A stretch of 64,000 bases of DNA from Methylocapsa sp. S129. Lineage in GTDB: Bacteria; Pseudomonadota; Alphaproteobacteria; Rhizobiales; Beijerinckiaceae. The position numbers and the translations under genes were made by a program. Under the pieces are notes generated by a model that saw only the letters and a program-made list of their open reading frames with translations, did no database searches and was not told the DNA's origin. The stretch spans positions 1 to 64,000 of the forward strand of contig NZ_LMUI01000050.1 in the NCBI RefSeq assembly GCF_009765995.1. The letters are read 5' to 3'. Each line of letters starts with the position of its first letter. The first letter of the stretch is position 1. This document shows positions 1 to 64,000 of the stretch, one piece after another.

Positions 1-79
1 TCGGCAGCTCCTCGAATCAGGCTGCCCCCAACAGGAATCATAACCGATTCATTCGAATCGAGAAGTTTCGAGACGGACA

Positions 80-367
80 CTAAACGACCAAACCTATCAT
101 TTGGGGCAGTTGTTCTCGCGCCATCCGCAAATCGGCAGTGGAGCCGCTATGGCCGACTCGGGCGCGATCCATGATGAGGTAGCGCGTGGCGAGATCGAGC
201 GCGACGTCGATTCGCTGCTCGACCAGAAGGATCGCCAATGAGCCGTCGTCGACCCGCGCGCGCATCGCATGCGCCATTTGCTCGACGACGATGAGAGCGG
301 GGCCCTCCGAAGGTTCGTCCATCAGCAACACGCGGGGGTTCCCCAGCAATGCGCGCCCGCAATCGAC
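80..367 (-). pseudogene. LivF C-terminal remnant (branched-chain amino-acid ABC ATPase)
   Basis: About 90 residues match only the second half of a LivF-type ATPase. The Walker B segment VLLMDEPSEG is followed by a garbled stretch (PALIVVEQM where intact LivF has GLAPLIV), then the H-loop-type LLVEQ and the LivF C-terminal tail. The Walker A motif and LSGGQ signature are absent, and no upstream frame supplies them. The readable frame continues slightly upstream of the first ATG (GRALLGNP). An intact livF lies at 10552, so this is a decayed second copy or the end of a deleted Liv operon, not a working ATPase. Confidence 0.7.
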
Positions 368-706
368 ATAATTGCATCATTCCCAAAATCGTTGAATCCG
401 TCATGCAGTGGGAGCATTGCTCACTGTCATGATAGGACGGCAATAAAAACCCGGGATGGCCCGGAGAGCTGCAACAACGATTGCCAGCATCAAACCCATG
501 CATCGGATTAGGAAGGGTCAGTTTGGATTCGGGAAGCTTGGCGTCCGAGACAAATCGCGTCTGACATTTGGTACGCAGTTCGCGTTGCATAATCTGCGTT
601 AAGTTCCCGAGCGCCTAATTGCGCTGATTTTCAACGCTTGCACCACAGGCCCCGCGGCTACGGCAGCGCCCGAAGATTTAGCCCCGGCACGGTGGGGACG
701 AACGCC
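368..706. other. Intergenic stretch without a recognisable gene
   Basis: This segment lies between the livF remnant and the end of the cyclase gene. Open frames crossing it have no recognisable family signature and shadow neighbouring sequence. I see no strong hairpin followed by a T-run. It probably holds decayed DNA from the deletion that truncated livF. Confidence 0.4.
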
Positions 707-1498
707 TCATACCGATGGGACGATCGCCAGTGCTCGCAACGGACTTCCCGACCCGCGCACGATCTTGAGCGGCGCGGCGATCAGCAGCGCTCCGGTGGGC
801 GGAAGTAGGTCGAGGTTGGTCAGGCATTGAAGGCCATAGCGGCCGGCGCCATGCAGAAACGAATGGGCGGGATAGGGCGGCAAGAAATTATGGGCTTGTC
901 CCGCGTCAGTGCCGATGGTCTCCGCTCCGAAACCGAGGATGCCGCGACGCTCCACCAGAAATCGGATCGCCTCGGCGGACGGCCCTGGCGTGTGGGCGCC
1001 ATCCGCGCGCAGGTTAGCGTAAAGCTCTGGGGAGCGCTTCGACCAATCCGTCCGCATGAGAACCCAGGAGCCGGCGGGAATTGGCCCATTCGCGGCCTCC
1101 CAAGTCTCTATGTCTTCGATCTCGAGCAGAAAGTCCGCATTCACGGCGGCTTGCGCCGAGCCATCAATCACGCAGGCGGGCGCGATGAAATTTTGCGGGT
1201 CGATCGCGTCCACAGTTCCTTTGGCCAGATCGCGTCCGGTCACCCAATGCGCCGGTGCGTCAAAATGCGTGCCGGTATGCTCACCCATGGAAATGTTGTT
1301 CCAATACCAGGCGGGACCGCGATGGTCGTAGCGACTGATCTCCTCGATACGGAACGGCGCGGACGGACCTAGCTCCGGCGGCAAGACAATTGTGGGAAAA
1401 TCGGGGTCCAGGGTCAACGTGAGATCGACGATCCGCAAACGCCGATCAGCGAGCGCAGCGGCAATCGCCGCGATGCCGGGCAAATCGCCGGCGGTCAT
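707..1498 (-). CDS. Cyclase-family metal-dependent hydrolase (kynurenine formamidase-like)
   Basis: A 263-residue protein of the cyclase/kynurenine-formamidase family, metal-dependent enzymes that hydrolyse cyclic or amide bonds. The family motif GTHFDAPAHW is clear, with a further H/D-containing segment (GTDAGQAHNFLPP) near the C-terminus. The start at 1498 is chosen because its ATG overlaps the stop of the upstream gene (ATGA) and GGAG lies just upstream; a longer frame to 1540 lacks such support. It is the last gene of a four-gene operon with acyl-CoA ligase, thiolase-like and DUF35-SDR genes, so the likely job is hydrolytic ring opening or deformylation in that pathway. The substrate is not deducible. 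Confidence 0.85.
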   Translation of the reverse strand: MTAGDLPGIAAIAAALADRRLRIVDLTLTLDPDFPTIVLPPELGPSAPFRIEEISRYDHRGPAWYWNNISMGEHTGTHFDAPAHWVTGRDLAKGTVDAIDPQNFIAPACVIDGSAQAAVNADFLLEIEDIETWEAANGPIPAGSWVLMRTDWSKRSPELYANLRADGAHTPGPSAEAIRFLVERRGILGFGAETIGTDAGQAHNFLPPYPAHSFLHGAGRYGLQCLTNLDLLPPTGALLIAAPLKIVRGSGSPLRALAIVPSV

Positions 1499-2727
1499 CA
1501 CAAGGTCTCCTGATAGGACAGGCGGGGGTCCTCCGCCCATTTGGCGTATATTTCCTTAGCGATCTCGCCGACGACAACCTCCTCGCGGCCCTCCCGCAAA
1601 GCCGCGATCAGCGCGGTCGCCAAAGCCGTCGGCGCAACTTTCGGCGGCCTGATTGTCTGGCGCCACTCGTCGTCGATCGGTCCTGTCAGCACATCGACGA
1701 CCTTCAGTCCGCTTGGCCGCATCTGAGCGCGCAGCCCGTGCGAGAGACTGCGCAGCGCGGCCTGCGACGCGGCGTAGGCGCCATATTCCGGAGCGCCTGA
1801 TAGGCTCCAGGCGGAAATGATGTTGACGAAGGCGGCGGCGGCGCGGCCCGTCTCGGCGGCCCGCCCGCGCATCACCGGACCGAAGGCGGCGGCGAGACGC
1901 ATCGCGCCCAGGCAATGGGTCTCGAAAGTCATGCGCGCCTTCGCCGCGTCCTGTCCGTCAATCAAGCCGCCGGGTCGGAAATAGTCCGAATTGTTGACGA
2001 GGATGTCGACTTTATCGCCGAGGCGACCAGCGAGATCGGCGACGGATTGGGGATTGGTCACGTCCAAGGGCATGATTTCGACGGCGGCTTGGCCGCCCGG
2101 ATTTGCATGCGGTTTCCATGTTTCGGCGACGCCAACGAGGACGCGCGCGGCGCCCGCGTCAAGGAACGCCTGGACTAGACTGGCGGCGGTCGAGGCGCGG
2201 CCGTCGACGATAAGCGCATTGCGGAATTTGGGATCTGCGGTGAAAGCGCGCAATTCCGGATCGTCCTCTTGATGTGGCGTGGGCCGCTCAGGCATCGCGA
2301 ATATCGCGCCACGCCCGGCGGGATCTAGCTTCAAATCCAACGTCACGCGATCGCCGGAGCTGCAATCGCCATGCAGATGCGCGACGATACGCACGCCCGC
2401 GTCGATTTCCACCAAGCCCGTGCGCCATGGCTGGCGGTCGCGGAAGTAGGGCTCGCTGGAGATCCGCGTGACCGTGATCGCATTGACGGTTCCGCCTCGC
2501 GCGACCTCGCGCCATTTGAGCGCGCCAGAGAGGCATCCGCCGCAGAGGTCGCGCGGCGGATATTGCACCGCGCCACAATCTTCACAAATTTGCAAACGGA
2601 AGCGCCCTTCCGCGGCGCCGACCGCGAGCCCTAGCGCGGCGCGGCTGCGCGCCGACGGTAGCGGCGTCGGCGCCCGCGAGGGGACCAGCGGATTCTTTTT
2701 TTCGGGCGGGTCGAGCGGCCGCGTCAT
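1498..2727 (-). CDS. DUF35 zinc-ribbon/OB-fold protein fused to a degenerate SDR domain
   Basis: A 409-residue two-domain protein. Residues about 40-145 are a DUF35 acyl-CoA-associated unit: a zinc ribbon with Cys48, Cys51, Cys62 and Cys65, then an OB-fold. Residues about 168-405 resemble a short-chain dehydrogenase, with the VNNSDYF segment, Ser305 in NIISAWS, and Tyr318. However, the glycine-rich cofactor loop is replaced by VDGRASTAAS (174-183), and the YxxxK lysine is Gln322 (YAASQ). The SDR half may therefore be structural. DUF35 proteins normally pair with thiolase-like enzymes, and such a gene overlaps directly upstream (ATGA). I infer a subunit of a thiolase-like/DUF35 complex. Confidence 0.85.
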   Translation of the reverse strand: MTRPLDPPEKKNPLVPSRAPTPLPSARSRAALGLAVGAAEGRFRLQICEDCGAVQYPPRDLCGGCLSGALKWREVARGGTVNAITVTRISSEPYFRDRQPWRTGLVEIDAGVRIVAHLHGDCSSGDRVTLDLKLDPAGRGAIFAMPERPTPHQEDDPELRAFTADPKFRNALIVDGRASTAASLVQAFLDAGAARVLVGVAETWKPHANPGGQAAVEIMPLDVTNPQSVADLAGRLGDKVDILVNNSDYFRPGGLIDGQDAAKARMTFETHCLGAMRLAAAFGPVMRGRAAETGRAAAAFVNIISAWSLSGAPEYGAYAASQAALRSLSHGLRAQMRPSGLKVVDVLTGPIDDEWRQTIRPPKVAPTALATALIAALREGREEVVVGEIAKEIYAKWAEDPRLSYQETL

Positions 2728-3905
2728 GCCCTAACGCCTTCGATAATGGCGGCGCCCGAGCAGAGCCCCCGATCATAGTTGATCATGCCGAACCCGCTGA
2801 CGACGGCGCGGCGCGCATTCAACACGGCCGCGCCCAGCGTTAGCCCGGTGACCTGCCGCAGAGCTTCGACGATTCCGAGATGGCCGCCGGCGGCGCCGGC
2901 TTGCCCCGTTGAGAGCTGGCCTCCGCTCGTGTTCTGCGGAAACGCGCCACCGACCGTCAGATCGTGTTGGCGCACGAAGGCAGGGCCCTCGCCCTTGGCG
3001 CAGAAGCCCAGATCCTCGAACTGCATCATCACGATGACGGGATAGTCGTCGTAGGTTTCGAGCACGTCGATGTCGTCGGGCTTCAGACTCGCCATCGTCC
3101 ACATTTCATCGACATCGAGCGCCCAACCGCCGCGATATTGAACGATGTCGTCGGCGAAGGCGTTGTGCCGCTCTATGGTTGAGAGCAGACGCGCGTGCGG
3201 CAAGCGTGCAGCGAGCGCGTCTTCCTCGCGCATCACCAGAAACGCTTCGGCGCCGGCGCAGGGCATCACGCAATCAAACAAAGACACGGGATCGGAAATC
3301 GGCCGTCCCGCCATATATTGCTCCAGGGTCAACGGTTTCTTCATCAGCGCATTGGGATTGGATAGCGCGTTAAAACGTTGAGCCACACATATCGCGCCGA
3401 AATCCTCGCGTTTGGCTCCGAACTTGCGCATGTAATGATCGGTGATCAGCGCAAAGCTCGCGTTCGGCCCCCCCGATCCATAGGGATAGCTCGCGTCCTG
3501 CGCGAAACGACTGAACGCCGGCAGCATGTCCTGAAACGACGTCACGCAATTGGCGTCGCCGGCGACCACCGCCACGACCGATGCGTCACCGGACTGGACA
3601 GCGCGCGCCGCGCGCCGCAGTGCGACGATTCCGGACGCCCCGCCCATGGGAATATGATCGAGCCAACGCGGCTTGAGGCCGAAATGTTGCGTGAGCCCGA
3701 CCGCGCTGTCAGGGCCCAAGGTAAAGCTCGAGACGCAGAAGCCATCGATCTCGTCCTTGCCGACGCCCGAGACGCGAATGAGTTCGCGCAGCGCCGTTCC
3801 GATCCACCAAGGCGCGGCGTGCAGCGAATAGCGTTCGTAGGGCACGGTCACGGGCGCGCACAATACGACGCCATCATAGGGCTGGCGCCGCGAATGGACC
3901 GCCAT
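2724..3905 (-). CDS. Thiolase-like protein (SCP2/Ltp2 type), probable DUF35 partner
   Basis: A 393-residue thiolase-superfamily protein of the lipid-transfer (SCP2-thiolase) type. Where true thiolases carry the nucleophilic Cys in a CxSG context, this protein reads MGGASG (87-92), so ordinary thiolysis is unlikely. The C-terminal half keeps the glycine-rich family segments (GGAFPQNTSGG and VVSGFGM). Ltp2-type homologues paired with DUF35 proteins catalyse retro-aldol cleavage of beta-hydroxyacyl-CoA in steroid side-chain degradation. The overlapping DUF35 fusion downstream suggests a similar aldolase complex here, which is inference. Its ATG overlaps the stop of the ligase gene. Confidence 0.85.
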   Translation of the reverse strand: MAVHSRRQPYDGVVLCAPVTVPYERYSLHAAPWWIGTALRELIRVSGVGKDEIDGFCVSSFTLGPDSAVGLTQHFGLKPRWLDHIPMGGASGIVALRRAARAVQSGDASVVAVVAGDANCVTSFQDMLPAFSRFAQDASYPYGSGGPNASFALITDHYMRKFGAKREDFGAICVAQRFNALSNPNALMKKPLTLEQYMAGRPISDPVSLFDCVMPCAGAEAFLVMREEDALAARLPHARLLSTIERHNAFADDIVQYRGGWALDVDEMWTMASLKPDDIDVLETYDDYPVIVMMQFEDLGFCAKGEGPAFVRQHDLTVGGAFPQNTSGGQLSTGQAGAAGGHLGIVEALRQVTGLTLGAAVLNARRAVVSGFGMINYDRGLCSGAAIIEGVRA

Positions 3906-5569
3906 CAGCGCGCGACCTTATAGCCGATCGCGACGCTGTCGAAGGTCGTGGCGGTGACGCCGCGCTCCCTTAGGCGAAATTTCTGCACCTTGCCGCTCTC
4001 CGTGGTCGGCAAGATCTCAACAAAATCGAGAAAGCGCGGCACCGAGAAATAGGGCATGCGCGGCGCACAAAAGTCGAGCAACTCTACTGGCGCGAGGGCG
4101 GCGCCCGGCTGCAAGATCACGGCCGCCATCACCTCGTCCTCGGCGAGCTCAGAGCGCACCGGGAACACCGCGGCGTTGGCGACGGCGGGATGGCCGACAA
4201 TCACCTGCTCGACCTCGTAGGACGAAATGTTCTCTCCCCGCCTGCGAATGGCGTCCTTCATGCGATCGAGAAAGCGAAATCGGCCATCCGCCTCGCGGAT
4301 GACCCGGTCGCCGGTGTGGAACCAGAAGTTCCGCCAGGCCTCGACGGTCTTGTCGGGCATCGCGAAATAGCCGGTGGCGAAGGAGAACGGCTCGTCGGGG
4401 CGCAGGGCCAATTCTCCCGTCTCGCCATCGGGCAACGGATTGTCCTCAGCGTCGAGCACGGCCGCCTCGAACCCGGCGCGCAGCCGGCCCATGGTTCCCG
4501 GCCGCTGATCGCCGGGCATGTCGCCGATGACGAAATTAGTCTCGGTCGAACCATATCCGTCGATGATCGCGATGCCGAAGCGACGCGTAAACGCCGCGTG
4601 ATGCTCCGCGGGAACGCCCGGCGCCAAAGCGACCCGCACGCCGTGGCGGCGCTCGTCGTTGGAGGGTGGACGCGAGAGCAGCATGGGGACCATCGCCCCC
4701 AACAGGAACGTCGCCGTTGCCCGATGTCGATTGAGCGAGGCCAGGAAATCGGAAACCGAAAATCGCTTTTCGACGACCAGCGTCGATCCCGTCAGAACCG
4801 CCTGATAGAACGAGTTGAGCGCGTTGGTGTGGAACAGCGGCAGCGTCGTCAGCAAAATCTCGTCTGTCCCCAGACCCAGCAAAGCGGCCGTATGCGCGGC
4901 CCACCAGAAATACTGCGCTTGCGGGCAACAGACGCCCTTGGAAGGCCCTGTCGTTCCTGAAGTATAGAGAATGGCGACCGTGTCGCCTGGCCGAGAGGGA
5001 TGCGGCTGCGCGGGTTCGCCGGGCTGAGGCAGCGGCGCGGCGACATAGGCGGGTGGAATCTCAAGCGCTGTTTCGCCGACGATCCACAGCCGATCGAGCG
5101 GCGCGCCCGAGCGCTGCGTCGCCAGAACCGCGGCGAGGAATTCCGCGTCGACGACGGCAACGCGCGCGCCGCAATTTTTCAAAATATGCTCGAGTTGCGC
5201 GCCGCGCGAGGCCGTGTTGATGGGCACGGCGATGATCCCGGCCCAAGCGCAGCCAAGATAGGTCCGCATCAGCGCCGAGCCATTGCCGCACAAAATCGCG
5301 ACCCGGTCGCCTGGCTGCAAACCGGCCTGAGTCAGCCGCGCGGCCATCCCCGCCGCAACGTCGCGCGTTTGGCGAAACGTCCAGGCTGCATCGGTGGATC
5401 GGAACAGCCATCTGTCGCCGAAACGCTCCGCTTGGCGGGAGAGCATAACGGGTAGAGTTCGCTCCGCCGGCCCGAAGTCGCTCGCAAAACGCGTGAGCGC
5501 ATCGTCGGCTGAGAGCGACGCGGAGCCGGCCTCGATAGGAGATGAAGTCACGAGCGGCGTCCGTTGCAA
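3905..5569 (-). CDS. AMP-forming acyl-CoA synthetase
   Basis: A 554-residue ANL-superfamily ligase activating a carboxylic acid to its CoA thioester through an acyl-adenylate. Motifs seen: the P-loop YTSGTTGPSKG (about 202-212), GYGSTETN, the WFHTGDR hinge region, RRGENISS, and the C-terminal catalytic lysine region SGKVQK. The annotated start is TTG; a GTG at 5551 is an alternative, and neither has a strong Shine-Dalgarno sequence. It is the first gene of the minus-strand operon and is divergent from the EthD-like gene. Catabolic context and the adjacent Liv-type transporter suggest an imported organic acid as substrate; chain type cannot be read from sequence. Confidence 0.9.
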   Translation of the reverse strand: MQRTPLVTSSPIEAGSASLSADDALTRFASDFGPAERTLPVMLSRQAERFGDRWLFRSTDAAWTFRQTRDVAAGMAARLTQAGLQPGDRVAILCGNGSALMRTYLGCAWAGIIAVPINTASRGAQLEHILKNCGARVAVVDAEFLAAVLATQRSGAPLDRLWIVGETALEIPPAYVAAPLPQPGEPAQPHPSRPGDTVAILYTSGTTGPSKGVCCPQAQYFWWAAHTAALLGLGTDEILLTTLPLFHTNALNSFYQAVLTGSTLVVEKRFSVSDFLASLNRHRATATFLLGAMVPMLLSRPPSNDERRHGVRVALAPGVPAEHHAAFTRRFGIAIIDGYGSTETNFVIGDMPGDQRPGTMGRLRAGFEAAVLDAEDNPLPDGETGELALRPDEPFSFATGYFAMPDKTVEAWRNFWFHTGDRVIREADGRFRFLDRMKDAIRRRGENISSYEVEQVIVGHPAVANAAVFPVRSELAEDEVMAAVILQPGAALAPVELLDFCAPRMPYFSVPRFLDFVEILPTTESGKVQKFRLRERGVTATTFDSVAIGYKVAR

Positions 5570-5651
5570 ATATTATGAGCTTAAAGCATTATGGTCCGAA
5601 TCCAGCGAGGGTCAATACGATCCGGCGGAAACGCGGAGCGGTCAAACGCGC

Positions 5652-6371
5652 ATGATTCCGACGCTGTTTATCGTCTATCGCGACGCCGAAGCTCAACTCT
5701 CCGACGCCGATTTGCAAAGCGTGACCAGCGTCGTTCAGACGTTGTCCGGATTGCAAGACGGCTTGGCGTTCACGCCCCTAGCGACAGGCGCGCAACCCTT
5801 CGCAAGAGATGGTCGCGGTCCGCCCCTGGTTCTGCAACTCGACTTCGCGACGGCGCAAGATCTGGACGCGGCGCTTACGGGCGCGGGCCCTCTCGCACAA
5901 ATCCTTCGCCCCGGCGCGTTGCCCAGCCTCGCCACTGCCGCCGTCGCATGTCAACGCATGATCGGGCGCCGCTTCGCCACGCCCGATCCGACCTTCAGGT
6001 TGGCGCCGAACGCCCTACCCTGCACATTTCTCGTCGACTATCCCGGAACTGCCGACAATCTGGAGGCTTGGCTCGACCATTACGACGCGCACCACCCGCC
6101 GATCATGACGCGATTTCCCAACATCCGCGAGGTGGCGACTTTCCGTCCCGCGCCGGAGACGGGCGCCAATCTGCCGTGCGCGCGAGGGACCTCGATGCAG
6201 CGTAACAAAGTCGTGTTCGATTCATCCGATGCGCTCGTAGCCGCGCTGGCCTCGCCCGTCATGGATGAGATGCGAACGGATTCCTCGGCTTTTCCGCCCT
6301 ACTCACGACGCGCAACTCATTTCGTTATGGCCACGCGGCGGCTGCGGCCCCTCGTCGAGATCGGCGGTTGA
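5652..6371 (+). CDS. EthD-domain-like protein
   Basis: A 239-residue protein with two ferredoxin-like alpha/beta halves. The second half has an EthD-like pattern (a hydrophobic strand, then LDHYDAHHPPIMTRFP). EthD-type domains are small dimeric alpha+beta barrel proteins found beside catabolic oxygenases and CoA pathways; their exact reaction is often unknown. The ATG at 5652 is chosen because the frame extends upstream only into the divergent ligase gene. It lies between the ligase operon and the Liv transporter, so it probably belongs to the same catabolic module. Function is uncertain. Confidence 0.7.
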   Translation: MIPTLFIVYRDAEAQLSDADLQSVTSVVQTLSGLQDGLAFTPLATGAQPFARDGRGPPLVLQLDFATAQDLDAALTGAGPLAQILRPGALPSLATAAVACQRMIGRRFATPDPTFRLAPNALPCTFLVDYPGTADNLEAWLDHYDAHHPPIMTRFPNIREVATFRPAPETGANLPCARGTSMQRNKVVFDSSDALVAALASPVMDEMRTDSSAFPPYSRRATHFVMATRRLRPLVEIGG

Positions 6372-6538
6372 CATGTCGCTCATAGATATTTTAGCTTTCA
6401 AATAATTAGCCGTCTTATAGCGAGGTCCGTGTTGCAGCGCCGTGGTCCCGCAGATGATCGCAAGGCCCGGTCCGGCGCGCAAGCGTCCGCCCTCAACAAC
6501 GCAGCGGCAGCCCAAACGAACACGAAGAGAGAACTCTC

Positions 6539-7702
6539 ATGAGCGGTACGCGCGCACGATGGATAATCAGCCTGTCGGCCGCGCTGATCGCAGCGGCGGT
6601 TACTCCCGCCTCGGCGGAATACAAGGTCGGCTTCATCACTTCGTTGAGTGGTCCGGCGGCGACGATCGGCGTACCCTACGGCCACGGAATCGCGGCGGCC
6701 AAGGAATACAAGGGCGATATCGATGGGGAAGCGATCACGCTGATTCAACTCGACGACGGGTCTGATCCCTCAGCCGCAACGCGCGACACACGCAAGCTCA
6801 TAGAGGAAGACAAAGTCGACATACTGATCGGCACCGCGACGTCCACTTCGTCGATGGCGATGGCCACGGTCGCCAATGAACTGAAAGTGCCGTTCATCGC
6901 GCTCTCGCCAATCAAACCGCCGGCGGCCGAGAATGGAGAGCGCTGGACGCTCGCGGTCACCCAGCCGCCGCCGCTGATGGTCAAGGTCGTCACCGACCGC
7001 ATCACGCAAGATGGGGTGAAGAGGCTCGCCTATATCGGTTATTCCGAGGCGTGGGGGGACTTCGTCTACAACGGCGCGAAGGCGGCGGAGAAAGAAGGCG
7101 GCCTCCAGATCATCACCAACGAGCGATATGCGCGCACCGACACGACGGTTACGGCGCAGATCTTGAAGATCATGGCGACGCAGCCGGAAGCCGTTCTGAT
7201 CGGCGGCTCGGGAACGCAAGGCGCGCTGCCGCTGCTGACGCTGTCTGAACGAGGGTTCAAGGGCAAGATCTATGGCACGCCGGCGATCGTCAACGCCGAT
7301 TTCATCCGCGTCGGCGGCAAGGCGGTCGAGGGGATACTGGCCTCGGGCGGTCCTGTCATCGTCGCGGATCAATTGCCCGATTCGCACTACGCCAAAAAGA
7401 TTTCGCTTGCGTTTCGCGAAGCGCATTTGAAGGCGAATGGCGTTCCGAGCACCGACAGCTTCGCCCCCTACGCCTTTGATGCATGGCTCATATTCGCCGA
7501 CGCCGCCGCGCGCGCCAAAGCGAGGGCCCAGCCGGGCACGCCCGAATTTCACGACGCCTTGCGCAAAGCGCTGTTCTCGGTCAAGGACCTCGCTGGCACG
7601 CAGGGCCTTTATAATTTCACCCCGGATTCAAGTTACGGCGTGGACGAACGTTCGCTCGTGCTGATGCAGTTAGTGGACGGAAAGTGGAAATACGCGCCGT
7701 GA
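6539..7702 (+). CDS. Liv-type ABC transporter substrate-binding protein
   Basis: A 387-residue periplasmic binding protein (Peripla_BP_6 / Leu-Ile-Val type). A signal peptide is visible (positive MSGTRARW, hydrophobic core, ASA cleavage site near residue 22), followed by KVGFITSLSGP, the standard opening of this family. It heads a four-gene plus-strand operon (binding protein, permease, permease-ATPase fusion, ATPase). A purine-rich AGAGAG precedes the ATG. This subfamily often binds aromatic or aliphatic carboxylates rather than amino acids; beside an acyl-CoA ligase operon, that is the likelier ligand class here. Confidence 0.93.
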   Translation: MSGTRARWIISLSAALIAAAVTPASAEYKVGFITSLSGPAATIGVPYGHGIAAAKEYKGDIDGEAITLIQLDDGSDPSAATRDTRKLIEEDKVDILIGTATSTSSMAMATVANELKVPFIALSPIKPPAAENGERWTLAVTQPPPLMVKVVTDRITQDGVKRLAYIGYSEAWGDFVYNGAKAAEKEGGLQIITNERYARTDTTVTAQILKIMATQPEAVLIGGSGTQGALPLLTLSERGFKGKIYGTPAIVNADFIRVGGKAVEGILASGGPVIVADQLPDSHYAKKISLAFREAHLKANGVPSTDSFAPYAFDAWLIFADAAARAKARAQPGTPEFHDALRKALFSVKDLAGTQGLYNFTPDSSYGVDERSLVLMQLVDGKWKYAP

Positions 7703-7745
7703 TGATCGTCGCGGCGGCGCCGGTGGGACGGGAGATATCGGGCCG

Positions 7746-8789
7746 ATGACGCCTGACATCGCGGCGATTCTCGCCGTCGACGGAATCGCCAATGGCGCCA
7801 TTTATGTCCTCGTGGCGATTGGACTGGTGCTTATCTTCACGGTGACGCGCGTCATCTTCGTGCCGTTCGGCGATATTTCGGCATTCGCCGCTTTGACCCT
7901 GGCGGCCATCAATGAGAAACGGCTGCCCGGCACGGCGGGACTTGTTCTCGCGCTGGCAGCCATTGCGACTCTGATGGAACTCGTTTCGTTGGGTCGCCGT
8001 GGACGTTGGCGCGCCGCGCCGCGTGCGATTGGGTTCTATCTTTTGCTGCCCGTATTAGCGGTGGCGAGCGCTCGCATCGGCTTAGCCTACGATCCGCCGA
8101 TGCCAGCGCGCGTCGCCATAGCCTTGCTGCTCGTCCTGCCGATCGCCCCGCTGCTAGACCGCATCGTATTTCGCCCCATCGCCGACGCGACGGTGCTGCT
8201 GCTTTTAATTGTCGCGGTGGCGCTGCATTTCGCGCTGGTAGGCCTGGGCCTGTTGTTCTTTGGCCCCGAAGGCGTTCGCACCGATCCGTTCACCGACGCC
8301 TCGTTTGAGATAGCGGGCCTGTCGGTTTCCGGTCAGACGGCGTTGATCGTCATCGCCGCGATCGTGTTCAGCGCCCTGCTCTATCTGCTGTTCGATTTCA
8401 CTTTGACCGGCAAGGCGCTACACGCGACCGCGGTCAACCGAACGGGCGCGCGCCTGATGGGCATTCGGCCCGAAAGATCGGGCGCGATCGCCTATCTCCT
8501 GGGATCTCTGATGGCCGGCGTCTCCGGCATTCTCATCGCGCCTGTCAATACGATTTTCTATGATTCCGGGTTTCTTATCGGTCTGAAGGCGTTCGTTGGC
8601 GCGATCATCGGCGGATTGATCAGCTATCCCGGCGCGGCGATCGGGGCGGTTTTCGTCGGAATGCTCGAGAGCTTCGCCTCCTTTCAGAGCAGCTCATTCA
8701 AGGACGTCATTGTGTTCGCCCTGCTGATTCCGGTTCTGCTCTGGCGCTCGGTCGCCTCGGTCTCCCAAGAGGAAGACATCGAGGAATGA
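7746..8789 (+). CDS. Liv-type ABC transporter permease (LivH-like)
   Basis: A 347-residue multi-span inner-membrane permease of the LivH family. It carries the N-terminal GIANGAIYVLVAIGL segment, the conserved cytoplasmic loop with AVNRTGARLMGI, and the C-terminal glycine-rich GAIIGGLISYPGA. It is somewhat longer than usual (about 290-310), with an extra hydrophilic/hydrophobic stretch around residues 80-110. Its stop overlaps the start of the next gene (ATGA), indicating translational coupling. Confidence 0.92.
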   Translation: MTPDIAAILAVDGIANGAIYVLVAIGLVLIFTVTRVIFVPFGDISAFAALTLAAINEKRLPGTAGLVLALAAIATLMELVSLGRRGRWRAAPRAIGFYLLLPVLAVASARIGLAYDPPMPARVAIALLLVLPIAPLLDRIVFRPIADATVLLLLIVAVALHFALVGLGLLFFGPEGVRTDPFTDASFEIAGLSVSGQTALIVIAAIVFSALLYLLFDFTLTGKALHATAVNRTGARLMGIRPERSGAIAYLLGSLMAGVSGILIAPVNTIFYDSGFLIGLKAFVGAIIGGLISYPGAAIGAVFVGMLESFASFQSSSFKDVIVFALLIPVLLWRSVASVSQEEDIEE

Positions 8790-10555
8790 GCGCGCTCCCG
8801 ATGAGGATAGCGGCCGTCCTCGCCATTCTCGGGATCCTGACCGCGCCCCATTTCGTATCCGCGTTCGACGTGACGCTGTTGAACTTCATCGGCATCTACG
8901 CCCTCGTCGCTATCGGCCTTACTCTGCTGACCGGCGTCGGCGGCCTCGTTTCGTTTGGGCAGGCCGCGTTCGTCGGCATCGGCGCCTATTCGACCGCCTG
9001 GTTGACCACGGTCGAGGGACAATCGCCCTGGCTCGGCCTGGCGTTCGCGATCCTCTTGACTTGCGCTGTCGCCGCCGTGCTGGGCGCCGTGACGCTGCGT
9101 CTCAAAGGTCATTTCCTCTCCTTGAGCACGCTCGCCTGGGGCCTCGCGATCGGCTTCTGTTTTGGCAATATCGACGGACTCGGCCATTTCACCGGCATCG
9201 CGGATATACCGCCCATTCGCGTGGGATCGCTCGCGCTTATAGGTAGCGGCCAGATCTATTATCTGATCTGGGCGTTCGTAATCGCCGCCGTCTGCCTCAC
9301 CCATAATCTGCTGGACTCGCGTGCGGGACGGGCGATGCGCGCCCTGCGCGGGGGCAATCTTCTGGTCGAGAGTCTTGGCGTCGACGCTTTCCGCGTCCGG
9401 CTGACCCTGTTCGTTATTGCCGCCTTCCTCTCGGCTCTGTCAGGTTGGCTCTATGCGCATCTGAGCCGATATGTCAGCCCTTCGCCGTTCGATGTCGGCA
9501 TGGGCATCGAATATTTGATGATGGCGATGGTGGGCGGCGCGGCAAGTCCGATCGGGGGCGTTGTCGGCGCCGCGCTCATTTCGATTCTCAAAAATTCCAT
9601 TCAGGACTATCTGCCGTTGCTCGCCAAGGGTCTGTCGGGCCAATTGGAGATCGTCGTGTTCTCGGTTCTCTTCATCATCTTCTTGCAGCGCGCGCGCGAC
9701 GGCGTGACGCCCTTCATCGCCAAAAGACTGCCCAAAGCCAAACCCATCTCTCCCGCGCCGGCGCCGCCGCTCGCACAACGATCTCAACCGACGCCCGGCG
9801 CACCGCTGCTTCAGGTACGCAACGCCGAACGGCGGTTCAAAGGGCTGATCGCTGTCAACCAACTCAGCTTCGATGTCGCGGCAGGCGAAATCGTCGCGCT
9901 CATCGGCCCAAATGGGGCCGGCAAAAGCACGATGTTCAACCTTCTGACCGGCGCGCTCCGCCTCACCTCCGGCTCTATCATCTTCAACGGACGAGAAGTC
10001 CGCTCGATCAGCCAATGTCGGATCGCGCGCGCCGGCGTCGCGCGAACTTTCCAACATGTGAAGCTCCGGCCGCAGATGACGGTGCTCGACAACGTGCTGC
10101 TGGGCGCCTACGGCCGGCTATCGTCCGGCGTCCTCGCCGGCGCGCTCCGGCTCAACCGCGCCGAGGAGGCCCGCGTGCGCTATGAAGCCTTACGCCAACT
10201 CGAGCGCGTCGGCCTCGCGGAGCGCGCCTTCGATCTCGCGGGAAACCTGCCGCTCGGCGAGCAGCGCTTGCTCGAAATCGCCCGCGCGTTGATCGCGGAT
10301 CCGATTCTTCTCGTGCTGGACGAACCCGCCGCCGGATTGCGCCGCCAGGAAAAGCAGGCGCTCGCGGAACTCATGCGTTCTCTGCGCGCGGAGCGACTGA
10401 CGATTCTCCTCGTCGAGCACGACATGGACTTCGTCATGAACCTCGCCGATCGCGTCGTCGTGATGGAATTTGGCGCCAAACTCAGCGAAGGCGCGCCCGC
10501 GCAGGTTCGCGACGACCCGCGCGTGCAAGAGGCTTATCTCGGAGGCGTCGCGTGA
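8786..10555 (+). CDS. Fused Liv-type permease-ATPase (LivM-LivG)
   Basis: A 589-residue fusion. Residues 1 to about 310 form a LivM-type permease (GIYALVAIGLTLLTGVGG, then GGAASPIGGVVGAA). A Pro/Ala-rich linker (about 315-345) leads into a LivG-type ATPase with Walker A GPNGAGKST (about 373), a signature region NLPLGEQRLLEIARA, Walker B LLVLDEPAAGL and H-loop LLVEHD. The partner gene livF overlaps downstream (GTGA). Fusing one permease to one ATPase fixes the 1:1 stoichiometry of that half-transporter. Confidence 0.93.
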   Translation: MSALPMRIAAVLAILGILTAPHFVSAFDVTLLNFIGIYALVAIGLTLLTGVGGLVSFGQAAFVGIGAYSTAWLTTVEGQSPWLGLAFAILLTCAVAAVLGAVTLRLKGHFLSLSTLAWGLAIGFCFGNIDGLGHFTGIADIPPIRVGSLALIGSGQIYYLIWAFVIAAVCLTHNLLDSRAGRAMRALRGGNLLVESLGVDAFRVRLTLFVIAAFLSALSGWLYAHLSRYVSPSPFDVGMGIEYLMMAMVGGAASPIGGVVGAALISILKNSIQDYLPLLAKGLSGQLEIVVFSVLFIIFLQRARDGVTPFIAKRLPKAKPISPAPAPPLAQRSQPTPGAPLLQVRNAERRFKGLIAVNQLSFDVAAGEIVALIGPNGAGKSTMFNLLTGALRLTSGSIIFNGREVRSISQCRIARAGVARTFQHVKLRPQMTVLDNVLLGAYGRLSSGVLAGALRLNRAEEARVRYEALRQLERVGLAERAFDLAGNLPLGEQRLLEIARALIADPILLVLDEPAAGLRRQEKQALAELMRSLRAERLTILLVEHDMDFVMNLADRVVVMEFGAKLSEGAPAQVRDDPRVQEAYLGGVA

Positions 10556-11271
10556 GCTCGCTACTCGAGATCGAGGGCGTCGGGGTTTGCTACGGCAAAG
10601 CCGAGGCGGTGCGCGACGTCTCGCTCAGCGTGCCGGGCGGGCGGATCGTCACCGTCATCGGCCCCAATGGCGCGGGCAAGACGACACTGCTGATGGCGGC
10701 GATGGGGCTGCTGCCCTTCAGCGGGCGCATGATCTTCGATGGCGCCGACCTCTCGCGGTTCGGGACAGAAGAGCGGGTCGAGCGCGGCCTTTGCCTCGTG
10801 CCCGAGAAGCGCGAGCTGTTCTCGGAAATGTCGGTCTGGGACAATCTGCGATTGGGCGCCTTCAGCCGCCGGGATCGCGACGTCGCCGTGGATTTGCAGG
10901 GCGTCCTTGCGCGCTTTCCTCGCCTCGCCGAGCGGCGGCGTCAGTCGGCGGGAACCTTGTCGGGCGGCGAGCGCCAAATGCTCGCGCTGGGACGCGCGCT
11001 GATGATGAGGCCGCGCCTGCTCATGCTAGACGAGCCGAGCCTCGGTCTGGCGCCGCTGATCGTGCGCGAGATATTCAAGGTCATCGCGTCGCTGCGGCAA
11101 ACCGGCGTCTCCATCCTACTGGTCGAGCAGAACGCTCGCGCAGCGCTGGAGACGGCTGATTTCGGCTATATCCTGGAGACCGGCGAGATCGCGGGATCGG
11201 GACCGGCTGACGCCTTACTGCGCGACCCCAAACTCATAGAGACCTATCTGGGCCATGTTTCGGGCGTTTAG
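10552..11271 (+). CDS. Liv-type ABC transporter ATPase (LivF-like)
   Basis: A 239-residue ATPase with Walker A GPNGAGKTTLL, signature LSGGERQMLALGRAL, Walker B LLMLDEPSLGLAP and H-loop LLVEQN, full length for LivF. The GTG start sits inside the preceding stop (GTGA) and has a GGAGG seven bases upstream, so translation is coupled. It energises the transporter together with the ATPase half of the upstream fusion. Its stop overlaps the convergent racemase-like gene by a few bases. Confidence 0.93.
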   Translation: MSSLLEIEGVGVCYGKAEAVRDVSLSVPGGRIVTVIGPNGAGKTTLLMAAMGLLPFSGRMIFDGADLSRFGTEERVERGLCLVPEKRELFSEMSVWDNLRLGAFSRRDRDVAVDLQGVLARFPRLAERRRQSAGTLSGGERQMLALGRALMMRPRLLMLDEPSLGLAPLIVREIFKVIASLRQTGVSILLVEQNARAALETADFGYILETGEIAGSGPADALLRDPKLIETYLGHVSGV

Positions 11272-12065
11272 CGCGCAGAGGTCGGCTTTATCGGCGCCAA
11301 CATGGCCTGAAAGTCCGCCTTCGCGCGCTCGGGCGCCAGCGCGAAACTCGGGCCGCGGCTGGGCTCGATCCCATCGAGCGCGCGAATCTGCATCCACATT
11401 TCCGCGCTCTTCAGCGCAATCGAAGCGCAATTGACCACGGGGGCGTGTCCGATGCGATAGGAACGCTCGCTCGCGACGAGCAATCCCGGCAAGACGCCCG
11501 CCGGCACGATAACGTCAGCGCCCGACGCGACCATCGGCTCCGCGCATTCGGCGAACCGACGAAGCAGGCGGTTCTTGGCTTCGACATCCCCGTCGAAGGC
11601 GGCGTTGAAATCCTCTGGAACGAAGCTCAGCCCCTTGACATGGGTGATCCGTCCGCCGAGCCCGTAGCGGTCGGCTTGTTCGTAGTGCCAGACCTCGAAC
11701 ACCGGATCGAGCGTCACCAGGCCGATGCGGCGACCGAGCTGCGCGGCGGCGAACAATGTCGACTCGCCGACGCCGATGACGGGGATGGTGAGCGCGGAGC
11801 GCAATTCGTAGAGGCCGGGGTCCTGAAAATGCCCAAGGACGAATCCGTCGTAGCCCGCACGCTCCGCGTCGATGCCATTGCTGATCGCGCGCATCGAACA
11901 GCGGGCCTCGGAGAGCCGGCCGAAGTCGCGAACGGACGGCGATAGACCGCCGCGCACGTCGATGGTCACGCCCGGCGCAGCGATTTGGGAGAGATAGGCC
12001 GATAGCCGCGCGAGATAGGGCGCGCTGGCCTCCTCATCGACAAAGCTCTGCCAATAAATGCGCAT
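11268..12065 (-). CDS. Asp/Glu/hydantoin racemase-superfamily protein lacking the usual cysteines
   Basis: A 265-residue protein of the Asp/Glu-hydantoin racemase fold. The overall pattern is clear: GYDGFVLGHFQDPGL, then IPVIGVGES. Both cysteine positions that drive two-base racemisation are changed: His79 (LGHF where hydantoin racemases have ACFxDPGL) and Ala189 (VPAG where LGC is usual). A cysteine does occur elsewhere (VVNCAS). It may be a lyase, isomerase or decarboxylase of the superfamily rather than a racemase. It is convergent with the Liv operon and divergent from the MarR gene, next to an SDR remnant. Confidence 0.8.
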   Translation of the reverse strand: MRIYWQSFVDEEASAPYLARLSAYLSQIAAPGVTIDVRGGLSPSVRDFGRLSEARCSMRAISNGIDAERAGYDGFVLGHFQDPGLYELRSALTIPVIGVGESTLFAAAQLGRRIGLVTLDPVFEVWHYEQADRYGLGGRITHVKGLSFVPEDFNAAFDGDVEAKNRLLRRFAECAEPMVASGADVIVPAGVLPGLLVASERSYRIGHAPVVNCASIALKSAEMWMQIRALDGIEPSRGPSFALAPERAKADFQAMLAPIKPTSAR

Positions 12066-12083
12066 GATCGCCCTTCCCGGCGC

Positions 12084-12335
12084 CTAGAGGCTGATCGAGC
12101 CGATGCCCGCGCGCCCGCAGACATAGAGTACCTGGCCGATGAGAAAGCCCGCCTCAGGCGCAACGAAAAACTTCACCGCCCGCGCCACGTCATAGCCGCG
12201 ACCAAGCCGACCGACGGGAATGGCCTGTGTGAGCTTTTGGGCGCGCTCGGATTGCGGCGACATCACGCTCTCAAACATTCGGTGTCGGCGATCAGGCTCG
12301 GCGCGACGACATTCACGGTGAGGCCGGACGACCCT
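12084..12335 (-). pseudogene. Short-chain dehydrogenase C-terminal remnant (frameshifted)
   Basis: The last 60 or so residues look like an SDR tail (AIPVGRLGRGYDVARAV, then EAGFLIGQVLYVCG). Immediately upstream, in another frame, GLTVNVVAPSLIADTE continues the same SDR fold, so a frameshift near 12290 separates them. The Rossmann N-terminus and YxxxK region are missing. The fragment sits right upstream of the racemase-like gene and is the decayed end of a pathway dehydrogenase. Confidence 0.65.
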
Positions 12336-12515
12336 ATTTCCAATGCCCAGGGCCAACAACGTCCAACGAACTTTCATCTTGGCGCAAAAAAGTTTAGGGT
12401 TCAAGCGTCTGCGCGCTCGGCAGCGGCAAACAGGGGAGGCGGCGATTGGCGATTCTTGGACATCCAAAACATCGCCGTTCATAGCCCTCGCCCGTCTCCA
12501 TCCCGGTTGGGCGCC

Positions 12516-13040
12516 ATGAGCGACAATTCCCTCGATCTCGCGACGCAGGCGGTCGATCTCGAAATCATCGTTGACCGCGCGCGGGACGGTCAGAAGCTGC
12601 AATTGCGGCTATGGTTGCGCATGCTGTCCATCACCAAGATGATTTCGCAGGAGATTCGTCGAAGGCTGCGGATCGAATTTCAGGCGACCTTGCCTCAATT
12701 CGACATTCTGGCTCAGCTCTATCGTGAGCGGGACGGCCTTCGGCTCGGCGAATTGTCGCGTCGAACCATGGTCACCAACGGCAATATCACCGGCCTCGCC
12801 GACCGACTCGAGGCCGACGGTCTGATTGTGCGGGAGATTCTGGACGGGGATCGCAGGGTGACCGTCGCCAAATTGACCAAACAGGGCCGGGAAACCTTCG
12901 CCGAAATGGCCAGCGCTCACGAGGGCTGGCTGCGCGAGCTCATGAGCGACGTCGACCAGGACACGCTGGCGCTCGTATTGAGCCAACTCGCGACCGTCAA
13001 AAACTCGGCGAGCCGCAGTCTCGTCGAGAGCGAAGACTGA
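12516..13040 (+). CDS. MarR-family transcriptional regulator
   Basis: A 174-residue winged-helix protein of the MarR family. The core shows LPQFDILAQLYRERDG, the recognition segment LSRRTMVTNGNITGLADRL, and the wing region DGDRRVTVAKLTKQG. The ATG at 12516 is chosen because sequence upstream runs antisense through the SDR remnant and has no family similarity. MarR regulators respond to aromatic or acyl-CoA ligands and often control neighbouring catabolic operons. The racemase/Liv/ligase cluster is the obvious target, but I identified no operator. Confidence 0.88.
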   Translation: MSDNSLDLATQAVDLEIIVDRARDGQKLQLRLWLRMLSITKMISQEIRRRLRIEFQATLPQFDILAQLYRERDGLRLGELSRRTMVTNGNITGLADRLEADGLIVREILDGDRRVTVAKLTKQGRETFAEMASAHEGWLRELMSDVDQDTLALVLSQLATVKNSASRSLVESED

Positions 13041-13210
13041 ACGTCGCACGCCCCGCGAAATCCTCAGCGAACATCGCCGCGGCCAGCGGACCAAAATACG
13101 GTCCTTGCCGCTTGATCGGCGGCGAGTTCCTGGCGCCTGCTTGGCTCGACCTCCAACGTTTGCGCCACAACCGTCAATATGACATCGCCCGACAAGCTAA
13201 CGAATTCGCC

Positions 13211-14658
13211 TCAAGCGGCGAAAGGATCGGCTGTGAGCGGCCATAGCGGACGAGTGAGCTTGGTGTAGCGCGTGTCGTCGTGGCCAAGCGCGCCGGGACC
13301 GGCCGCGTAAAGGATCGCGGCCGAGATCGGAGCGAAGCCGGCGTGGAAATGCTGCGTCGACTTCACGACGATGATCTTGCGGCTGCGCAGGTCGAGGCCG
13401 GTCTTCTCAAACCCTTCGGGGTGAAATACCTGCGTTCGGTGCGTATTCAATACGAGGTCGATGCCTTGCGCCGAAACCCAGGCTGCCGAGCCCATGGGCG
13501 CCGGCGACGCGCCAAAACGCTGCATCACGTTCTCGGCGAGACCGCGCACAGTGACGACGAGATCGACCGGATCGCCGGAGCTCTTGCCGGTCTTGCCGCC
13601 GATGCGCAACGCGAAAGTGGCGCCCACGCCCGCATCCACACAGAAGCGGACGGCGACCGGATCCCAATAGTAGCCACTGACGACGTCGGTCACGCCGCGT
13701 TCGAGCATACGGCGCAGGACGAAGGTGGAATCGCCCGGCGCGCCGCCGCCGGCGTTGTCCGCCGTGTCGGCGATGACGACGGGGCCGCCCTCGATCGCCA
13801 GCGCCCGATCCAACGCCTCGTCGATGTTCAGAAATTTCGCGCGGATCGACTCGCGCATGGCGAATATCTCCTCGCCCAGCCGCCGGGCGACACTCGCGGC
13901 TCGCCCGGCGTCGCCGTCCACCACCGCCAGCGTCTTCATGCCGACATCCGCCACATCGGCCCAGGGAAAGCCGTGGCCGAGCGACACCGATAGCACGCCA
14001 TCCTTACCCTCCATCGCGTACATGCGATCCACGAAGCCGCGCAACGGCTGTTCGGTGGTGCGGAATGCGCCGATCATCCGGCAATCCCAGGTCGCCATCA
14101 CGGGATGAGTGCGCCCCTCCGCGGCATCGGCGATCAGCGTAAACAGTTCCTCCGCGCGGTCGCCGATGTCGGTGTGCGGGTACTCCTTGTAGATGACCAG
14201 AGCAGTGGCGCAGCGGATCATGGCGTCGGTGAGATGGCAGTGCAGGTCAAGCTCCGCGCCCACCGCCGCGCTATCGCCGACGATCGCGCGCACGCGCGCC
14301 AGGATGTCGCCCTCGCAATCGTCGACGCCCTCCGCGGCCATGGCGCCGTGCAGCGCCAGGAGGACCACGTCCACCGGCATCGCCCGGCGCAGATCCTCGA
14401 GCAACTCGTCGCGCAGCCGCTCATATGCGGCGGCGACGATGCGCCCGCCGGGTTCCGCGTAGGTACAGAGGCTCTCCGCCACTTCCCAACCCCGCCCCTC
14501 GGCCCGCCGCCGCCAGATGATGAGCTGGTTGGAGCAGTAGTTGGACGGGCGCCGGGTCGCATCGCCATGCGCGAGAAACGCGTCAGCGAAGTTCTGATAG
14601 CCGGTCGGGATCGGTGCGAATGTATTCGTCTCCGTATCGAATCCCGCGATGAAAACCT

Positions 14659-14662
<4 letters not shown>
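13211..14662 (-). CDS. M81-family metallopeptidase (MlrC-like), first copy
   Basis: A 483-residue member of the M81 family, whose founding member microcystinase C (MlrC) cleaves linear microcystin products. Conserved segments: the opening FIAGFDTETNTFAP, LDLHCHLTDAM, YKEYPHTD, and ADTADNAGGGAPGDST. The start is a TTG that shares bases with the dppF stop (TTGA), with GGAGG just upstream, so it is translationally coupled to the transporter. It is the last gene of the first Dpp operon and is likely a cytoplasmic zinc hydrolase acting on the imported substrate. Despite the family name, many members act on unknown amides. Confidence 0.9.
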
Positions 14663-15620
<958 letters not shown>

Positions 15621-15624
<4 letters not shown>

Positions 15625-16610
15625 TGGACGGCCTTCGCGGCAAGCCAGCAAGCGGCGCGATGGCCATCGGAACCAGTCGGGATGAGCGCCGGGCGCCTCT
15701 CGCAGACCGCCGAGGCCTGCGCGCAGCGCGGCGCAAAGGCGCAGCCGGAAAGCTCTGCGGTGAGATCGGGAACCGAGCCGGCGATCGATCGCAGCCGCTC
15801 GCCCGGCGCGGCCCGCTCCGGCAAGGCGTCGAGCAGCGCTTGCGTATAGGGATGGGCTGGAGCGCCCAATACTTCCGCGGTTGGCCCCTCCTCGACCACG
15901 GCGCCGGCATACATGACATAGAGGCGATCGCAGAACTGCGAGGCGACCGCCAAATCGTGGGTGATGAACAGAATCGCCGTGCCGAGTGAGTTCGCCTTGG
16001 CGCGCAGAAGGTGGAGAACCTGACGTTGGACCGTCACGTCAAGCGCTGTGGTCGCCTCGTCGGCGACGATCAGCTTTGGCTCGCAGGAAAATGCGAGCCC
16101 GATCAACACGCGCTGGCGCATGCCGCCTGAGAGTTCGAAGGGATAGCGCCCGAACACTTGTTCGGGATCAGCGATACGCATATCGCCGAGGAGCCGGATC
16201 GCCAGATCGCGCGCCGCGCGCCCGGACAAACCCCGATGGAGCCGTATCACTTCCAGCATCTGTCGCCCGATCCGTCTGGTCGGGTTGAGCGCCGTCAACG
16301 GTTCCTGAAAGATCATCGCAACGTCGCGGCCGCGGATATTGACCATCTCTTTTTCGCTCGCTGCGAGAATGTCGCGCCCGCAAAGCGCGACCGACCCACC
16401 CGCCACTTCGAAGCGGCCTTCGGGCAAGAGACGCATGGCCATCAGGGAAGTTACGGACTTGGCCGAGCCGGACTCGCCGACGATGCCGACTCTCTCACCT
16501 GCGTCGACGCGGATCGAAGCGCCGTTCACGGCATGAACCGCGCCGCCGTAAGTCGGAAACCGTAGGGTGAGATTGCGGATTTCGAGGACGACGCGCGATG
16601 GGTCCGCCAT
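15621..16610 (-). CDS. Dipeptide/oligopeptide ABC transporter ATPase (DppD-like) with altered Walker A
   Basis: A 329-residue ATPase of the DppD type, with signature LSGGMRQRVLIGLA, Walker B LIVADEATTALDVT and the C-terminal Cys cluster (CAFAPRC). Walker A reads GESGSAKS: Ala50 replaces the glycine normally just before the catalytic lysine. The start at 16610 lies right behind the permease stop; frame further upstream is antisense permease sequence. Whether this site hydrolyses ATP normally is open, since the paired DppF site is intact. Confidence 0.92.
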
Positions 16611-16611
16611 G

Positions 16612-17493
16612 TCAGCGCCCCTTCTGTCTGGGATCGAGCAAGTCGCGGACGCCGTCGCCGAGAAGGTTAAAGCCCGTCGCGGTGAACAGGATCGCGAAGC
16701 CGGGAAAGGCGGAATACCACCATTGGTCCAGGATGAAGTTGCGGCCGGTGGAGACCATCGCCCCCCATTCGGCCGTCGGCTGCTGGGCGCCAAGGCCAAT
16801 GAAGGAGAGCGCCGAAGCCATGAGGATGGCCCCGCCGAGATCGAGAGTCGCCTGAACGATAAGCGGCGGCATGGCGTTGCGCGCGACGTGCCAGCGCAGA
16901 ACCTGCCAATTCGAAGCGCCAAAGATATAGGCGCCCTTCACATAGGGCATTTCGCGGATGACAAGCGCCTGGCCGCGGGCGAGCCGGACATAGAACGGGA
17001 TGCGCACGATCGCCATGGCGAGCATGGCGTTGAAGAGACTCGGACCCAGCGCCGCCGCCAGCGCCATGGTGACGACCAGCGACGGCACGGAGAGGACAAC
17101 GTCCATGATGCGCATCAGCACTGTATCGACCCGGCCGCCCAAGATGCCGGAGAGGCAGCCGACCACGGCGCCGACGCCGCCAGCGATAACAACGACAAAG
17201 AACCCGACGCCGACCGAAAGCCGCCCCCCAAAGACGACGCGGCTGTAAAGGTCGCGGCCAACTTCGTCGGTGCCGAACCAATGGGCGCCCGAAGGCGGAG
17301 CGAGACGCGCTCTCAGGCTTATCGCATTTGGGTCATGGGTCGCGAGCCAGGGCGCGAACGCCACGAAAACGAGCACCGTCAGAATCATCAAGATCCCCAA
17401 AACCGTCAGGGGGCTCTTGCGGATGCGGTAGAATAGGAAGCCCCAATCGGAGATGGCGACGGGAGCGGCGACGATGGGTCCGGCGGCGCTCAC
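16612..17493 (-). CDS. Dipeptide/oligopeptide ABC transporter permease (DppC-like)
   Basis: A 293-residue inner-membrane permease with an N-terminal span (about residues 30-50), the family opening HDPNAISLRARLAPPS and FGTDEVGRDLYSRVV, and the EAA-type loop around GALVIREMPY/ASNWQVLRW. The GTG start follows the dppB stop by one base. It pairs with the upstream permease to form the channel. Confidence 0.93.
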   Translation of the reverse strand: MSAAGPIVAAPVAISDWGFLFYRIRKSPLTVLGILMILTVLVFVAFAPWLATHDPNAISLRARLAPPSGAHWFGTDEVGRDLYSRVVFGGRLSVGVGFFVVVIAGGVGAVVGCLSGILGGRVDTVLMRIMDVVLSVPSLVVTMALAAALGPSLFNAMLAMAIVRIPFYVRLARGQALVIREMPYVKGAYIFGASNWQVLRWHVARNAMPPLIVQATLDLGGAILMASALSFIGLGAQQPTAEWGAMVSTGRNFILDQWWYSAFPGFAILFTATGFNLLGDGVRDLLDPRQKGR

Positions 17494-17494
17494 G

Positions 17495-18511
17495 TCAGTT
17501 GACGCCCGTGATGCGCGGATCGATCGCCATGTAGATCAGATCGACCGCCAGATTGACGAGCACATAGGCGAAGGAGACGACGACCGAAAAACCCATCACG
17601 GCGGGAAAATCGAGTGACTGGATCGAGTTCACGACATAGGCGCCCATGCCCGGCCAGGCGAACACCGTCTCGGTCAAAACAGCACCGTAAAGGAGGTCGC
17701 CAAGCGCGAGGCCGAGCACTGTGATCGACGGGATCAGCGCATTGGGGAGCGCGTGACCGCAGATGACGCGCCATTTCGCGATTCCGTTCGCCCGCGCTGT
17801 GCGGACATAATCCTGCTGCAGTTCATCAAGCATGGCCGAGCGAATCTGGCGGGCGACCACGCCGAGGTGGATGAAGCCAAGGGTGAAGGCAGGCAGGACC
17901 AAGTGGCGCAACGTGCTGCCGAACGCGGGAAGATCGCCGGCGAGGAGGCTGTCGACGAGGTAAAATCCGGTCACGCGTGAGGGAATCGCAAGGTTCGGAT
18001 CGATGCGCCCGCCCCCAGGCAAAACGCCAAGCGCGCCATAGAACGTCACGATGAGGATAAGGCCGAGCCAGAAGGCTGGCGTCGAAATGCCAATGACCGC
18101 GAGGGTGCGCACCACATGGTCGATCGGCCGGTCGCGGTAGACGGCCGAGAGCACGCCGAGCGGCGCGCCCATCAACGTAGCGATCAGCAGCGCGACGAGA
18201 GCGAGTTCGAGGGAAGCAGGAAAGAAGGCGACGAGATCCTCGATCACCGGCCGGTTGGTGCGAAGCGAGGCGCCGAGATCGCCGCGCAGGATGCCTGTGA
18301 GGTAGCGCCAATATTGTTCCGGCAGCGGGCGATCGAGGCCCATCTGCTGTCGGATGCTCGTTACGATTTCATCGCTCGCCCGATCGCCAGCGACGAGGCG
18401 GGCGGGATCGCCGGGGATGATGTGCGAGATCGCGAAGGTGATCAGCGAAACGCCGAACACCACCAACACCAGAAAAATCAGGCGCTTCCGAATAATATTG
18501 ACGAAGGGCAA
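17495..18511 (-). CDS. Dipeptide/oligopeptide ABC transporter permease (DppB-like)
   Basis: A 338-residue permease of the DppB type. It opens with a membrane span (LIFLVLVVFGVSLITF), then IIPGDPARL and the long periplasmic loop. The EAA-type loop reads DYVRTARANGIAKWRVICGHALPNA in two overlapping pieces. The start is TTG with GGGGGAG upstream. A hairpin in the 88-base gap behind the binding-protein gene probably lowers its expression relative to that gene. Confidence 0.92.
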   Translation of the reverse strand: MPFVNIIRKRLIFLVLVVFGVSLITFAISHIIPGDPARLVAGDRASDEIVTSIRQQMGLDRPLPEQYWRYLTGILRGDLGASLRTNRPVIEDLVAFFPASLELALVALLIATLMGAPLGVLSAVYRDRPIDHVVRTLAVIGISTPAFWLGLILIVTFYGALGVLPGGGRIDPNLAIPSRVTGFYLVDSLLAGDLPAFGSTLRHLVLPAFTLGFIHLGVVARQIRSAMLDELQQDYVRTARANGIAKWRVICGHALPNALIPSITVLGLALGDLLYGAVLTETVFAWPGMGAYVVNSIQSLDFPAVMGFSVVVSFAYVLVNLAVDLIYMAIDPRITGVN

Positions 18512-18548
18512 CGCGCTCTCCCCCGGGCATGGGTTGCACGGCGCGACA

Positions 18549-18586
18549 AGGGGCGAGACCGACCGTCGTCAGGACGGCCGGCCCCT
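18549..18586 (-). terminator. Intercistronic hairpin between binding-protein and permease genes
   Basis: Two-part stem: AGGGGC (18549-18554) pairs with GCCCCT (18581-18586), and inside it GACCGTC (18561-18567) pairs with GACGGCC (18573-18579) with one wobble. It starts 14 bases downstream of the binding-protein stop. No long T-run follows, so it fits an mRNA-stabilising or partial-attenuation hairpin better than a full terminator. Confidence 0.5.
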
Positions 18587-18599
18587 GAATTGGACAGGT

Positions 18600-20189
18600 T
18601 TATTTGGTCTTCGACATGGCGCCGATATTGTAAATTTGCTCGAGCATCGGGTTGAAGACGAAGCCGGCGACGCTATCGCGCAGGGCGATCTGGCTATTCT
18701 TCTGCACGAGGTAAACGTAAGGCGCCTCATCGACCACGATCGCCTGCGCTTCCTTGTAGAGCTTCACGCGCTCGGCCTGATCGGTCGCGCTGGCGGCCTT
18801 GCGCACCAGTTCGTCAACCTTCGGATTGACGTAGAAGGCGCGGTCGCCCGATAGGCCCTTGCGATTCGAATCGAACCAATAGTTCATGAACATGTAGGGG
18901 TCCGCGAAGTCCGGGCTCCACTTGCCGACGCCGATCTCGAAATCGCCCTTGCCAAGGCGCTCGCGATAGGCGGCGTTGGCAAGTTTCTCGAGTTTCACCT
19001 CGATGCCCAGAGCGGCGAGATTGGCCTGGACGGCTAGGCCGATCGGCTCCCAGTTCGGATCGCGTTCGGAATAGAGAAAGCTGAGCTTGGGCGCCGTCAC
19101 GCCAGATTTCGCCAGTTCCGCCTTGGCCTTGGCGAGATCCTGCGTGTACTGCATCACATTCGGGTCCTGGCCCCACATGCCGTCCGGTATCGGTCCGCGC
19201 ATCTGCTTGGCCTGGCCGTCGAAGATGCCATCGACAATGCCTTGGTAGTCGATCGCCCAGGAAATGGCGCGGCGGACTTCCGGCTTGTCGAGCGGGGGTT
19301 TTGAATTGTTGAGATAGAGATAGGTCACTAGCAGGCTCGGATATTCCTCGACGCGAATGCCGGGCTTCTTCTTGATCGCCTCCACCTGATCCACGGGCAG
19401 ATCTTCGGCGATGTCGAGATCGCCGTTCTCGAGTTGAAGGCGTCGCGCGGCGGCCTCGCCGACGATCTTCACGCGAACCTTGGAAAACGCTGGCTTTTCG
19501 CCGGCGTAGTTCGCATTCGGCTCAAGCACCAGCGACTGGCCTTTGTCCCAACTCACGAGCTTGTAGGGGCCGGACCCCGCGGTGTTCGCCGCAAGCCAGG
19601 CCTTGGCCATGTCGCCGTCCTTGGCCTTTTCCTCTACCTTCGGATTGACGATGCCGCAGCCGTTATTGGCGAGCGCGTAGAGAAACGGCGCGTAAGGCGA
19701 AGGCAGTTGGAAGCGGACTTCCATTGGGCCGATGACGGTCACCGTTGTGTTCTCGGGCAGCGCTTCCGACGGCCCCTGCTTCAGCTTGAACAAACGATCG
19801 AAGGAATATTTCACCGCCGCGGCGTCGAGAGAGGAGCCGTCGTCGAACTTATTGCCGGCCTTCAGCTTGAAGTCCCAGGTCAAGCCATCGGCGGAAACGC
19901 TCCAACTGTCCGCGAGTTCCGGCTCGACCTCGGTCGATCCCTTGCCGTTGATCGTCTTGTAATGAACCAGCCTTTGGTAGGCGTAGTAGGTCACCGTCCA
20001 GTCGTTGTTGTCCACTGTGATGTCCGGATCAAGCGTTTGCGGATCGGCCGCCTTGCCGATCGTCAGAACGTCCTTGGCGGAATCCGCGACCGCGGGACCT
20101 GCGAGCACGGCGGCGAGCGTCGTCGCAAGCGCTGCGGCAAAAGCGATGGTCTGGAATTTCCGATTCGATGGGCCCGTGGCGATAAACAT
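18600..20189 (-). CDS. Peptide ABC transporter substrate-binding protein (DppA-like, SBP_bac_5)
   Basis: A 529-residue exported binding protein of the oligopeptide/nickel family. The signal peptide is clear (FAAALATTLAAVLAGPAVAD), followed by LTIGKAADPQTLDPDIT, the family opening. The ATG at 20189 is chosen because GAGGAG precedes it at proper distance. It is the first gene of the operon with dppB, dppC, dppD, dppF and M81 genes. It delivers a peptide-like or amide ligand to the permease; the ligand cannot be read from sequence. Confidence 0.92.
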   Translation of the reverse strand: MFIATGPSNRKFQTIAFAAALATTLAAVLAGPAVADSAKDVLTIGKAADPQTLDPDITVDNNDWTVTYYAYQRLVHYKTINGKGSTEVEPELADSWSVSADGLTWDFKLKAGNKFDDGSSLDAAAVKYSFDRLFKLKQGPSEALPENTTVTVIGPMEVRFQLPSPYAPFLYALANNGCGIVNPKVEEKAKDGDMAKAWLAANTAGSGPYKLVSWDKGQSLVLEPNANYAGEKPAFSKVRVKIVGEAAARRLQLENGDLDIAEDLPVDQVEAIKKKPGIRVEEYPSLLVTYLYLNNSKPPLDKPEVRRAISWAIDYQGIVDGIFDGQAKQMRGPIPDGMWGQDPNVMQYTQDLAKAKAELAKSGVTAPKLSFLYSERDPNWEPIGLAVQANLAALGIEVKLEKLANAAYRERLGKGDFEIGVGKWSPDFADPYMFMNYWFDSNRKGLSGDRAFYVNPKVDELVRKAASATDQAERVKLYKEAQAIVVDEAPYVYLVQKNSQIALRDSVAGFVFNPMLEQIYNIGAMSKTK

Positions 20190-20294
20190 GGTCACTCCTC
20201 TTCCGATCACGAGTCCGGCGCCTTCGCCGCGGCCCTTTCAATCGTCGATATCATCCCATTGCGCGGGCGGCGTTCATCATCCGTCCGCGCACGA

Positions 20295-20549
20295 TTACAG
20301 CTTCAAATTCCGTGACAGGCAATAGCGCATCGCGTGTGGTCCAAGTAATAAAGCTCGGTTCGCAAGACTCTCCATGGCGTAACCGCATGAGCGGAACGCG
20401 CGGAATGCGAAGTCCTGAATTGGATGTTCGGGCTCACGAGCCGACGCGAACGGCGCCAACTCCTGCGGATCGGCGATCTGTTCGGCGAAGCCGGCAGCCA
20501 CCGAGGCAACGACTTTGTCGCGAAGATCGGCCTCTTGCATGCGTATCAC
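20295..20549 (-). pseudogene. N-terminal remnant of an M20/ArgE-type deacylase
   Basis: An 84-residue frame whose first 60 residues resemble the N-terminus of ArgE/DapE-type M20 enzymes: LRDKVVASVAAGFAEQI, a degraded 'LVRFPS-RGQE' region (ELAPFASAREPEH), then IQDFAFRAFRSCGYAM. The metal-binding HxD and later motifs are absent and the frame soon loses similarity. It sits between the M20 gene and the binding-protein gene and is likely the leftover of a third M20 gene. Confidence 0.5.
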
Positions 20550-20573
20550 TTAAGCTTGATCTCCGGTGGGCGG

Positions 20574-21746
20574 TCAGGCCGGCGCCACGACTGGCAGGCG
20601 CGTTTCGACGAGCCGCGCAAACAGGCTCGCGCCGACCGGCAAAATTCCGTCGTCGAGAATGAAACCGGGATTGTGAACAGGCGTCGAGCCGCTGTGGCCG
20701 AGCCAGAAATAGGCGCCTGGCACGGCGCCCAGCATATCAGCGAAATCCTCGCTGCCCATCTTCGGCTTGGGCGTCGTCGAAACATTCTCTGCGCCCACAA
20801 CGTCGCGCGCCACGTCGGCGACGATCTTGGCGTGCTCCGCAGTATTCACAAGAACCCTGAAGCTATCGCGAATATCGACGTCAATTTCGACCTCGAAGCT
20901 TACCGCGACGCCAGCGCAGATGGTCCGCATGCGTTCCCGCATCAAAGCGCGGCTCTCGTCGGAAAAGCCGCGGATGGTGCCGCAAAGCTTCGCATCGTCG
21001 GGAATGACGTTGTAGGCGGAGCCGGCATGAATCTGCGTGATCGACATCACGGCCGCTTCGTGCGGATTGACGTTGCGGCTGATGATTGTCTGCAGGGCCT
21101 GGCCGAGCGCCATGGCGATGACGACCGGATCCTTCGATTGATGCGGCATGGCTCCATGGCTGCCGTAGCCGCGGATCGTAATGTCGAAGAAATCCGCCCC
21201 GGCCATGCCCGGTCCGGCGAACGAGACGACCTGTCGCGGCTCGAGATCGGGCGCGTTATGCAAGCCATAGATCTCGTTGCAGGGAAAGCGCTGGAACAGC
21301 CCATCGGCCAGCATGGCGCGCGCGCCGCCAAGCCCTTCTTCCGCGGGCTGAAAGATGAAGACCGCCGTGCCGTCGAAATTACGCGTTTCAGCGAGGTAGC
21401 GCGCCGCGCCGAGCAAAATGGTCGTGTGCCCATCATGGCCGCAACCATGGAAACGATTGGGGATCGTCGAACGCCACGCCAGATTGGTCTTCTCTTCCAT
21501 CGGCAAGGCGTCCATGTCGGCTCGCAGGCCGATGCGGCGGCCGTTATCGCCGCGCCCCTTCAACAGGCCGACAACGCCGGTTCCGCCGATGCCGCGATGG
21601 ACCTCGATGCCCCATTGCGTCAGTTTGTCGGCGACAATGTCGGAGGTGCGGTGCTCCTCGAAGCCAATTTCCGGATGGGCGTGGAAATCCCTACGGATAG
21701 CGGTCAATTCATCAGCGAATTCTTCAATGCGAGCTATGGTTGGCAT
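20574..21746 (-). CDS. M20-family amidohydrolase (N-acyl-amino-acid hydrolase/hippuricase type)
   Basis: A 390-residue M20D-type metal-dependent amidohydrolase. Metal and catalytic segments: RADMDALPMEE, GCGHDGHTT and QPAEEGLGGARAM; near the C-terminus are KMGSEDF and a histidine region. Such enzymes remove acyl groups from N-acyl amino acids or hydrolyse small amides in the cytoplasm. It is the last gene of the second operon (binding protein, DppB, DppC, DppDF, amidase, M20, M81, M20) reading on the minus strand. Confidence 0.92.
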   Translation of the reverse strand: MPTIARIEEFADELTAIRRDFHAHPEIGFEEHRTSDIVADKLTQWGIEVHRGIGGTGVVGLLKGRGDNGRRIGLRADMDALPMEEKTNLAWRSTIPNRFHGCGHDGHTTILLGAARYLAETRNFDGTAVFIFQPAEEGLGGARAMLADGLFQRFPCNEIYGLHNAPDLEPRQVVSFAGPGMAGADFFDITIRGYGSHGAMPHQSKDPVVIAMALGQALQTIISRNVNPHEAAVMSITQIHAGSAYNVIPDDAKLCGTIRGFSDESRALMRERMRTICAGVAVSFEVEIDVDIRDSFRVLVNTAEHAKIVADVARDVVGAENVSTTPKPKMGSEDFADMLGAVPGAYFWLGHSGSTPVHNPGFILDDGILPVGASLFARLVETRLPVVAPA

Positions 21747-21773
21747 GGGTCTTTGTCCTCAGCGGGTGGGAGA

Positions 21774-23291
21774 TTATCGATGGCTCGCGCGTCCGAAGAC
21801 GGGACCATTCGGTTTGATGCGCATTTCCGGGCGCAATCGCCTCCAGGGCAACGCCGCCGGATCGGCCGGCATTGCGCCGGGCGCGGCGCATATCAGGATC
21901 GTCTCGGCGATCGGTTCGAAATCGGCGCGGAAATGAACCGAGCTTTTGTTGACGAGAATGGCCTGCTCGGTTGGTTCGATGCCGACATAGCGAAACATGG
22001 CCTGGTCCGCGAGTTGCGCCTTGCGTGAAGCGACGACGACCCGCACGCCGCCGATGCGCAGGCAGGCCGATGGGCCCAGATTCATTCGACTGCCGCCGAA
22101 ATAGGGGCCCGACGCCGTAAAGCAGCCGTCAGACAGCGTTTCCACGGCGAAGCTTGCTTCCAGGGGCGCATCGCCTGGAATGCCAGACTTGCCGCCCAGC
22201 GCCAGCGTCACAGTCTGGCCTGCCCCCGCCGAATGCGCAACAGCCGCAGCCTGCGGGTCGACGATGATTCCGAGCGCGGCTTTCGAAGCGCCGTTAGCCA
22301 AGAGAGCGCGCAGCATGCCAGTCGTGTCGGAATCGCCGCCGGCGCCAGGGTTGTCCTGCGTATCGGCGATGACGACAGGTTTTTTAGCTCCCGATGCAAT
22401 CGCCATTGCCTGACGAACGCCCTCGTCGGCTCCAAATATCCGCCCGTCGAAGGTGGCTTCACTATCGGCGACGAGCTTTGCGATCGCGTCCGCCGCGGCG
22501 TCCGCATCGGCCTGGGTCTGGCCATAGGCCATAACCGAAGGCCCGCAACCCGAGAAATCAGCCGCTGGAAAGCCAGGCGCGAACGAGAGCGTCGGAACCG
22601 CCGCGCTCTCAAGCCCGGCGAGCCTCGCATATATGTCTTTGCAAGGCTCGATGGTCGTGCATTGCCAACTGATCGGAATGAGAAACGGCATCTGCCGAAA
22701 GGCCTTGGCGAAGCGGCGCCCGGAGCGCAGCAGCAGCGCCATGTGCCGGGCGCAGGCGCGACCGGTGTCGGCCATGTCGACATGCGGGTAGGTGCGATAA
22801 GCGATCAGCGCATCCGCATGTTCGATCATGGCGTGGGTGACATTGGCGTGCAGATCGAGGCTGACGACGAGCGGCGCGTCCTTGCCGATCGCGTTGCGGA
22901 CGCGCGCCAGCAATTCGCCCTCGCCGTCATCCAAATGTTCGGCGACCATGGCGCCATGCAAGTCGAGATAGACGCCGTCGAGCGGGCCGGCGGCGGCGAG
23001 GCCGTCGCCGATCGCCTTGGCGATGCGTTCATAGGCGTCCTCACGCACATGCGCGGAGGGGCTTGCGGCGCACCACACGGTCGGCGCAAGTTCCCAGCCG
23101 GCGGCTTCCGCGGCTTCGACGAAGCCGGACATGCCGATATTGACCTTGCGCGTCGCATCTATCAGCGCGGCCCCTTTCGACATGGCGGGCCAGCCGCCGC
23201 CTTGCACAAAGTCTTCATAACTCGCTTTCGTTGGCGCGAAGGTATTTGTCTCGTGCAGGAATCCACCGACGCCAATGCGGAACGCCGCCAT
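21774..23291 (-). CDS. M81-family metallopeptidase (MlrC-like), second copy
   Basis: A 505-residue M81-family hydrolase, paralogous to the gene at 13211. Family segments: VGGFLHETNTFAPT, SLDLHANVTHAM, YRTYPHVDMADTG and ADTQDNPGAGGDSDTT. A GAGGTGAG lies just before the ATG. It lies between two M20 genes in the second Dpp operon, so the three hydrolases probably act in sequence on one class of imported amide or modified peptide. Like MlrC it is expected to be a cytoplasmic zinc enzyme. Confidence 0.9.
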   Translation of the reverse strand: MAAFRIGVGGFLHETNTFAPTKASYEDFVQGGGWPAMSKGAALIDATRKVNIGMSGFVEAAEAAGWELAPTVWCAASPSAHVREDAYERIAKAIGDGLAAAGPLDGVYLDLHGAMVAEHLDDGEGELLARVRNAIGKDAPLVVSLDLHANVTHAMIEHADALIAYRTYPHVDMADTGRACARHMALLLRSGRRFAKAFRQMPFLIPISWQCTTIEPCKDIYARLAGLESAAVPTLSFAPGFPAADFSGCGPSVMAYGQTQADADAAADAIAKLVADSEATFDGRIFGADEGVRQAMAIASGAKKPVVIADTQDNPGAGGDSDTTGMLRALLANGASKAALGIIVDPQAAAVAHSAGAGQTVTLALGGKSGIPGDAPLEASFAVETLSDGCFTASGPYFGGSRMNLGPSACLRIGGVRVVVASRKAQLADQAMFRYVGIEPTEQAILVNKSSVHFRADFEPIAETILICAAPGAMPADPAALPWRRLRPEMRIKPNGPVFGRASHR

Positions 23292-23349
23292 AATCTCACC
23301 TCATGCTCTCGCGTGGCCTCGGATTGGCGCCAACGGTTCTGTCTCCGCA

Positions 23350-24486
23350 TCAATCGAGCGTGGTCAACAGGCCCGCCATCAGGCGAGCCCGCTCAACCAG
23401 ACTGTCGATCTCAATATGTTCATTGAGCGTATGGGCGTCGGCCCCGCGCAGGCCAAGACCGTCGAGCGTCGCGATTCCCATGGCGCCGGTAAAATTTCCG
23501 TCAGAGCCGCCGCCGGCGCTGCCGTGGGTGATGTCGAAGCCGATCTCTTGCGCAATGGCGCGGGCTTTCTCGTATAAGGCGAGTGTCGCAGCATTTGGCT
23601 CCCAGACCGGCCGCGTCACGCCGCGGGTCACCATGAACGTCACCTCATCCTTAGTCCCGGCTAGGGCGAGCATCCGCTCGACGCCGCGATCGAGGTCGGC
23701 CTGCCGCTTCGCCATGCTCAGAGCCTCGCCGCGGCAGCTCGACGAGACGCAGTTCACCCATTGGCCGCCATGCACGATTCCGACACTGAACGTGCAATCC
23801 TCGCCTGTCATCCCGTCAATGACGAGAATCTGGCGCGCCATTTCGCGGATCGCCGAACGGCCGGCCGCCAATCTCGCACCTGCGTGACTAGGCTTGCCGG
23901 TCGCTTCCAGGTTGAACCGCGCGATCGCATAGCGGCCGGTCACAACGCCCACGTTCGCCAGCGCCGGCTCTGGCACCAACACATATCTGTTGCGGCTGGC
24001 TTCCGCCTCGATGATATCCCGCGTGCTGGGAGTGCCGACCTCTTCATCACTGGTGAAGAGTATGGTGATCGGCAGCGGCGTCTCCAGCGCGGCCCGGCGA
24101 ATCTGCCGGATGGCCTCGAGCGAGGCGTAATTGCCGCCCTTCATGTCGATAATGCCGGGCCCGTAGCATTTGCCGCCCTCGCGCCGCCAGGGAAGCTTCT
24201 CCAATGTGCCGACGGGGTGAACCGTGTCCATGTGGCCGGCGATCAGAACGCCAGGCGCGTCCGAGCGCGGATGCGGAAAACGCGCACGCACGCATCCGCC
24301 AAATCCGCCGCGTCCGGCGATGCGCTCGATCCGGGCGCCGGCGATCGCCAGATCGCGCGCCGCGAGATCGAGCATCCGGTCGACGGCCGCGGCGTCCCAT
24401 GTCGGGCTTTCGCATTCCACCCATGGCCGCAGACCCTCAAGCATCGCGTCCGTATCGAAGGGAAGACCCGCAAAACTCACGATCAT
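23350..24486 (-). CDS. M20-family metallopeptidase (glutamate carboxypeptidase/CPG2 type)
   Basis: A 378-residue M20A-type enzyme. The binuclear metal-site motifs are in place: GHMDTVHPVG, GPGIIDMKGG and FTSDEEVGT. The start at 24486 is chosen because GGAGGA lies directly upstream; an earlier frame start lacks one. CPG2-type relatives release C-terminal glutamate from N-acyl-glutamates. In this operon it would complement the M20D amidohydrolase and M81 enzyme. Confidence 0.9.
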   Translation of the reverse strand: MIVSFAGLPFDTDAMLEGLRPWVECESPTWDAAAVDRMLDLAARDLAIAGARIERIAGRGGFGGCVRARFPHPRSDAPGVLIAGHMDTVHPVGTLEKLPWRREGGKCYGPGIIDMKGGNYASLEAIRQIRRAALETPLPITILFTSDEEVGTPSTRDIIEAEASRNRYVLVPEPALANVGVVTGRYAIARFNLEATGKPSHAGARLAAGRSAIREMARQILVIDGMTGEDCTFSVGIVHGGQWVNCVSSSCRGEALSMAKRQADLDRGVERMLALAGTKDEVTFMVTRGVTRPVWEPNAATLALYEKARAIAQEIGFDITHGSAGGGSDGNFTGAMGIATLDGLGLRGADAHTLNEHIEIDSLVERARLMAGLLTTLD

Positions 24487-24534
24487 GTTCCTCCACCTTG
24501 CGACGCCGCGCATGGTTCTGTCGCGCTGCCGTAT

Positions 24535-25989
24535 TTAACCAGGGTCAGACATATTGGCGATGGCGGGCGCCCGCCGCAGCGCCTCTAGGTCTGGGCGCGG
24601 CCGACAGGTTCGTGGATCGCCGGCCAATTCGCGCTCCAATGCGGCGGCCGCCGCCAACACTTTCGCATCGCCGTTGCGCGGGCCGACGATTTGCAATCCG
24701 AACGGCATTCCCGCTTGGTCCAGACCGACAGGCAACGAGAGCGCCGGGTGCCCCACGACGGTCACCGCATAGGCGAGCGCCAGCCAATGGAAGTAGCTCG
24801 CAGTCGGTTTGCCGTCGATTTCCTTCGGATAAAGCTCCGACCACGGACGGGGGGAGATGGTGATCGCCGGGGACAGAATGACGTCATAATCTGAAAAGAA
24901 TGCCTGCCAGCGCTGATAGATCGCGGTCTGCGTCACGAAAGCGCGGGCGACGTCGGCGGCCGAATAGCGCAACCCTTCCTCGATATTCGCATGCAGGTTC
25001 GGGCCGCATAGTTCGGGATAATCCCGGACTTTCGCGCTATGCGCGGCGAGCACGCCGACAGCCCTTAGCACCGCGAACGCTTCGTCGGCGCCGCTGCAAT
25101 CGGGCGTCGCAATGTCGCATCGCCCGAAGAGATGACGGAACAGCGCGAGCTTGGCGCCAAACGTCGCACGGATTTCCCGCGCCGTCGGGGCAAAACCAAA
25201 ATCCTCGGTAATGGCGACGCGCAGACCGGCGAGATCGCACTCTGCAACCATCGTCGTGCTAGTCCGACTCAACATATCCCGGCCGTCGTCGCCGGCCATG
25301 GCCCCAAGAAGAAGCGCAAGATCGGACACTGTGCGCGCCATAGGCCCAAGCACCGGAAGCCCGGATTCGCCGATGCTGCGCCTTTCGTTCGCGACCAATC
25401 CCGGCGTCGGCCGGAAGCCGACGACGCCGCAAAAAGCCGCCGGGTTGCGAAGCGAGCCGCCGGTGTCCGACCCCGTCGCCAGCGGCGCCATGCCGGTCGC
25501 CAGTGCAACGGCCGAGCCGCCCGACGAACCCGCGGCGGAGAGACGCGGGTTGAACGGATTGCCGGTTGGGCCGTAGACGAGATTGCGGGTATTCGCTCCA
25601 AGCCCGAATTCCGGGACATTGGTCTTCCCGAGCACGATAGCTCCCGCCGCGCGGGCGCGGGCCACCGCGCCCTGGTCGGTATCGGGAACGTGGTCACGAA
25701 ATAATGGGCTTCCCCAGGTTGTGCGGAGACCCGCCGTTGGTTCGAGGTCTTTCACCCCGAGGGGCAAACCATGTAACGGCGGCAGCGCATCGCCTCTGGC
25801 AATCGCCTCGTCCGCCACGACCGCCGCCGCACGCGCGCGTGCAAAATCGCAGGCGACGATGGCATTCACGGCATGATTCACAGCTTCAATTCGGCCGATA
25901 CAGCTTTCCAGCAACTCGGTTGGCGCAAGCTTCTTCGCCCCGATCAGCCGACGCGCGGCGACAGCGTCAAGATCGCAAGGTTCGGTCAT
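24535..25989 (-). CDS. Amidase-signature enzyme, first copy
   Basis: A 484-residue amidase-signature hydrolase with the Ser-cisSer-Lys triad context: Lys in LPLGVKDLE, the glycine/serine-rich AAGSSGGSAVALATG, and GSDTGGSLRNPAAFCG. It hydrolyses a carboxamide or aryl-acylamide bond. The start at 25989 has GGAG close upstream; an ATG three codons earlier (25998) is an alternative. It lies directly downstream of the transporter ATPase in the second Dpp operon. Confidence 0.92.
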   Translation of the reverse strand: MTEPCDLDAVAARRLIGAKKLAPTELLESCIGRIEAVNHAVNAIVACDFARARAAAVVADEAIARGDALPPLHGLPLGVKDLEPTAGLRTTWGSPLFRDHVPDTDQGAVARARAAGAIVLGKTNVPEFGLGANTRNLVYGPTGNPFNPRLSAAGSSGGSAVALATGMAPLATGSDTGGSLRNPAAFCGVVGFRPTPGLVANERRSIGESGLPVLGPMARTVSDLALLLGAMAGDDGRDMLSRTSTTMVAECDLAGLRVAITEDFGFAPTAREIRATFGAKLALFRHLFGRCDIATPDCSGADEAFAVLRAVGVLAAHSAKVRDYPELCGPNLHANIEEGLRYSAADVARAFVTQTAIYQRWQAFFSDYDVILSPAITISPRPWSELYPKEIDGKPTASYFHWLALAYAVTVVGHPALSLPVGLDQAGMPFGLQIVGPRNGDAKVLAAAAALERELAGDPRTCRPRPDLEALRRAPAIANMSDPG

Positions 25990-26026
25990 ATTCTCCATCC
26001 CTGAAGAAAAAACAGGCGCCCGGCGA

Positions 26027-27655
26027 TCATGCGGCTGCCCCCGCCTGGGCAAAGGCGAAATGGCGCCCCGGCGCCGCATCAAGCAGCGCACGCGTATATT
26101 CGTGCTGAGGCGCGGTGAATATCTGCATCGCGCTGCCGTATTCGACCACCCTGCCTTTGCACATCACCGCCACGAGATCGCAGACCTGAGCCGCCACGCG
26201 CAAATCATGGGTGATGAACAGCACGGCGAGGTTGAGAGAGTGACGGATTTCTTCGAGCAGTCGCAGCACTTGCGCCTGCACCGACACGTCAAGCGCTGAC
26301 ACCGCCTCGTCGGCGATCAGCAATTCCGGCTCCATCGCCAACGCGCGCGCGATACAAATCCGCTGACGCTGGCCGCCGGAGAATTCGTGGGGATAGCGGT
26401 CCAGCGCCGAGGGTTCGAGTCGCAAGATGTCCAGCAGCTTACGGGCGCGCTGCATCGCCTCCTCGCGACCGATGCCATAGTTCATCGGCCCTTCGATGAT
26501 CGAGGCCCCGACCGTGCGCCGCGGACTGAGCGAGCGATAGGGGTCCTGGAAAATCACCTGGACCTTGCGCCGCATTGCATGCAACTGATCGAGGCGCGCG
26601 CTGGCGAAGTCTTTGCCGCCAATCAGCACCCTGCCCTCGCTTGGGTCGATCAGGCGCGCGATGCAGCGGGCGACGGTCGACTTGCCCGAACCCGATTCGC
26701 CAACGATCCCCAACGTCTGGCCACGGCGGATCTCGATATTCACCTCGCTGGCCGCGGCGACCGAGCGCTTGCGGCCCAACAACGAAATGGTGTTGTACGA
26801 TTTGGCGAGATCCACGGTTCTCAACGCGAACGGCTCGGTTTCGGCAATCGGCTGGCGCGCCGGGGGATCATGGGCGGGCACCGCGTCGATCAGCATCCGC
26901 GTATAAGCCTGTTGCGGGCGCATCAGCACTTCAGTCGCGCCGCCCATTTCGACCAAACTTCCGTGCTTGAGCACGATGACCCGGTCGGCGATTTCGGCCA
27001 CGACGCCGAAATCATGCGTGATGAACAGCACCCCGGCTCCCTTGGTCTGTTGCATCTCCTTGATCAGCTTCAGGATTTGCGCCTGCGTCGTGACGTCAAG
27101 CGCGGTGGTCGGCTCATCGGCGATCAGCAGCGCCGGTTCCAGAATCAGCGCCATGGCGATCATCACGCGCTGGCGCTGGCCGCCCGACAATTGATGCGGA
27201 AACGACGTATACATCCGCTCGGGATCGGGCAGCCGCACCTGGCGGATCATCTCGAGAACTCTCGTCTTGCGCATGCTCGCCGACAGATCGGTGTGTTCGC
27301 GCAGCACTTCATCGATCTGCGCGCCGCAGCGCATCACCGGATTCAGCGCGGTCATCGGTTCCTGGAAGATCATCCCCATCCGCGTGCAGCGCAGCGCCCG
27401 CAATCGCGCCTCGCTCGCCCCGACCAGGTTTTCGCCTTGCAGCGCGATGCCGCCCGACTCGATCTCCAACGCCTTGGCCAGCAGGCCCATCACGGAAAAC
27501 GAGATCACCGATTTGCCAGAACCCGATTCACCAACGAGGCAGACGACCTCGCCGGGACTCACAGTAAAACTGACATCATTCACCGCATAGGCGCGGTCAC
27601 CGCCGGCAGGCAACCGAATCCTCAGGTTGCGGACATCGAGAACAGGAGCGTTCAT
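26027..27655 (-). CDS. Dipeptide ABC transporter double ATPase (DppD-DppF fused)
   Basis: A 542-residue protein with two complete ATPase domains. The first has Walker [10 protein letters not shown], signature [14 protein letters not shown] and Walker [15 protein letters not shown]. The second, after about residue 275, has Walker [24 protein letters not shown] and [14 protein letters not shown]. The layout matches GsiA/YejF-type ATPases. The ATG overlaps the preceding permease stop (TGATG); a GTG codon directly before it is also possible. The first island operon instead uses two separate ATPase genes, so the two importers are not a recent duplication. Confidence 0.94.
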
Positions 27656-28623
27656 CACAATTGCTTCGACATTCGAGGATCGATCGAATCCCTCAATCCG
27701 TCGCCGAGCATATTGATGGCCAATACTGTGACCGCCAGAAAAATGCCGGGGAACAGGATCATGTGCGGGTATATCTGGAATAGCGAACGTCCCTCCGCCA
27801 TGATGTTGCCCCAGGTCGGCACGTCGCTGGGCATGCCCACTCCCAGAAAGCTGAGGATAGCTTCGAGCAGGATCGCCGAACCGCAGAGGAAGGTCGCCTG
27901 CACGATCAGCGGCGCAAATGTATTGGGCAACACATGACGCCAGAGGATCTTCGGCGTCGGCGTGCCGACCGAGATTGCCGCTTCGACATAAGGCTCCTCC
28001 CGGATCATCAACACGATCGATCGCACCAGACGCACGACCGTCGGCACCTGGGGGATCGTGATCGCGATAATCACGGTTGTCAGACTAGCGCCCGAAAGCG
28101 AGACCAGAGCGATCGCCAGCAGGATCGCAGGGATCGCCATCAGCCCATCCATGAAGCGCATTACAAGGCCGTCCAGCCATCGAAAGTAGCCGGCGACCAC
28201 CCCCAAAGCCAGGCCGATCGCAACGCTAAGCGCGGCGACCGACACGCCAATAACCAGCGACACGCGCGCGCCGTAGAGGACCCGCGTATAGATGTCGCGA
28301 CCCAAAGTGTCGGTGCCCATCAACGCCCTATATGCGACCTTGTTGCCGTCATCGTCGCGAATCGTGGTTTCGTAACCAGGGGTCTTGTTGCGCGCCGCTG
28401 GGTTGATGCCGTCCGGATCCCAAGCGCTGAGCAGCGGCGCGCCGACGCCCATCAATACGATCACCGCGATCAGCGCGGCGCCGATCTGTGCGCTAACGTT
28501 CCTGCGGACGCGCGACCACACGCCGAGATTGCGCTGGACTGGCGGCAACCCTTCGGTCGGCGCCACAGGGTCTTCCGCCGCCGAGTCGGAGGACGAAGGC
28601 TCGTGGACAATAGCAGAGCTCAC
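27655..28623 (-). CDS. Dipeptide ABC transporter permease (DppC-like), second system
   Basis: A 322-residue permease with a hydrophilic N-terminal tail, one early membrane span (ALIAVIVLMGVGAPLL), the family segments LMGTDTLGRDIYTRVLYGA and EEPYVEAAISVGT, and several C-terminal spans. The GTG at 28623 is preferred because GGAG stands seven bases upstream. A TTG at 28644 overlapping the dppB stop is the alternative. Confidence 0.9.
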   Translation of the reverse strand: MSSAIVHEPSSSDSAAEDPVAPTEGLPPVQRNLGVWSRVRRNVSAQIGAALIAVIVLMGVGAPLLSAWDPDGINPAARNKTPGYETTIRDDDGNKVAYRALMGTDTLGRDIYTRVLYGARVSLVIGVSVAALSVAIGLALGVVAGYFRWLDGLVMRFMDGLMAIPAILLAIALVSLSGASLTTVIIAITIPQVPTVVRLVRSIVLMIREEPYVEAAISVGTPTPKILWRHVLPNTFAPLIVQATFLCGSAILLEAILSFLGVGMPSDVPTWGNIMAEGRSLFQIYPHMILFPGIFLAVTVLAINMLGDGLRDSIDPRMSKQL

Positions 28624-28640
28624 CGCGTCACTCCGAGGGT

Positions 28641-29582
28641 TCAATACCGGATCCGGGGATCGAGGACCAGGTACAGCAAATCGATAGTCAGGTTAATCAC
28701 GACATAGGTGAGTGAAAACAGCAGAACCACCGCTTGAACCGTCGGATAGTCGCGCGCCAATACCGCGTCGACGGTCAGACGACCCAAGCCGGGAATATTG
28801 AAAACACTCTCCGTCACGACGACCCCGCTGATCAGCAATGCGATGCTGACGCCGATCACTGTGACGATCGGCACGGCGGCGTTACGCAACGCATGGCGCA
28901 CGAGGACCTTCATCGACGACAAACCCTTGGAGCGCGCGGTGCGAACGTAATCCTCGTTGAGCACCTCCAGCACGCTGGTGCGCGTCATCCGCGCCAGAAG
29001 CGCGATATAGACGATCGAAAGCGTAATCGACGGCAGTATGAGCCGGTAGATGAATCCGCCAAACCCATCCGATAGCCTTTGGTAGCCCTGTACGGGAAAC
29101 CAACCCAGTTTGACCGAAAAGACATAGATCAAGAGATAGCCGATCACGAAAACCGGCGCCGAGAAGCCGAGCACCGAGAATCCCATCACGACACGGTCGA
29201 CCCACGAGCCCTGTCGGTAGGCGGCCAACGCGCCGAGCGGCACCGATATCACGGTGGCGAGGATGATCGTCAGCACAGCCAGAGCCAACGTCGGCTCCAG
29301 ACGATCGACGATCAGCGAAGCGACCGTTTTCTTGTAGAAGAACGATTCGCCGAAGTCGCCCACGACCATTTTGCCGGCCCAGATGAAAAACTGGGCGGCG
29401 ATCGGCTGATCCAGGCCGAGTTGCGAACGAATTTGCGCGATGTCTTCGCTCGAGGCCGAGTTGCCGGCGATCACCGCCGCGGGGTCGCCGGGAGTCAGCC
29501 GCAACATCAAGAACACCAGCACGCCGACGATCAAAACCACCGGCACGATCGCGGCAATCCGCCGGCACAAGTACATCAGCAT
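28641..29582 (-). CDS. Dipeptide ABC transporter permease (DppB-like), second system
   Basis: A 313-residue permease: N-terminal span, LRLTPGDPAAVIAG, QLGLDQPIAAQF, the EAA-type loop EDYVRTARSKGLSSMK and C-terminal spans ending VLDPRI. GAGGAC lies upstream of the ATG. It forms the channel with the adjacent DppC-like protein. Confidence 0.92.
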   Translation of the reverse strand: MLMYLCRRIAAIVPVVLIVGVLVFLMLRLTPGDPAAVIAGNSASSEDIAQIRSQLGLDQPIAAQFFIWAGKMVVGDFGESFFYKKTVASLIVDRLEPTLALAVLTIILATVISVPLGALAAYRQGSWVDRVVMGFSVLGFSAPVFVIGYLLIYVFSVKLGWFPVQGYQRLSDGFGGFIYRLILPSITLSIVYIALLARMTRTSVLEVLNEDYVRTARSKGLSSMKVLVRHALRNAAVPIVTVIGVSIALLISGVVVTESVFNIPGLGRLTVDAVLARDYPTVQAVVLLFSLTYVVINLTIDLLYLVLDPRIRY

Positions 29583-29609
29583 GATGACGTCCTCAGCCGC
29601 GCGTTCCGT

Positions 29610-31199
29610 TCAGCCGCCTGCCTTTTCGACGTTCCAGAAGACGGCGACCGGCGCCGCGATCACGCCGGTGATAGTCTTGCGCATCGCATAGGGTTGGTAC
29701 CATTGACCGATATTGATGTAGGTCGGATATTCGGCCTCCCGAACCTGCACCGCATCGACGATCGCCTTCTGCTTGGCCGGATCAATCTCACGCGCGAAAT
29801 CAGCGCGCAGTTTTTCGAGTTCCGGGTCGCAGGGCCAGCCGAACGGCGCCTTATCGCAACTGGCGTTCACGAAAGCTGAACTGACCGGGTTCAAAATATC
29901 GGCCGCCACCCAACTCGTGAGCATCGCATTCCAGCCCCCTTTGTCTGGCGCATCCTTCTTCGTGCGCCGGGCCACCACCGTCTGCCAGTCCATCGACTGC
30001 ATGTCGACCTTCATGCCGATTTTTTCCATTAACGACTTCGCCACAGGCGCCAGATTGGTCAACGTCCCCAAATCGGTCGATTGCAGCAACACCACGGGCT
30101 CGCCGTCGTAGCCGCCTTCCTTGAGCAACTCGCGCGCCTTCTTGAAATTCGACTCAAGCTTGTCCGTCATGCCAGCGTCCGAAGCGAACGGCATGCCGCA
30201 CACAAAGAGGGCCTTGCATTCCTTGTAATAAGTGGGATCGCCGATCGTCGCCTTCAGGAAGTCCTCCTGATTGAAGGCGTAAAGCAGCGCCTGGCGAATT
30301 TTTGGATTGTCGAACGGCTTGTGCAGAACGTTGAAGCGAAAGGCGTACTGATAGCCCAAGGGATTGCCGTCGACCAGCTTGAGGTCTGGGCTTTTTGTGA
30401 TCTCCGGCAGCAGATCGATCGACGGCTGCTCGATGAAGTCGATTTCGCCAGCCTTGAGCGCGTTGACCGCAGTCTGCTGGTCGGTCATCACGATCCATTC
30501 AACCCGGTCAAGCTTGACGACCTTGCCCCCAGCCATCGCGGAGGGCGGCTCCGACCGCGGTTTATATTTGTCGAACTTCACGAAGACAGCCTTCACGCCA
30601 GGCTTCCATTCATCCGTCTTGAATACGAACGGGCCGGAACCGATGTAATCCTTGATCTGTTCGTTCGGCGGCGTGTCGGCGACTCGTTTGGGCATGATGA
30701 AGGCGGGATTTGACGAAGGCTTGCCGAGACCTTGCAGCATGAGACCGGTGGCTGCGTTGAGGCTGATGGTAAAGGTCTTGGCGTCGACGACTTTCATCTC
30801 TTTGACGAAGGTCATCAGCATCTGGCCAACCGCGTCCCTCGCGCCCCAACGCTTGATCGAGGCGATGCAGTCTTCCGAAGTCACAGGCGCGCCGTCATGG
30901 AACAGCAACCCATCGCGCAACGTGAAAGTCCACGTCAGATTATCGGCGCTCACCGAATAGGTGTCGACCATCTGCGGCTTGATGTCGCCCTTCGCATCCA
31001 TCGCGAACAGCGTATCGTAGACCATGTATCCATAGTTGCGAACGATATAGGCCGTGGTCCAGATCGGATCGAGAATCTTCAAGTCGGACTGCATCACGGC
31101 GTGCAAAGTTGTCTGCGCGTTGGCGAGCGCGGGAGCAGCCAAGCAAATGGCCGCCGCTAACAAAACGGTTGCACGTTTGCGCGTGGATTCTAAGAGCAT
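29610..31199 (-). CDS. Peptide ABC transporter substrate-binding protein, second system
   Basis: A 529-residue exported SBP_bac_5 protein. Signal peptide: RKRATVLLAAAICLAAPALANAQ in overlapping parts, ending with an ANA cleavage site. The mature part opens TLHAVMQSDLKILDP. The start at 31199 is chosen because GGGGAG precedes it. It is the first gene of an eight-gene minus-strand operon (binding protein, DppB, DppC, DppDF, amidase, M20, M81, M20) and is divergent from a second amidase gene, so the 450-base gap probably holds both promoters. Confidence 0.92.
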   Translation of the reverse strand: MLLESTRKRATVLLAAAICLAAPALANAQTTLHAVMQSDLKILDPIWTTAYIVRNYGYMVYDTLFAMDAKGDIKPQMVDTYSVSADNLTWTFTLRDGLLFHDGAPVTSEDCIASIKRWGARDAVGQMLMTFVKEMKVVDAKTFTISLNAATGLMLQGLGKPSSNPAFIMPKRVADTPPNEQIKDYIGSGPFVFKTDEWKPGVKAVFVKFDKYKPRSEPPSAMAGGKVVKLDRVEWIVMTDQQTAVNALKAGEIDFIEQPSIDLLPEITKSPDLKLVDGNPLGYQYAFRFNVLHKPFDNPKIRQALLYAFNQEDFLKATIGDPTYYKECKALFVCGMPFASDAGMTDKLESNFKKARELLKEGGYDGEPVVLLQSTDLGTLTNLAPVAKSLMEKIGMKVDMQSMDWQTVVARRTKKDAPDKGGWNAMLTSWVAADILNPVSSAFVNASCDKAPFGWPCDPELEKLRADFAREIDPAKQKAIVDAVQVREAEYPTYINIGQWYQPYAMRKTITGVIAAPVAVFWNVEKAGG

Positions 31200-31650
31200 T
31201 GACTCTCCCCTTTCACCTGCGACGCCCGCGAACAAATTCACATTCATTTGAGTGGCCACAAGCGATGGACAGCACGCATTTGCGCCCCAAGATCGAGCAA
31301 CATCGAGTCAGCCGCGTTCCGGCTGAGGCGATGCGAGCCTGCAACGCCGGCCAGTTAGCAGCGCCCGCAGCGCTATGCGAGTTTCATGCCAGTTTCCAAC
31401 TCATTGCCAGCCCACGGCCGGAGGCGATTCGCTTCGATGACTTCGTCGCCCGCCCCTTTGCGATTTATCGATTTGAAAGTCCTCGGACTCGGCCTTGCGA
31501 AAGCGACGATTTGCCGCAATGCAATGTAACCCGACACCTGTCACCGCGTCTCCGCTGAAGCGATGGCGTCCAAACCGAACACCCGGCCTTGAATCACCTC
31601 GGGTTGTTCATCTAGGCTCCACGCATAATCTGAAAGTGAGCGACGCGAAT
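31200..31650. promoter_or_regulatory. Divergent intergenic region between the binding-protein and amidase genes
   Basis: A 451-base non-coding stretch between two divergent genes. It must contain the promoter of the second Dpp operon and possibly that of the amidase. I see no confident -35/-10 pair, operator palindrome or small gene; open frames across it lack family features. Confidence 0.4.
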
Positions 31651-33126
31651 ATGAAATTGGCGATGAGCTGGGACGAGTGGGCCGATCACGACGCCGTAGC
31701 GCTGGCTACCCGCGTCCGAAAGGGAGAGGTGACACCCGCCGAGCTGGCGGCCCAGGCCGCCGCCGGCATCGCCAGGATCAATCCAGCCCTCAGCGCCGTT
31801 GTCGAGGTGTTTGACGATGTAGTGGACGACCCGTTGAAGGATGGGATGAACGCCGGCGGCGCCTTCGCCGGCGTTCCCTACCTCATGAAAGATCTCGGCC
31901 CGACCCTGCAGGGGCGCCTACAGGAGATGGGTTCGCTGCTCATGCGGGGCAACCGCGCCAAGGCGGACAGCCACCTCACTGGCAGGATCCGCCAGGCCGG
32001 GCTGAACATCGTTGGGCGCACCACCACGCCGGAATTCGGCGTCTGCAGTTCGGCCGAGAACCCGGCGGTCTATATCACGCGCAACCCCTGGGACTTGGAC
32101 TACACGACATGCGGCTCTTCCGCCGGCACGGCGGCGATAGTAGCGGCCGGCGCCCTCCCCATCTCGCACGCCACCGACGGTGGCGGCTCCATTCGCATCC
32201 CCGCCGGGGTGAACGGCAATATCGGCCTCAAAGTGTCGCGCGGCGTGTTCTCCATCGCGCCGAACGCGTCGGACCTGACGGGACTTGTCTCGATCCAGGG
32301 CTGCCACACCCGCACCGTGCGCGACACGGCGGCCTTCGTCGATAGCTGCCGTGGCGGAGCGCCGGGCGAGTTCATGCCCTATTGGCTGCCGGCCGAGCCG
32401 TACTCCGATCTCATCCAGCGCGATCCGGGCCGCCTTCGCATCGCGCTGTCGCACGAGTGGGGCGACTACCGCGCCACGCCGCAAATCGTGGCGGAGTTGG
32501 AGCGGGTCGGCCGCTTCCTCGAAGGTTTGGGCCATCACGTCGATTGGGCGCTCCCCGCAGTGGATTTTCGTGTCGCCTTTGCCGCCCAGACGACCTGCTA
32601 CATCAGCAATTTCGCACAGACCATCGCCAACTTGCTCGTCCAGCTAGGACTCGACCGGCCGCCCGTCGATTTGGTCGAGCCTGTGAACGTCAAGATCTGG
32701 GAAGCTGGCCTAAACGCCTCCTATGCGGAGCGGGCGCGGATGCAGGCGGTGTTCAATACGACGTCCCGCGCCTTCGGGGCCTTCTTCGAGGATTGGGACA
32801 TCATCCTGACCCCGATCACGGCGCTCCCCACCCCGAAGATCGGCGCTACGGAATATCTGACGACCAGCGACAATCCGTCGGTGCTCGACTGGTTCGGCAA
32901 TCTCTGGCGCAATTTCGCCTATACGCCGCTTGCCAATCTCTGCGGCATCCCGGCCATTTCCTTGCCGCTCGCCGAACAGGAGAACGGATTGCCGCTGGGC
33001 ATCCAGGCGCAGGCGCGCCAGGCCAATGATGGGCTGCTGCTACAATTGGGCGCCCAGATTGAGCGTGCGATCGACGGTCGGTGGAACGCCGGACGGCTGC
33101 CGCGCGTGCATGTCACCGCCGATTGA
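31651..33126 (+). CDS. Amidase-signature enzyme, second copy
   Basis: A 491-residue amidase-signature hydrolase with Lys in VPYLMKDLGPT, CGSSAGTAAIVAAG, and the Ser-rich HATDGGGSIRIPAG. It is diverged from the amidase at 24535 (different spacing and C-terminus), so the two are old paralogues. The ATG at 31651 is used; the Shine-Dalgarno sequence is weak, and an in-frame ATG at 31663 is possible. It is divergent from the second Dpp operon and may share its regulator. Confidence 0.92.
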   Translation: MKLAMSWDEWADHDAVALATRVRKGEVTPAELAAQAAAGIARINPALSAVVEVFDDVVDDPLKDGMNAGGAFAGVPYLMKDLGPTLQGRLQEMGSLLMRGNRAKADSHLTGRIRQAGLNIVGRTTTPEFGVCSSAENPAVYITRNPWDLDYTTCGSSAGTAAIVAAGALPISHATDGGGSIRIPAGVNGNIGLKVSRGVFSIAPNASDLTGLVSIQGCHTRTVRDTAAFVDSCRGGAPGEFMPYWLPAEPYSDLIQRDPGRLRIALSHEWGDYRATPQIVAELERVGRFLEGLGHHVDWALPAVDFRVAFAAQTTCYISNFAQTIANLLVQLGLDRPPVDLVEPVNVKIWEAGLNASYAERARMQAVFNTTSRAFGAFFEDWDIILTPITALPTPKIGATEYLTTSDNPSVLDWFGNLWRNFAYTPLANLCGIPAISLPLAEQENGLPLGIQAQARQANDGLLLQLGAQIERAIDGRWNAGRLPRVHVTAD

Positions 33127-33353
33127 CGCGCAATTGCGGGCGCCCGCGAGGGTCTCATCATGAAGAATTCAAATAGCGACGAATCGCGGCGCGTCAATTC
33201 GTGGTCTGGGGCTTCATCGAGCGTAGCCATGCTAGCATTAGTCCGACTAATCAATAATTTAGAGGATTATGCCGGGATTCCGATGGTCATCGACGAGCGA
33301 TAGATTTATGACTGATTCTGGGGGCCAAGACGACAAAATGCGGGAGGTCAAAG

Positions 33354-33617
33354 ATGTCCATATCAACTCATCAAACGCCCGCCGGAGGCGCCCCTTCGGC
33401 AGCATTTATCCCAGAGGCGGGGCACTTCTATCGCTTCTATTCGATCGACGTTGGCGGCCGTATCGCGCTCGCGGAAGACCACGAGTGTGAGAGCGACGGC
33501 GCGGCGATTGCGCTCGCGAAAAAGCTTCTTTCGGAGAAAACCTGCCCGACAATCGAGGTCTGGCTCCATAAGTCGCGCATCGGCGTCATAGAGAGCCGTT
33601 CGTGGCGCGGCGCCTGA
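33354..33617 (+). CDS. Small conserved-type hypothetical protein
   Basis: An 87-residue cytoplasmic protein with a pattern I associate with small alphaproteobacterial proteins: HFYRFYSIDVGGRIALAED, then an Ala/Leu helix, then IEVWLHKSRIGVI. Start support is strong (GGGAGG before the ATG), and a textbook terminator follows four bases after the stop, so it is a genuine monocistronic gene. No function can be assigned. Confidence 0.8.
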   Translation: MSISTHQTPAGGAPSAAFIPEAGHFYRFYSIDVGGRIALAEDHECESDGAAIALAKKLLSEKTCPTIEVWLHKSRIGVIESRSWRGA

Positions 33618-33620
33618 CAA

Positions 33621-33650
33621 AAAAGCCCGCTCGAATCTGAGCGGGCTTTT
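33621..33650 (+). terminator. Rho-independent terminator (bidirectional)
   Basis: A perfect 12-base-pair stem, AAAAGCCCGCTC (33621-33632) with GAGCGGGCTTTT (33639-33650) around a six-base loop. It has A-runs before and T-runs after, so it can end both the small plus-strand gene and the minus-strand Rieske operon. Confidence 0.93.
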
Positions 33651-33724
33651 CACTCTTACGGCTTGGGCGTCGTGGTCGGCTCAGGCGGCGGCGCGGGCGG
33701 TAGGCGCAAGGGGCCGGCTCATGC

Positions 33725-34036
33725 TCATATCTCGACAAACACGCGTTTGTTTCCGACGCGCACGGGATAGGTTCTGAGGTTTACGCAGACGGGCGCGCCC
33801 TTCGCCTCGCCGGTCTTGTAGTTGAAGCGGCCATTGTGCTTGGGACATTCGATGATGTCGTCCATCACGAGGCCGTCGGCCAGATGCACCTTTTCATGCG
33901 TGCACAAGCCGTCCGTTGCGAAGAATTCGTCGTCCGGGCTGCGGTAAATGGCGAATGTCCTGCCGCCATGATCAAACCGGATCGCCTCTTCGTTTTCTAT
34001 GTCATCCGCCGAATAGGCGTCAACCCACTGCGCCAT
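33725..34036 (-). CDS. MocE-type Rieske [2Fe-2S] ferredoxin
   Basis: A 103-residue soluble Rieske ferredoxin. Cluster ligands: Cys45 and His47 in LCTHEK, Cys64 and His67 in ECPKHNGRF. Size and pattern match the MocE-type ferredoxins that pass electrons to oxygenases. The ATG at 34036 is chosen because GGGG stands eight bases upstream. It is the last gene of the ABC-importer/hydroxylase operon and probably feeds electrons to the membrane hydroxylase encoded at its start. No ferredoxin reductase gene is in the window. Confidence 0.9.
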   Translation of the reverse strand: MAQWVDAYSADDIENEEAIRFDHGGRTFAIYRSPDDEFFATDGLCTHEKVHLADGLVMDDIIECPKHNGRFNYKTGEAKGAPVCVNLRTYPVRVGNKRVFVEI

Positions 34037-34112
34037 CTGCACCACCCCGGTGAATTCGAATTTCGAGAACGGCGCCGGCGGAATTTCTCACCCTTGCCTT
34101 GAGGCGCCGCGG

Positions 34113-34931
34113 TCATCCCCCGACGCGCGGCGGATGACCTTCGTGTTTTGTCATGTAGCTCTCGATTTCGGCCTCGAGCTCGGCCATCTGCTCGCCGCCA
34201 GCCATCAGATCGGTGATCTCTTCGCGGCTCTTCTCTCCCTTGCGGAAGTCGGCGGCCTTCGAGCCACGGATCGGGACGGCGAAATGGTCGCCCACCGTCA
34301 GGGCATGGACGACATTGTGGGTGATGAAGATAACGGCGATGCCTTTCTGACGCGCTTGCAGGACGATGCGCAGAACATGCGCCGCCTCCTTGACGCCGAG
34401 CGCGGCGGTCGGTTCGTCCAGGATCAGCACGCTCGCGCCGAAATGGACGGCGCGGGCGATCGCCAGGGCCTGGCGTTCGCCCCCCGACAGGCCGCCGACG
34501 AGGCGGTTGCCGTCGTCGATGCGCGTGATCCCGAGTTGCCGCATTTCTCTGACGGCGATCTCATTGGCCCGCTTGCGGTCGAAGATGACGAGCGGCCCCC
34601 AGCGCTTTGTCGGCTCGGCCCCGACGAAGAACGAGCGTCCGATGCTCATGAGCTGAAATGTTCCGCCAAATTGGTGGACCGTTGCGATCCCGTGGTCGCT
34701 GGCGTCGCGGGGACTGTCGAATGAGACGGGCTTGCCGTCCATCTCCATGACGCCGGACGTCGCTTTGTGGACGCCGGAGAGAATCTTGATGAGCGTGGAC
34801 TTGCCCGCGCCATTGTCGCCGAGCAGGCATAGCACCTCGCCGCGGTTCACGTCGAGCGAAATGTCGCGCAGCACGTCGATCGGACCGAACGACTTATTGA
34901 TTCCTGTCAATTTGAGGAGGGGAATGGTCAT
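34113..34931 (-). CDS. Sugar ABC transporter ATPase (single-domain, FrcA-like)
   Basis: A 272-residue ATPase: Walker A GDNGAGKSTLIK, Q-loop region, signature LSGGERQALAIARA, Walker B VLILDEPTAALG and H-loop FITHN. It has only one nucleotide-binding domain, like FrcA, unlike two-domain RbsA, so it must act as a homodimer. The start is an ATG overlapping the permease stop (ATGA); the open frame further upstream is antisense to the permease. Likely ligand class: monosaccharide or cyclitol. Confidence 0.92.
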   Translation of the reverse strand: MTIPLLKLTGINKSFGPIDVLRDISLDVNRGEVLCLLGDNGAGKSTLIKILSGVHKATSGVMEMDGKPVSFDSPRDASDHGIATVHQFGGTFQLMSIGRSFFVGAEPTKRWGPLVIFDRKRANEIAVREMRQLGITRIDDGNRLVGGLSGGERQALAIARAVHFGASVLILDEPTAALGVKEAAHVLRIVLQARQKGIAVIFITHNVVHALTVGDHFAVPIRGSKAADFRKGEKSREEITDLMAGGEQMAELEAEIESYMTKHEGHPPRVGG

Positions 34932-35998
34932 GAGCGCGTCCTCGTTTTCGTACGTGCGGCGTAGGTCAGCGCCATGTTGCGGAACGTGTTGTTCATGACG
35001 ACGGCCAGAAGCAGCAGGATGCCGATGATCAGGCTGGCCCAATTGGCGTTGAAGCCCGTGTAGAATATGCCTTGGTTGACGACGGAGAACGTCACGGTGC
35101 CCAGCACGATGCCGACCACCGATCCGTATCCGCCCGTGAGCAGCACGCCGCCGACGACGACGGCGATGATCGAGTTGAAGATGAAGGACTGCCCCGCGGC
35201 CACTTGCGCGCTGTTGTAGAGGATCGCCTGCGACAGGCCGACGAAAGCGGCGCACAGGCCGCTGCCCATGTAGAGCGCGATCGTCAGTCGGTCCGTCGGG
35301 ATGCCCGCGTTGCGGGCGCTCACGCTATCCCCGCCAACGGCCAGGATCCAATTGCCGTAGCGGGAGAGATTCAGGATGTAGCCGACGATCGCCACGATGG
35401 CGATCCACCAGAAGAGCGTCACTTCGAACTTGCCGCCGATATAGTCGCCCAAAAGCAGCTTGGCGATGGGCCCGCTCTTGAGCGCAACGCTCGTGCTTCC
35501 CGTCAGAATGATGGAAAGGCCAAGCGTGAGACCCGCCAACGCGAATAGCGTCGCCAATGTGACCACGAAGGATGGCACCCTGGTCCGGATCACCAGGAGA
35601 CCGTTGACGAAGCCGACGACGAGGCCGAGGCCGAGAGAGGCGAGGACTCCGACGATGATCGGGGCATGGAAGTGGCCGGAGATGATGGCGACCGTCATGG
35701 AGCTGGCGGGCACCATCGAGCCGACGGAGAGATCGAGCTGCCCGGCGATCATCAGCAGCCCAACCGGAAGCGCAATGATCCCGAGTTCGGCGGCGACATT
35801 GAGCCAGCTCGCGGCACCGCCGACGGACAGAAAATCCTCGCCGCCGAAGATCGAGAAAAAGACGAAGACGGCGATCAGGCCGATGACCGAGCCCATCTCC
35901 GGCCGACGCACGAGGCTGCCGAACGAGGGCCATTGCGAGCGCGAGGCGAGCGGCGCGATCGCGGCCTCGGAGGGCTGCATGGCTGTTTCGGATTTCAT
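34928..35998 (-). CDS. Sugar ABC transporter permease (RbsC/FrcC family)
   Basis: A 356-residue permease with about nine hydrophobic segments and the RbsC-family features PVGLLMIAGQLDLSVGS, GFVNGLLVIRTRVPSFVVTL and GGVLLTGGYGSVVG. The start at 35998 is preferred because GGGGG lies eight bases upstream; an ATG two codons earlier is too close to it. A hairpin separates it from the binding-protein gene. Confidence 0.92.
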   Translation of the reverse strand: MKSETAMQPSEAAIAPLASRSQWPSFGSLVRRPEMGSVIGLIAVFVFFSIFGGEDFLSVGGAASWLNVAAELGIIALPVGLLMIAGQLDLSVGSMVPASSMTVAIISGHFHAPIIVGVLASLGLGLVVGFVNGLLVIRTRVPSFVVTLATLFALAGLTLGLSIILTGSTSVALKSGPIAKLLLGDYIGGKFEVTLFWWIAIVAIVGYILNLSRYGNWILAVGGDSVSARNAGIPTDRLTIALYMGSGLCAAFVGLSQAILYNSAQVAAGQSFIFNSIIAVVVGGVLLTGGYGSVVGIVLGTVTFSVVNQGIFYTGFNANWASLIIGILLLLAVVMNNTFRNMALTYAARTKTRTRS

Positions 35999-36079
35999 GG
36001 ACATGGCCCCCGAGTCTTATGGCCTGAATAGGGAACGGTTCGCGCCGAGGTCCGATGGCTGACGGCCGCGATGGGGAAA

Positions 36080-36111
36080 GTCCGGCCCAGGGATGCTCTC
36101 TCGGGCCGGAC
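36080..36111 (-). terminator. Intercistronic hairpin after the sugar-binding-protein gene
   Basis: A perfect nine-base-pair stem, GTCCGGCCC (36080-36088) with GGGCCGGAC (36103-36111), lies 16 bases downstream of the binding-protein stop on the minus strand and is followed by TTTCCCC. It fits a partial terminator or 3' stabiliser that keeps binding-protein mRNA more abundant than permease mRNA. Confidence 0.6.
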
Positions 36112-36127
36112 GGTCAGTTTGCGGCGC

Positions 36128-37114
36128 TTAGCGGGCGCCCGCCGCGGCGCCGGGGATCGTCGCGTCCGCGTTTGCCGCGTCGACGATCCCCGGTCCGGTC
36201 AGCACCGGTTTCGTTGGAAGGTCGAGGCCATAGGCGACGAAGCCGTTCAGCAGAGACACGGCAAGGTAGCCTTGCAAGTAGGGCTGCTGATCGATCGCGA
36301 ACAATTGCTTGCCATCCTTGATGCGGTTCAGGCCGGTTTCGTCCATATCGAACGAAGCGAGCTTGACCTTGTCGCCGACGCCGGCCTGCGCAATGGCGTT
36401 GGCGGCGCTGTTGGCGTCACCGGCGCTGATGGTGATGGCGCCGTCAATGGTTTTGTCTTTCAATAGAGCGGCCTTGATGGCCTCGGCGACCGCGGTCGGG
36501 TTGCCGAAGCTTGAAGAAGGCAGCGGCAGTTGGCTTGATTTGCCGCCGTTCTTGCCCATGGCGTCGGCGATGCCCTTGCAGCGGTCTTCGGTGTTGGTGG
36601 CGCCCGGCAGTGTGTTGATGCAGAGCACGTTCTTGGCGCCGTGGCTGCCGTAATATTGGCCGCCGCCAAGGCCAGCCGCGTATTCTTCGTTACCGACATA
36701 GTTCATGGCGCCCAGCCGCTTGGCCGCATCCATCCCGCCGGAATTATAGATGATCAGCGGAACATGCGCGGCGACAACCTCTTTGAAAGCATCATCCATC
36801 GCCTCGGGGACCCAGTCCGGGCCAACGATGGCGTCGGGATGTTGGCTGAGCGCGGCCCGGATGAGCTTGGCTGCGTCCGGGCCCAAATTATCGTAGGTCT
36901 GCGGACCGAGCCAGATCACCGAGCCGCCCGACGCCTTAACAATCAGGCCGGCTTCGTCGGCGCCCTTCTTGACCTTCGACCAGAACGGGTCGTCCGCCTT
37001 GCCTCCGATAACGAAGATTTTGGCGCCATGGGTCTGCGCCATTGCGACGTTAAAGCTTGTCGCCATCAGCGCGACCGTGGCTATCGCCCTCGCGAAATCC
37101 TTCATGCATTTCAT
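36128..37114 (-). CDS. Sugar/cyclitol ABC transporter substrate-binding protein
   Basis: A 328-residue Peripla_BP_4-type protein. Signal peptide with an AMA-Q cleavage site near residue 26, then KIFVIGGKADDPFWSKV. Characteristic C-terminal segments include AIDQQPYLQGYLAV. GAGGAG precedes the ATG. It belongs to the ribose/fructose/inositol-binding group, which includes rhizopine-binding MocB. The cyclitol reading rests mainly on the moc-like neighbours. Confidence 0.9.
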   Translation of the reverse strand: MKCMKDFARAIATVALMATSFNVAMAQTHGAKIFVIGGKADDPFWSKVKKGADEAGLIVKASGGSVIWLGPQTYDNLGPDAAKLIRAALSQHPDAIVGPDWVPEAMDDAFKEVVAAHVPLIIYNSGGMDAAKRLGAMNYVGNEEYAAGLGGGQYYGSHGAKNVLCINTLPGATNTEDRCKGIADAMGKNGGKSSQLPLPSSSFGNPTAVAEAIKAALLKDKTIDGAITISAGDANSAANAIAQAGVGDKVKLASFDMDETGLNRIKDGKQLFAIDQQPYLQGYLAVSLLNGFVAYGLDLPTKPVLTGPGIVDAANADATIPGAAAGAR

Positions 37115-37167
37115 TTTTGTCTCCTCTCCCCAGTTGCGGTCCTCTGACCGATTTATTGAATTGACCG

Positions 37168-38214
37168 TCAGCTTGTTGTTGACGAAGTCGGCGCACCTCC
37201 CTCGGCGGCGGCCTTGGCGTTGAGACGCGCCCGCTTTTGCTCGAACCGCGCCTGCATCAGCGCGTCGCCTTCCTTCGTACCGTCGTGCAAGGTGCCGAAC
37301 CAGCGATCGAGCGGGAGCACGCCGTCGCCGCCATAGTTCACTTCGAAATATTTGTGGTGCAGGTAGTGCGCCCAGGCGTGGCTATCGAGCGCCGACTCTT
37401 CCGTGAGTTCGAGCCTGTCGAATCCGATATGGCCGTTCAGCGCGCCAAACCCGGCGACATGGAGCTGGAACAGAGCCACGATGGGATTGGAGGGGATGAT
37501 GAGATGCCATAGCGCGACGGCGTGATAGAGGAACGCCTCGATTGGATGCATCGACAGCGAGGACCAGGGCGAGGGATTGATCGAGTTGTGGTGGACCGAG
37601 TGAACCCACCGATAGAGCGGCGCCCAGTGCATCGCGCGATGGATGAAGAAGAAATGCGCCTCATGGATCGCCGGAGCGATCAGCACGAGTGCGGCGAGAT
37701 ACACCGGATGATCCGACCATTTCAGCCAGGGCGCAAACCCGTTGGCGAAAGCCCAAAGTATGAAAACTTCGACCGCGGTCCATAGCGGTATCGAGATGAG
37801 ATAGCTGCGCAGAAAATTATCGATGTTCTGGCTCTTGAACCAGAAGACGTCGGACGGGTGATCGGCAGGAAACCTGGCGTTGAATTTGAAGCGCGCGCCT
37901 TGCTTGCGCTTGACGTAGTAGAACAGCTCGACGGACCCATAGAGGACGAAGATCGCCGCTGCGTTCACGGCATAGAGCCACAGCGCCCAGCCCCAACTTA
38001 TCGCCTTCATCGTCTCGACGTCGGGCACGACGAACCGCCAATAGGCGAGCGCGGTCGCCATGTGGAAGGCGTTCCACGGCCAGATGTAGCCGGGGATCCA
38101 GGCGATGATCTTCGTGAGACGGGGCGGCCACGCCCACAAAGGCGCGATCTCCACTCTGGCGCTTGGCGTATAGTCGCCTCGCTTGTTGCGGGCGCCGAAT
38201 TTAAGGTCGTCCAT
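37168..38214 (-). CDS. Sterol-desaturase-family (fatty-acid hydroxylase) membrane di-iron oxygenase
   Basis: A 348-residue integral-membrane protein with the di-iron histidine boxes of this superfamily: HEAHFFFIHR (His184, His187, His192), HSVHH (205-209) and HYLHHKYFEVN (283-293), between several hydrophobic segments. It should use O2 and electrons to hydroxylate or O-dealkylate a substrate. The start at 38214 has GGAGG ahead of it. It is the first gene of a five-gene operon with a sugar ABC importer and a Rieske ferredoxin, which suggests the imported compound, not a membrane lipid, is the target. That link is inference. Confidence 0.88.
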   Translation of the reverse strand: MDDLKFGARNKRGDYTPSARVEIAPLWAWPPRLTKIIAWIPGYIWPWNAFHMATALAYWRFVVPDVETMKAISWGWALWLYAVNAAAIFVLYGSVELFYYVKRKQGARFKFNARFPADHPSDVFWFKSQNIDNFLRSYLISIPLWTAVEVFILWAFANGFAPWLKWSDHPVYLAALVLIAPAIHEAHFFFIHRAMHWAPLYRWVHSVHHNSINPSPWSSLSMHPIEAFLYHAVALWHLIIPSNPIVALFQLHVAGFGALNGHIGFDRLELTEESALDSHAWAHYLHHKYFEVNYGGDGVLPLDRWFGTLHDGTKEGDALMQARFEQKRARLNAKAAAEGGAPTSSTTS

Positions 38215-38549
38215 GTCAAGCCTCCGCCAATCTGGATGGCGTTTTCTGTGCATCTCGGAGGGAATTCAGGTTCCGTGCGCCGCGGCGGGCCGGGCGTGAA
38301 GACGCGCCCGCCCTGCGCGAAACCAGCCATGCCGGCGGTTCGCTTGCTCGCGCTGCAAAGCTTGGAAGTCCTGAGCTTTCCTCCGTCAGCCTCCGGTCGA
38401 AGCTCTTCGCCGGACGCCCTGCAATCTGCGGTGAGATAATCGGCTTGACCTGAATCAAATCAAGTGCAGAAATCGGTTATGGAATAATTCGTCTCATCGA
38501 TGTCAATTGTGACTGCGGATATGAAATAAAATGAGATAATTAAAATCCT
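38215..38549. promoter_or_regulatory. Divergent promoter region between hydroxylase operon and lacI-type gene
   Basis: A 335-base gap between divergent start codons. The half nearest the regulator (about 38460-38549) is clearly AT-rich compared with the surroundings, as expected for promoters and a LacI-family operator. I could not pick one operator with confidence; GAATAATTC near 38482 is a weak palindrome. Confidence 0.45.
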
Positions 38550-39578
38550 ATGGCCCGTCCCACCATCAACGATCTCGCCAAAGCCGCCGGTGTATCCGTT
38601 TCCACGGTCAATCGGATCGTCGGCGGTGTCGGCAGCGTACGTCAGGCCACGATGCGGCGCGTCAGGGACGCCGCCGCCGAGATCGGTTTCTATGGGCTCG
38701 GCTCGATTGAGAACCGTCTGGGCGCGGCGCGTCCCAAATATCGCTTCGGGGTGCTCCTTCAGCAGCCGACGCGGACCTTCTACCAGAACCTCGCCCAAGC
38801 CTTGCGATCGGCGGCGGAACGATTGACCGACTGCGACGTCGATCTTCAGATCGAATTTCTCGAAGAGCTTTCGCCCCAGAACATTGCAGCGCGGATGCTC
38901 GCGCTCGGCGAAAAATGCGCCGCGATCGGCGTCGTCGCCGCCGTTCATCCTCTCGTCACGCAGGCCGTGGAAACCCTTCAACAGCGCGGCATTCCCGTCT
39001 TCGCCCTCATTTCGCAACTCGCCGCCACGGGCAACGTGCATTACGTCGGTCTCGACAATTGGAAGGTCGGGCGAACCGCGGCCTGGGCGGTCGAGCGCAT
39101 CTGCGCGGCGCCGGGCAAGCTCGGCATTCTGGTCGGAAACCATCGCTATCGCTGTCAGGAAATGAACGAGAGCGGCTTTCGCTCCTACTTTCGCGAATAC
39201 GCGCCGGCGTTCACGCTGCTGGAGCCGCTGACGACCTTCGAGTCGAGCGCCGTCGCCGAGGAGATGACGGAGCGGCTATTGCGCGAGAACCCCGATCTTG
39301 CCGGCCTCTACGTCGCCGGCGGCGGAATCAGCGGCGCGCTCGCGGCGCTTCGCGCGAGCGACAGGGCCGGAAAAATCGTCGTCGTCGGATATCAATTGAT
39401 GGACAACACCCGGGCCGCCCTGCTCGACGGAACGCTGACGCTGGTCATCTCGCACCCGCTGACCCACCTGTCCGACGAATTGGTGCAGGGCATGATCAGT
39501 GCCTCCAACGACAGATCCAAGGGTCGAACTTACACTTGCGTTCTGCCTTTCGACATTTACACACGCGAGAACATCTAG
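38550..39578 (+). CDS. LacI-family transcriptional regulator
   Basis: A 342-residue regulator. The N-terminal helix-turn-helix reads TINDLAKAAGVSVSTVNRIV, followed by a periplasmic-binding-protein-like sensor domain (KYRFGVLLQQ through to VVVGYQLMDN). It is divergent from the ABC/hydroxylase/Rieske operon and almost certainly controls it in response to the imported sugar or cyclitol. Confidence 0.93.
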   Translation: MARPTINDLAKAAGVSVSTVNRIVGGVGSVRQATMRRVRDAAAEIGFYGLGSIENRLGAARPKYRFGVLLQQPTRTFYQNLAQALRSAAERLTDCDVDLQIEFLEELSPQNIAARMLALGEKCAAIGVVAAVHPLVTQAVETLQQRGIPVFALISQLAATGNVHYVGLDNWKVGRTAAWAVERICAAPGKLGILVGNHRYRCQEMNESGFRSYFREYAPAFTLLEPLTTFESSAVAEEMTERLLRENPDLAGLYVAGGGISGALAALRASDRAGKIVVVGYQLMDNTRAALLDGTLTLVISHPLTHLSDELVQGMISASNDRSKGRTYTCVLPFDIYTRENI

Positions 39579-39696
39579 CCGATCCGCAATCCGATGGCCG
39601 CAGCCGCCTCGTTGGGCGCCGCCGGAGAGCCGGTCGAATGAAACTTAGGCCGCCCAGCGCTCGTATAGGATGAAGCGGCAACCGGAGGGTCGGGAC

Positions 39697-39885
39697 ATGG
39701 CGCGTAGCATTCTTAGGTTTGGCGCATTGATCGTCGCTCTCGGAATCAGCCTAGCGGGCTGCATGCCGACGGAAACCTCGAACCCTTATCAAGCTCAATA
39801 TCTCTCATTCCGGACCATGTGCCAGCAAGGCACGCACGCGATATCCAGGATGAGAGGAAGCGGCTACAGGTGCGTTCTCGATTAG
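39697..39885 (+). CDS. Small lipoprotein
   Basis: A 62-residue exported protein with a lipoprotein signal: RSILRFGALIVALGISLAGC, where LAGC is the lipobox and Cys is acylated. The 40-residue mature part contains two further cysteines. GGAGGG lies seven bases before the ATG at 39697, which fixes the start. Function unknown. Confidence 0.75.
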   Translation: MARSILRFGALIVALGISLAGCMPTETSNPYQAQYLSFRTMCQQGTHAISRMRGSGYRCVLD

Positions 39886-39978
39886 AGCGCCCTTTTTAGC
39901 CTGACGCGCATCCTGCATTGACGAGGCGTCCAGACCGTAAGCGAGCCTCAGCCAACGCCGGACCTTATGGAGACTCCT

Positions 39979-40071
39979 ATGTTCGTGGCCATCGCGCTTT
40001 CCACCATCGCCGCCATTGTCGCCGTCTTGGCCATTGCGCTTTGGTGCGACGCACGGGAAGCTTTACGGTAA
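39979..40071 (+). CDS. 30-residue single-span membrane microprotein
   Basis: A short frame starting with ATG at 39979, six bases after GGAG, encodes MFVAIALSTIAAIVAVLAIA plus LWCDAREALR. This is one hydrophobic helix of about 22 residues followed by a short charged tail, typical of membrane microproteins. The good ribosome-binding site and ideal helix length argue that it is translated, though no homologue can be named from sequence alone. Confidence 0.5.
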   Translation: MFVAIALSTIAAIVAVLAIALWCDAREALR

Positions 40072-40438
40072 CCTGCGGACGCCGCCGCTCCCTACACGGA
40101 AGGGTCCGCCCGCACGGAGAACCGACGCGCCTGAATATCGAGCGATTCGGCGCCATTTGCCGGTTTCACGGCCATTTGCCTCCCGCGATTCATGCCTCGC
40201 CACGATGGGCGCATCAAGCAGTGCTGGATGGTCGCCGGCTGGCGAGGATGGTGCGCGATGCGCCGCTGGCTGAGGATTGGACGCAGGAAGCGCTGTTGGC
40301 CGCCATCGAACCTTGGCTCGTGACAGGCTTGCGTAAAAACCTGGCGCCTGACTGATGGCGGCCGCTAAGCGCAAGGCCCCGGATCCTTTGCGCCGCCCCG
40401 CCGCGGTTTATCCTCGGATGCCGATGGGCGCCCTCGGA
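40072..40438. other. Intergenic region with a weak open frame
   Basis: Between the microprotein and the CAP-domain gene. A plus-strand frame ends at 40355 with a plausible C-terminal stretch (MVRDAPLAEDWTQEALLAAI), but its first half is Arg/His-rich shadow sequence and no start with a ribosome-binding site is visible. It may be a decayed gene. Confidence 0.3.
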
Positions 40439-41005
40439 TCACTGAGACGCCGCGACTGAGGCCGAATTCGACAGGAGCGACGCCGGTCCGCCCGACGGGT
40501 CTTCGGGTGCGGCCGCCACTTCCATCGCCCAATAGACCCGCAAGCGGGTGCGGGCGTCCTTTGCGATGGCGATGCCAAAGCGCGTCGCCTGCGGCATCAG
40601 AAGATTGGCGTTGTGCTCGGGCGAATTGCGCCAGCCGGTGAACGCCGATTCGGTGGAATAATATCCGCCGCCGATATTCTCAGCCGACCGCGGCGTGTCG
40701 ATGCGCGCGGCCTCGATCCGTGCGGAGAAACTCCCGGCGACATCGTGTGAGAGCGCGTTGGCGGCGACCATGGCATCGGCCTGGCGCTGCGCCATCGCCG
40801 TCAGCGCCGCATCGAGCCACACCGGGCCAAGGCCATGGCTCGCCCGGTAGGCCGTCAGCATCGCGGTCGCCGCAGCTGGATCGACATGAACGCTGGCGAC
40901 CGCGCGCAGCGTCTGCGGATCGATCGGACCTGTCCGCAGCGGCTCCCCGCCGCAACCTGCGAGAGCCAGCGCCGCCACCAGCGTGGCTGTCCTTCCAAAA
41001 TGCAT
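40439..41005 (-). CDS. CAP-domain (SCP/PR1-like) lipoprotein
   Basis: A 188-residue exported protein. Lipoprotein signal: TLVAALALAGC with lipobox. The mature part is a CAP/SCP domain of the bacterial YkwD type: MLTAYRASHGL, LDAALTAMAQRQADAM, LSHDV, SAENI, then WRNSPEHNANLL. CAP proteins in bacteria are secreted or envelope-bound with mostly unknown roles. The ATG at 41005 has GAGG upstream; a GTG at 41017 is an alternative. Confidence 0.88.
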   Translation of the reverse strand: MHFGRTATLVAALALAGCGGEPLRTGPIDPQTLRAVASVHVDPAAATAMLTAYRASHGLGPVWLDAALTAMAQRQADAMVAANALSHDVAGSFSARIEAARIDTPRSAENIGGGYYSTESAFTGWRNSPEHNANLLMPQATRFGIAIAKDARTRLRVYWAMEVAAAPEDPSGGPASLLSNSASVAASQ

Positions 41006-41183
41006 CCTCAGCCTCACGTCTCGAACGCCCTCTCCAGCCTATTCAGTCTATCGCAAATCGAAACGGAATACCCGATTTGTCGATCGTCGCCATGAACTTG
41101 ACGGGAACAGCGGCCCATTGCGGACCGTAAGCCTGTCGGATTGGCGGCATAGCGCGTCGCTTCACGCCAACAAGGAGAAAACC

Positions 41184-41453
41184 ATGTCGATGCTCAATCT
41201 CACAAACTGTTCCCTCGCGGCGCTCGCCGGCGCCACGATGCTGGCGCTCTCGATGAGCCCGGCGTCCGCCTTCACCCTTTCCGGGCCGTCTCTGGGCGAA
41301 CCGGTCGCTTCGGCCGAGATCGAAAAAGTATGGTGGGATCGTTGGGGGAACTGGCATCGGAACCATCATCGCGTTGACGATCCGAGCAATGGCTCCGACG
41401 GAGATCGGCGTTGCTGGGCGCGCTTCAACGGCGAGGTCCATTGTCGCCCCTGA
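41184..41453 (+). CDS. Small exported Trp/His-rich protein
   Basis: An 89-residue protein with a clear signal peptide (LAALAGATMLALSMSPASA) and a start fixed by AAGGAG. The mature part (about 55-60 residues) is rich in Trp, His, Arg and Asp (KVWWDRWGNWHRNHHRVDD) and ends with two cysteines (CWARFNGEVHC) that could form a disulfide. I do not recognise a functional family; the His cluster might bind metal, which is speculation. Confidence 0.7.
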   Translation: MSMLNLTNCSLAALAGATMLALSMSPASAFTLSGPSLGEPVASAEIEKVWWDRWGNWHRNHHRVDDPSNGSDGDRRCWARFNGEVHCRP

Positions 41454-41473
41454 CGCCTGCGCGTCATAGCAAA

Positions 41474-41501
41474 ACGACCGCCGGCTCAGAGCCCGGCGGT
41501 C
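41474..41501. terminator. Stem-loop terminator
   Basis: CGACCGCCGG (41474-41483) pairs with CCGGCGGTCG (41492-41501) around an eight-base loop. It lies 21 bases after the small exported-protein gene. On the minus strand it is followed by TTTT; on the plus strand the T-run is poor. Probably a transcription end signal. Confidence 0.6.
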
Positions 41502-41634
41502 GTGTCCTCGCGCGCAGGTCTTGTGCCGCGACATTTCCTCGACAAACGTGGCGGCCGCGCCAAAGCGATCTCGCTTGGCGCCGCGAGATAGCCTATGCTC
41601 GTTTTCCCGCCATAGGCCTCACGAGAAAACGTCC

Positions 41635-42390
41635 ATGCTCTCCCTTGCCGTCGCGATCGGCGTCGCCGTCCTGATGTTCGCAAGCGGCGTCGCGGGACTG
41701 TTCCTGCAGAAGCGTCTCGCCGAGCATCATACGTCGGATCGCTCGCGCGACATGATCGGCGGCGTCGTCGGGCTTCTCACTTTGCTGCTGGCGCTGGTCC
41801 TCGGTCTGCTCATCTGGACCGCCTATGGCGTCTTCACGACGCAACAGAATGAACTGAACCTTTTGTCGGCGCGCGCGCTCGAATACAATCTCGAACTGAC
41901 GCAATATGGGCCCGAAGCCAACAAGGGGCGCGACCTGCTGAGAACCGATCTCGTTTGGGCGCACGAGCAGTTCTGGGGGGACGAAGACGCGAAGGCGGAG
42001 GCTTATAACGCCTCCTACGCCAATATGGGCTCGGTGAGTAGCTTTCTCGGCGCTCTCCATCCAACGACAGACGTTCAGAAACAATTACTGGGGGCGGCCG
42101 GACAGCACTATGCGTCGATTGGAGAGACCCGGTTGCTGATGTCGCTGCAATTGACCAATCCGATATCCTGGCCGCTCATCATCACCGTAACGGTGTGGTC
42201 GTTCTTTTTGTTTTGCGGCTTTGGAATGCTGTCGCGCCTCAACGCGACGACGCTGACCGCGCTGGCGCTCGGCGCCTGTTCGGTCGCCAGCGCGATCTTC
42301 CTGATCCTCGAACTCAGCCAGCCCTATACGAGCATGATCCGCATCTCGCCGGCCGTGCTTGAACAGGTGATCGTGGAGCTGGGCAAGTAG
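41635..42390 (+). CDS. DUF4239-like (bestrophin-like) membrane protein
   Basis: A 251-residue inner-membrane protein with four hydrophobic segments: two at the N-terminus (residues about 1-24 and 43-67, GLLTLLLALVLGLLIWTAYG) and two at the C-terminus, separated by a soluble helical region of about 110 residues. The pattern fits the DUF4239/bestrophin-like family. Some such proteins are proposed channels; function here is unknown. It stands alone between a terminator and the convergent MFS genes. Confidence 0.7.
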   Translation: MLSLAVAIGVAVLMFASGVAGLFLQKRLAEHHTSDRSRDMIGGVVGLLTLLLALVLGLLIWTAYGVFTTQQNELNLLSARALEYNLELTQYGPEANKGRDLLRTDLVWAHEQFWGDEDAKAEAYNASYANMGSVSSFLGALHPTTDVQKQLLGAAGQHYASIGETRLLMSLQLTNPISWPLIITVTVWSFFLFCGFGMLSRLNATTLTALALGACSVASAIFLILELSQPYTSMIRISPAVLEQVIVELGK

Positions 42391-42417
42391 CAGCGCAAGC
42401 GGCGGCGTCGACAGGCG

Positions 42418-44091
42418 CTACGCCGAGGGCGTTACAGGCGCGGCGAGGATTTCGGACGCCAGCTTCCTGTCCGCGCGGCGGGTCGCCTCGGGGGCGACCA
42501 GAAGCGTGACATGCGCCGGCTCTTTCAGCAGCCGGCGAACCTGTTCTTCGAGCATGCGATCGGCGTTGGTGACCCGTTCGCGCGCATGCATCAGTTCCAG
42601 CCATGATTGGATCAGGAAGGTCTCGAGAAACCGCCCTCTGTCGGCGGCGTCCTCAAAAACATTCCATGCATAGGCGCCATCGCGCTTTCGCTCCTGGCCC
42701 AGTTCATCGAGAACGCTGAGGAATTCATCGCGGTTTTGCGATTCGAGGCGATATTCAATGGTCACAAGGACCGGCCCCCGGTCATCGTCAACTCTCTGCG
42801 TGCCCGGGGGCGCCTGCCAATGCAAGGAAGGGGTCAGATCGATCTCGGCGGCGGTCTGAAGTTTCCAGCGCCACGTCAAAGGAATGGCCAATAAGGCGCC
42901 GGCGGCCGCCGCAAAATGCGCAATCTGCAGCCCCTCCAAGCCGGCGATATGCCCCCATGCCGCGCTGCCAACCGTCATCGCGCCATAGACGACAGTCAGC
43001 AATATGGCGAGCCCGCGCGCGCGCACCCAATCGGGCAAGGCGACCTGGGCCGACACATAAAGGCTCGCCAGCACGATCGTCCATGAAGCGCCAGCGACAA
43101 GGCACGCGCAGAGCGCGGTGATCGGATCGCGGGCGAGGCCAAACAGTACGAGCGCGAACGCGGTGGCGAGCGTGCCCGACGCGACGACGCGATCGGGCCC
43201 GAGCTTGGCCTTCAGCCAATTCAGCGCGATCGAGCCGCCGATGGCGCCTGCGCCAATCGCTCCCAGCAGGAGGCCATAAAACTCCGGCCCCTCGATCATC
43301 TGCCGGCGCGCGACGAGCGGCAGCAGCGCCCAATAAGCGGCGGCGAAGGGAAAGAACGCCAGCGCCCGCATGAATGTCGCGCGCAGATGGCCGCTATTGG
43401 CCGCATAGCGCAGACCGGTGCGGACGGCGCTGGTCAAACGCTCCGCCGGCAGGCTCCCCGCGCTCTTTTGCGGCGAGCGCCACCAAAGCAACGCCGCGAT
43501 CATCGCGAGATCGCCGAGGCAAGCGATCCAGAAGGGCGCGGCGACTCCCAATCCGGCAATGGCGAGGCCGCCGAGCGCTGGTCCCACCGCGCGGGCGATA
43601 TTGTAGCCGACGCTATTGGCGGCCGAGGCGGCGTCCAATTCTGGCCTGGTCACGAGGAACGGCGTGATCGACAACCACGCCGGCGCCGTCAGCGACAAGC
43701 CCGCACTCAGCAAGAAGGTCGTCGCCAACAAGGAAGTTGGCGTGGCCAGGCCTAACGAAACCACCGTCGCAAAAACCGCGGTCAGGATCGCGATGGCGAT
43801 CTCGACGATAATGAGAAATCGCCTGGAATCAATGACATCGGCGAGCGCGCCCGCCGGCAGGACGAACAGAAAAATTGGCAGGCGGGAGGCCGCTTGAACC
43901 AGCGATACCGCCATCGGATCGGCGTTGAGGCTCGTCATCAACCAAGCCGAACCGGTATCGAACATCGCGGTGCCGATATTCGAGACGATGCTCGCAGTCC
44001 ATATGATAGTGAAGGCGGCGTGGCCGAACGCCCCCCATCGTGAGGGCGCCAGCTCCGCCGGCGTCGCGGAGAGATTCTGGTCGTCGCTCAA
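42418..44091 (-). CDS. MFS transporter with C-terminal cytoplasmic domain, downstream tandem copy
   Basis: A 557-residue protein. Residues 1 to about 410 are a major-facilitator exporter of the MFS_3 (EntS-like) group: GTAMFDTGSAWLMTSL, FVLPAGALADVIDSRR and RAVGPALGG. The last 150 residues form a soluble domain (VLVTIEYRLESQNRDEFLSVLDEL in overlapping parts) resembling a ferredoxin-like or monooxygenase-type dimerisation domain. The start is TTG with GGGGAG six bases upstream. It is paralogous with the gene 18 bases upstream and likely co-transcribed. Substrate unknown. Confidence 0.88.
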   Translation of the reverse strand: MSDDQNLSATPAELAPSRWGAFGHAAFTIIWTASIVSNIGTAMFDTGSAWLMTSLNADPMAVSLVQAASRLPIFLFVLPAGALADVIDSRRFLIIVEIAIAILTAVFATVVSLGLATPTSLLATTFLLSAGLSLTAPAWLSITPFLVTRPELDAASAANSVGYNIARAVGPALGGLAIAGLGVAAPFWIACLGDLAMIAALLWWRSPQKSAGSLPAERLTSAVRTGLRYAANSGHLRATFMRALAFFPFAAAYWALLPLVARRQMIEGPEFYGLLLGAIGAGAIGGSIALNWLKAKLGPDRVVASGTLATAFALVLFGLARDPITALCACLVAGASWTIVLASLYVSAQVALPDWVRARGLAILLTVVYGAMTVGSAAWGHIAGLEGLQIAHFAAAAGALLAIPLTWRWKLQTAAEIDLTPSLHWQAPPGTQRVDDDRGPVLVTIEYRLESQNRDEFLSVLDELGQERKRDGAYAWNVFEDAADRGRFLETFLIQSWLELMHARERVTNADRMLEEQVRRLLKEPAHVTLLVAPEATRRADRKLASEILAAPVTPSA

Positions 44092-44109
44092 ATCAATCTC
44101 CCCGCCATC

Positions 44110-45783
44110 TCATGACGTCGCCGTCGAGGGCGCCTGGAGCGGTTCACGCTCGCGACTCTTCCACGATCGGCGTTTGCGCTCGGAGGCGACCAGATGGTTG
44201 ATCTGAGGCGCGCTCGTCAGGAACCCGCGAATATGTTCTTCGAGTATTCGATCCGCTTTGGTCACCCGTTCATAAGAATGCATCAGCTCCAGCCAGGATT
44301 CGATCAGGAACGTTTCGAGGAAACGGCCAGGGCTGGCGGTGTCCTCGAAAACGCCCCACGCGAACGCGCCGTCGCGCTTGCGCTCATGTCCCAGTTCGTC
44401 GAGGGCGGCGAGGAATGCGGCGCGGTCTTTGTTGTCGATACGATAATCGACCGTCACAAGGACGGGCCCGTCATTGTTTTCGACCTTTTGGGTGACGACA
44501 GGCGCCCGCCAGTGCATGGAAGGGGTGAGATCGAGCCCGGCGCCGGTCTGAAGTTTCCAACGCCATGTCAGCGGAATGGCCAATAAAGCGCCGGCGGCCG
44601 CCGCGAAATGGGCGACCGGCAGCCCCTCCCAGCCCGCCACCTGCCCCCATGCCGCGCTGCCCGCGGTCATCGCGCCAAAGACAACCGTCAGGAATATGGC
44701 GAGCCCGCGTCCGCGCACCCAATCAGGCAACGCAACCTGAGCCGATACGTAGAGATTGGTCAGAATCACAGTCCACGAGGCGCCGGCGACGACGCAGGCG
44801 CAGATCGCGATCGCGGGGTCGCGCGCAAGCCCAAACAAAAAGAGGGCGAAAGCAGTCGCGAGCGTCCCCAAAGCGACAGTCCGATCCGGCCCGAACTTGA
44901 CCTTTAGCCCATTGATCGCAACCGAACCGCCGATTGCGCCTGCGCCGAGCGCGCCCAGCAGAATGCCATAAAGCTCCGGTCCCTGGGTCATCTGACTGCG
45001 CGCAATGAGCGGCAGCAGCGCCCAATAAGCGGCGGCGAAAGGAAAGAACGCCAGCGAGCGCACCAATGTTGCGCGCAAGTTGCGATTGTTTGCGGCATGG
45101 CGGACGCCGGTGCGGACAGCGCTGGTCAAACGCTCCGCCGGCAGGCTGTCCGCGCTCCTTTGCGGCGAGCGCCACCACAGGAGCGCCGCGATGATTCCAA
45201 GATTGCTGAGGCCGAATATCCAGAACGGCGTGGCGATTCCAAATGCGGCGATGATGAAGCCGCCGAGGGCCGGCCCCACGGCGCGGCTGAGATTGAAGCC
45301 GACGCTATTGGCCGCGACCGCGCTGTCGAGATCCCGCCGCGGCACCTGGAGCGGCGTAATCGACAGCCACGCGGGCGCGCTCAGCGCCCCGGCCACCCCG
45401 AGCAAAAAGGTGGTCAGCAACAATGAGGCCGGCGTGGCGAGGCCCAATGAAACCAGCGTCGCGAAGATTGCGGACACGACGACGATCACGACTTCGACGA
45501 TGATCAGCATCCGTCGCGAATCGATGACATCGGCAAGAGCGCCGGCCGGCAATGTGAACAGGAATAATGGCAGGCTGACCGCCACCTGAACCAGCGACAC
45601 AGCCATAGGATTGGCGTTGAGGCTCGTTATCAGCCAGCCTGAAGCCGTGTCGAACATCGCGGTTCCGACATTCGAGACGGTGCTCGCGGCCCATATCACC
45701 GTGAACGCCGCGTAGGCGAACGCGCCCCATCGGGAGGGGGTGAGTTCCGTTGGCGTCGCGGAAGCATCCAGGTCGGTGCTCAA
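44110..45783 (-). CDS. MFS transporter with C-terminal cytoplasmic domain, upstream tandem copy
   Basis: A 557-residue MFS_3-type exporter of exactly the same length and domain layout as the next gene, with highly similar segments (GTAMFDTASGWLITSL, AGALADVIDSRR) and the same extra C-terminal domain (VLVTVDYRIDNKDRAAF). It even shares the TTG start and GGAGATTG leader, showing a tandem duplication that included the ribosome-binding site. The two proteins could form a heteromer or have diverged in substrate. Confidence 0.88.
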   Translation of the reverse strand: MSTDLDASATPTELTPSRWGAFAYAAFTVIWAASTVSNVGTAMFDTASGWLITSLNANPMAVSLVQVAVSLPLFLFTLPAGALADVIDSRRMLIIVEVVIVVVSAIFATLVSLGLATPASLLLTTFLLGVAGALSAPAWLSITPLQVPRRDLDSAVAANSVGFNLSRAVGPALGGFIIAAFGIATPFWIFGLSNLGIIAALLWWRSPQRSADSLPAERLTSAVRTGVRHAANNRNLRATLVRSLAFFPFAAAYWALLPLIARSQMTQGPELYGILLGALGAGAIGGSVAINGLKVKFGPDRTVALGTLATAFALFLFGLARDPAIAICACVVAGASWTVILTNLYVSAQVALPDWVRGRGLAIFLTVVFGAMTAGSAAWGQVAGWEGLPVAHFAAAAGALLAIPLTWRWKLQTGAGLDLTPSMHWRAPVVTQKVENNDGPVLVTVDYRIDNKDRAAFLAALDELGHERKRDGAFAWGVFEDTASPGRFLETFLIESWLELMHSYERVTKADRILEEHIRGFLTSAPQINHLVASERKRRSWKSREREPLQAPSTATS

Positions 45784-46087
45784 ACCAATCTCCGTTTGTC
45801 TCCCTGTTCGAGGGCGCGTCCGTATGCGCTCCGGAGCGCCTTGTCCATCAAATCGCTTGGAAAGTCAGCCCTTCTTTCATCAGACACCGACCGGGGGCGC
45901 GCTTTGGGACGGCTGGACGCCCACGCGTTCGATCAGCCCGAACGATATCAAGGACGGCAAAGCGCGTTGGTCAACAAACCGCTGATCTGCCATATTACCA
46001 TGGGGCCGTCGTTGGCCGCGCAGATTTCATTGGACCAAAAGCGCCTTGGCGCATGTGCGCCACTCAGCATGAAGAGCGGTTCGGGAA
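45784..46087. other. Intergenic region upstream of the MFS pair
   Basis: About 300 bases between the divergent MFS pair and the exported-protein gene. It should contain the MFS promoter. No credible gene, hairpin or operator is visible; open frames across it have no family features. Confidence 0.35.
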
Positions 46088-46726
46088 ATGCCGTGTTTTA
46101 CTCCTCGCGATTTCGCAATTCTGTCTTCCCTCGCTATCTGCGTCGGGGCGATATGCCCCGCCGGGCAAGCGAACGCGCAACCGGGATTTGAGATTTCAAT
46201 GCCAAAGAGCCTTCAACCGGCGGCGGATGATTCCGCCTTTGCGTCAAGAGAAAGCGCGGAAGAATTCCTGGCGCGATACCTGCCGATCGCGACCGCCGGC
46301 AATCCGAAATATCGCTCCGGAACCGCTGGGGTCGCGATGGCGTGGATCACCAAGGCCATCACATTTGGGCCCGGCAAGAACGCCGATGGAAGATTGGTGT
46401 CCATGAGCGAAGAAGTCCTGGAGTTTCGCAATGGCGTGCGTAGCGCCACCGGCAGTCATGAGGCCGAATTTTTGATCGAGGATGTTCAGGCTTCAGAACA
46501 CACAGATAGCGCCGCCCTTACGGAAGGCGGCGAGATCGGGCTCGGAATAATCTTCAATTGCAATTCAGGGAAATGCATCCAGTCGAAATATGACGGCGTC
46601 CCATCATCGGCTGACCAGACGGACATTTCCATTCAGGACGCCATCTTGCGCGGCAGAATCCTCAAGGCTTTCCAAACGCTTAAACAGGCGGCTGGCGACC
46701 GGAAAGCGCCGCCTGACGCCAAGTGA
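46088..46726 (+). CDS. Exported hypothetical protein
   Basis: A 212-residue protein with a signal peptide (LSSLAICVGAICPAGQANAQ, cleavage after ANA). The mature part is mixed alpha/beta with two cysteines flanking FNCNSGKCIQSK, likely a disulfide-bonded periplasmic protein. I do not recognise a family. It is convergent with folE. Confidence 0.7.
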   Translation: MPCFTPRDFAILSSLAICVGAICPAGQANAQPGFEISMPKSLQPAADDSAFASRESAEEFLARYLPIATAGNPKYRSGTAGVAMAWITKAITFGPGKNADGRLVSMSEEVLEFRNGVRSATGSHEAEFLIEDVQASEHTDSAALTEGGEIGLGIIFNCNSGKCIQSKYDGVPSSADQTDISIQDAILRGRILKAFQTLKQAAGDRKAPPDAK

Positions 46727-46765
46727 CGGCGACGCCTTCGCCACGATCGAGACTTGACGTAGCGA

Positions 46766-47407
46766 TCAGCGCTCCACGTCCGAATTGACCATCGACAGGA
46801 ACTCTCCGCGCGTCATCGGATAGTCGCGAAAGCACCCCAGCATTCGGCTCGTGACAAGGTCCGTGCCGCGCTTGTGAACGCCGCGGCTCACCATGCAATG
46901 GTGCGTCGCCTTGATGACGACCGCCACGCCGCGCGGCTTCAACACGCTTTCGATCGTATTGGCGATCTGAGCCGTCAGCCGCTCCTGAATTTGCAGGCGC
47001 TTTGAATAGGCTTCGACGACGCGTGCGAGTTTGGATATTCCCACGACGCGCCGATCGGGCACGTAGCCGACCCACGCGCGGCCGATGATCGGCGCAACGT
47101 GATGTTCGCAATGGCTCTCGAAAGTGACGCCGCGCAGCACAATCATCTCATCATAGCCGTCGACTTCTTCGAAGGTCTTTTTCAGAATCTCTTCCGGGTC
47201 CTCGTCATAACCGCAAAAATATTCGCGAAACGCGCGGACAAGCCGCTTGGGCGTTTCATGCAGGCCGTCCCGGTTGGGGTCTTCGCCGATCCAGCGAATG
47301 ATCGAGCGAAAGGCGTCCTCCGCCTCCGCGTCGGTGGGCGATGAATCCGCCTTGTCGGGAACGAGGCGATCCGATGACGGCGCGACGAGCTTGGTGGTGT
47401 TCCGCAT
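46766..47407 (-). CDS. folE: GTP cyclohydrolase I
   Basis: A 213-residue enzyme converting GTP to 7,8-dihydroneopterin triphosphate, the first step of pterin and folate synthesis. Zinc ligands are in place: Cys100 and His103 in [10 protein letters not shown], and Cys171 in [11 protein letters not shown]. Other conserved parts are [13 protein letters not shown] and the MTRGEFL tail. The start at 47407 follows a GGGGAA; a longer frame adds only nine residues. Nearby pterin-type genes (dehydratase at 50865, two DHFR-like reductases) suggest a role beyond folate supply. Confidence 0.95.
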
Positions 47408-47653
47408 GAGGCATCTTCCCCTAACGCGGACCACGCCACGCGTTTACCGCTCGATTGTAGGCGCTCCGCGATAGCGAAGCGAGCCAAAAATTTCGTCGCC
47501 GAACGCGGCCCACACGCCTCTTGAGCCCGTTTTGACTTTGCGGACGCATTCGCCATCGCGATCGAGAGGCGGCTTAAGCCTCAGGTTGCCCAGTTTTGTC
47601 AACAGGCCCTAATATGCGCGCCGGTTTGGCAAACGTCTGGAGAATCCTCATTC

Positions 47654-48226
47654 ATGCTCGCGTCCTATCGCATTGAGGGCTACGTCATCGCTTCATCCGA
47701 CTGCATGATCGCGGACGCGAACGCAGTCATGCCGGAAACGCTCAAGATTGAAGCGGACCATCGGTTCCTGGACCATGAACTCAATCGCTTCGATGTGCTC
47801 GTTCACGGACGCCATTCGCACGAAGGTCAGTCAAACTCGCCGCACCGGCGCCGGTTGGTTGTCACACGCCAGGTCGCGGCGATTGCGCCCAATCCCCGTC
47901 ATCCCAAATCCCTGCTATGGAATCCGGCGGGCGCGTCCTTTGAGGCGGCGTGCGGCGCGCTCGATCTTGCCGCGGGCGCCGTGGCGATTCTTGGCGGCAC
48001 CCATGTCTATGACTTGTTCCTCGAAATCGGCTACGACGCTTTTCACCTTTCTCGCGCCCGCAATGCAAAATTACCCGGCGGCACGCCTGTCTTTTCGCAA
48101 GTTCGATCCGGCCGCTCCACCCATGAGGTGCTGGCGCGGGCCGGCCTTGAGCCGGGGCCGACGCAGGTTCTTGACGAGGTCAATGCGGTGAGCGTGGTGA
48201 AATGGACGCGCAAGGCGTCGGCTTGA
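47654..48226 (+). CDS. DHFR/RibD-C-like reductase, first copy
   Basis: A 190-residue protein of the dihydrofolate-reductase/RibD C-terminal superfamily. It opens YRIEGYVIASSDCMIAD, then RFDVLVHGRHS, RRRLVVTRQVAAI and the cofactor-type GGTHVYDLFLEIGYDAFHL. These enzymes reduce pterin or related substrates with NADPH. It is divergent from folE. A close paralogue lies at 53470, and the two bracket the methyltransferase/glycosyltransferase genes in the same orientation. Substrate not established. Confidence 0.82.
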   Translation: MLASYRIEGYVIASSDCMIADANAVMPETLKIEADHRFLDHELNRFDVLVHGRHSHEGQSNSPHRRRLVVTRQVAAIAPNPRHPKSLLWNPAGASFEAACGALDLAAGAVAILGGTHVYDLFLEIGYDAFHLSRARNAKLPGGTPVFSQVRSGRSTHEVLARAGLEPGPTQVLDEVNAVSVVKWTRKASA

Positions 48227-48283
48227 GCCCGAGGCGAACGCTCATTTCTGCGGGCGCGCCGATCTCGGCGTCTGATCAACCGA

Positions 48284-48925
48284 TCATCCGCCGCGCGTCT
48301 CCAGCGCCGCCGCGATCTGTTCTCGCGTCCACACGCACATCTCTCTTTGCGGATACGGGTGGACATAATCGGCGATGCGAAAAAGCACGTCTCTTGGAAG
48401 GCCGAACGGTTCGCTGTAAAAATCAACGAGCCGGAATTCTCCAGCCTCGATGTCGGTATTGCGGAATCCGGTCGCGTTGATGTGATTGGTCATCATCAAC
48501 AGCTTGATTTTCGAATCGCAAAAATTGCGTAGAGCCTGAAATATATAAGCGTCGGGCAGATGAAACAGGCAATCCCGACAGAACCAGACGTCGGCTTCCG
48601 GAAATTTGTCGGCGACGATATCGAAATTGAAAAACTTCCTTGATTCTCTGGCATATTTCTTGACGTTTTCCCTGATCAGCGAGTTGGCGATGTCGCCGCC
48701 AAGATACAGGCTCCCATCGGGAAAGCCGACTTCCTTCATCCAATTGAAGTCGCCGCATGGCGCATCGAAGAAGGTCTTTATCTCGAATTGCCTGACAAAC
48801 ACCTCGAGCTGATTTCGTATGTTGCAGGTGTACGATAGCGTTGAGCCAGGGCCGCTTCGGCTTTCATCGCCGCTCCATCGGTTGAGCGCCATGATCTTTT
48901 CAAAAACATTCTCAAGCTCTGACAT
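48284..48925 (-). CDS. Class I SAM-dependent methyltransferase (glycan-cluster type)
   Basis: A 213-residue methyltransferase of a group often seen in glycan clusters: SGDESRSGPGSTLSYT, FFDAPCGDFNWM (SAM-binding), YLGGDIANSLI, DVWFCRDCLFHLP. The ATG at 48925 begins the recognisable domain; a longer open frame upstream is low-complexity Arg-rich. It is the last gene of a minus-strand run with a glycosyltransferase and another methyltransferase. Confidence 0.85.
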   Translation of the reverse strand: MSELENVFEKIMALNRWSGDESRSGPGSTLSYTCNIRNQLEVFVRQFEIKTFFDAPCGDFNWMKEVGFPDGSLYLGGDIANSLIRENVKKYARESRKFFNFDIVADKFPEADVWFCRDCLFHLPDAYIFQALRNFCDSKIKLLMMTNHINATGFRNTDIEAGEFRLVDFYSEPFGLPRDVLFRIADYVHPYPQREMCVWTREQIAAALETRGG

Positions 48926-49002
48926 GATGTTCGGTCCTAATGTCGCGCAACGAGGAGGCGCACCCCTGCCCCGCCGGCGTCTGGATAGCTCCGATGGTGG
49001 CG

Positions 49003-49884
49003 TCAAGCCGACCGAACCGCCGGGTTCGAAAGATCATCCTGCGGCATCCATTTGGCCATCAGGCTGCGGAGTTCGCGCTCATCATAGACGCGCTTGAAGC
49101 GATGCAGCGTTCCCAGGCGTTGAAAGATTTCATGCAGGAACGATCCCACCGGCGGGCATACGGTCTTGTCATAGCCGGATCGCCCAAACATCTCGCCCCA
49201 CAGATGCAAGAAAGTCGCTTGTTTGACGGCGGCGGCGACGTCGTCGCGATAGGCGGGCGCCAGCATCTTCCAGAAATCATCGGGTTCGATCGGATAGAAA
49301 GCGAAGAAGTCGCGGGCATAGGGCTCGACGCCATGCCGCACGACCAGCTCGGTCAGCAGAAACGGACCAATTGCGCCCCATTTTTGGTCGATGTCGACGG
49401 CGCCTTCAGCTTTTTGGATGAGTTCGTTCAACACCGGATGAGCGGGCGGCAGCTTTAGAACCGCATTATTGACCAGAAACTCGCCATACGGGTTGGATTG
49501 ACGGCCGAACACGATCGGATCGCCAGAGAAGTCCGGCTTTCGTAGACAGATGATGTCGGTATCGACCCAGCAGCAGCCGGTTTCGCGGATCAGCTTGTAA
49601 CGGAACATATCGGCGAAACTGGCGAGCGACGGCTTTCCTCCCGTGAGATAACGCGAGAGCAGCGATTCATCAGGACATATCCGCCTGGCGTCCGCCACTT
49701 CGACGCCGCGGGGCGCGTCGATCTTGTCGTCATAACTGTAGACGCACAGACTCGCGCCAACCGACGCAAAGGACGCCAGGCAGGAATAAGCGATCGCATC
49801 GAGCGGTCCATGCCAGAACGTCGCAAATTCCGCGATCGGGCGCCGGGCGGCGCTCGGGACGATCTCCTTATCCGTCATATTCAT
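49003..49884 (-). CDS. Glycosyltransferase with DXD motif (GT32-like)
   Basis: A 293-residue enzyme resembling GT32/'Gly_transf_sug' glycosyltransferases: ATFWHGPLDAIAYSCL near the N-terminus, a middle region with RYKLIRETGCCWVDTDII holding the metal-binding Asp108/Asp110, and NNAVLKLPPAHPVL. It transfers a sugar from a nucleotide sugar to an acceptor that cannot be identified. It is flanked on both sides by methyltransferases on the same strand. Confidence 0.85.
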   Translation of the reverse strand: MNMTDKEIVPSAARRPIAEFATFWHGPLDAIAYSCLASFASVGASLCVYSYDDKIDAPRGVEVADARRICPDESLLSRYLTGGKPSLASFADMFRYKLIRETGCCWVDTDIICLRKPDFSGDPIVFGRQSNPYGEFLVNNAVLKLPPAHPVLNELIQKAEGAVDIDQKWGAIGPFLLTELVVRHGVEPYARDFFAFYPIEPDDFWKMLAPAYRDDVAAAVKQATFLHLWGEMFGRSGYDKTVCPPVGSFLHEIFQRLGTLHRFKRVYDERELRSLMAKWMPQDDLSNPAVRSA

Positions 49885-49959
49885 GTCCCGGGATCGGGCG
49901 ACAAAGGCCGTCGCATCGAGCGGCGCGGAAACGCGATGAGGACGAGTGCACGAAGAACG

Positions 49960-50685
49960 TCAAAGAATCCTGGCCAGGACGTTGCGATTGTCATCCTCCC
50001 AATCGCCGAAGAACGTTTCTGTCGTGAGATGGCCTTTCGAAACGAATTCCGCGTAAACATCGAAAATCCAGCTCGCGTTGATGTCATCCAGAAGCAGATG
50101 TTTTCCAAAACCTCTTTTCGCGAGGCGAAGACAATTGGAGACGTCGGCGTGACAAATTTCGGTCGTATGTCCGCCATCGACGTGGAAAATGTCAAAATCC
50201 AATTCCGCGCGATGAACGGCCAGATAGGGCAGAACTTCTCGGGAATCGCCGGGAAAATAATGCACGCGACCCGGAAACTCTTTTGCCAGGTAGTTCACAC
50301 AATTGATCGTATACTTATGATGATCGATGTCGACGCCATAATATACAAGATCTGGATTGGCGGAAAGCGCGAGCAGAGCGCTGTGTCCAGCATTAACGCC
50401 AATTTCGATCATGGACTTCTTGAATCGCGTCGCGCGCCAAAGATTCCGCCTTGCCGGAGCTAAACTGGCTACCGGCAAGTTGTCGCCATATTCGCCGTCA
50501 CGGTCCCAATAAAATATTCCGCCCTCCAGAACTTCTCCTGATTCCTTGACGAGATTATTCAGCGCCCTCAAATGCTTGATAAAAGCATCCGAATAAATCT
50601 CAGAGGAATCTTTGCGATCGATCAGATAGTCCCGGATTTCAGACGGCAATAATTCTCTTCCGGGTAGGAGCTTGCGGCCGGTCAT
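49960..50685 (-). CDS. Class I SAM-dependent methyltransferase (Methyltransf_24-like)
   Basis: A 241-residue methyltransferase: SAM-binding SMIEIGVNAGHSALLAL, then YYGVDIDHHKY, and FDIFHVDGGHTTEICHADV, the signature of this group. The C-terminal half has LLLDDINASWIFDVYAEF. Base composition is less GC-rich than in most of the window, hinting at a different history. It is first of the minus-strand run with glycosyltransferase and methyltransferase genes. Confidence 0.85.
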   Translation of the reverse strand: MTGRKLLPGRELLPSEIRDYLIDRKDSSEIYSDAFIKHLRALNNLVKESGEVLEGGIFYWDRDGEYGDNLPVASLAPARRNLWRATRFKKSMIEIGVNAGHSALLALSANPDLVYYGVDIDHHKYTINCVNYLAKEFPGRVHYFPGDSREVLPYLAVHRAELDFDIFHVDGGHTTEICHADVSNCLRLAKRGFGKHLLLDDINASWIFDVYAEFVSKGHLTTETFFGDWEDDNRNVLARIL

Positions 50686-50864
50686 TTTAAACGCCTTGAT
50701 GAAGTGGAAATACTGCGGAAGAGCCCTTTTCGGGGCGATTGATATCGCGACCGGACCCTTCGCGACTTAAGCCTCGCCGACAACGCCGCAGCCCGTCAAC
50801 GGCCCAACTCTCTCGCTGTGGTCGATCCGGCGGCGCCCGACGGCGTCGAGGCAAGAAGGTTGGC

Positions 50865-51176
50865 TTACTTCATACTCAGGAACCTGTGCGCGGCGTCGCT
50901 GATCTTGGACGCTATTTCGATATCGGCGTCGGTAATTTTATTGCCAACGTCATGGGTGCAGAAAGAAAAAGAGACTTTATTGTAGGAATTATAAAATTCC
51001 GGATGATGATTGAGAACCTCCGCCTCGATCGCAACCTGAACGATGAAAGCTATGGCGTCGCGAAAGGTTTTTAATTCAAATGAAGCCTCAATGTTCGTTC
51101 CTTTAACGGACCAATCGGGCAAGCGTTTCAGTTCGGTTTCTATTTCCGACTTCGTGAGTATCTTGTGCTTTGTCAT
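50865..51176 (-). CDS. Pterin-4a-carbinolamine dehydratase
   Basis: A 103-residue protein of the PCD/PhhB family, which dehydrates 4a-hydroxytetrahydropterin after pterin-dependent hydroxylation. Active-site segments are present: NHHPEF (His57, His58) and CTHDVGNKITDAD (His75). GGAG lies just before the ATG. It is unusually AT-rich for the window. No phenylalanine hydroxylase gene is present, so it likely serves another pterin-dependent or pterin-modifying process together with folE and the DHFR-like genes. Confidence 0.9.
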   Translation of the reverse strand: MTKHKILTKSEIETELKRLPDWSVKGTNIEASFELKTFRDAIAFIVQVAIEAEVLNHHPEFYNSYNKVSFSFCTHDVGNKITDADIEIASKISDAAHRFLSMK

Positions 51177-51525
51177 CGTGGGTCTCCTTGATGATCTGAG
51201 TCGCGTTCAAAAATCTCTCCCGATTCTTGAGGAGAGACCTTCCGCGCGGCGCATTGATCTGATCGGCGCGGTTATCCCTAGAGGCGCCAAGGGGCATGTG
51301 CGATAATGGCGCATGCGCGCCGCTGGAACAACGGATAACCGGCGGCGCCGTTCCCAAACGGATTGTGACTTGCGGCCCGGGATTGGGGCCCATAGGACTT
51401 GGCCGGCGCGTCGTCGAACAGGCGCCCCGTTGCCAGCGCGGCCAAATTGGGCAAGTCTCAAATCCTCAATCAACCGGGAAATGGTAGTTTAGAAACTTCC
51501 ATCCGATTTTGAAAGTGAATGGCTA
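51177..51525. other. Intergenic region containing a nested inverted repeat
   Basis: About 350 bases between the divergent dehydratase and methyltransferase genes. No credible gene is seen. It contains a two-level inverted repeat (51270-51340, listed separately) and must hold promoters for both genes. Confidence 0.4.
51270..51340. repeat. Nested inverted repeat
   Basis: Outer arms GGTTATCC (51270-51277) and GGATAACC (51333-51340) enclose an inner hairpin, GCATGTGC (51294-51301) with GCGCATGC (51309-51316) around a seven-base loop. It could be an operator, an RNA structure in a leader, or a small palindromic element. Confidence 0.4.
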
Positions 51526-52242
51526 ATGGAGTTCAATAAACGGGAAATAGCCCGCGGCGCTGTCCTGACAAAGCTGGGGCTTTCTTCATTGGTCACCACT
51601 TCGGCGGTTGATATCTCAGCCTTTCATCACGCGCATGTGGAGCGACAAAACATTCCCGCACGGTTCATCATCGATGGTTTGACGATCGATGCGCCGGCGG
51701 GAATTTATCATCCGACGCCCGATTCCAGTTCGCTTCTTTTCATTCGCAACATGATGGCGATGGATTCGACCAAGATCGCAAAGACCCTCGAAATAGGCGC
51801 GGGCTGCGGCGCCATTTCTCTCTATGTCGCTGCAAGATGGAACTGCGAGGTCACGGCGTCCGACATATCCGCCGACGCCGTCGAATCGGTGAAACGAAAC
51901 GCCGAAACGAATGGGCTCAAGATCAATACGCTGACGTCAGATTTGTTTAACAATATCAAAGAAAAAGATTTCGACCTGATCGTATTCAATGCGCCGCTCA
52001 TCGATAAACAGCCCGAAAGCAGCGTAGAGAAATACAGTTTGTGCGACCCCGAAGGGCGCATCGTCGGAGCGTTTTTGCGGGAAGCCGGCAATCACATTAA
52101 AAAGAGTGGGTTGATAATCTTTTCCCTATGCAGCAATTCTGCTTATGAAGTGATGGACGGCCTCGGACTGAGGTTCAAGATTGTCGCGCTTGAACTGGGC
52201 TATAGCGGCTTCTGGCGGGCGATCGTCGGGGCTGAAATCTGA
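51526..52242 (+). CDS. Class I SAM-dependent methyltransferase (small-molecule/HemK-like fold)
   Basis: A 238-residue methyltransferase with the SAM motif KTLEIGAGCGAISLYVA, VTASDISADAVESVKRN, and DLIVFNAPLID where protein- and DNA-methylating relatives have an NPPY motif. The Asn is kept but the aromatic residue is lost, so a small-molecule acceptor is more likely than an amide nitrogen in protein. No strong ribosome-binding site; the start is the first ATG before the domain. Convergent with the next gene. Confidence 0.8.
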   Translation: MEFNKREIARGAVLTKLGLSSLVTTSAVDISAFHHAHVERQNIPARFIIDGLTIDAPAGIYHPTPDSSSLLFIRNMMAMDSTKIAKTLEIGAGCGAISLYVAARWNCEVTASDISADAVESVKRNAETNGLKINTLTSDLFNNIKEKDFDLIVFNAPLIDKQPESSVEKYSLCDPEGRIVGAFLREAGNHIKKSGLIIFSLCSNSAYEVMDGLGLRFKIVALELGYSGFWRAIVGAEI

Positions 52243-52259
52243 TTGGACTGGCGACGCCG

Positions 52260-53000
52260 TTACGCGATCGCAAATCCGGCGAGGTGCTCGGGAACCTGCC
52301 ATTTCTGCGTCGGATCGGGTTTATGCCGAACCGGTGAAATATCCCCGCGCCAGGCCACGCCCATCATTTGCGCGGTCTGATAGGCCATCGTATTCCAGCC
52401 TTTCGCGTCCAGCGCGCGCAATGCGGCGGAGACGTAGGGGACCACCAGATCGTGGAACACGATCATCGCCGTCGGCTCAAGGTAGCGCTCGCACGCGAGC
52501 GCGTCACGGGTCGGCGCGTCCCCGGAATGATCGCCGTCGATGAAGGCGAATGACCAGCGGCTCCCGCTCTCGCCGAGCCGGATGACCTCCTCAGGGCTTG
52601 GGCCGGGGATGAGAATGGCGCGGTCGGCCTGGCCGGAGCCGTTCACCGCCGCGACAAATTCACGGTTCCATTCCGGGTCGGCGAGCAAGGGCTCGATGAC
52701 GTGGAGGGAGGCGAGCCCCGATACGAGAAGGTGGCAGGTCGACCATCCCCGCCACGCCCCAATCTCCAGGCCGCGCCGGCCGGAGAAAAGCTGCGCATTG
52801 GAAAACAGGATCGCCGCTTCGTCCCGGTTGATGAACCCGACCTCGGGGTTTCGACGATCAACGTACCAGGTGTGATCGATTTCCTTTCTGAAATAAGGCC
52901 ATGTCACGGCCTCTTTGTCGCCGACGATCATATTTGGGAAAAGCGAATTGAGATTCGGAACATTGAGATTGTCCGACACGTAATCCTTGGCCATTGTCAT
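52260..53000 (-). CDS. Class I SAM-dependent methyltransferase (Methyltransf_24-like), second
   Basis: A 246-residue methyltransferase: RRGLEIGAWRGWSTCHLL (SAM-binding), LHVIEPLLADPEW, SFAFIDGDHSGDAPTRDAL and MIVFHDLVVPYV. It resembles the methyltransferase at 49960 in family but is only distantly similar. It lies inside the region between the two DHFR-like genes. Confidence 0.85.
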   Translation of the reverse strand: MTMAKDYVSDNLNVPNLNSLFPNMIVGDKEAVTWPYFRKEIDHTWYVDRRNPEVGFINRDEAAILFSNAQLFSGRRGLEIGAWRGWSTCHLLVSGLASLHVIEPLLADPEWNREFVAAVNGSGQADRAILIPGPSPEEVIRLGESGSRWSFAFIDGDHSGDAPTRDALACERYLEPTAMIVFHDLVVPYVSAALRALDAKGWNTMAYQTAQMMGVAWRGDISPVRHKPDPTQKWQVPEHLAGFAIA

Positions 53001-53273
53001 GCGTTCCAGCAGATCTCATTGCGGGCGAGTCCCTTTTCGGATCCGCCCGCGCCATATCTTCCCGCGCTAAGAGCGAGGCAAGCTCAAGTCCTTGACCTAG
53101 CTTCCCCGGGCGATCGCCGCAAGCCGCTCGGATGTCGACGGCGACCTGAGCAGCCGTCAGCTTGACCCTGCCATGGACAGGCTATCGATGCCCCGAAAAA
53201 ACAACTGGCTGCCTTTGAAAGGCCGCAAATTTTTGGACTAGCCGTTTGGCGCCTTACACCCCATACTATGTTG

Positions 53274-53477
53274 ATGACCGATCTCAAGCCCCATGTGGAA
53301 TTCGAACCGGTCGAGACGAAGACCGGGGCTGAATGGCAAGTGCGAGCGACTCTTCCCTCCGGGAAGCAAGTCTATCTTGGCGTCTTCAATACCCAGGCTG
53401 AAGCGAGAGAATGGATCGCGCGCAAGTCGGATGCATGGCTGCATCTCAAGGCGTGCGAGGCCAGCCGAAGTGGCTGA
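53274..53477 (+). CDS. Small hypothetical protein overlapping the reductase start
   Basis: A 67-residue hydrophilic protein (HVEFEPVETKTGAEWQV, then KQVYLGVFNTQAEAREWI) with a beta-beta-alpha look typical of small DNA- or RNA-associated domains. Its stop overlaps the GTG start of the second DHFR-like gene, so the two are probably translated together. The ribosome-binding site is poor; the first ATG is six bases earlier. Confidence 0.55.
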   Translation: MTDLKPHVEFEPVETKTGAEWQVRATLPSGKQVYLGVFNTQAEAREWIARKSDAWLHLKACEASRSG

Positions 53478-54081
53478 ACCGCCCGAGCGCCCGACCGGTC
53501 CCGGTCAGCGGGCAAAGCCTTATCGGATCGAAGGCTACGCCATTATTTCGTCCGACGGGATGATCGCCGACGCGGCCTCGGCCTTCCCGACTGCGCTTAT
53601 TTTCGACGCGGATAAACAATATTACGAGCGCGAGCTCGACCGCGTCGATGCGGTGATCCAGGGGCGCAATTCCTACGAAAGTCAGGCGAACTCGCCACGG
53701 CGGCGGCGGCTGGTTTTAACGCGCAAGATTGCAGCGCTGGCGCCCGATCCCGACCATCCGAACTCCTTTTTATGGAATCCAGCCGGCGCGTCGCTGGACG
53801 ACGCCTGCGTCGCGCTGGGGCTCGCTGCGGGCACGCTTGGCGTTGTCGGCGGGACGCAGGTGTTCGATCTGTTCCTCGAAATCGGCTATGACGCGTTTCA
53901 CCTTTCCCGCGCCAGCAAGGTGAAATTGCCTGGCGGGCCGCCGGTCTTTTCGCGGGTCGGGTCCGGCCGCTCGCCCGAGGACGTGCTGGCGAAGGCCGGG
54001 CTCTCGCCGGGCCCTTCGCAGATTCTTGACGAAGCCCATGGCGTGACTCTCGTCAACTGGACGCGCAAGGCGGCGGGCTAA
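53470..54081 (+). CDS. DHFR/RibD-C-like reductase, second copy
   Basis: A 203-residue paralogue of the reductase at 47654: YRIEGYAIISSDGMIAD, RVDAVIQGRNS, RRRLVLTRKIAAL, GGTQVFDLFLEIGYDAFHL. The GTG start at 53470 shares bases with the stop of the small upstream gene. The substrate-pocket segment differs from copy one (IQGRNSYES versus VHGRHSHEG), so substrate or cofactor preference may have diverged. Confidence 0.82.
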   Translation: MAEPPERPTGPGQRAKPYRIEGYAIISSDGMIADAASAFPTALIFDADKQYYERELDRVDAVIQGRNSYESQANSPRRRRLVLTRKIAALAPDPDHPNSFLWNPAGASLDDACVALGLAAGTLGVVGGTQVFDLFLEIGYDAFHLSRASKVKLPGGPPVFSRVGSGRSPEDVLAKAGLSPGPSQILDEAHGVTLVNWTRKAAG

Positions 54082-54091
54082 GCCAGCCCGT

Positions 54092-55087
54092 TCACTTGGG
54101 CCGAAGTTCGAGACCGACGCCTTTATTGACGAATTGCATCGTAAAGGCCTTTTTGTAATCGGTGTCGGCTTTTACGATGCCGGTTTTCACCATTTTGTCG
54201 AAGAAATCCTTCACCCGCGCTTCGGTCATCGCACCAATGCCCAATTTGAGCGTGTCGCCGGAATCGACGATGCCATATTCCTTGAGTTTGGCGACCGAGA
54301 AGGCGATCTGTTCGTCGGTCATTTCAGGATTGTCTTTCTTGATCATCTCGTTGGCTTTTGTATTGTCGCCATAGAGATAATGATACCAGCCGATCGCCGA
54401 AGCGTCGACGAAGCGCTGCACGAGGTCGGGGTTCTTGGCGACGAGTTCGCGGCGCGCCTCGATCAGCGTCGCATAAGTCGAATAGCCCTGGTCGGCGAGA
54501 AGAAAGACATTGGGCTTGAAGCCTCCCTGCTTTTCCACTTCGAAAGGCTCCGACGTCGCATAACCCTGCTGGATCGAATCCTTGACGGCGATGAACGGCG
54601 CCGAATTGAAGGTGTAGGGCTTGACGTTCTCGTCCTTGAACCCCCAGGCGAGCCGCATCCACGCGTAATAGGAGGCGATGCCGCCCTGGCTGACAAAGGC
54701 GGTCGCCTTGGGCAGATCGGTCCATTTGTCCAGCCCGACGCCCGGATGCGACATGAAGACCAGCGGGTCTTTCTGGAAGTCGGCGGCGACCGCGATGATT
54801 GGGATATTCTGCTCCACCTGCAGGAAATCGCCGATCATGTCGCCGCCCATGAAGAATTCGATCTTGCCGGCGACCAGCAGCATGCCCCCGTTCGACTGCG
54901 GCCCGCCGGGCAGGATCGTCACGTCGAGCCCATATTTGGCGTAGGTGCCGTCGACAACGGCCTGATAATAGCCCCCGGCTTCCGGGTCGGCGAGCCAATT
55001 GGTGCCGAACGTGACCTTGTCGAGCGCCAGAGCGGGACCCGACAGAAACATGAGGCCAGCCAGAGCGGCCGAGACGGCGATGCGCAT
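54092..55087 (-). CDS. NMT1/THI5-like ABC transporter substrate-binding protein (orphan)
   Basis: A 331-residue exported binding protein: signal peptide (AVSAALAGLMFLSGPALA), then KVTFGTNWLADPEAGGYYQAV, the NMT1/THI5-like opening found in binding proteins for pyrimidines, nitrate, taurine or thiamine precursors. The start at 55087 has GGGGGAA upstream. No cognate permease or ATPase lies in the window, so it must use one encoded elsewhere. It is divergent from a purine-deaminase-like gene, suggesting a nucleobase-type ligand. Confidence 0.88.
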   Translation of the reverse strand: MRIAVSAALAGLMFLSGPALALDKVTFGTNWLADPEAGGYYQAVVDGTYAKYGLDVTILPGGPQSNGGMLLVAGKIEFFMGGDMIGDFLQVEQNIPIIAVAADFQKDPLVFMSHPGVGLDKWTDLPKATAFVSQGGIASYYAWMRLAWGFKDENVKPYTFNSAPFIAVKDSIQQGYATSEPFEVEKQGGFKPNVFLLADQGYSTYATLIEARRELVAKNPDLVQRFVDASAIGWYHYLYGDNTKANEMIKKDNPEMTDEQIAFSVAKLKEYGIVDSGDTLKLGIGAMTEARVKDFFDKMVKTGIVKADTDYKKAFTMQFVNKGVGLELRPK

Positions 55088-55432
55088 TATGATCTTCCCC
55101 CTTGCTTTGATCACCGGAGATTTCGATCGCAAGCCGAACGCCGAACCGATCGTCGCTTGATGCGACCGGTCCTATGCGCAGCCCGTGAGCGTCTCCAATC
55201 CCTTTGGAACGCAGCATAAAGCAACATCGCCAACAGTCCGAATCCATTTTCCAACCAACGGCCGGCAAGTTTGACGCCGACCCTTTGTCGGCTCGCTAGC
55301 AATTTCCGCGCCGCGTCATATTGAAACTCCTGGGCGCGGTCGCCGCTATCGGCGGGCGTTTCATGACAGGTGGACAGAGCCCAGACCTTCATCCATCGTG
55401 GCGCCGGATGAGCCTGGAAGGCGCCTGTTCTG
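55088..55432. promoter_or_regulatory. Divergent intergenic region, binding protein / deaminase
   Basis: A 345-base gap between two divergent genes, where both promoters should lie. I see no clear operator, riboswitch-like structure or small gene. Confidence 0.35.
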
Positions 55433-56764
55433 ATGCGTTTGTGGATCAAAGACCCGCTGGCCATTCTCGGCGAAGGCGCGGAATGCGGCCTCGTGATCGA
55501 GGGGACGCGCATCGTCGAGCTGGTGGCGCGCGGCGGGACGCCATCCGCGCCGGTCGACGCCACTTTCGACGCCTCGCGCCATGTCGTCCTGCCCGGCCTG
55601 ATCAACACGCACCATCATTTCTACCAGACGCTGACGCGCGCCCATCCGGCCGGGCTCAATACGGAACTGCTCCCCTGGCTCGTCGCGCTCGAACGCGTCT
55701 GGGCGAAGATCAAGCCCGCGCAATTGCGCGTCGCGACGCGCCTCGCTTTGGTCGAACTCATGCTTTCGGGCTGCACGACGGCGGCCGATCATCACAATCT
55801 GTTCCCGCGCGCGCTGGAAAACGCGATCGACATCGAAGTCGAGGAAGCGCGCAAGCTCGGCCTGCGCATGACCGTCACGCGCGGCTCGATGGGCCTTTCG
55901 GAAAAGGACGGCGGCCTGCAGCCCGACTCGATCGTGCAGGATTCCGATACGATCCTGAGCGACAGCGAGCGCGTGCTGAAGCTCTTCCACGATCCAAAAC
56001 CCGGCGCGCAAATCCGCATTGCCTTGGCGCCGTGCTCGCCTCTGGCCGTGCCGCGGCGTGTGCTCGCTGAATCGGCTCAGCTTGCCGAACGTTACGATTG
56101 CCGGCTGCATACGCATTTGTGCCAATCCCCGGACGAGGACGTCTATGCCCAGGCGACCTTCGGCATGCGCTGCGTCGACCTGCTCGAGGAAGCCGGCTGG
56201 ATCGGCCCGCGCACCTGGGTCGCGCATGGCATTCATTTCAACGCCGAAGAAATCGGCCGGCTCGGGCGGGCCGGCGTCGGGATCTGCCATTGCGCGGCGT
56301 CCGACATGACGTTCGCCATGGGCATCTGCCCGACCAGGGAGCTCGAAGCCGCCGGCGCGCCGATCGGTCTGGGCGTCGACGGCTCGGCCTCGAACGATTC
56401 GTCCAATATGATGGAGGCCGTGCGCCATTCCCTGATGCTCGGGCGCTTGCGCTACGGCCCCTCGGCGTTGACGCATCTCGATGTGCTGCGCTGGGCGACG
56501 GAAGGTTCGGCGCGCTGCCTCGGGCGCGACGACATCGGCCGCATCGCGGTCGGGCTGGAAGCGGATCTGGCTTTGTTCACGCTCGACGAGCCGCGCTTCA
56601 GCGGCGCCCATGATCCGATCGCCGCGCTGGTCCTATGCGGCGCGCATCGCGCCGACCGGGTGATGATCGCCGGCCAATGGCGGGTGGTCGATGGCGCGCC
56701 CGTCGGCGTCGATCTCGCCGCGTTGATGGCCGAGCACAAGGCGGCGGCGCGCGCTTTGGCCTAG
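55433..56764 (+). CDS. Amidohydrolase, probable 8-oxoguanine deaminase
   Basis: A 443-residue amidohydrolase of the ATZ/TRZ-guanine-deaminase group, matching the 8-oxoguanine-deaminase subgroup best. Metal ligands: LINTHHHFYQTLTRA (HxH), HTHLCQSPDED, VAHGIHF, and the late Asp in GVDGSASNDSSNMM. It would convert 8-oxoguanine (or a related oxidised or methylated purine, or an s-triazine) to the deaminated product and ammonia. Exact substrate needs biochemistry; isocytosine and hydroxyatrazine deaminases are close relatives. Confidence 0.85.
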   Translation: MRLWIKDPLAILGEGAECGLVIEGTRIVELVARGGTPSAPVDATFDASRHVVLPGLINTHHHFYQTLTRAHPAGLNTELLPWLVALERVWAKIKPAQLRVATRLALVELMLSGCTTAADHHNLFPRALENAIDIEVEEARKLGLRMTVTRGSMGLSEKDGGLQPDSIVQDSDTILSDSERVLKLFHDPKPGAQIRIALAPCSPLAVPRRVLAESAQLAERYDCRLHTHLCQSPDEDVYAQATFGMRCVDLLEEAGWIGPRTWVAHGIHFNAEEIGRLGRAGVGICHCAASDMTFAMGICPTRELEAAGAPIGLGVDGSASNDSSNMMEAVRHSLMLGRLRYGPSALTHLDVLRWATEGSARCLGRDDIGRIAVGLEADLALFTLDEPRFSGAHDPIAALVLCGAHRADRVMIAGQWRVVDGAPVGVDLAALMAEHKAAARALA

Positions 56765-56971
56765 TGGTCTGCGTCAACCAAATTGAAAGGACGCCAATAT
56801 TCCCTCCCCCCTTGTGGGGGAGGGTTTGGGGAGGGGGGTCGCACCGCTCTATCCGGTTGAGGCGCAAATCCTTTTATCGGCAAGGTCTGCGCGACCCCCC
56901 ATCCCGGCCTTCCCCCACAAGGGGGGAAGGGGAAAGCAGGCGTCCTTTCAATTTGGCTGACGCATAGCACT
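56763..56971. repeat. 209-bp palindromic intergenic element (MITE-like)
   Basis: Two 33-base arms, 56763-56795 and 56939-56971, are inverted copies with three mismatches (shared core CCAAATTGAAAGGACGCC). Inside them, G/C-runs around CCCCTTGTGGGGG are again mirrored (56800-56842 versus 56891-56937), leaving a loop of about 48 bases. The left arm begins within the deaminase stop codon, and the right arm ends 12 bases before the SDR stop. It may be a non-autonomous palindromic repeat that now serves as a bidirectional terminator between convergent genes. Confidence 0.85.
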
Positions 56972-56983
56972 GGCAACCCGCGC

Positions 56984-57766
56984 CTAGAGGGATTCCCCGC
57001 CGTCGATCGTCAGCGTCGCGCCGACGATATGGCGCGATTGCTCGCTGGACAGGAACAGCACGAGATTCGCGATATCCGTGACATCGGCGATGCGGCGCGC
57101 CGGTATGGCGCGCATCATTGCGTCATGGTCGAGCCTGCCGGATTCGAAATCCGCCAGGACGCCGTCGGTATTGACGTGGCCCGGCGCGACGCCGTTGACG
57201 CGAATTCCTTTGGGCGTCCATTCGAACGCCATCGACTTGGTCAGGCTGTTCAGCGCCGCCTTGGTCGCGGAATAGAGACCGCAACCGAAGGCCGGCCGCG
57301 CGCCGCTGATGCTGCTCACGTTCACGATCACGCCGGTTCGGTTGTTCGTCGTCGCCCAGCGCGCCAAAGCCTGGCCGCAAAACAACGGACCGCAGAGATT
57401 GGTGGAGAGGAATTGCGAAGCGTCCGCGGCGCCCGCGTCGAGCAACGGAACCAAGGCAAAATAGGCTGCATTGTTCACCAGGATATCGACGGCGCCGAAC
57501 CGCCCGACCGCCGCCTCGATCAAGCCGTTGCAATCGGCGACGAGGCTGACGTCCGTCCGGACGGCAAGCGCCTCTTTTCCGAAGTCACGCTCGATGTCGG
57601 CGACGACATGGCTTGCCGCTTCAAGATTTCTGCCCGCGACGACGACTTTCGCGCCGCGCCCGGCGAAGGCAAGCGCGATGGCGCGGCCGATGCCGGCGCT
57701 GCCGCCGGTGACGACGACGACTTTCCCGTGGAATTCCGACGGATCGGTTTGGTCTAGCGCCGGCAT
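56984..57766 (-). CDS. Short-chain dehydrogenase/reductase
   Basis: A 260-residue classical SDR with an intact cofactor loop TGGSAGIGRA, NNAAYF, catalytic Ser in NVSSISG, YSATK (Tyr and Lys) and the C-terminal VGATLTIDGGESL. It begins eight bases after the serA stop, so the two are likely co-transcribed. Substrate unknown; the pairing with serA suggests a 2- or 3-hydroxy-acid or alcohol. Confidence 0.92.
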   Translation of the reverse strand: MPALDQTDPSEFHGKVVVVTGGSAGIGRAIALAFAGRGAKVVVAGRNLEAASHVVADIERDFGKEALAVRTDVSLVADCNGLIEAAVGRFGAVDILVNNAAYFALVPLLDAGAADASQFLSTNLCGPLFCGQALARWATTNNRTGVIVNVSSISGARPAFGCGLYSATKAALNSLTKSMAFEWTPKGIRVNGVAPGHVNTDGVLADFESGRLDHDAMMRAIPARRIADVTDIANLVLFLSSEQSRHIVGATLTIDGGESL

Positions 57767-57774
57767 GATATTTC

Positions 57775-59043
57775 TCAGGTCCGATGTTCGTAGAGCAGCC
57801 TGGCGCGGATCGTTCCCTCCAGCGCCCGGATTTCCGCCAGAACGCGCTGACTATCCGTGGCCGAAGCGTCTGCGTCCAAGACGACATAGCCGATATCGGC
57901 ATGGGTCTCGTAATATTGCGCGGCAATGTTGATCGCGTGCCGCGCGAGCGCCTCATTGAGCCGCCCGAGCATGCCGGGCAGATTGCGCTGGACCTGGATG
58001 AAGCGGGTCCCCACCGGTCGGGCCGGCAATTGCACTTGCGGAAAATTGACGGCGCCCATCGTCGAGCCGTTGTCGCTATAGTCGATCAGCTTGCGCGCGA
58101 CTTCGGCCCCAATGCGCTCCTGCGCCTCCTCGGTCGAACCGCCGATATGGGGCGTCAAAATGACGTTGTGCAGCCCTTGCAGCGGCGAGGTGAATCGCTC
58201 GGCGTTCGAACTGGGCTCGACCGGGAAAACATCGATCGCCGCGCCGCGGAGCCTTCCCTCGCGCAGCGCGGCGGCAAGCGCGTCGAGGTCGACCACGGTG
58301 CCGCGGCTGTTGTTGATGAGATAGGCGCCCGGCTTCATCGACCGGATCTCCTCAACGCCGATCATCCCATGGGTGGCCGGCGTCTCGGGCACATGCAGGG
58401 TCACGACATCGCTCTGCGCCAGCAATTCCTGCAGGGTGGCGGTCGGCTCGGTATTGCCGCGGCGGAGCTTGTCGGTGTGGTCAAAGAATATGACCCGCAT
58501 GCCGAACGCTTCTGCGAGATAAGAAAGCTGCGAACCGATGTTGCCATAACCGATGACGCCAAGGGTCTTGCCTCTCACTTCGAGGCTGTCGTTGGCCGAC
58601 TTGTCCCACCGGCCGTCATGCGCGGCGACGGATCGCGGAACAATGCGCCGCAGAAGCATGACAATCTCGCCGATCACCAGTTCGGCGACGCTGCGCGTGT
58701 TGGAGAAGGGCGCATTGAAGACAGGAACGCCTATTTGCCGCGCGGCGTCAACATCGACCTGGTTGGTGCCGACATTGAAACAGCCGATCGCGATCAGCCG
58801 GTCGGCGGCTTCGAGGATTTCGGCGGTGATCTGCGTGCGGGACCGAATGCCAAGCAAGTGGACGCCTTTGACGGCCTCCTGAAGCGCGGCGCCGTTGAGC
58901 GCTTTGGGGAGGCGCTCCACGCTGGAATAGCCCGCCGCGCTCATCATCTCGGCCGCGCTGTCGCTGACGCCCTCGAGAAGCAGGATCCGGATCTTGTCTT
59001 TCGACAGAGAAAGCTGTGGCGGAGATGAAGCGCTAATGGGCAC
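57775..59043 (-). CDS. serA: D-3-phosphoglycerate dehydrogenase (E. coli type, with ACT domain)
   Basis: A 422-residue NAD-dependent 2-hydroxyacid dehydrogenase, first step of serine synthesis. Features: GCFNVGTNQVD, NAD-binding GVIGYGNIGSQL, NNSRGTVVD, TPHIGGSTEEAQ with the catalytic His, and a C-terminal ACT domain (NLPGMLGRLNEALARHAINI) for serine feedback. This is the short E. coli-like form. The GTG at 59043 follows an AGGA; a TTG at 59064 would add seven residues. Confidence 0.93.
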   Translation of the reverse strand: MPISASSPPQLSLSKDKIRILLLEGVSDSAAEMMSAAGYSSVERLPKALNGAALQEAVKGVHLLGIRSRTQITAEILEAADRLIAIGCFNVGTNQVDVDAARQIGVPVFNAPFSNTRSVAELVIGEIVMLLRRIVPRSVAAHDGRWDKSANDSLEVRGKTLGVIGYGNIGSQLSYLAEAFGMRVIFFDHTDKLRRGNTEPTATLQELLAQSDVVTLHVPETPATHGMIGVEEIRSMKPGAYLINNSRGTVVDLDALAAALREGRLRGAAIDVFPVEPSSNAERFTSPLQGLHNVILTPHIGGSTEEAQERIGAEVARKLIDYSDNGSTMGAVNFPQVQLPARPVGTRFIQVQRNLPGMLGRLNEALARHAINIAAQYYETHADIGYVVLDADASATDSQRVLAEIRALEGTIRARLLYEHRT

Positions 59044-59399
59044 GATTGGCGAATCCTTCGGCAAGAGATGGGCGGGCCAGACCGAAACGCTGCGCAGAGC
59101 CTATCAGACGAAAGGCGCGAACCATTATTTCCTTCAGCGGCCGTTTCACGCCTCTTCACCCATATACAGAGGACCGCCGCAAGCTTCCATCCTTGCGCTC
59201 GCCGCAGACCATCGGATTCAAACGGCTCCAAACGAAGGCGTCGCCGTCTCACAATCGCGTTGATAAACTTACAAAATCTCGCTTTGCCCCGCTTGGTCAG
59301 CCTCGCGACGCTACATAATGTCGCTGGATCGCCGACGCGGCCGCCCAGACGAGACGCGTTCCGCTAGCGCCCCGCGACTTCTCGCGTATAAATCCCCTT
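59044..59399. promoter_or_regulatory. Divergent promoter region serA / recG
   Basis: About 350 bases between divergent serA and recG start codons; both promoters must lie here. Open frames across it look like shadow sequence. I see no strong hairpin or operator palindrome. Confidence 0.4.
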
Positions 59400-61499
59400 A
59401 TGCGCCCCGCCTTGCTCGATCCGCTGTTCGCTCCCGCCGCCACTCTCCCCGGCGTCGGTCCCAAGATCGCCAAACTGCTCGATCGGCTGCTCGACCGCCC
59501 GGCCGGCGCGCGCGTCATCGATGTTTTGTTCCATTTGCCCTATGCGACGCTCGACCGGCGGGCGCGGCCAAAGATCCGCGACGCGCAGCGCGACGCGATC
59601 GCCACGCTCGAAGTGCGCGTCGCCGAGCACCGGCCGCCGCCCAACGCACGCTCGAAAGCGCCGTTCAAAGTGCTGGTCGAGGATGAGACGGGCGATGTCG
59701 AACTGGTGTTCTTCCTCGCCAATCACGACTGGATCCGCAAGCAATTGCCGCTCGGCGAAACGCGCTGGGTGTCGGGCAAGCTTGAAATGTGGGACGGCCA
59801 TTTGCAGATGGTCCATCCCGACCGGGTGATGGACGCCGCGGCGCTCGCCAACATGCCGGCCGTCGAGCCGGTCTACGGGCTGACCGAAGGTCTGTTCCCC
59901 CGCGTTCTCGCCAAGGCCGCGCAAGGGGCTCTGGCGAGATTGCCCAGACTGCCCGAATGGATCGCCGACAAGAATGCGCAGCGCCTGCGCGCGCCGACTT
60001 TCGCCGCCGCGCTGGCGGCGATGCACAATCCGCAGCAGCCCGGCGACATCGATCCCGCCGGTCCGGCCGGGACGCGGCTCGCCTATGACGAATTGCTCGC
60101 CAATCAGCTTGCGCTTTTGATGGTGCGCGCGCGCATGCGCACGCTGGCGGGGCGCTCCAATATTTCGGATGGGCGCCTCGCGGCGAAGATCGAAGCCGCC
60201 CTGCCCTTTCGCCTCACCGGAGCGCAGGCCAGGGCGTTCGCCGAAATACGCGCGGACCTGGCTTCGCCCAAGCGCATGTTGCGGTTGCTGCAGGGCGATG
60301 TCGGCTCGGGAAAAACCATCGTCGCGCTGCTCGCTATGGCTGATGTCGTCGAATCCGGGCGGCAGACGGCGTTGATGGCGCCGACCGAAATCCTCGCGCG
60401 CCAGCATTTCGAACGCATGCGCCCGCTCGCCGAAGCCGCCGGGCTGCGCATCATCATTCTGACCGGGCGCGACAAAACCTCCGAACGCAACCGCACCCTG
60501 GCCGCGCTTGCCGCCGGCGAAATCGACATCGCGCTCGGCACCCATGCCCTGTTTCAGGAAAGCGTCGCCTTTCGCGATCTCGGCCTCGCCGTCGTCGATG
60601 AGCAGCATCGGTTCGGCGTTCGTCAGCGCCTCGCTTTGGCGTCCAAGGGCGAAGCGGTCGATCTCTTGGTGATGACCGCGACGCCGATACCGCGCACGCT
60701 GGTGCTGACTTATTTCGGCGATATGGACGTCTCGGCGCTGACCGAAAAGCCGCCCGGCCGCACGCCGATCGACACGCGCGCGATCCCGCTGGATCGCCTG
60801 AGCGACGTCATCGCCGGCATCGGCCGCGCGATCGCGTCAGGCGCCCGCGCCTATTGGGTCTGCCCGCTGGTCGAGGAGAGCGAAGAGCTCGACGTGGCTG
60901 CGGCGCAGGAGCGGGCCGAGGCGCTGCGCGCGATATTCGGCACGGCGGTCGACGTCATTCACGGCCGCATGAAAGGCGCCGACAAGGACGCGGCGATGGA
61001 GCGGTTCCAGCGCGGCGAGACGAAAATTCTGGTCGCCACCACTGTCATCGAGGTCGGCGTCGACGTGGCGGAGGCGACGATCATGGTGATCGAACATGCC
61101 GAGCGCTTCGGCCTCGCGCAATTGCACCAATTGCGCGGCCGCGTCGGGCGCGGCGCGGGCCGCTCGACCTGCCTCTTGCTCTACAAGGCGCCGCTCGGCG
61201 AGGTTTCGCGCGCCCGGCTCGAAATCCTGCGCGAGACGGAAGACGGCTTTCGCATCGCCGAAGAAGATCTGCGGCTGCGCGGCGAGGGCGAAGTGCTTGG
61301 CGCGCGCCAAGCCGGCGCCCCCGGCTTCCGCCTCGCCCGCCTCGACCTGCACGGCCAGTTGCTGACGCTGGCGCGGGATGAAGCGCAGGCGGCGCTGGAG
61401 CGCAGCCCAAGGCTGGCGGGCGATGAGAACCGGCCGCTGCGGACATTGCTCTATCTGTTCGAGCGCGATGAGGCGGTGCGGTTGCTGGAGGCGGGGTAG
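59400..61499 (+). CDS. recG: ATP-dependent DNA helicase RecG
   Basis: A 699-residue helicase that reverses stalled replication forks and branch-migrates Holliday junctions. Domains: N-terminal wedge/OB region (LPGVGPKIAKLLDRLL onward), helicase motif I QGDVGSGKT, motif II DEQHRFG, motif III TATPIPRT, and motif VI HQLRGRVGRGAG with the following C-terminal region. Length is standard. Its position near DUF502 and glmS matches alphaproteobacterial synteny. Confidence 0.96.
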   Translation: MRPALLDPLFAPAATLPGVGPKIAKLLDRLLDRPAGARVIDVLFHLPYATLDRRARPKIRDAQRDAIATLEVRVAEHRPPPNARSKAPFKVLVEDETGDVELVFFLANHDWIRKQLPLGETRWVSGKLEMWDGHLQMVHPDRVMDAAALANMPAVEPVYGLTEGLFPRVLAKAAQGALARLPRLPEWIADKNAQRLRAPTFAAALAAMHNPQQPGDIDPAGPAGTRLAYDELLANQLALLMVRARMRTLAGRSNISDGRLAAKIEAALPFRLTGAQARAFAEIRADLASPKRMLRLLQGDVGSGKTIVALLAMADVVESGRQTALMAPTEILARQHFERMRPLAEAAGLRIIILTGRDKTSERNRTLAALAAGEIDIALGTHALFQESVAFRDLGLAVVDEQHRFGVRQRLALASKGEAVDLLVMTATPIPRTLVLTYFGDMDVSALTEKPPGRTPIDTRAIPLDRLSDVIAGIGRAIASGARAYWVCPLVEESEELDVAAAQERAEALRAIFGTAVDVIHGRMKGADKDAAMERFQRGETKILVATTVIEVGVDVAEATIMVIEHAERFGLAQLHQLRGRVGRGAGRSTCLLLYKAPLGEVSRARLEILRETEDGFRIAEEDLRLRGEGEVLGARQAGAPGFRLARLDLHGQLLTLARDEAQAALERSPRLAGDENRPLRTLLYLFERDEAVRLLEAG

Positions 61500-61669
61500 C
61501 TTGAAATCAAACGCTCGGCGTCCAAATCACGGGGGCTTCTTCGGGTGGACGGCGGGCGTAAATGCTTTCTCGAAAGCCGCCGCAACAATATTGTTGCGCG
61601 TTCAGCGACGATGGTTGGAATCGGACCTCCATCTGGATAATCTCGCAAGAGAGGCCGGAGGGTTCCTGC

Positions 61670-62194
61670 ATGCGTCTTCTTTACGTGGCGACGCTCTTGG
61701 GCGCGTTTGGCGTTGGTCAAGCTTCGGCCGAAGACAACGGCGAGAGACTTCTCCAGATTTTCGAGAAGACGTGCGCCGGGAAGCCGGTCTCCGGCGAGGC
61801 GCTGGATGCGCAGGCGCGTGGCCTTGGCTATGTCCATCAAAACGGGGCTGTCGCGCCCGACGACCTCAAGCGGGACCCCGATGACATCCATGACTGGAAG
61901 CTCCCTGAGCAGGGATCGAACTTCGCCCTCGATGCTTATTTCGCCGGGCCCCGGACGCACTATCGGACTGTTTGCGGAATCCATGCCGACAATGTCGACA
62001 TTGCCGCCTTCGTCGAGCGCCTCATGCGCGAGACGACATTGCCGCAACCGCAAACGAAATCAGATCCGAAGACGGGCGCGCTGAGCTATATTTGGACGGC
62101 GGAGGCCGACGGCGGGAAGGACACGCTGGAAGTCGACGCCTATAAGAATGGCAGGGTCAGACTCGCTTTCTCATACGACGTGATCGCACGTTAG
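61670..62194 (+). CDS. Exported hypothetical protein
   Basis: A 174-residue protein with a short signal peptide (LLYVATLLGAFGVGQASA, cleavage after ASA). GGAGGG before the ATG at 61670 fixes the start. The mature part has two cysteines (FEKTCAGKP and YRTVCGIHADN) and resembles small periplasmic proteins of Hyphomicrobiales; I do not recognise a functional family. Confidence 0.75.
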   Translation: MRLLYVATLLGAFGVGQASAEDNGERLLQIFEKTCAGKPVSGEALDAQARGLGYVHQNGAVAPDDLKRDPDDIHDWKLPEQGSNFALDAYFAGPRTHYRTVCGIHADNVDIAAFVERLMRETTLPQPQTKSDPKTGALSYIWTAEADGGKDTLEVDAYKNGRVRLAFSYDVIAR

Positions 62195-62490
62195 AGCCGT
62201 CCGCGTTCGTATGACTGCCGACTATGAAAGCCGTCAAGGGGCGATCTTGGCCTTCGCTTCAAGGAATGCCGCAGCGGCCGCCGCCGCCGCCACCTCAACT
62301 CAGCGCCAAGTTCGCATCCCCGCGCGAAGGCGTCCGCGAGGAAATCGATGAAGACCCGGACCTCGGTCGGCAGCCGGCGTCCGGCGGGATGGACGGCGCT
62401 GGTCGCCGGCGCGCCTGGCTCATAGTCGCGTAGCGCGAGGCGGACCGCGCCCGAGGCGATTTCGGGGGCGAACAAAATAACTCGGCGCAT
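62191..62490 (-). pseudogene. LysR-family regulator C-terminal remnant
   Basis: The frame encodes the last part of a LysR-type effector domain: PEIASGAVRLALRDYEP, then AVHPAGRRLPTEVRVFIDFL, the conserved end of this family. A low-complexity Arg-rich tail follows. No helix-turn-helix or earlier effector-domain sequence exists upstream, because the DUF2867 gene begins there. It is the stump of a deleted regulator. Confidence 0.6.
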
Positions 62491-62498
62491 GTTTGCGG

Positions 62499-63002
62499 TT
62501 AAGACCTCGCCGCCTGCGCCAACATGGTCCGCACGATGACGCGGTGGAACGGCATGATGAAGGCGAGATAGGCGCGGCCCATCCAGTTATGCGTGCGCAC
62601 CAATGTCGTCGTCGTCACCTGCTGGCGATCGGCGCCCAGCGAGAGCACGTCGACGACGACGCGAAAATCGAGATGCCAGTCGTCAAAGCCCATCACGACG
62701 CGATCCGGCGTCTCGCTGACGACGGGAAAGAAGCCGATGCGGCGTCGCCTCTCCGGCGGCAGGTCTTTATCGATGGCCGTCTCGTCGGCGCCCTTCAACC
62801 CGATCAAGGCGACGAGCCGGTTGCGCAAGGCGAGAAGCGCGCGGATCCAGCGCGGCGTGCGCCCGAAAATGCGCTGAGCGGCGGCGGCGGCGTCAAGCGC
62901 CGGAGTCGCGACGATCAGTTGGTAGGCGTCGGCAAAATCGGCGCCGGCGAGAAGCGGCGCGGTCGTCGCCCCCGGCGCCATGGCGTGAACGGACATATTC
63001 AT
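62499..63002 (-). CDS. DUF2867-domain protein
   Basis: A 167-residue protein of the DUF2867 type: an early Asp/Ala-rich helix, RIFGRTPRWIRALLALRN, then GFDDWHLDFRVVVDVL and TLVRTHNWMGRAYLAFIMPFH near the C-terminus. Function unknown; some relatives are fused to NAD-binding sugar epimerase-like domains. The ATG overlaps the DUF502 stop (ATGA), so translation is coupled. Confidence 0.8.
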   Translation of the reverse strand: MNMSVHAMAPGATTAPLLAGADFADAYQLIVATPALDAAAAAQRIFGRTPRWIRALLALRNRLVALIGLKGADETAIDKDLPPERRRRIGFFPVVSETPDRVVMGFDDWHLDFRVVVDVLSLGADRQQVTTTTLVRTHNWMGRAYLAFIMPFHRVIVRTMLAQAARS

Positions 63003-63754
63003 TCCGCCGCCCGCCCCTGCTGCCCGATCGCCTCCAGCGCCTGCTCCTGCCGCGCCGCCTGGGCCATCGCGGCCAGCGCCGCCTGGCCTTCGGGCTGGAC
63101 GACGCCCGCCGACACGATCAGCTTGACGGCGTCTTCGGGCGTCATCGGCAATTCGATGACGTCGCTGGTCGGAATGAAGAAATAGAAGCCGGTGGTCGGA
63201 TTGGGCGTGCAGGGCAGGAAGACCGAGGTCATATCGCCCGGCGGCAACACGCCGGCGACCGCCGCGGCCGGTTCGGCGGTGATGAAGACGATCGACCAGG
63301 AGCCTTTGACCGGGAATTCCACCAGCCCCACTTTACGAAACTGCGTGCCGCTCTGGCTGAAAACGGTTTCGAAAATCTGTTTGACGCTCTTGTAGATGCC
63401 GCGCACCACCGGCGTCCGGTCGAGCAAAGCCTCGCCGATGCGCACCAAAGTGCGCCCGGCAATATTGGCCGCCAGAAATCCGAGCAGCGTCAGGCCGACA
63501 AGCGCGATGACGACGCCAAAGCCCGGCACGTGAAAGGGCAGATAGGAATCGGGCCAGAAGCGAGCCGGCAGCAGCGGCTTGACCCAATTGTCGACGGTGT
63601 CGATGAACCACCAGGCGATATAGACGGTCACCGCGACGGGGCCGAAGATCACGAGGCCGGTGAAGAACCATGTGCGTAGCCGCGCGCCCAGGCTGCGCGG
63701 CGAAACCGGCGCCGGCTCAATGGCGATATCGCTCGTTTTGGGCGCTAGGGTCAT
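62999..63754 (-). CDS. DUF502 inner-membrane protein
   Basis: A 251-residue DUF502 protein with two N-terminal membrane spans (FFTGLVIFGPVAVTVYIAWW and VVIALVGLTLLGFLAANIAG), followed by PVVRGIYKSVKQIFETVF and GFYFFIPTSDV, all family hallmarks. The ATG at 63754 starts the recognisable domain; a longer frame upstream is Arg-rich. Its place between recG and glmS is conserved in related genomes. Function unknown, presumed envelope-related. Confidence 0.9.
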   Translation of the reverse strand: MTLAPKTSDIAIEPAPVSPRSLGARLRTWFFTGLVIFGPVAVTVYIAWWFIDTVDNWVKPLLPARFWPDSYLPFHVPGFGVVIALVGLTLLGFLAANIAGRTLVRIGEALLDRTPVVRGIYKSVKQIFETVFSQSGTQFRKVGLVEFPVKGSWSIVFITAEPAAAVAGVLPPGDMTSVFLPCTPNPTTGFYFFIPTSDVIELPMTPEDAVKLIVSAGVVQPEGQAALAAMAQAARQEQALEAIGQQGRAAE

Positions 63755-63924
63755 GGCGGTCTCTGAAGGAGCATTACGACGCGAAATGGCCACGGCTTCG
63801 CGCAAAAACAAGGCGGCGCGCCGCGACGACAATCCTCCCCTGGCCCGCCGCTCGTCACTGGGCCTGGGCGAACCATGGCCACTCGCGCCGCCAAATGCAA
63901 GACGGCGGCGACAGGCTTGTCCCC

Positions 63925-64000
63925 TTACGCCGCCATTGCCGATTTCGCCAGATTGCGCGGCCGGTCAGCATCCCTGCCCATGATGACAGTGGTGTGATCC
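63925..64000 (-). CDS. glmS: Glucosamine-fructose-6-phosphate aminotransferase, 3' end (partial)
   Basis: The last 24 or so codons of a gene that continues beyond the window. The frame reads HTTVIMGRDADRPRNLAKS and then a short tail before TAA at 63925-63927. This matches the GlmS C-terminus (HTAVIMGxDxDxPRNLAKS...). The recG-DUF502-glmS neighbourhood supports the call. GlmS makes glucosamine-6-phosphate for peptidoglycan and LPS. Confidence 0.75.
   Translation of the reverse strand, partial: DHTTVIMGRDADRPRNLAKSAMAA

Follow-up and report, generated by a model that had tools for sequence, protein, structure and literature searches.

An operon of Methylocapsa sp. S129 combining a sugar-type ABC importer, a membrane di-iron oxygenase and a MocE-type ferredoxin: a candidate for methyl-inositol demethylation

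In Alphaproteobacteria, the import of inositol and its iol catabolism are not known to involve an oxygenase, ferredoxin or C1 genes. A locus for rhizopine catabolism, mocCABRDEF, is described for Sinorhizobium meliloti L5-30 and Rhizobium leguminosarum (PMC5789663, PMC10107442). Alkylglycerol monooxygenase is reported to hydroxylate the carbon beside an ether oxygen to give an unstable hemiacetal, which provides the fatty acid hydroxylase family with a precedent for ether cleavage (PMC3617469). We analyzed a stretch of 64,000 nucleotides from Methylocapsa sp. S129 (hereafter the window, i.e., the whole stretch), for which a preliminary description had proposed a Moc-like locus.

Organization of the operon

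The five-gene operon, in which all genes share one strand, and the divergent LacI gene were confirmed at 33725–39578, and all six genes lie at the coordinates first assigned to them (Table 1). The preliminary description had placed an importer, a MocE-like ferredoxin and a membrane di-iron oxygenase in one operon and had regarded the ABC importer as full. Both statements hold, as the profile matches in Table 1 exceed their cut-offs and the CUT2 sugar ABC importer set is complete, with a Peripla_BP_4 binding protein, a BPD_transp_2 permease and an ABC ATPase, each above its Pfam cut-off. The OXY and SBP genes are 53 bases apart, SBP and PERM 123 bases, and ATP and FDX about 70 bases, and the PERM and ATP genes overlap by 4 bases (ATGA). 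Two genes are probably shorter than their longest ORFs: OXY, which would start at M14 (base 38214), the point from which homologues align, and FDX, which would start at the ATG at 34036. The GC content was 0.618 in the operon versus 0.625 in the window, values that are uninformative on horizontal transfer.

Table 1. Features of the operon and its divergent regulator, with profile scores (bits) and cut-offs.
Feature	Position	Strand	Evidence
LacI-family regulator, divergent	38550..39578	+	LacI HTH PF00356 41.2 (cut-off 27); PF13407 99.7 (35.1)
Divergent promoter region, regulator/operon	38254..38549	.	Gene coordinates on both sides
Membrane di-iron oxygenase (OXY; FA_hydroxylase/sterol-desaturase type)	37168..38253	-	PF04116 66.2 (31)
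Periplasmic sugar/cyclitol-type binding protein (SBP), distantly MocB-like	36128..37114	-	PF13407 118.7 (35.1)
ABC permease (PERM), CUT2/BPD_transp_2 type	34928..36004	-	PF02653 139.8 (26.8)
Single-domain ABC ATPase (ATP), CUT2 type	34113..34931	-	PF00005 102.2 (25)
MocE-family Rieske [2Fe-2S] ferredoxin (FDX)	33725..34045	-	PF00355 67.4 (20.3); TIGR02377 178.2 (136.15)

The only NCBIfam match of note for the SBP was the rhizopine-binding-protein model NF052284, at 178.4 bits and far below the cut-off of 420; the next match scored 20.7 bits. Among binding-protein structures, we take the ligand of 4ru1 to be myo-inositol. In the search for an operator, no palindrome of 12–18 bases was common to more than 7 of 78 equivalent intergenic regions. 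One 14-mer palindrome occurred in 5 of the 78, versus at most 1 in shuffles, an excess that relatedness may explain, and the window's own divergent intergenic region has weak palindromes only.

Conservation of the linkage and associated genes

The search for the same linkage elsewhere, suggested in the preliminary description, showed that the gene set recurs. The neighborhoods counted were the best 80 of at least 525 relatives, so that the figures apply to near relatives, whose genomes are not independent of one another. In these 80 loci, the oxygenase was accompanied by the SBP in 75, LacI in 74, PERM in 73, ATP in 69 and FDX in 66, and further partners were a TIM-barrel protein (64), a PanB-like protein (59), IolG (44) and a ferredoxin reductase (17). 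Since most of these 80 loci retain the linkage, in Alphaproteobacteria as well as Betaproteobacteria and with differing gene orders, it is not due to chance. Relatives have a longer version of the gene set, to which inositol 2-dehydrogenase, the TIM-barrel and PanB-like proteins, the reductase and, in some, PurU with or without FolD are added; the window, in which none of these six was found (PurU and FolD at E ≤ 1e-4), holds the short version. The occurrence is patchy: 15 of 298 genomes of the same family (own included) had a match at E ≤ 1e-10, some of them short or weak, and 29 of 397 genomes of the same order (own included) had one at E ≤ 1e-90. Bacteria from soil and water carry close relatives of the gene set.

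All three of the linked IolG proteins tested exceeded the inositol 2-dehydrogenase cut-off (424.8, 428.1 and 416.4 vs. 355 bits). Four loci (L041, L043, L070 and L078) carry a different dehydrogenase, and the one tested was nearest to the myo/D-chiro-inositol model (265.9 bits vs. a cut-off of 540). Among the same best 80 of at least 525 loci, PurU was linked in 13 and FolD in 6, i.e., PurU in 13 of the 60 loci with at least 9 kb downstream, and neither occurred in 67, where some contigs are short. PurU was found with or without FolD, the carriers of C1 genes include the betaproteobacterial loci L110 and L112, and both PurU and both FolD proteins tested passed their curated cut-offs. The genome that contains the window has one PurU over the cut-off in 6.9 Mb. 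By a rough estimate, which assumes that the carriers are alike and treats loci that are not independent, PurU would lie within 21 kb by chance in about 0.3% of cases per locus. The best model for the TIM-barrel partner was hydroxypyruvate isomerase, at 110.5 bits and below its cut-off of 353.45. The single PanB-like protein examined was rejected as a true ketopantoate hydroxymethyltransferase, since it scored 85.2 and 111.2 bits vs. cut-offs of 207.55 and 272; the D of its DLPF motif, which we take to be a metal ligand in PanB, is replaced by G in alignments to 3vav, 3ez4 and 1m3u. A search run without a positive control found no PanB-like gene in the window's own genome.

The oxygenase and MocD-type loci

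In tblastn alignments of the oxygenase, ten histidines (H205, H209, H218, H221, H222, H236, H275, H296, H299 and H300) were conserved in all 80 related loci, and H197 and H292 were kept in 78 and 75 of them, respectively. L107 was excluded from a separate alignment of oxygenase ORFs, as the reading frame chosen for it was incorrect (26% identity). Several diverged oxygenase paralogues were found within one genome. The AlphaFold model of OXY was weak (pLDDT 65), and a structure search of the PDB returned nothing at E ≤ 0.001. MocD itself we take to be a PF00487 protein, like the MocD-type protein of the same genome. No homology was detectable between that protein and OXY (best BLASTP E 0.098; hhalign probability 1.7%), so the suggestion that the oxygenase comes from another subfamily was right and understated, and because the two proteins do not align, no phylogeny of OXY and MocD is possible.

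This MocD-type protein belongs to a MocD–MocE–MocF-type locus with a divergent LacI gene (C23; L134, 6493–10381), separate from the window, where the designation MocD is based on protein family and gene order. The search for a reductase elsewhere in the genome, also proposed beforehand, led to this locus: the nearest ferredoxin reductase (C23:337163–338386) is 49% identical to the Shinella reductase and lies 3′ of the ferredoxin there. The locus resembles the window operon in its divergent LacI regulator (43% identical) and its ferredoxin (72% identical), and it supplies a Rieske-ferredoxin reductase, whereas its oxygenase is of the FA_desaturase type and the window SBP gave no match to the binding protein next to it. 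The genome also has two loci with iolD and iolG. In other loci, LacI and PanB-like genes accompany MocD-type oxygenases at L081, L163 and L170, and both oxygenase types occur together with PurU, a ferredoxin and a reductase in the L173/L174 cluster. The sharing of partners between PF04116 and PF00487 loci is a minority pattern, because PurU and FolD were in none of the 13 MocD-type loci examined (including 12 of the 22 other MocD-type matches), and PanB-like and LacI relatives were absent from most.

Proposed function and comparison with known systems

We consider it somewhat probable (roughly 0.57) that the operon serves the uptake of an O-methylated cyclitol and its oxidative O-demethylation, much as rhizopine catabolism does. 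Sequence establishes the genes, their families and conservation and, in relatives, the linkage to IolG, the reductase, PurU and FolD. From this we infer the substrate, the reaction, the regulation and the route of electrons in this strain, which would be as follows. SBP, PERM and ATP would import the methylated cyclitol, candidates for which are pinitol, ononitol and related methyl-inositols. A Rieske-ferredoxin reductase, supplied in this strain from the C23 locus, would take electrons from NADH and hand them to the MocE-type ferredoxin, which would in turn reduce the membrane di-iron oxygenase. The oxygenase would hydroxylate the methyl carbon, and the hemiacetal would collapse, yielding formaldehyde and the unmethylated cyclitol. 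The latter could then enter the iol pathway via inositol dehydrogenase, the C1 unit could be converted to formate by a folate route (FolD, PurU), and LacI may sense the substrate or a product.

A methylated cyclitol is the likely substrate, and an O-methylated sugar derived from polysaccharides of plants, algae or bacteria, handled by the same chemistry, is an unlikely one. The generic CUT2 type of the SBP and transporter, the below-cut-off hydroxypyruvate isomerase match of the TIM-barrel partner and the diverged paralogues, which suggest more than one substrate, would suit a sugar. Many carriers also belong to the Rhodobacteraceae and some to the Betaproteobacteria, and these carriers are not known as legume symbionts. 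Against this, the linked IolG proteins tested passed the inositol 2-dehydrogenase cut-off, and the one notable NCBIfam match of the SBP is a rhizopine-binding model.

The reaction with the best support is O-demethylation. Membrane di-iron enzymes catalyze a range of C–H hydroxylations and desaturations, and FolD and PurU would fit N-demethylation of an aminocyclitol too; even so, we regard it as quite improbable that OXY removes an N-methyl group, hydroxylates a C-methyl or a ring carbon, or desaturates its substrate. O-demethylation is favored over ring hydroxylation or desaturation because those need no C1 genes, yet such genes are linked in 13 of the best 80 loci. No amine-handling gene was recognized by eye in the 25 largest neighbor clusters (several of them antisense ORFs). 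That OXY is a lipid, sterol or hopanoid hydroxylase beside a sugar importer by accident agrees with Pfam and GenBank naming and with the lipid substrates known for PF04116 in the cited text (PMC3617469), but is very improbable given that linkage to importer, ferredoxin and inositol dehydrogenase is kept over two classes and varied gene orders and that some MocD-type loci have the same partners.

If O-demethylation of a cyclitol is correct, PF04116 would be extended from lipids to small hydrophilic ethers, and the operon is a concrete candidate for bacterial methyl-inositol demethylation that is open to testing. Legumes are rich in methyl-inositols. In a study of Mimosa pudica root exudate, pinitol was the highest-concentration component measured, mocDEF homologues of Rhizobium mesoamericanum were upregulated 1.53–2.11-fold with the exudate, and a fatty-acid-hydroxylase gene carried by symbiotic plasmids was induced by root exudate, 27-fold in Burkholderia phymatum (PMC5789663). 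Among the papers listed by targeted searches of the open-licence literature, none described a bacterial enzyme for removal of the pinitol methyl group, and no published experiment on the window operon was found. More tentatively, and with more doubt than confidence, we suggest a widespread, undescribed route for O-methyl-inositols (e.g., pinitol), in which unrelated PF04116 and PF00487 oxygenases have been swapped in a LacI–MocE–reductase–IolG module and the released C1 unit is handled by the PanB-like protein, a recruit whose active-site positions have changed.

Compared with alkylglycerol monooxygenase, the OXY family shares the eight-histidine fatty acid hydroxylase motif given in the cited text (PMC3617469), whereas the substrates of that enzyme are alkylglycerol lipids and its cofactor is tetrahydrobiopterin instead of a Rieske ferredoxin. 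The comparison with rhizopine catabolism was made by profile models and gene content. The window has a MocE-family ferredoxin but no MocB, MocD-type oxygenase, MocF-type reductase or MocR; the operon was therefore rejected as the rhizopine system itself. The description as Moc-like stands for the architecture, in that relatives add IolG, the TIM-barrel protein, a reductase and some C1 genes, and LacI, MocE and PanB-like genes are also present at some MocD-type loci; the SBP scores far below the rhizopine cut-off. As in the moc system, an oxygenase is paired with a MocE-family ferredoxin, and the SBP matches the same NCBIfam model, albeit below its cut-off; relatives further have in common with that system an FAD reductase, an inositol-type dehydrogenase and a TIM-barrel protein. 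In contrast, the window oxygenase belongs to PF04116 instead of PF00487, LacI stands in place of MocR (GntR subfamily), a permease and an ATPase are included, and PanB-like, PurU and FolD genes occur in the relatives. From its sequence, the operon would be a variant of moc-type import and demethylation with an unrelated PF04116 oxygenase.

Gene content of the operon in the window

The preliminary description had proposed that an importer, a membrane oxygenase and a MocE-type ferredoxin share a LacI-controlled locus, and profile scores confirmed this arrangement for six genes at 33725-39578. The spacing within the minus-strand set is operon-like. Comparison with homologues suggests shorter true starts, at M14 for the oxygenase and at the ATG at 34036 for the ferredoxin.

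Genes of the oxygenase locus and the scores that identify them
Gene product	Position	Strand	Evidence
LacI regulator, divergent	38550-39578	plus	Pfam score above cut-off
PF04116 membrane oxygenase	37168-38253	minus	Pfam score above cut-off
Peripla_BP_4 binding protein	36128-37114	minus	Pfam score above cut-off
BPD_transp_2 permease	34928-36004	minus	Pfam score above cut-off
Single-domain ABC ATPase	34113-34931	minus	Pfam score above cut-off
MocE-family Rieske ferredoxin	33725-34045	minus	Pfam and TIGR02377 scores above cut-offs

Beside this locus, 28641-31259 (minus strand) resembles by eye a peptide-type ABC importer with its binding protein, and about 31651-33126 (plus strand) an amidase.

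Conservation of the linkage and the longer operon

The gene linkage recurs in other genomes. The oxygenase was matched by tblastn in 119 plasmid records, chiefly rhizobial, and in at least 525 stretches of genome contigs, the best 80 of which were used for counting. In these 80 loci, the binding protein was found in 75, LacI in 74, the permease in 73, the ATPase in 69 and the ferredoxin in 66, followed by a TIM-barrel protein (64), a PanB-like protein (59), IolG (44), a reductase (17), PurU (13) and FolD (6). Several of the 80 lie on short contigs; in the subset with at least 9 kb downstream (n = 60), the counts were TIM barrel 56, ferredoxin 52, PanB-like 52, IolG 41, and PurU or FolD 13. Carriers include Mesorhizobium, Rhizobium, Shinella, Labrys, Gemmobacter, Tabrizicola and Rhodobacter, and gene orders differ in the betaproteobacterial Rhodoferax, Leptothrix and Aquabacterium. 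A Gemmobacter fulvus plasmid has the order LacI, oxygenase, binding protein, permease, ATPase, MocE ferredoxin, TIM barrel, PanB-like, IolG; in Rhizobium multihospitium the series from the oxygenase to IolG is the same and continues with the reductase, PurU and FolD. A diverged oxygenase group in Shinella and on Sinorhizobium meliloti pSymA (L030, L031, L033) shows LacI-oxygenase-ferredoxin. Its Shinella members have a different binding protein, and a reductase and an isomerase-like protein after the ferredoxin; in S. meliloti 1021, only LacI, oxygenase and ferredoxin were matched among the query genes.

The linked IolG exceeded the inositol 2-dehydrogenase cut-off in all three cases tested, and the L041 dehydrogenase, which is of another kind, fell below the cut-off of the myo/D-chiro-inositol model nearest to it. 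PurU and FolD were above their curated cut-offs in 2/2 tests each, including the betaproteobacterial locus L110. The linked reductase has a Pyr_redox_2 plus Reductase_C architecture and is closest to the ferredoxin reductases of Rieske dioxygenases, yet scores below their equivalog cut-offs. The PanB-like protein (e.g., L029 14209-15015), also present in a few MocD-type loci, belongs to PF02548 but scores far under the PanB cut-offs, and its DLPF motif is missing the D; that it handles a C1 unit is our guess.

The window contains no gene for the TIM-barrel or PanB-like proteins, IolG, the reductase, PurU, FolD or MocD. Because these partners are missing there, we interpret the window copy as a short form that would depend on a reductase, dehydrogenase and C1 enzymes encoded at other sites. 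No PanB-like gene was found in the Methylocapsa genome.

A second Moc-like locus and the MocD-type oxygenases

The genome gave three MocE-family matches, two above the cut-off: the window ferredoxin and one at C23:336827-337126 (72% identical). The latter lies in a second Moc-like locus on contig C23 (L134 6493-10381), with a LacI 43% identical to that of the window and, divergent from it, putative mocD-mocE-mocF genes, so named from family and gene order. This locus also encodes a Rieske-ferredoxin reductase, the best candidate partner for the window system. Its MocD-type protein is an FA_desaturase (135 bits; cut-off, 29.7), and the window oxygenase shows no homology to it (BLASTP best E, 0.098; profile comparison probability, 1.7%), in agreement with the suspicion that the two oxygenases differ in kind. 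Inositol catabolism is also encoded, with three IolG and two IolD matches above cut-off on C27, C26 and C5. The C26 region (L135 4736-19084) contains IolD, an IolG above cut-off and further MocA-type dehydrogenases; by eye, it also seems to encode a TIM-barrel protein and a sugar-type importer.

We examined 13 MocD-type loci (L134 and 12 of 22 other matches), some on short contigs, and found the ferredoxin in eight, a LacI relative in four, PanB-like and reductase genes in two each, and IolG in one. In Tabrizicola oligotrophica, a LacI and MocD-MocE-PanB-like locus (L081 17173-20578) directly follows the PF04116 operon, placing both oxygenase types side by side. One cluster (L173/L174, G841:C2:520000-556000) combines, within ~21 kb, three PF04116 oxygenases and one MocD-type with PanB-like, PurU, ferredoxin, reductase, IolG and importer genes. 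A fourth oxygenase copy lies on C1 of that genome, and such multiplicity may reflect diversification by substrate.

Probable function and comparison with the Moc system

Oxidative O-demethylation of an imported methyl-cyclitol is the most likely function, with a probability of roughly 57%. FolD and PurU jointly convert methylene-THF to formate; folate-captured formaldehyde from demethylation would thereby be passed on to formate, as such a pathway requires. PurU or FolD occurred in 0 of the 13 MocD-type loci, some on short contigs, which slightly reduces our confidence. Methyl sugars are the chief rival as substrates, and we consider them unlikely. The rhizopine system itself is ruled out, since the binding protein, oxygenase, regulator and local reductase all fail the tests for it.

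Among the matches listed in the open-access literature on the operon, rhizopine, methyl-inositols, C1 genes and alkylglycerol monooxygenase, none described this operon or a bacterial pinitol demethylase; with subscription papers and preprints outside this scope, the absence is weak evidence that the operon is new. According to one report (PMC5789663), pinitol reaches the highest concentration among the components of Mimosa pudica root exudate, and this exudate elicits a response from R. mesoamericanum iol genes and mocDEF homologues (1.53-2.11-fold). The response is consistent with Moc-type oxygenases having a role in methyl-inositol use, but is no proof of such a role for the window operon.

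The earlier Moc-like reading holds for the kind of system, an oxygenase-based catabolic module. Because the settings of the two unrelated oxygenases partly overlap (L081, the MocD-type loci and L173/L174), the comparison suggests that both are able to serve one module, in a minority of MocD-type loci and not as a rule.
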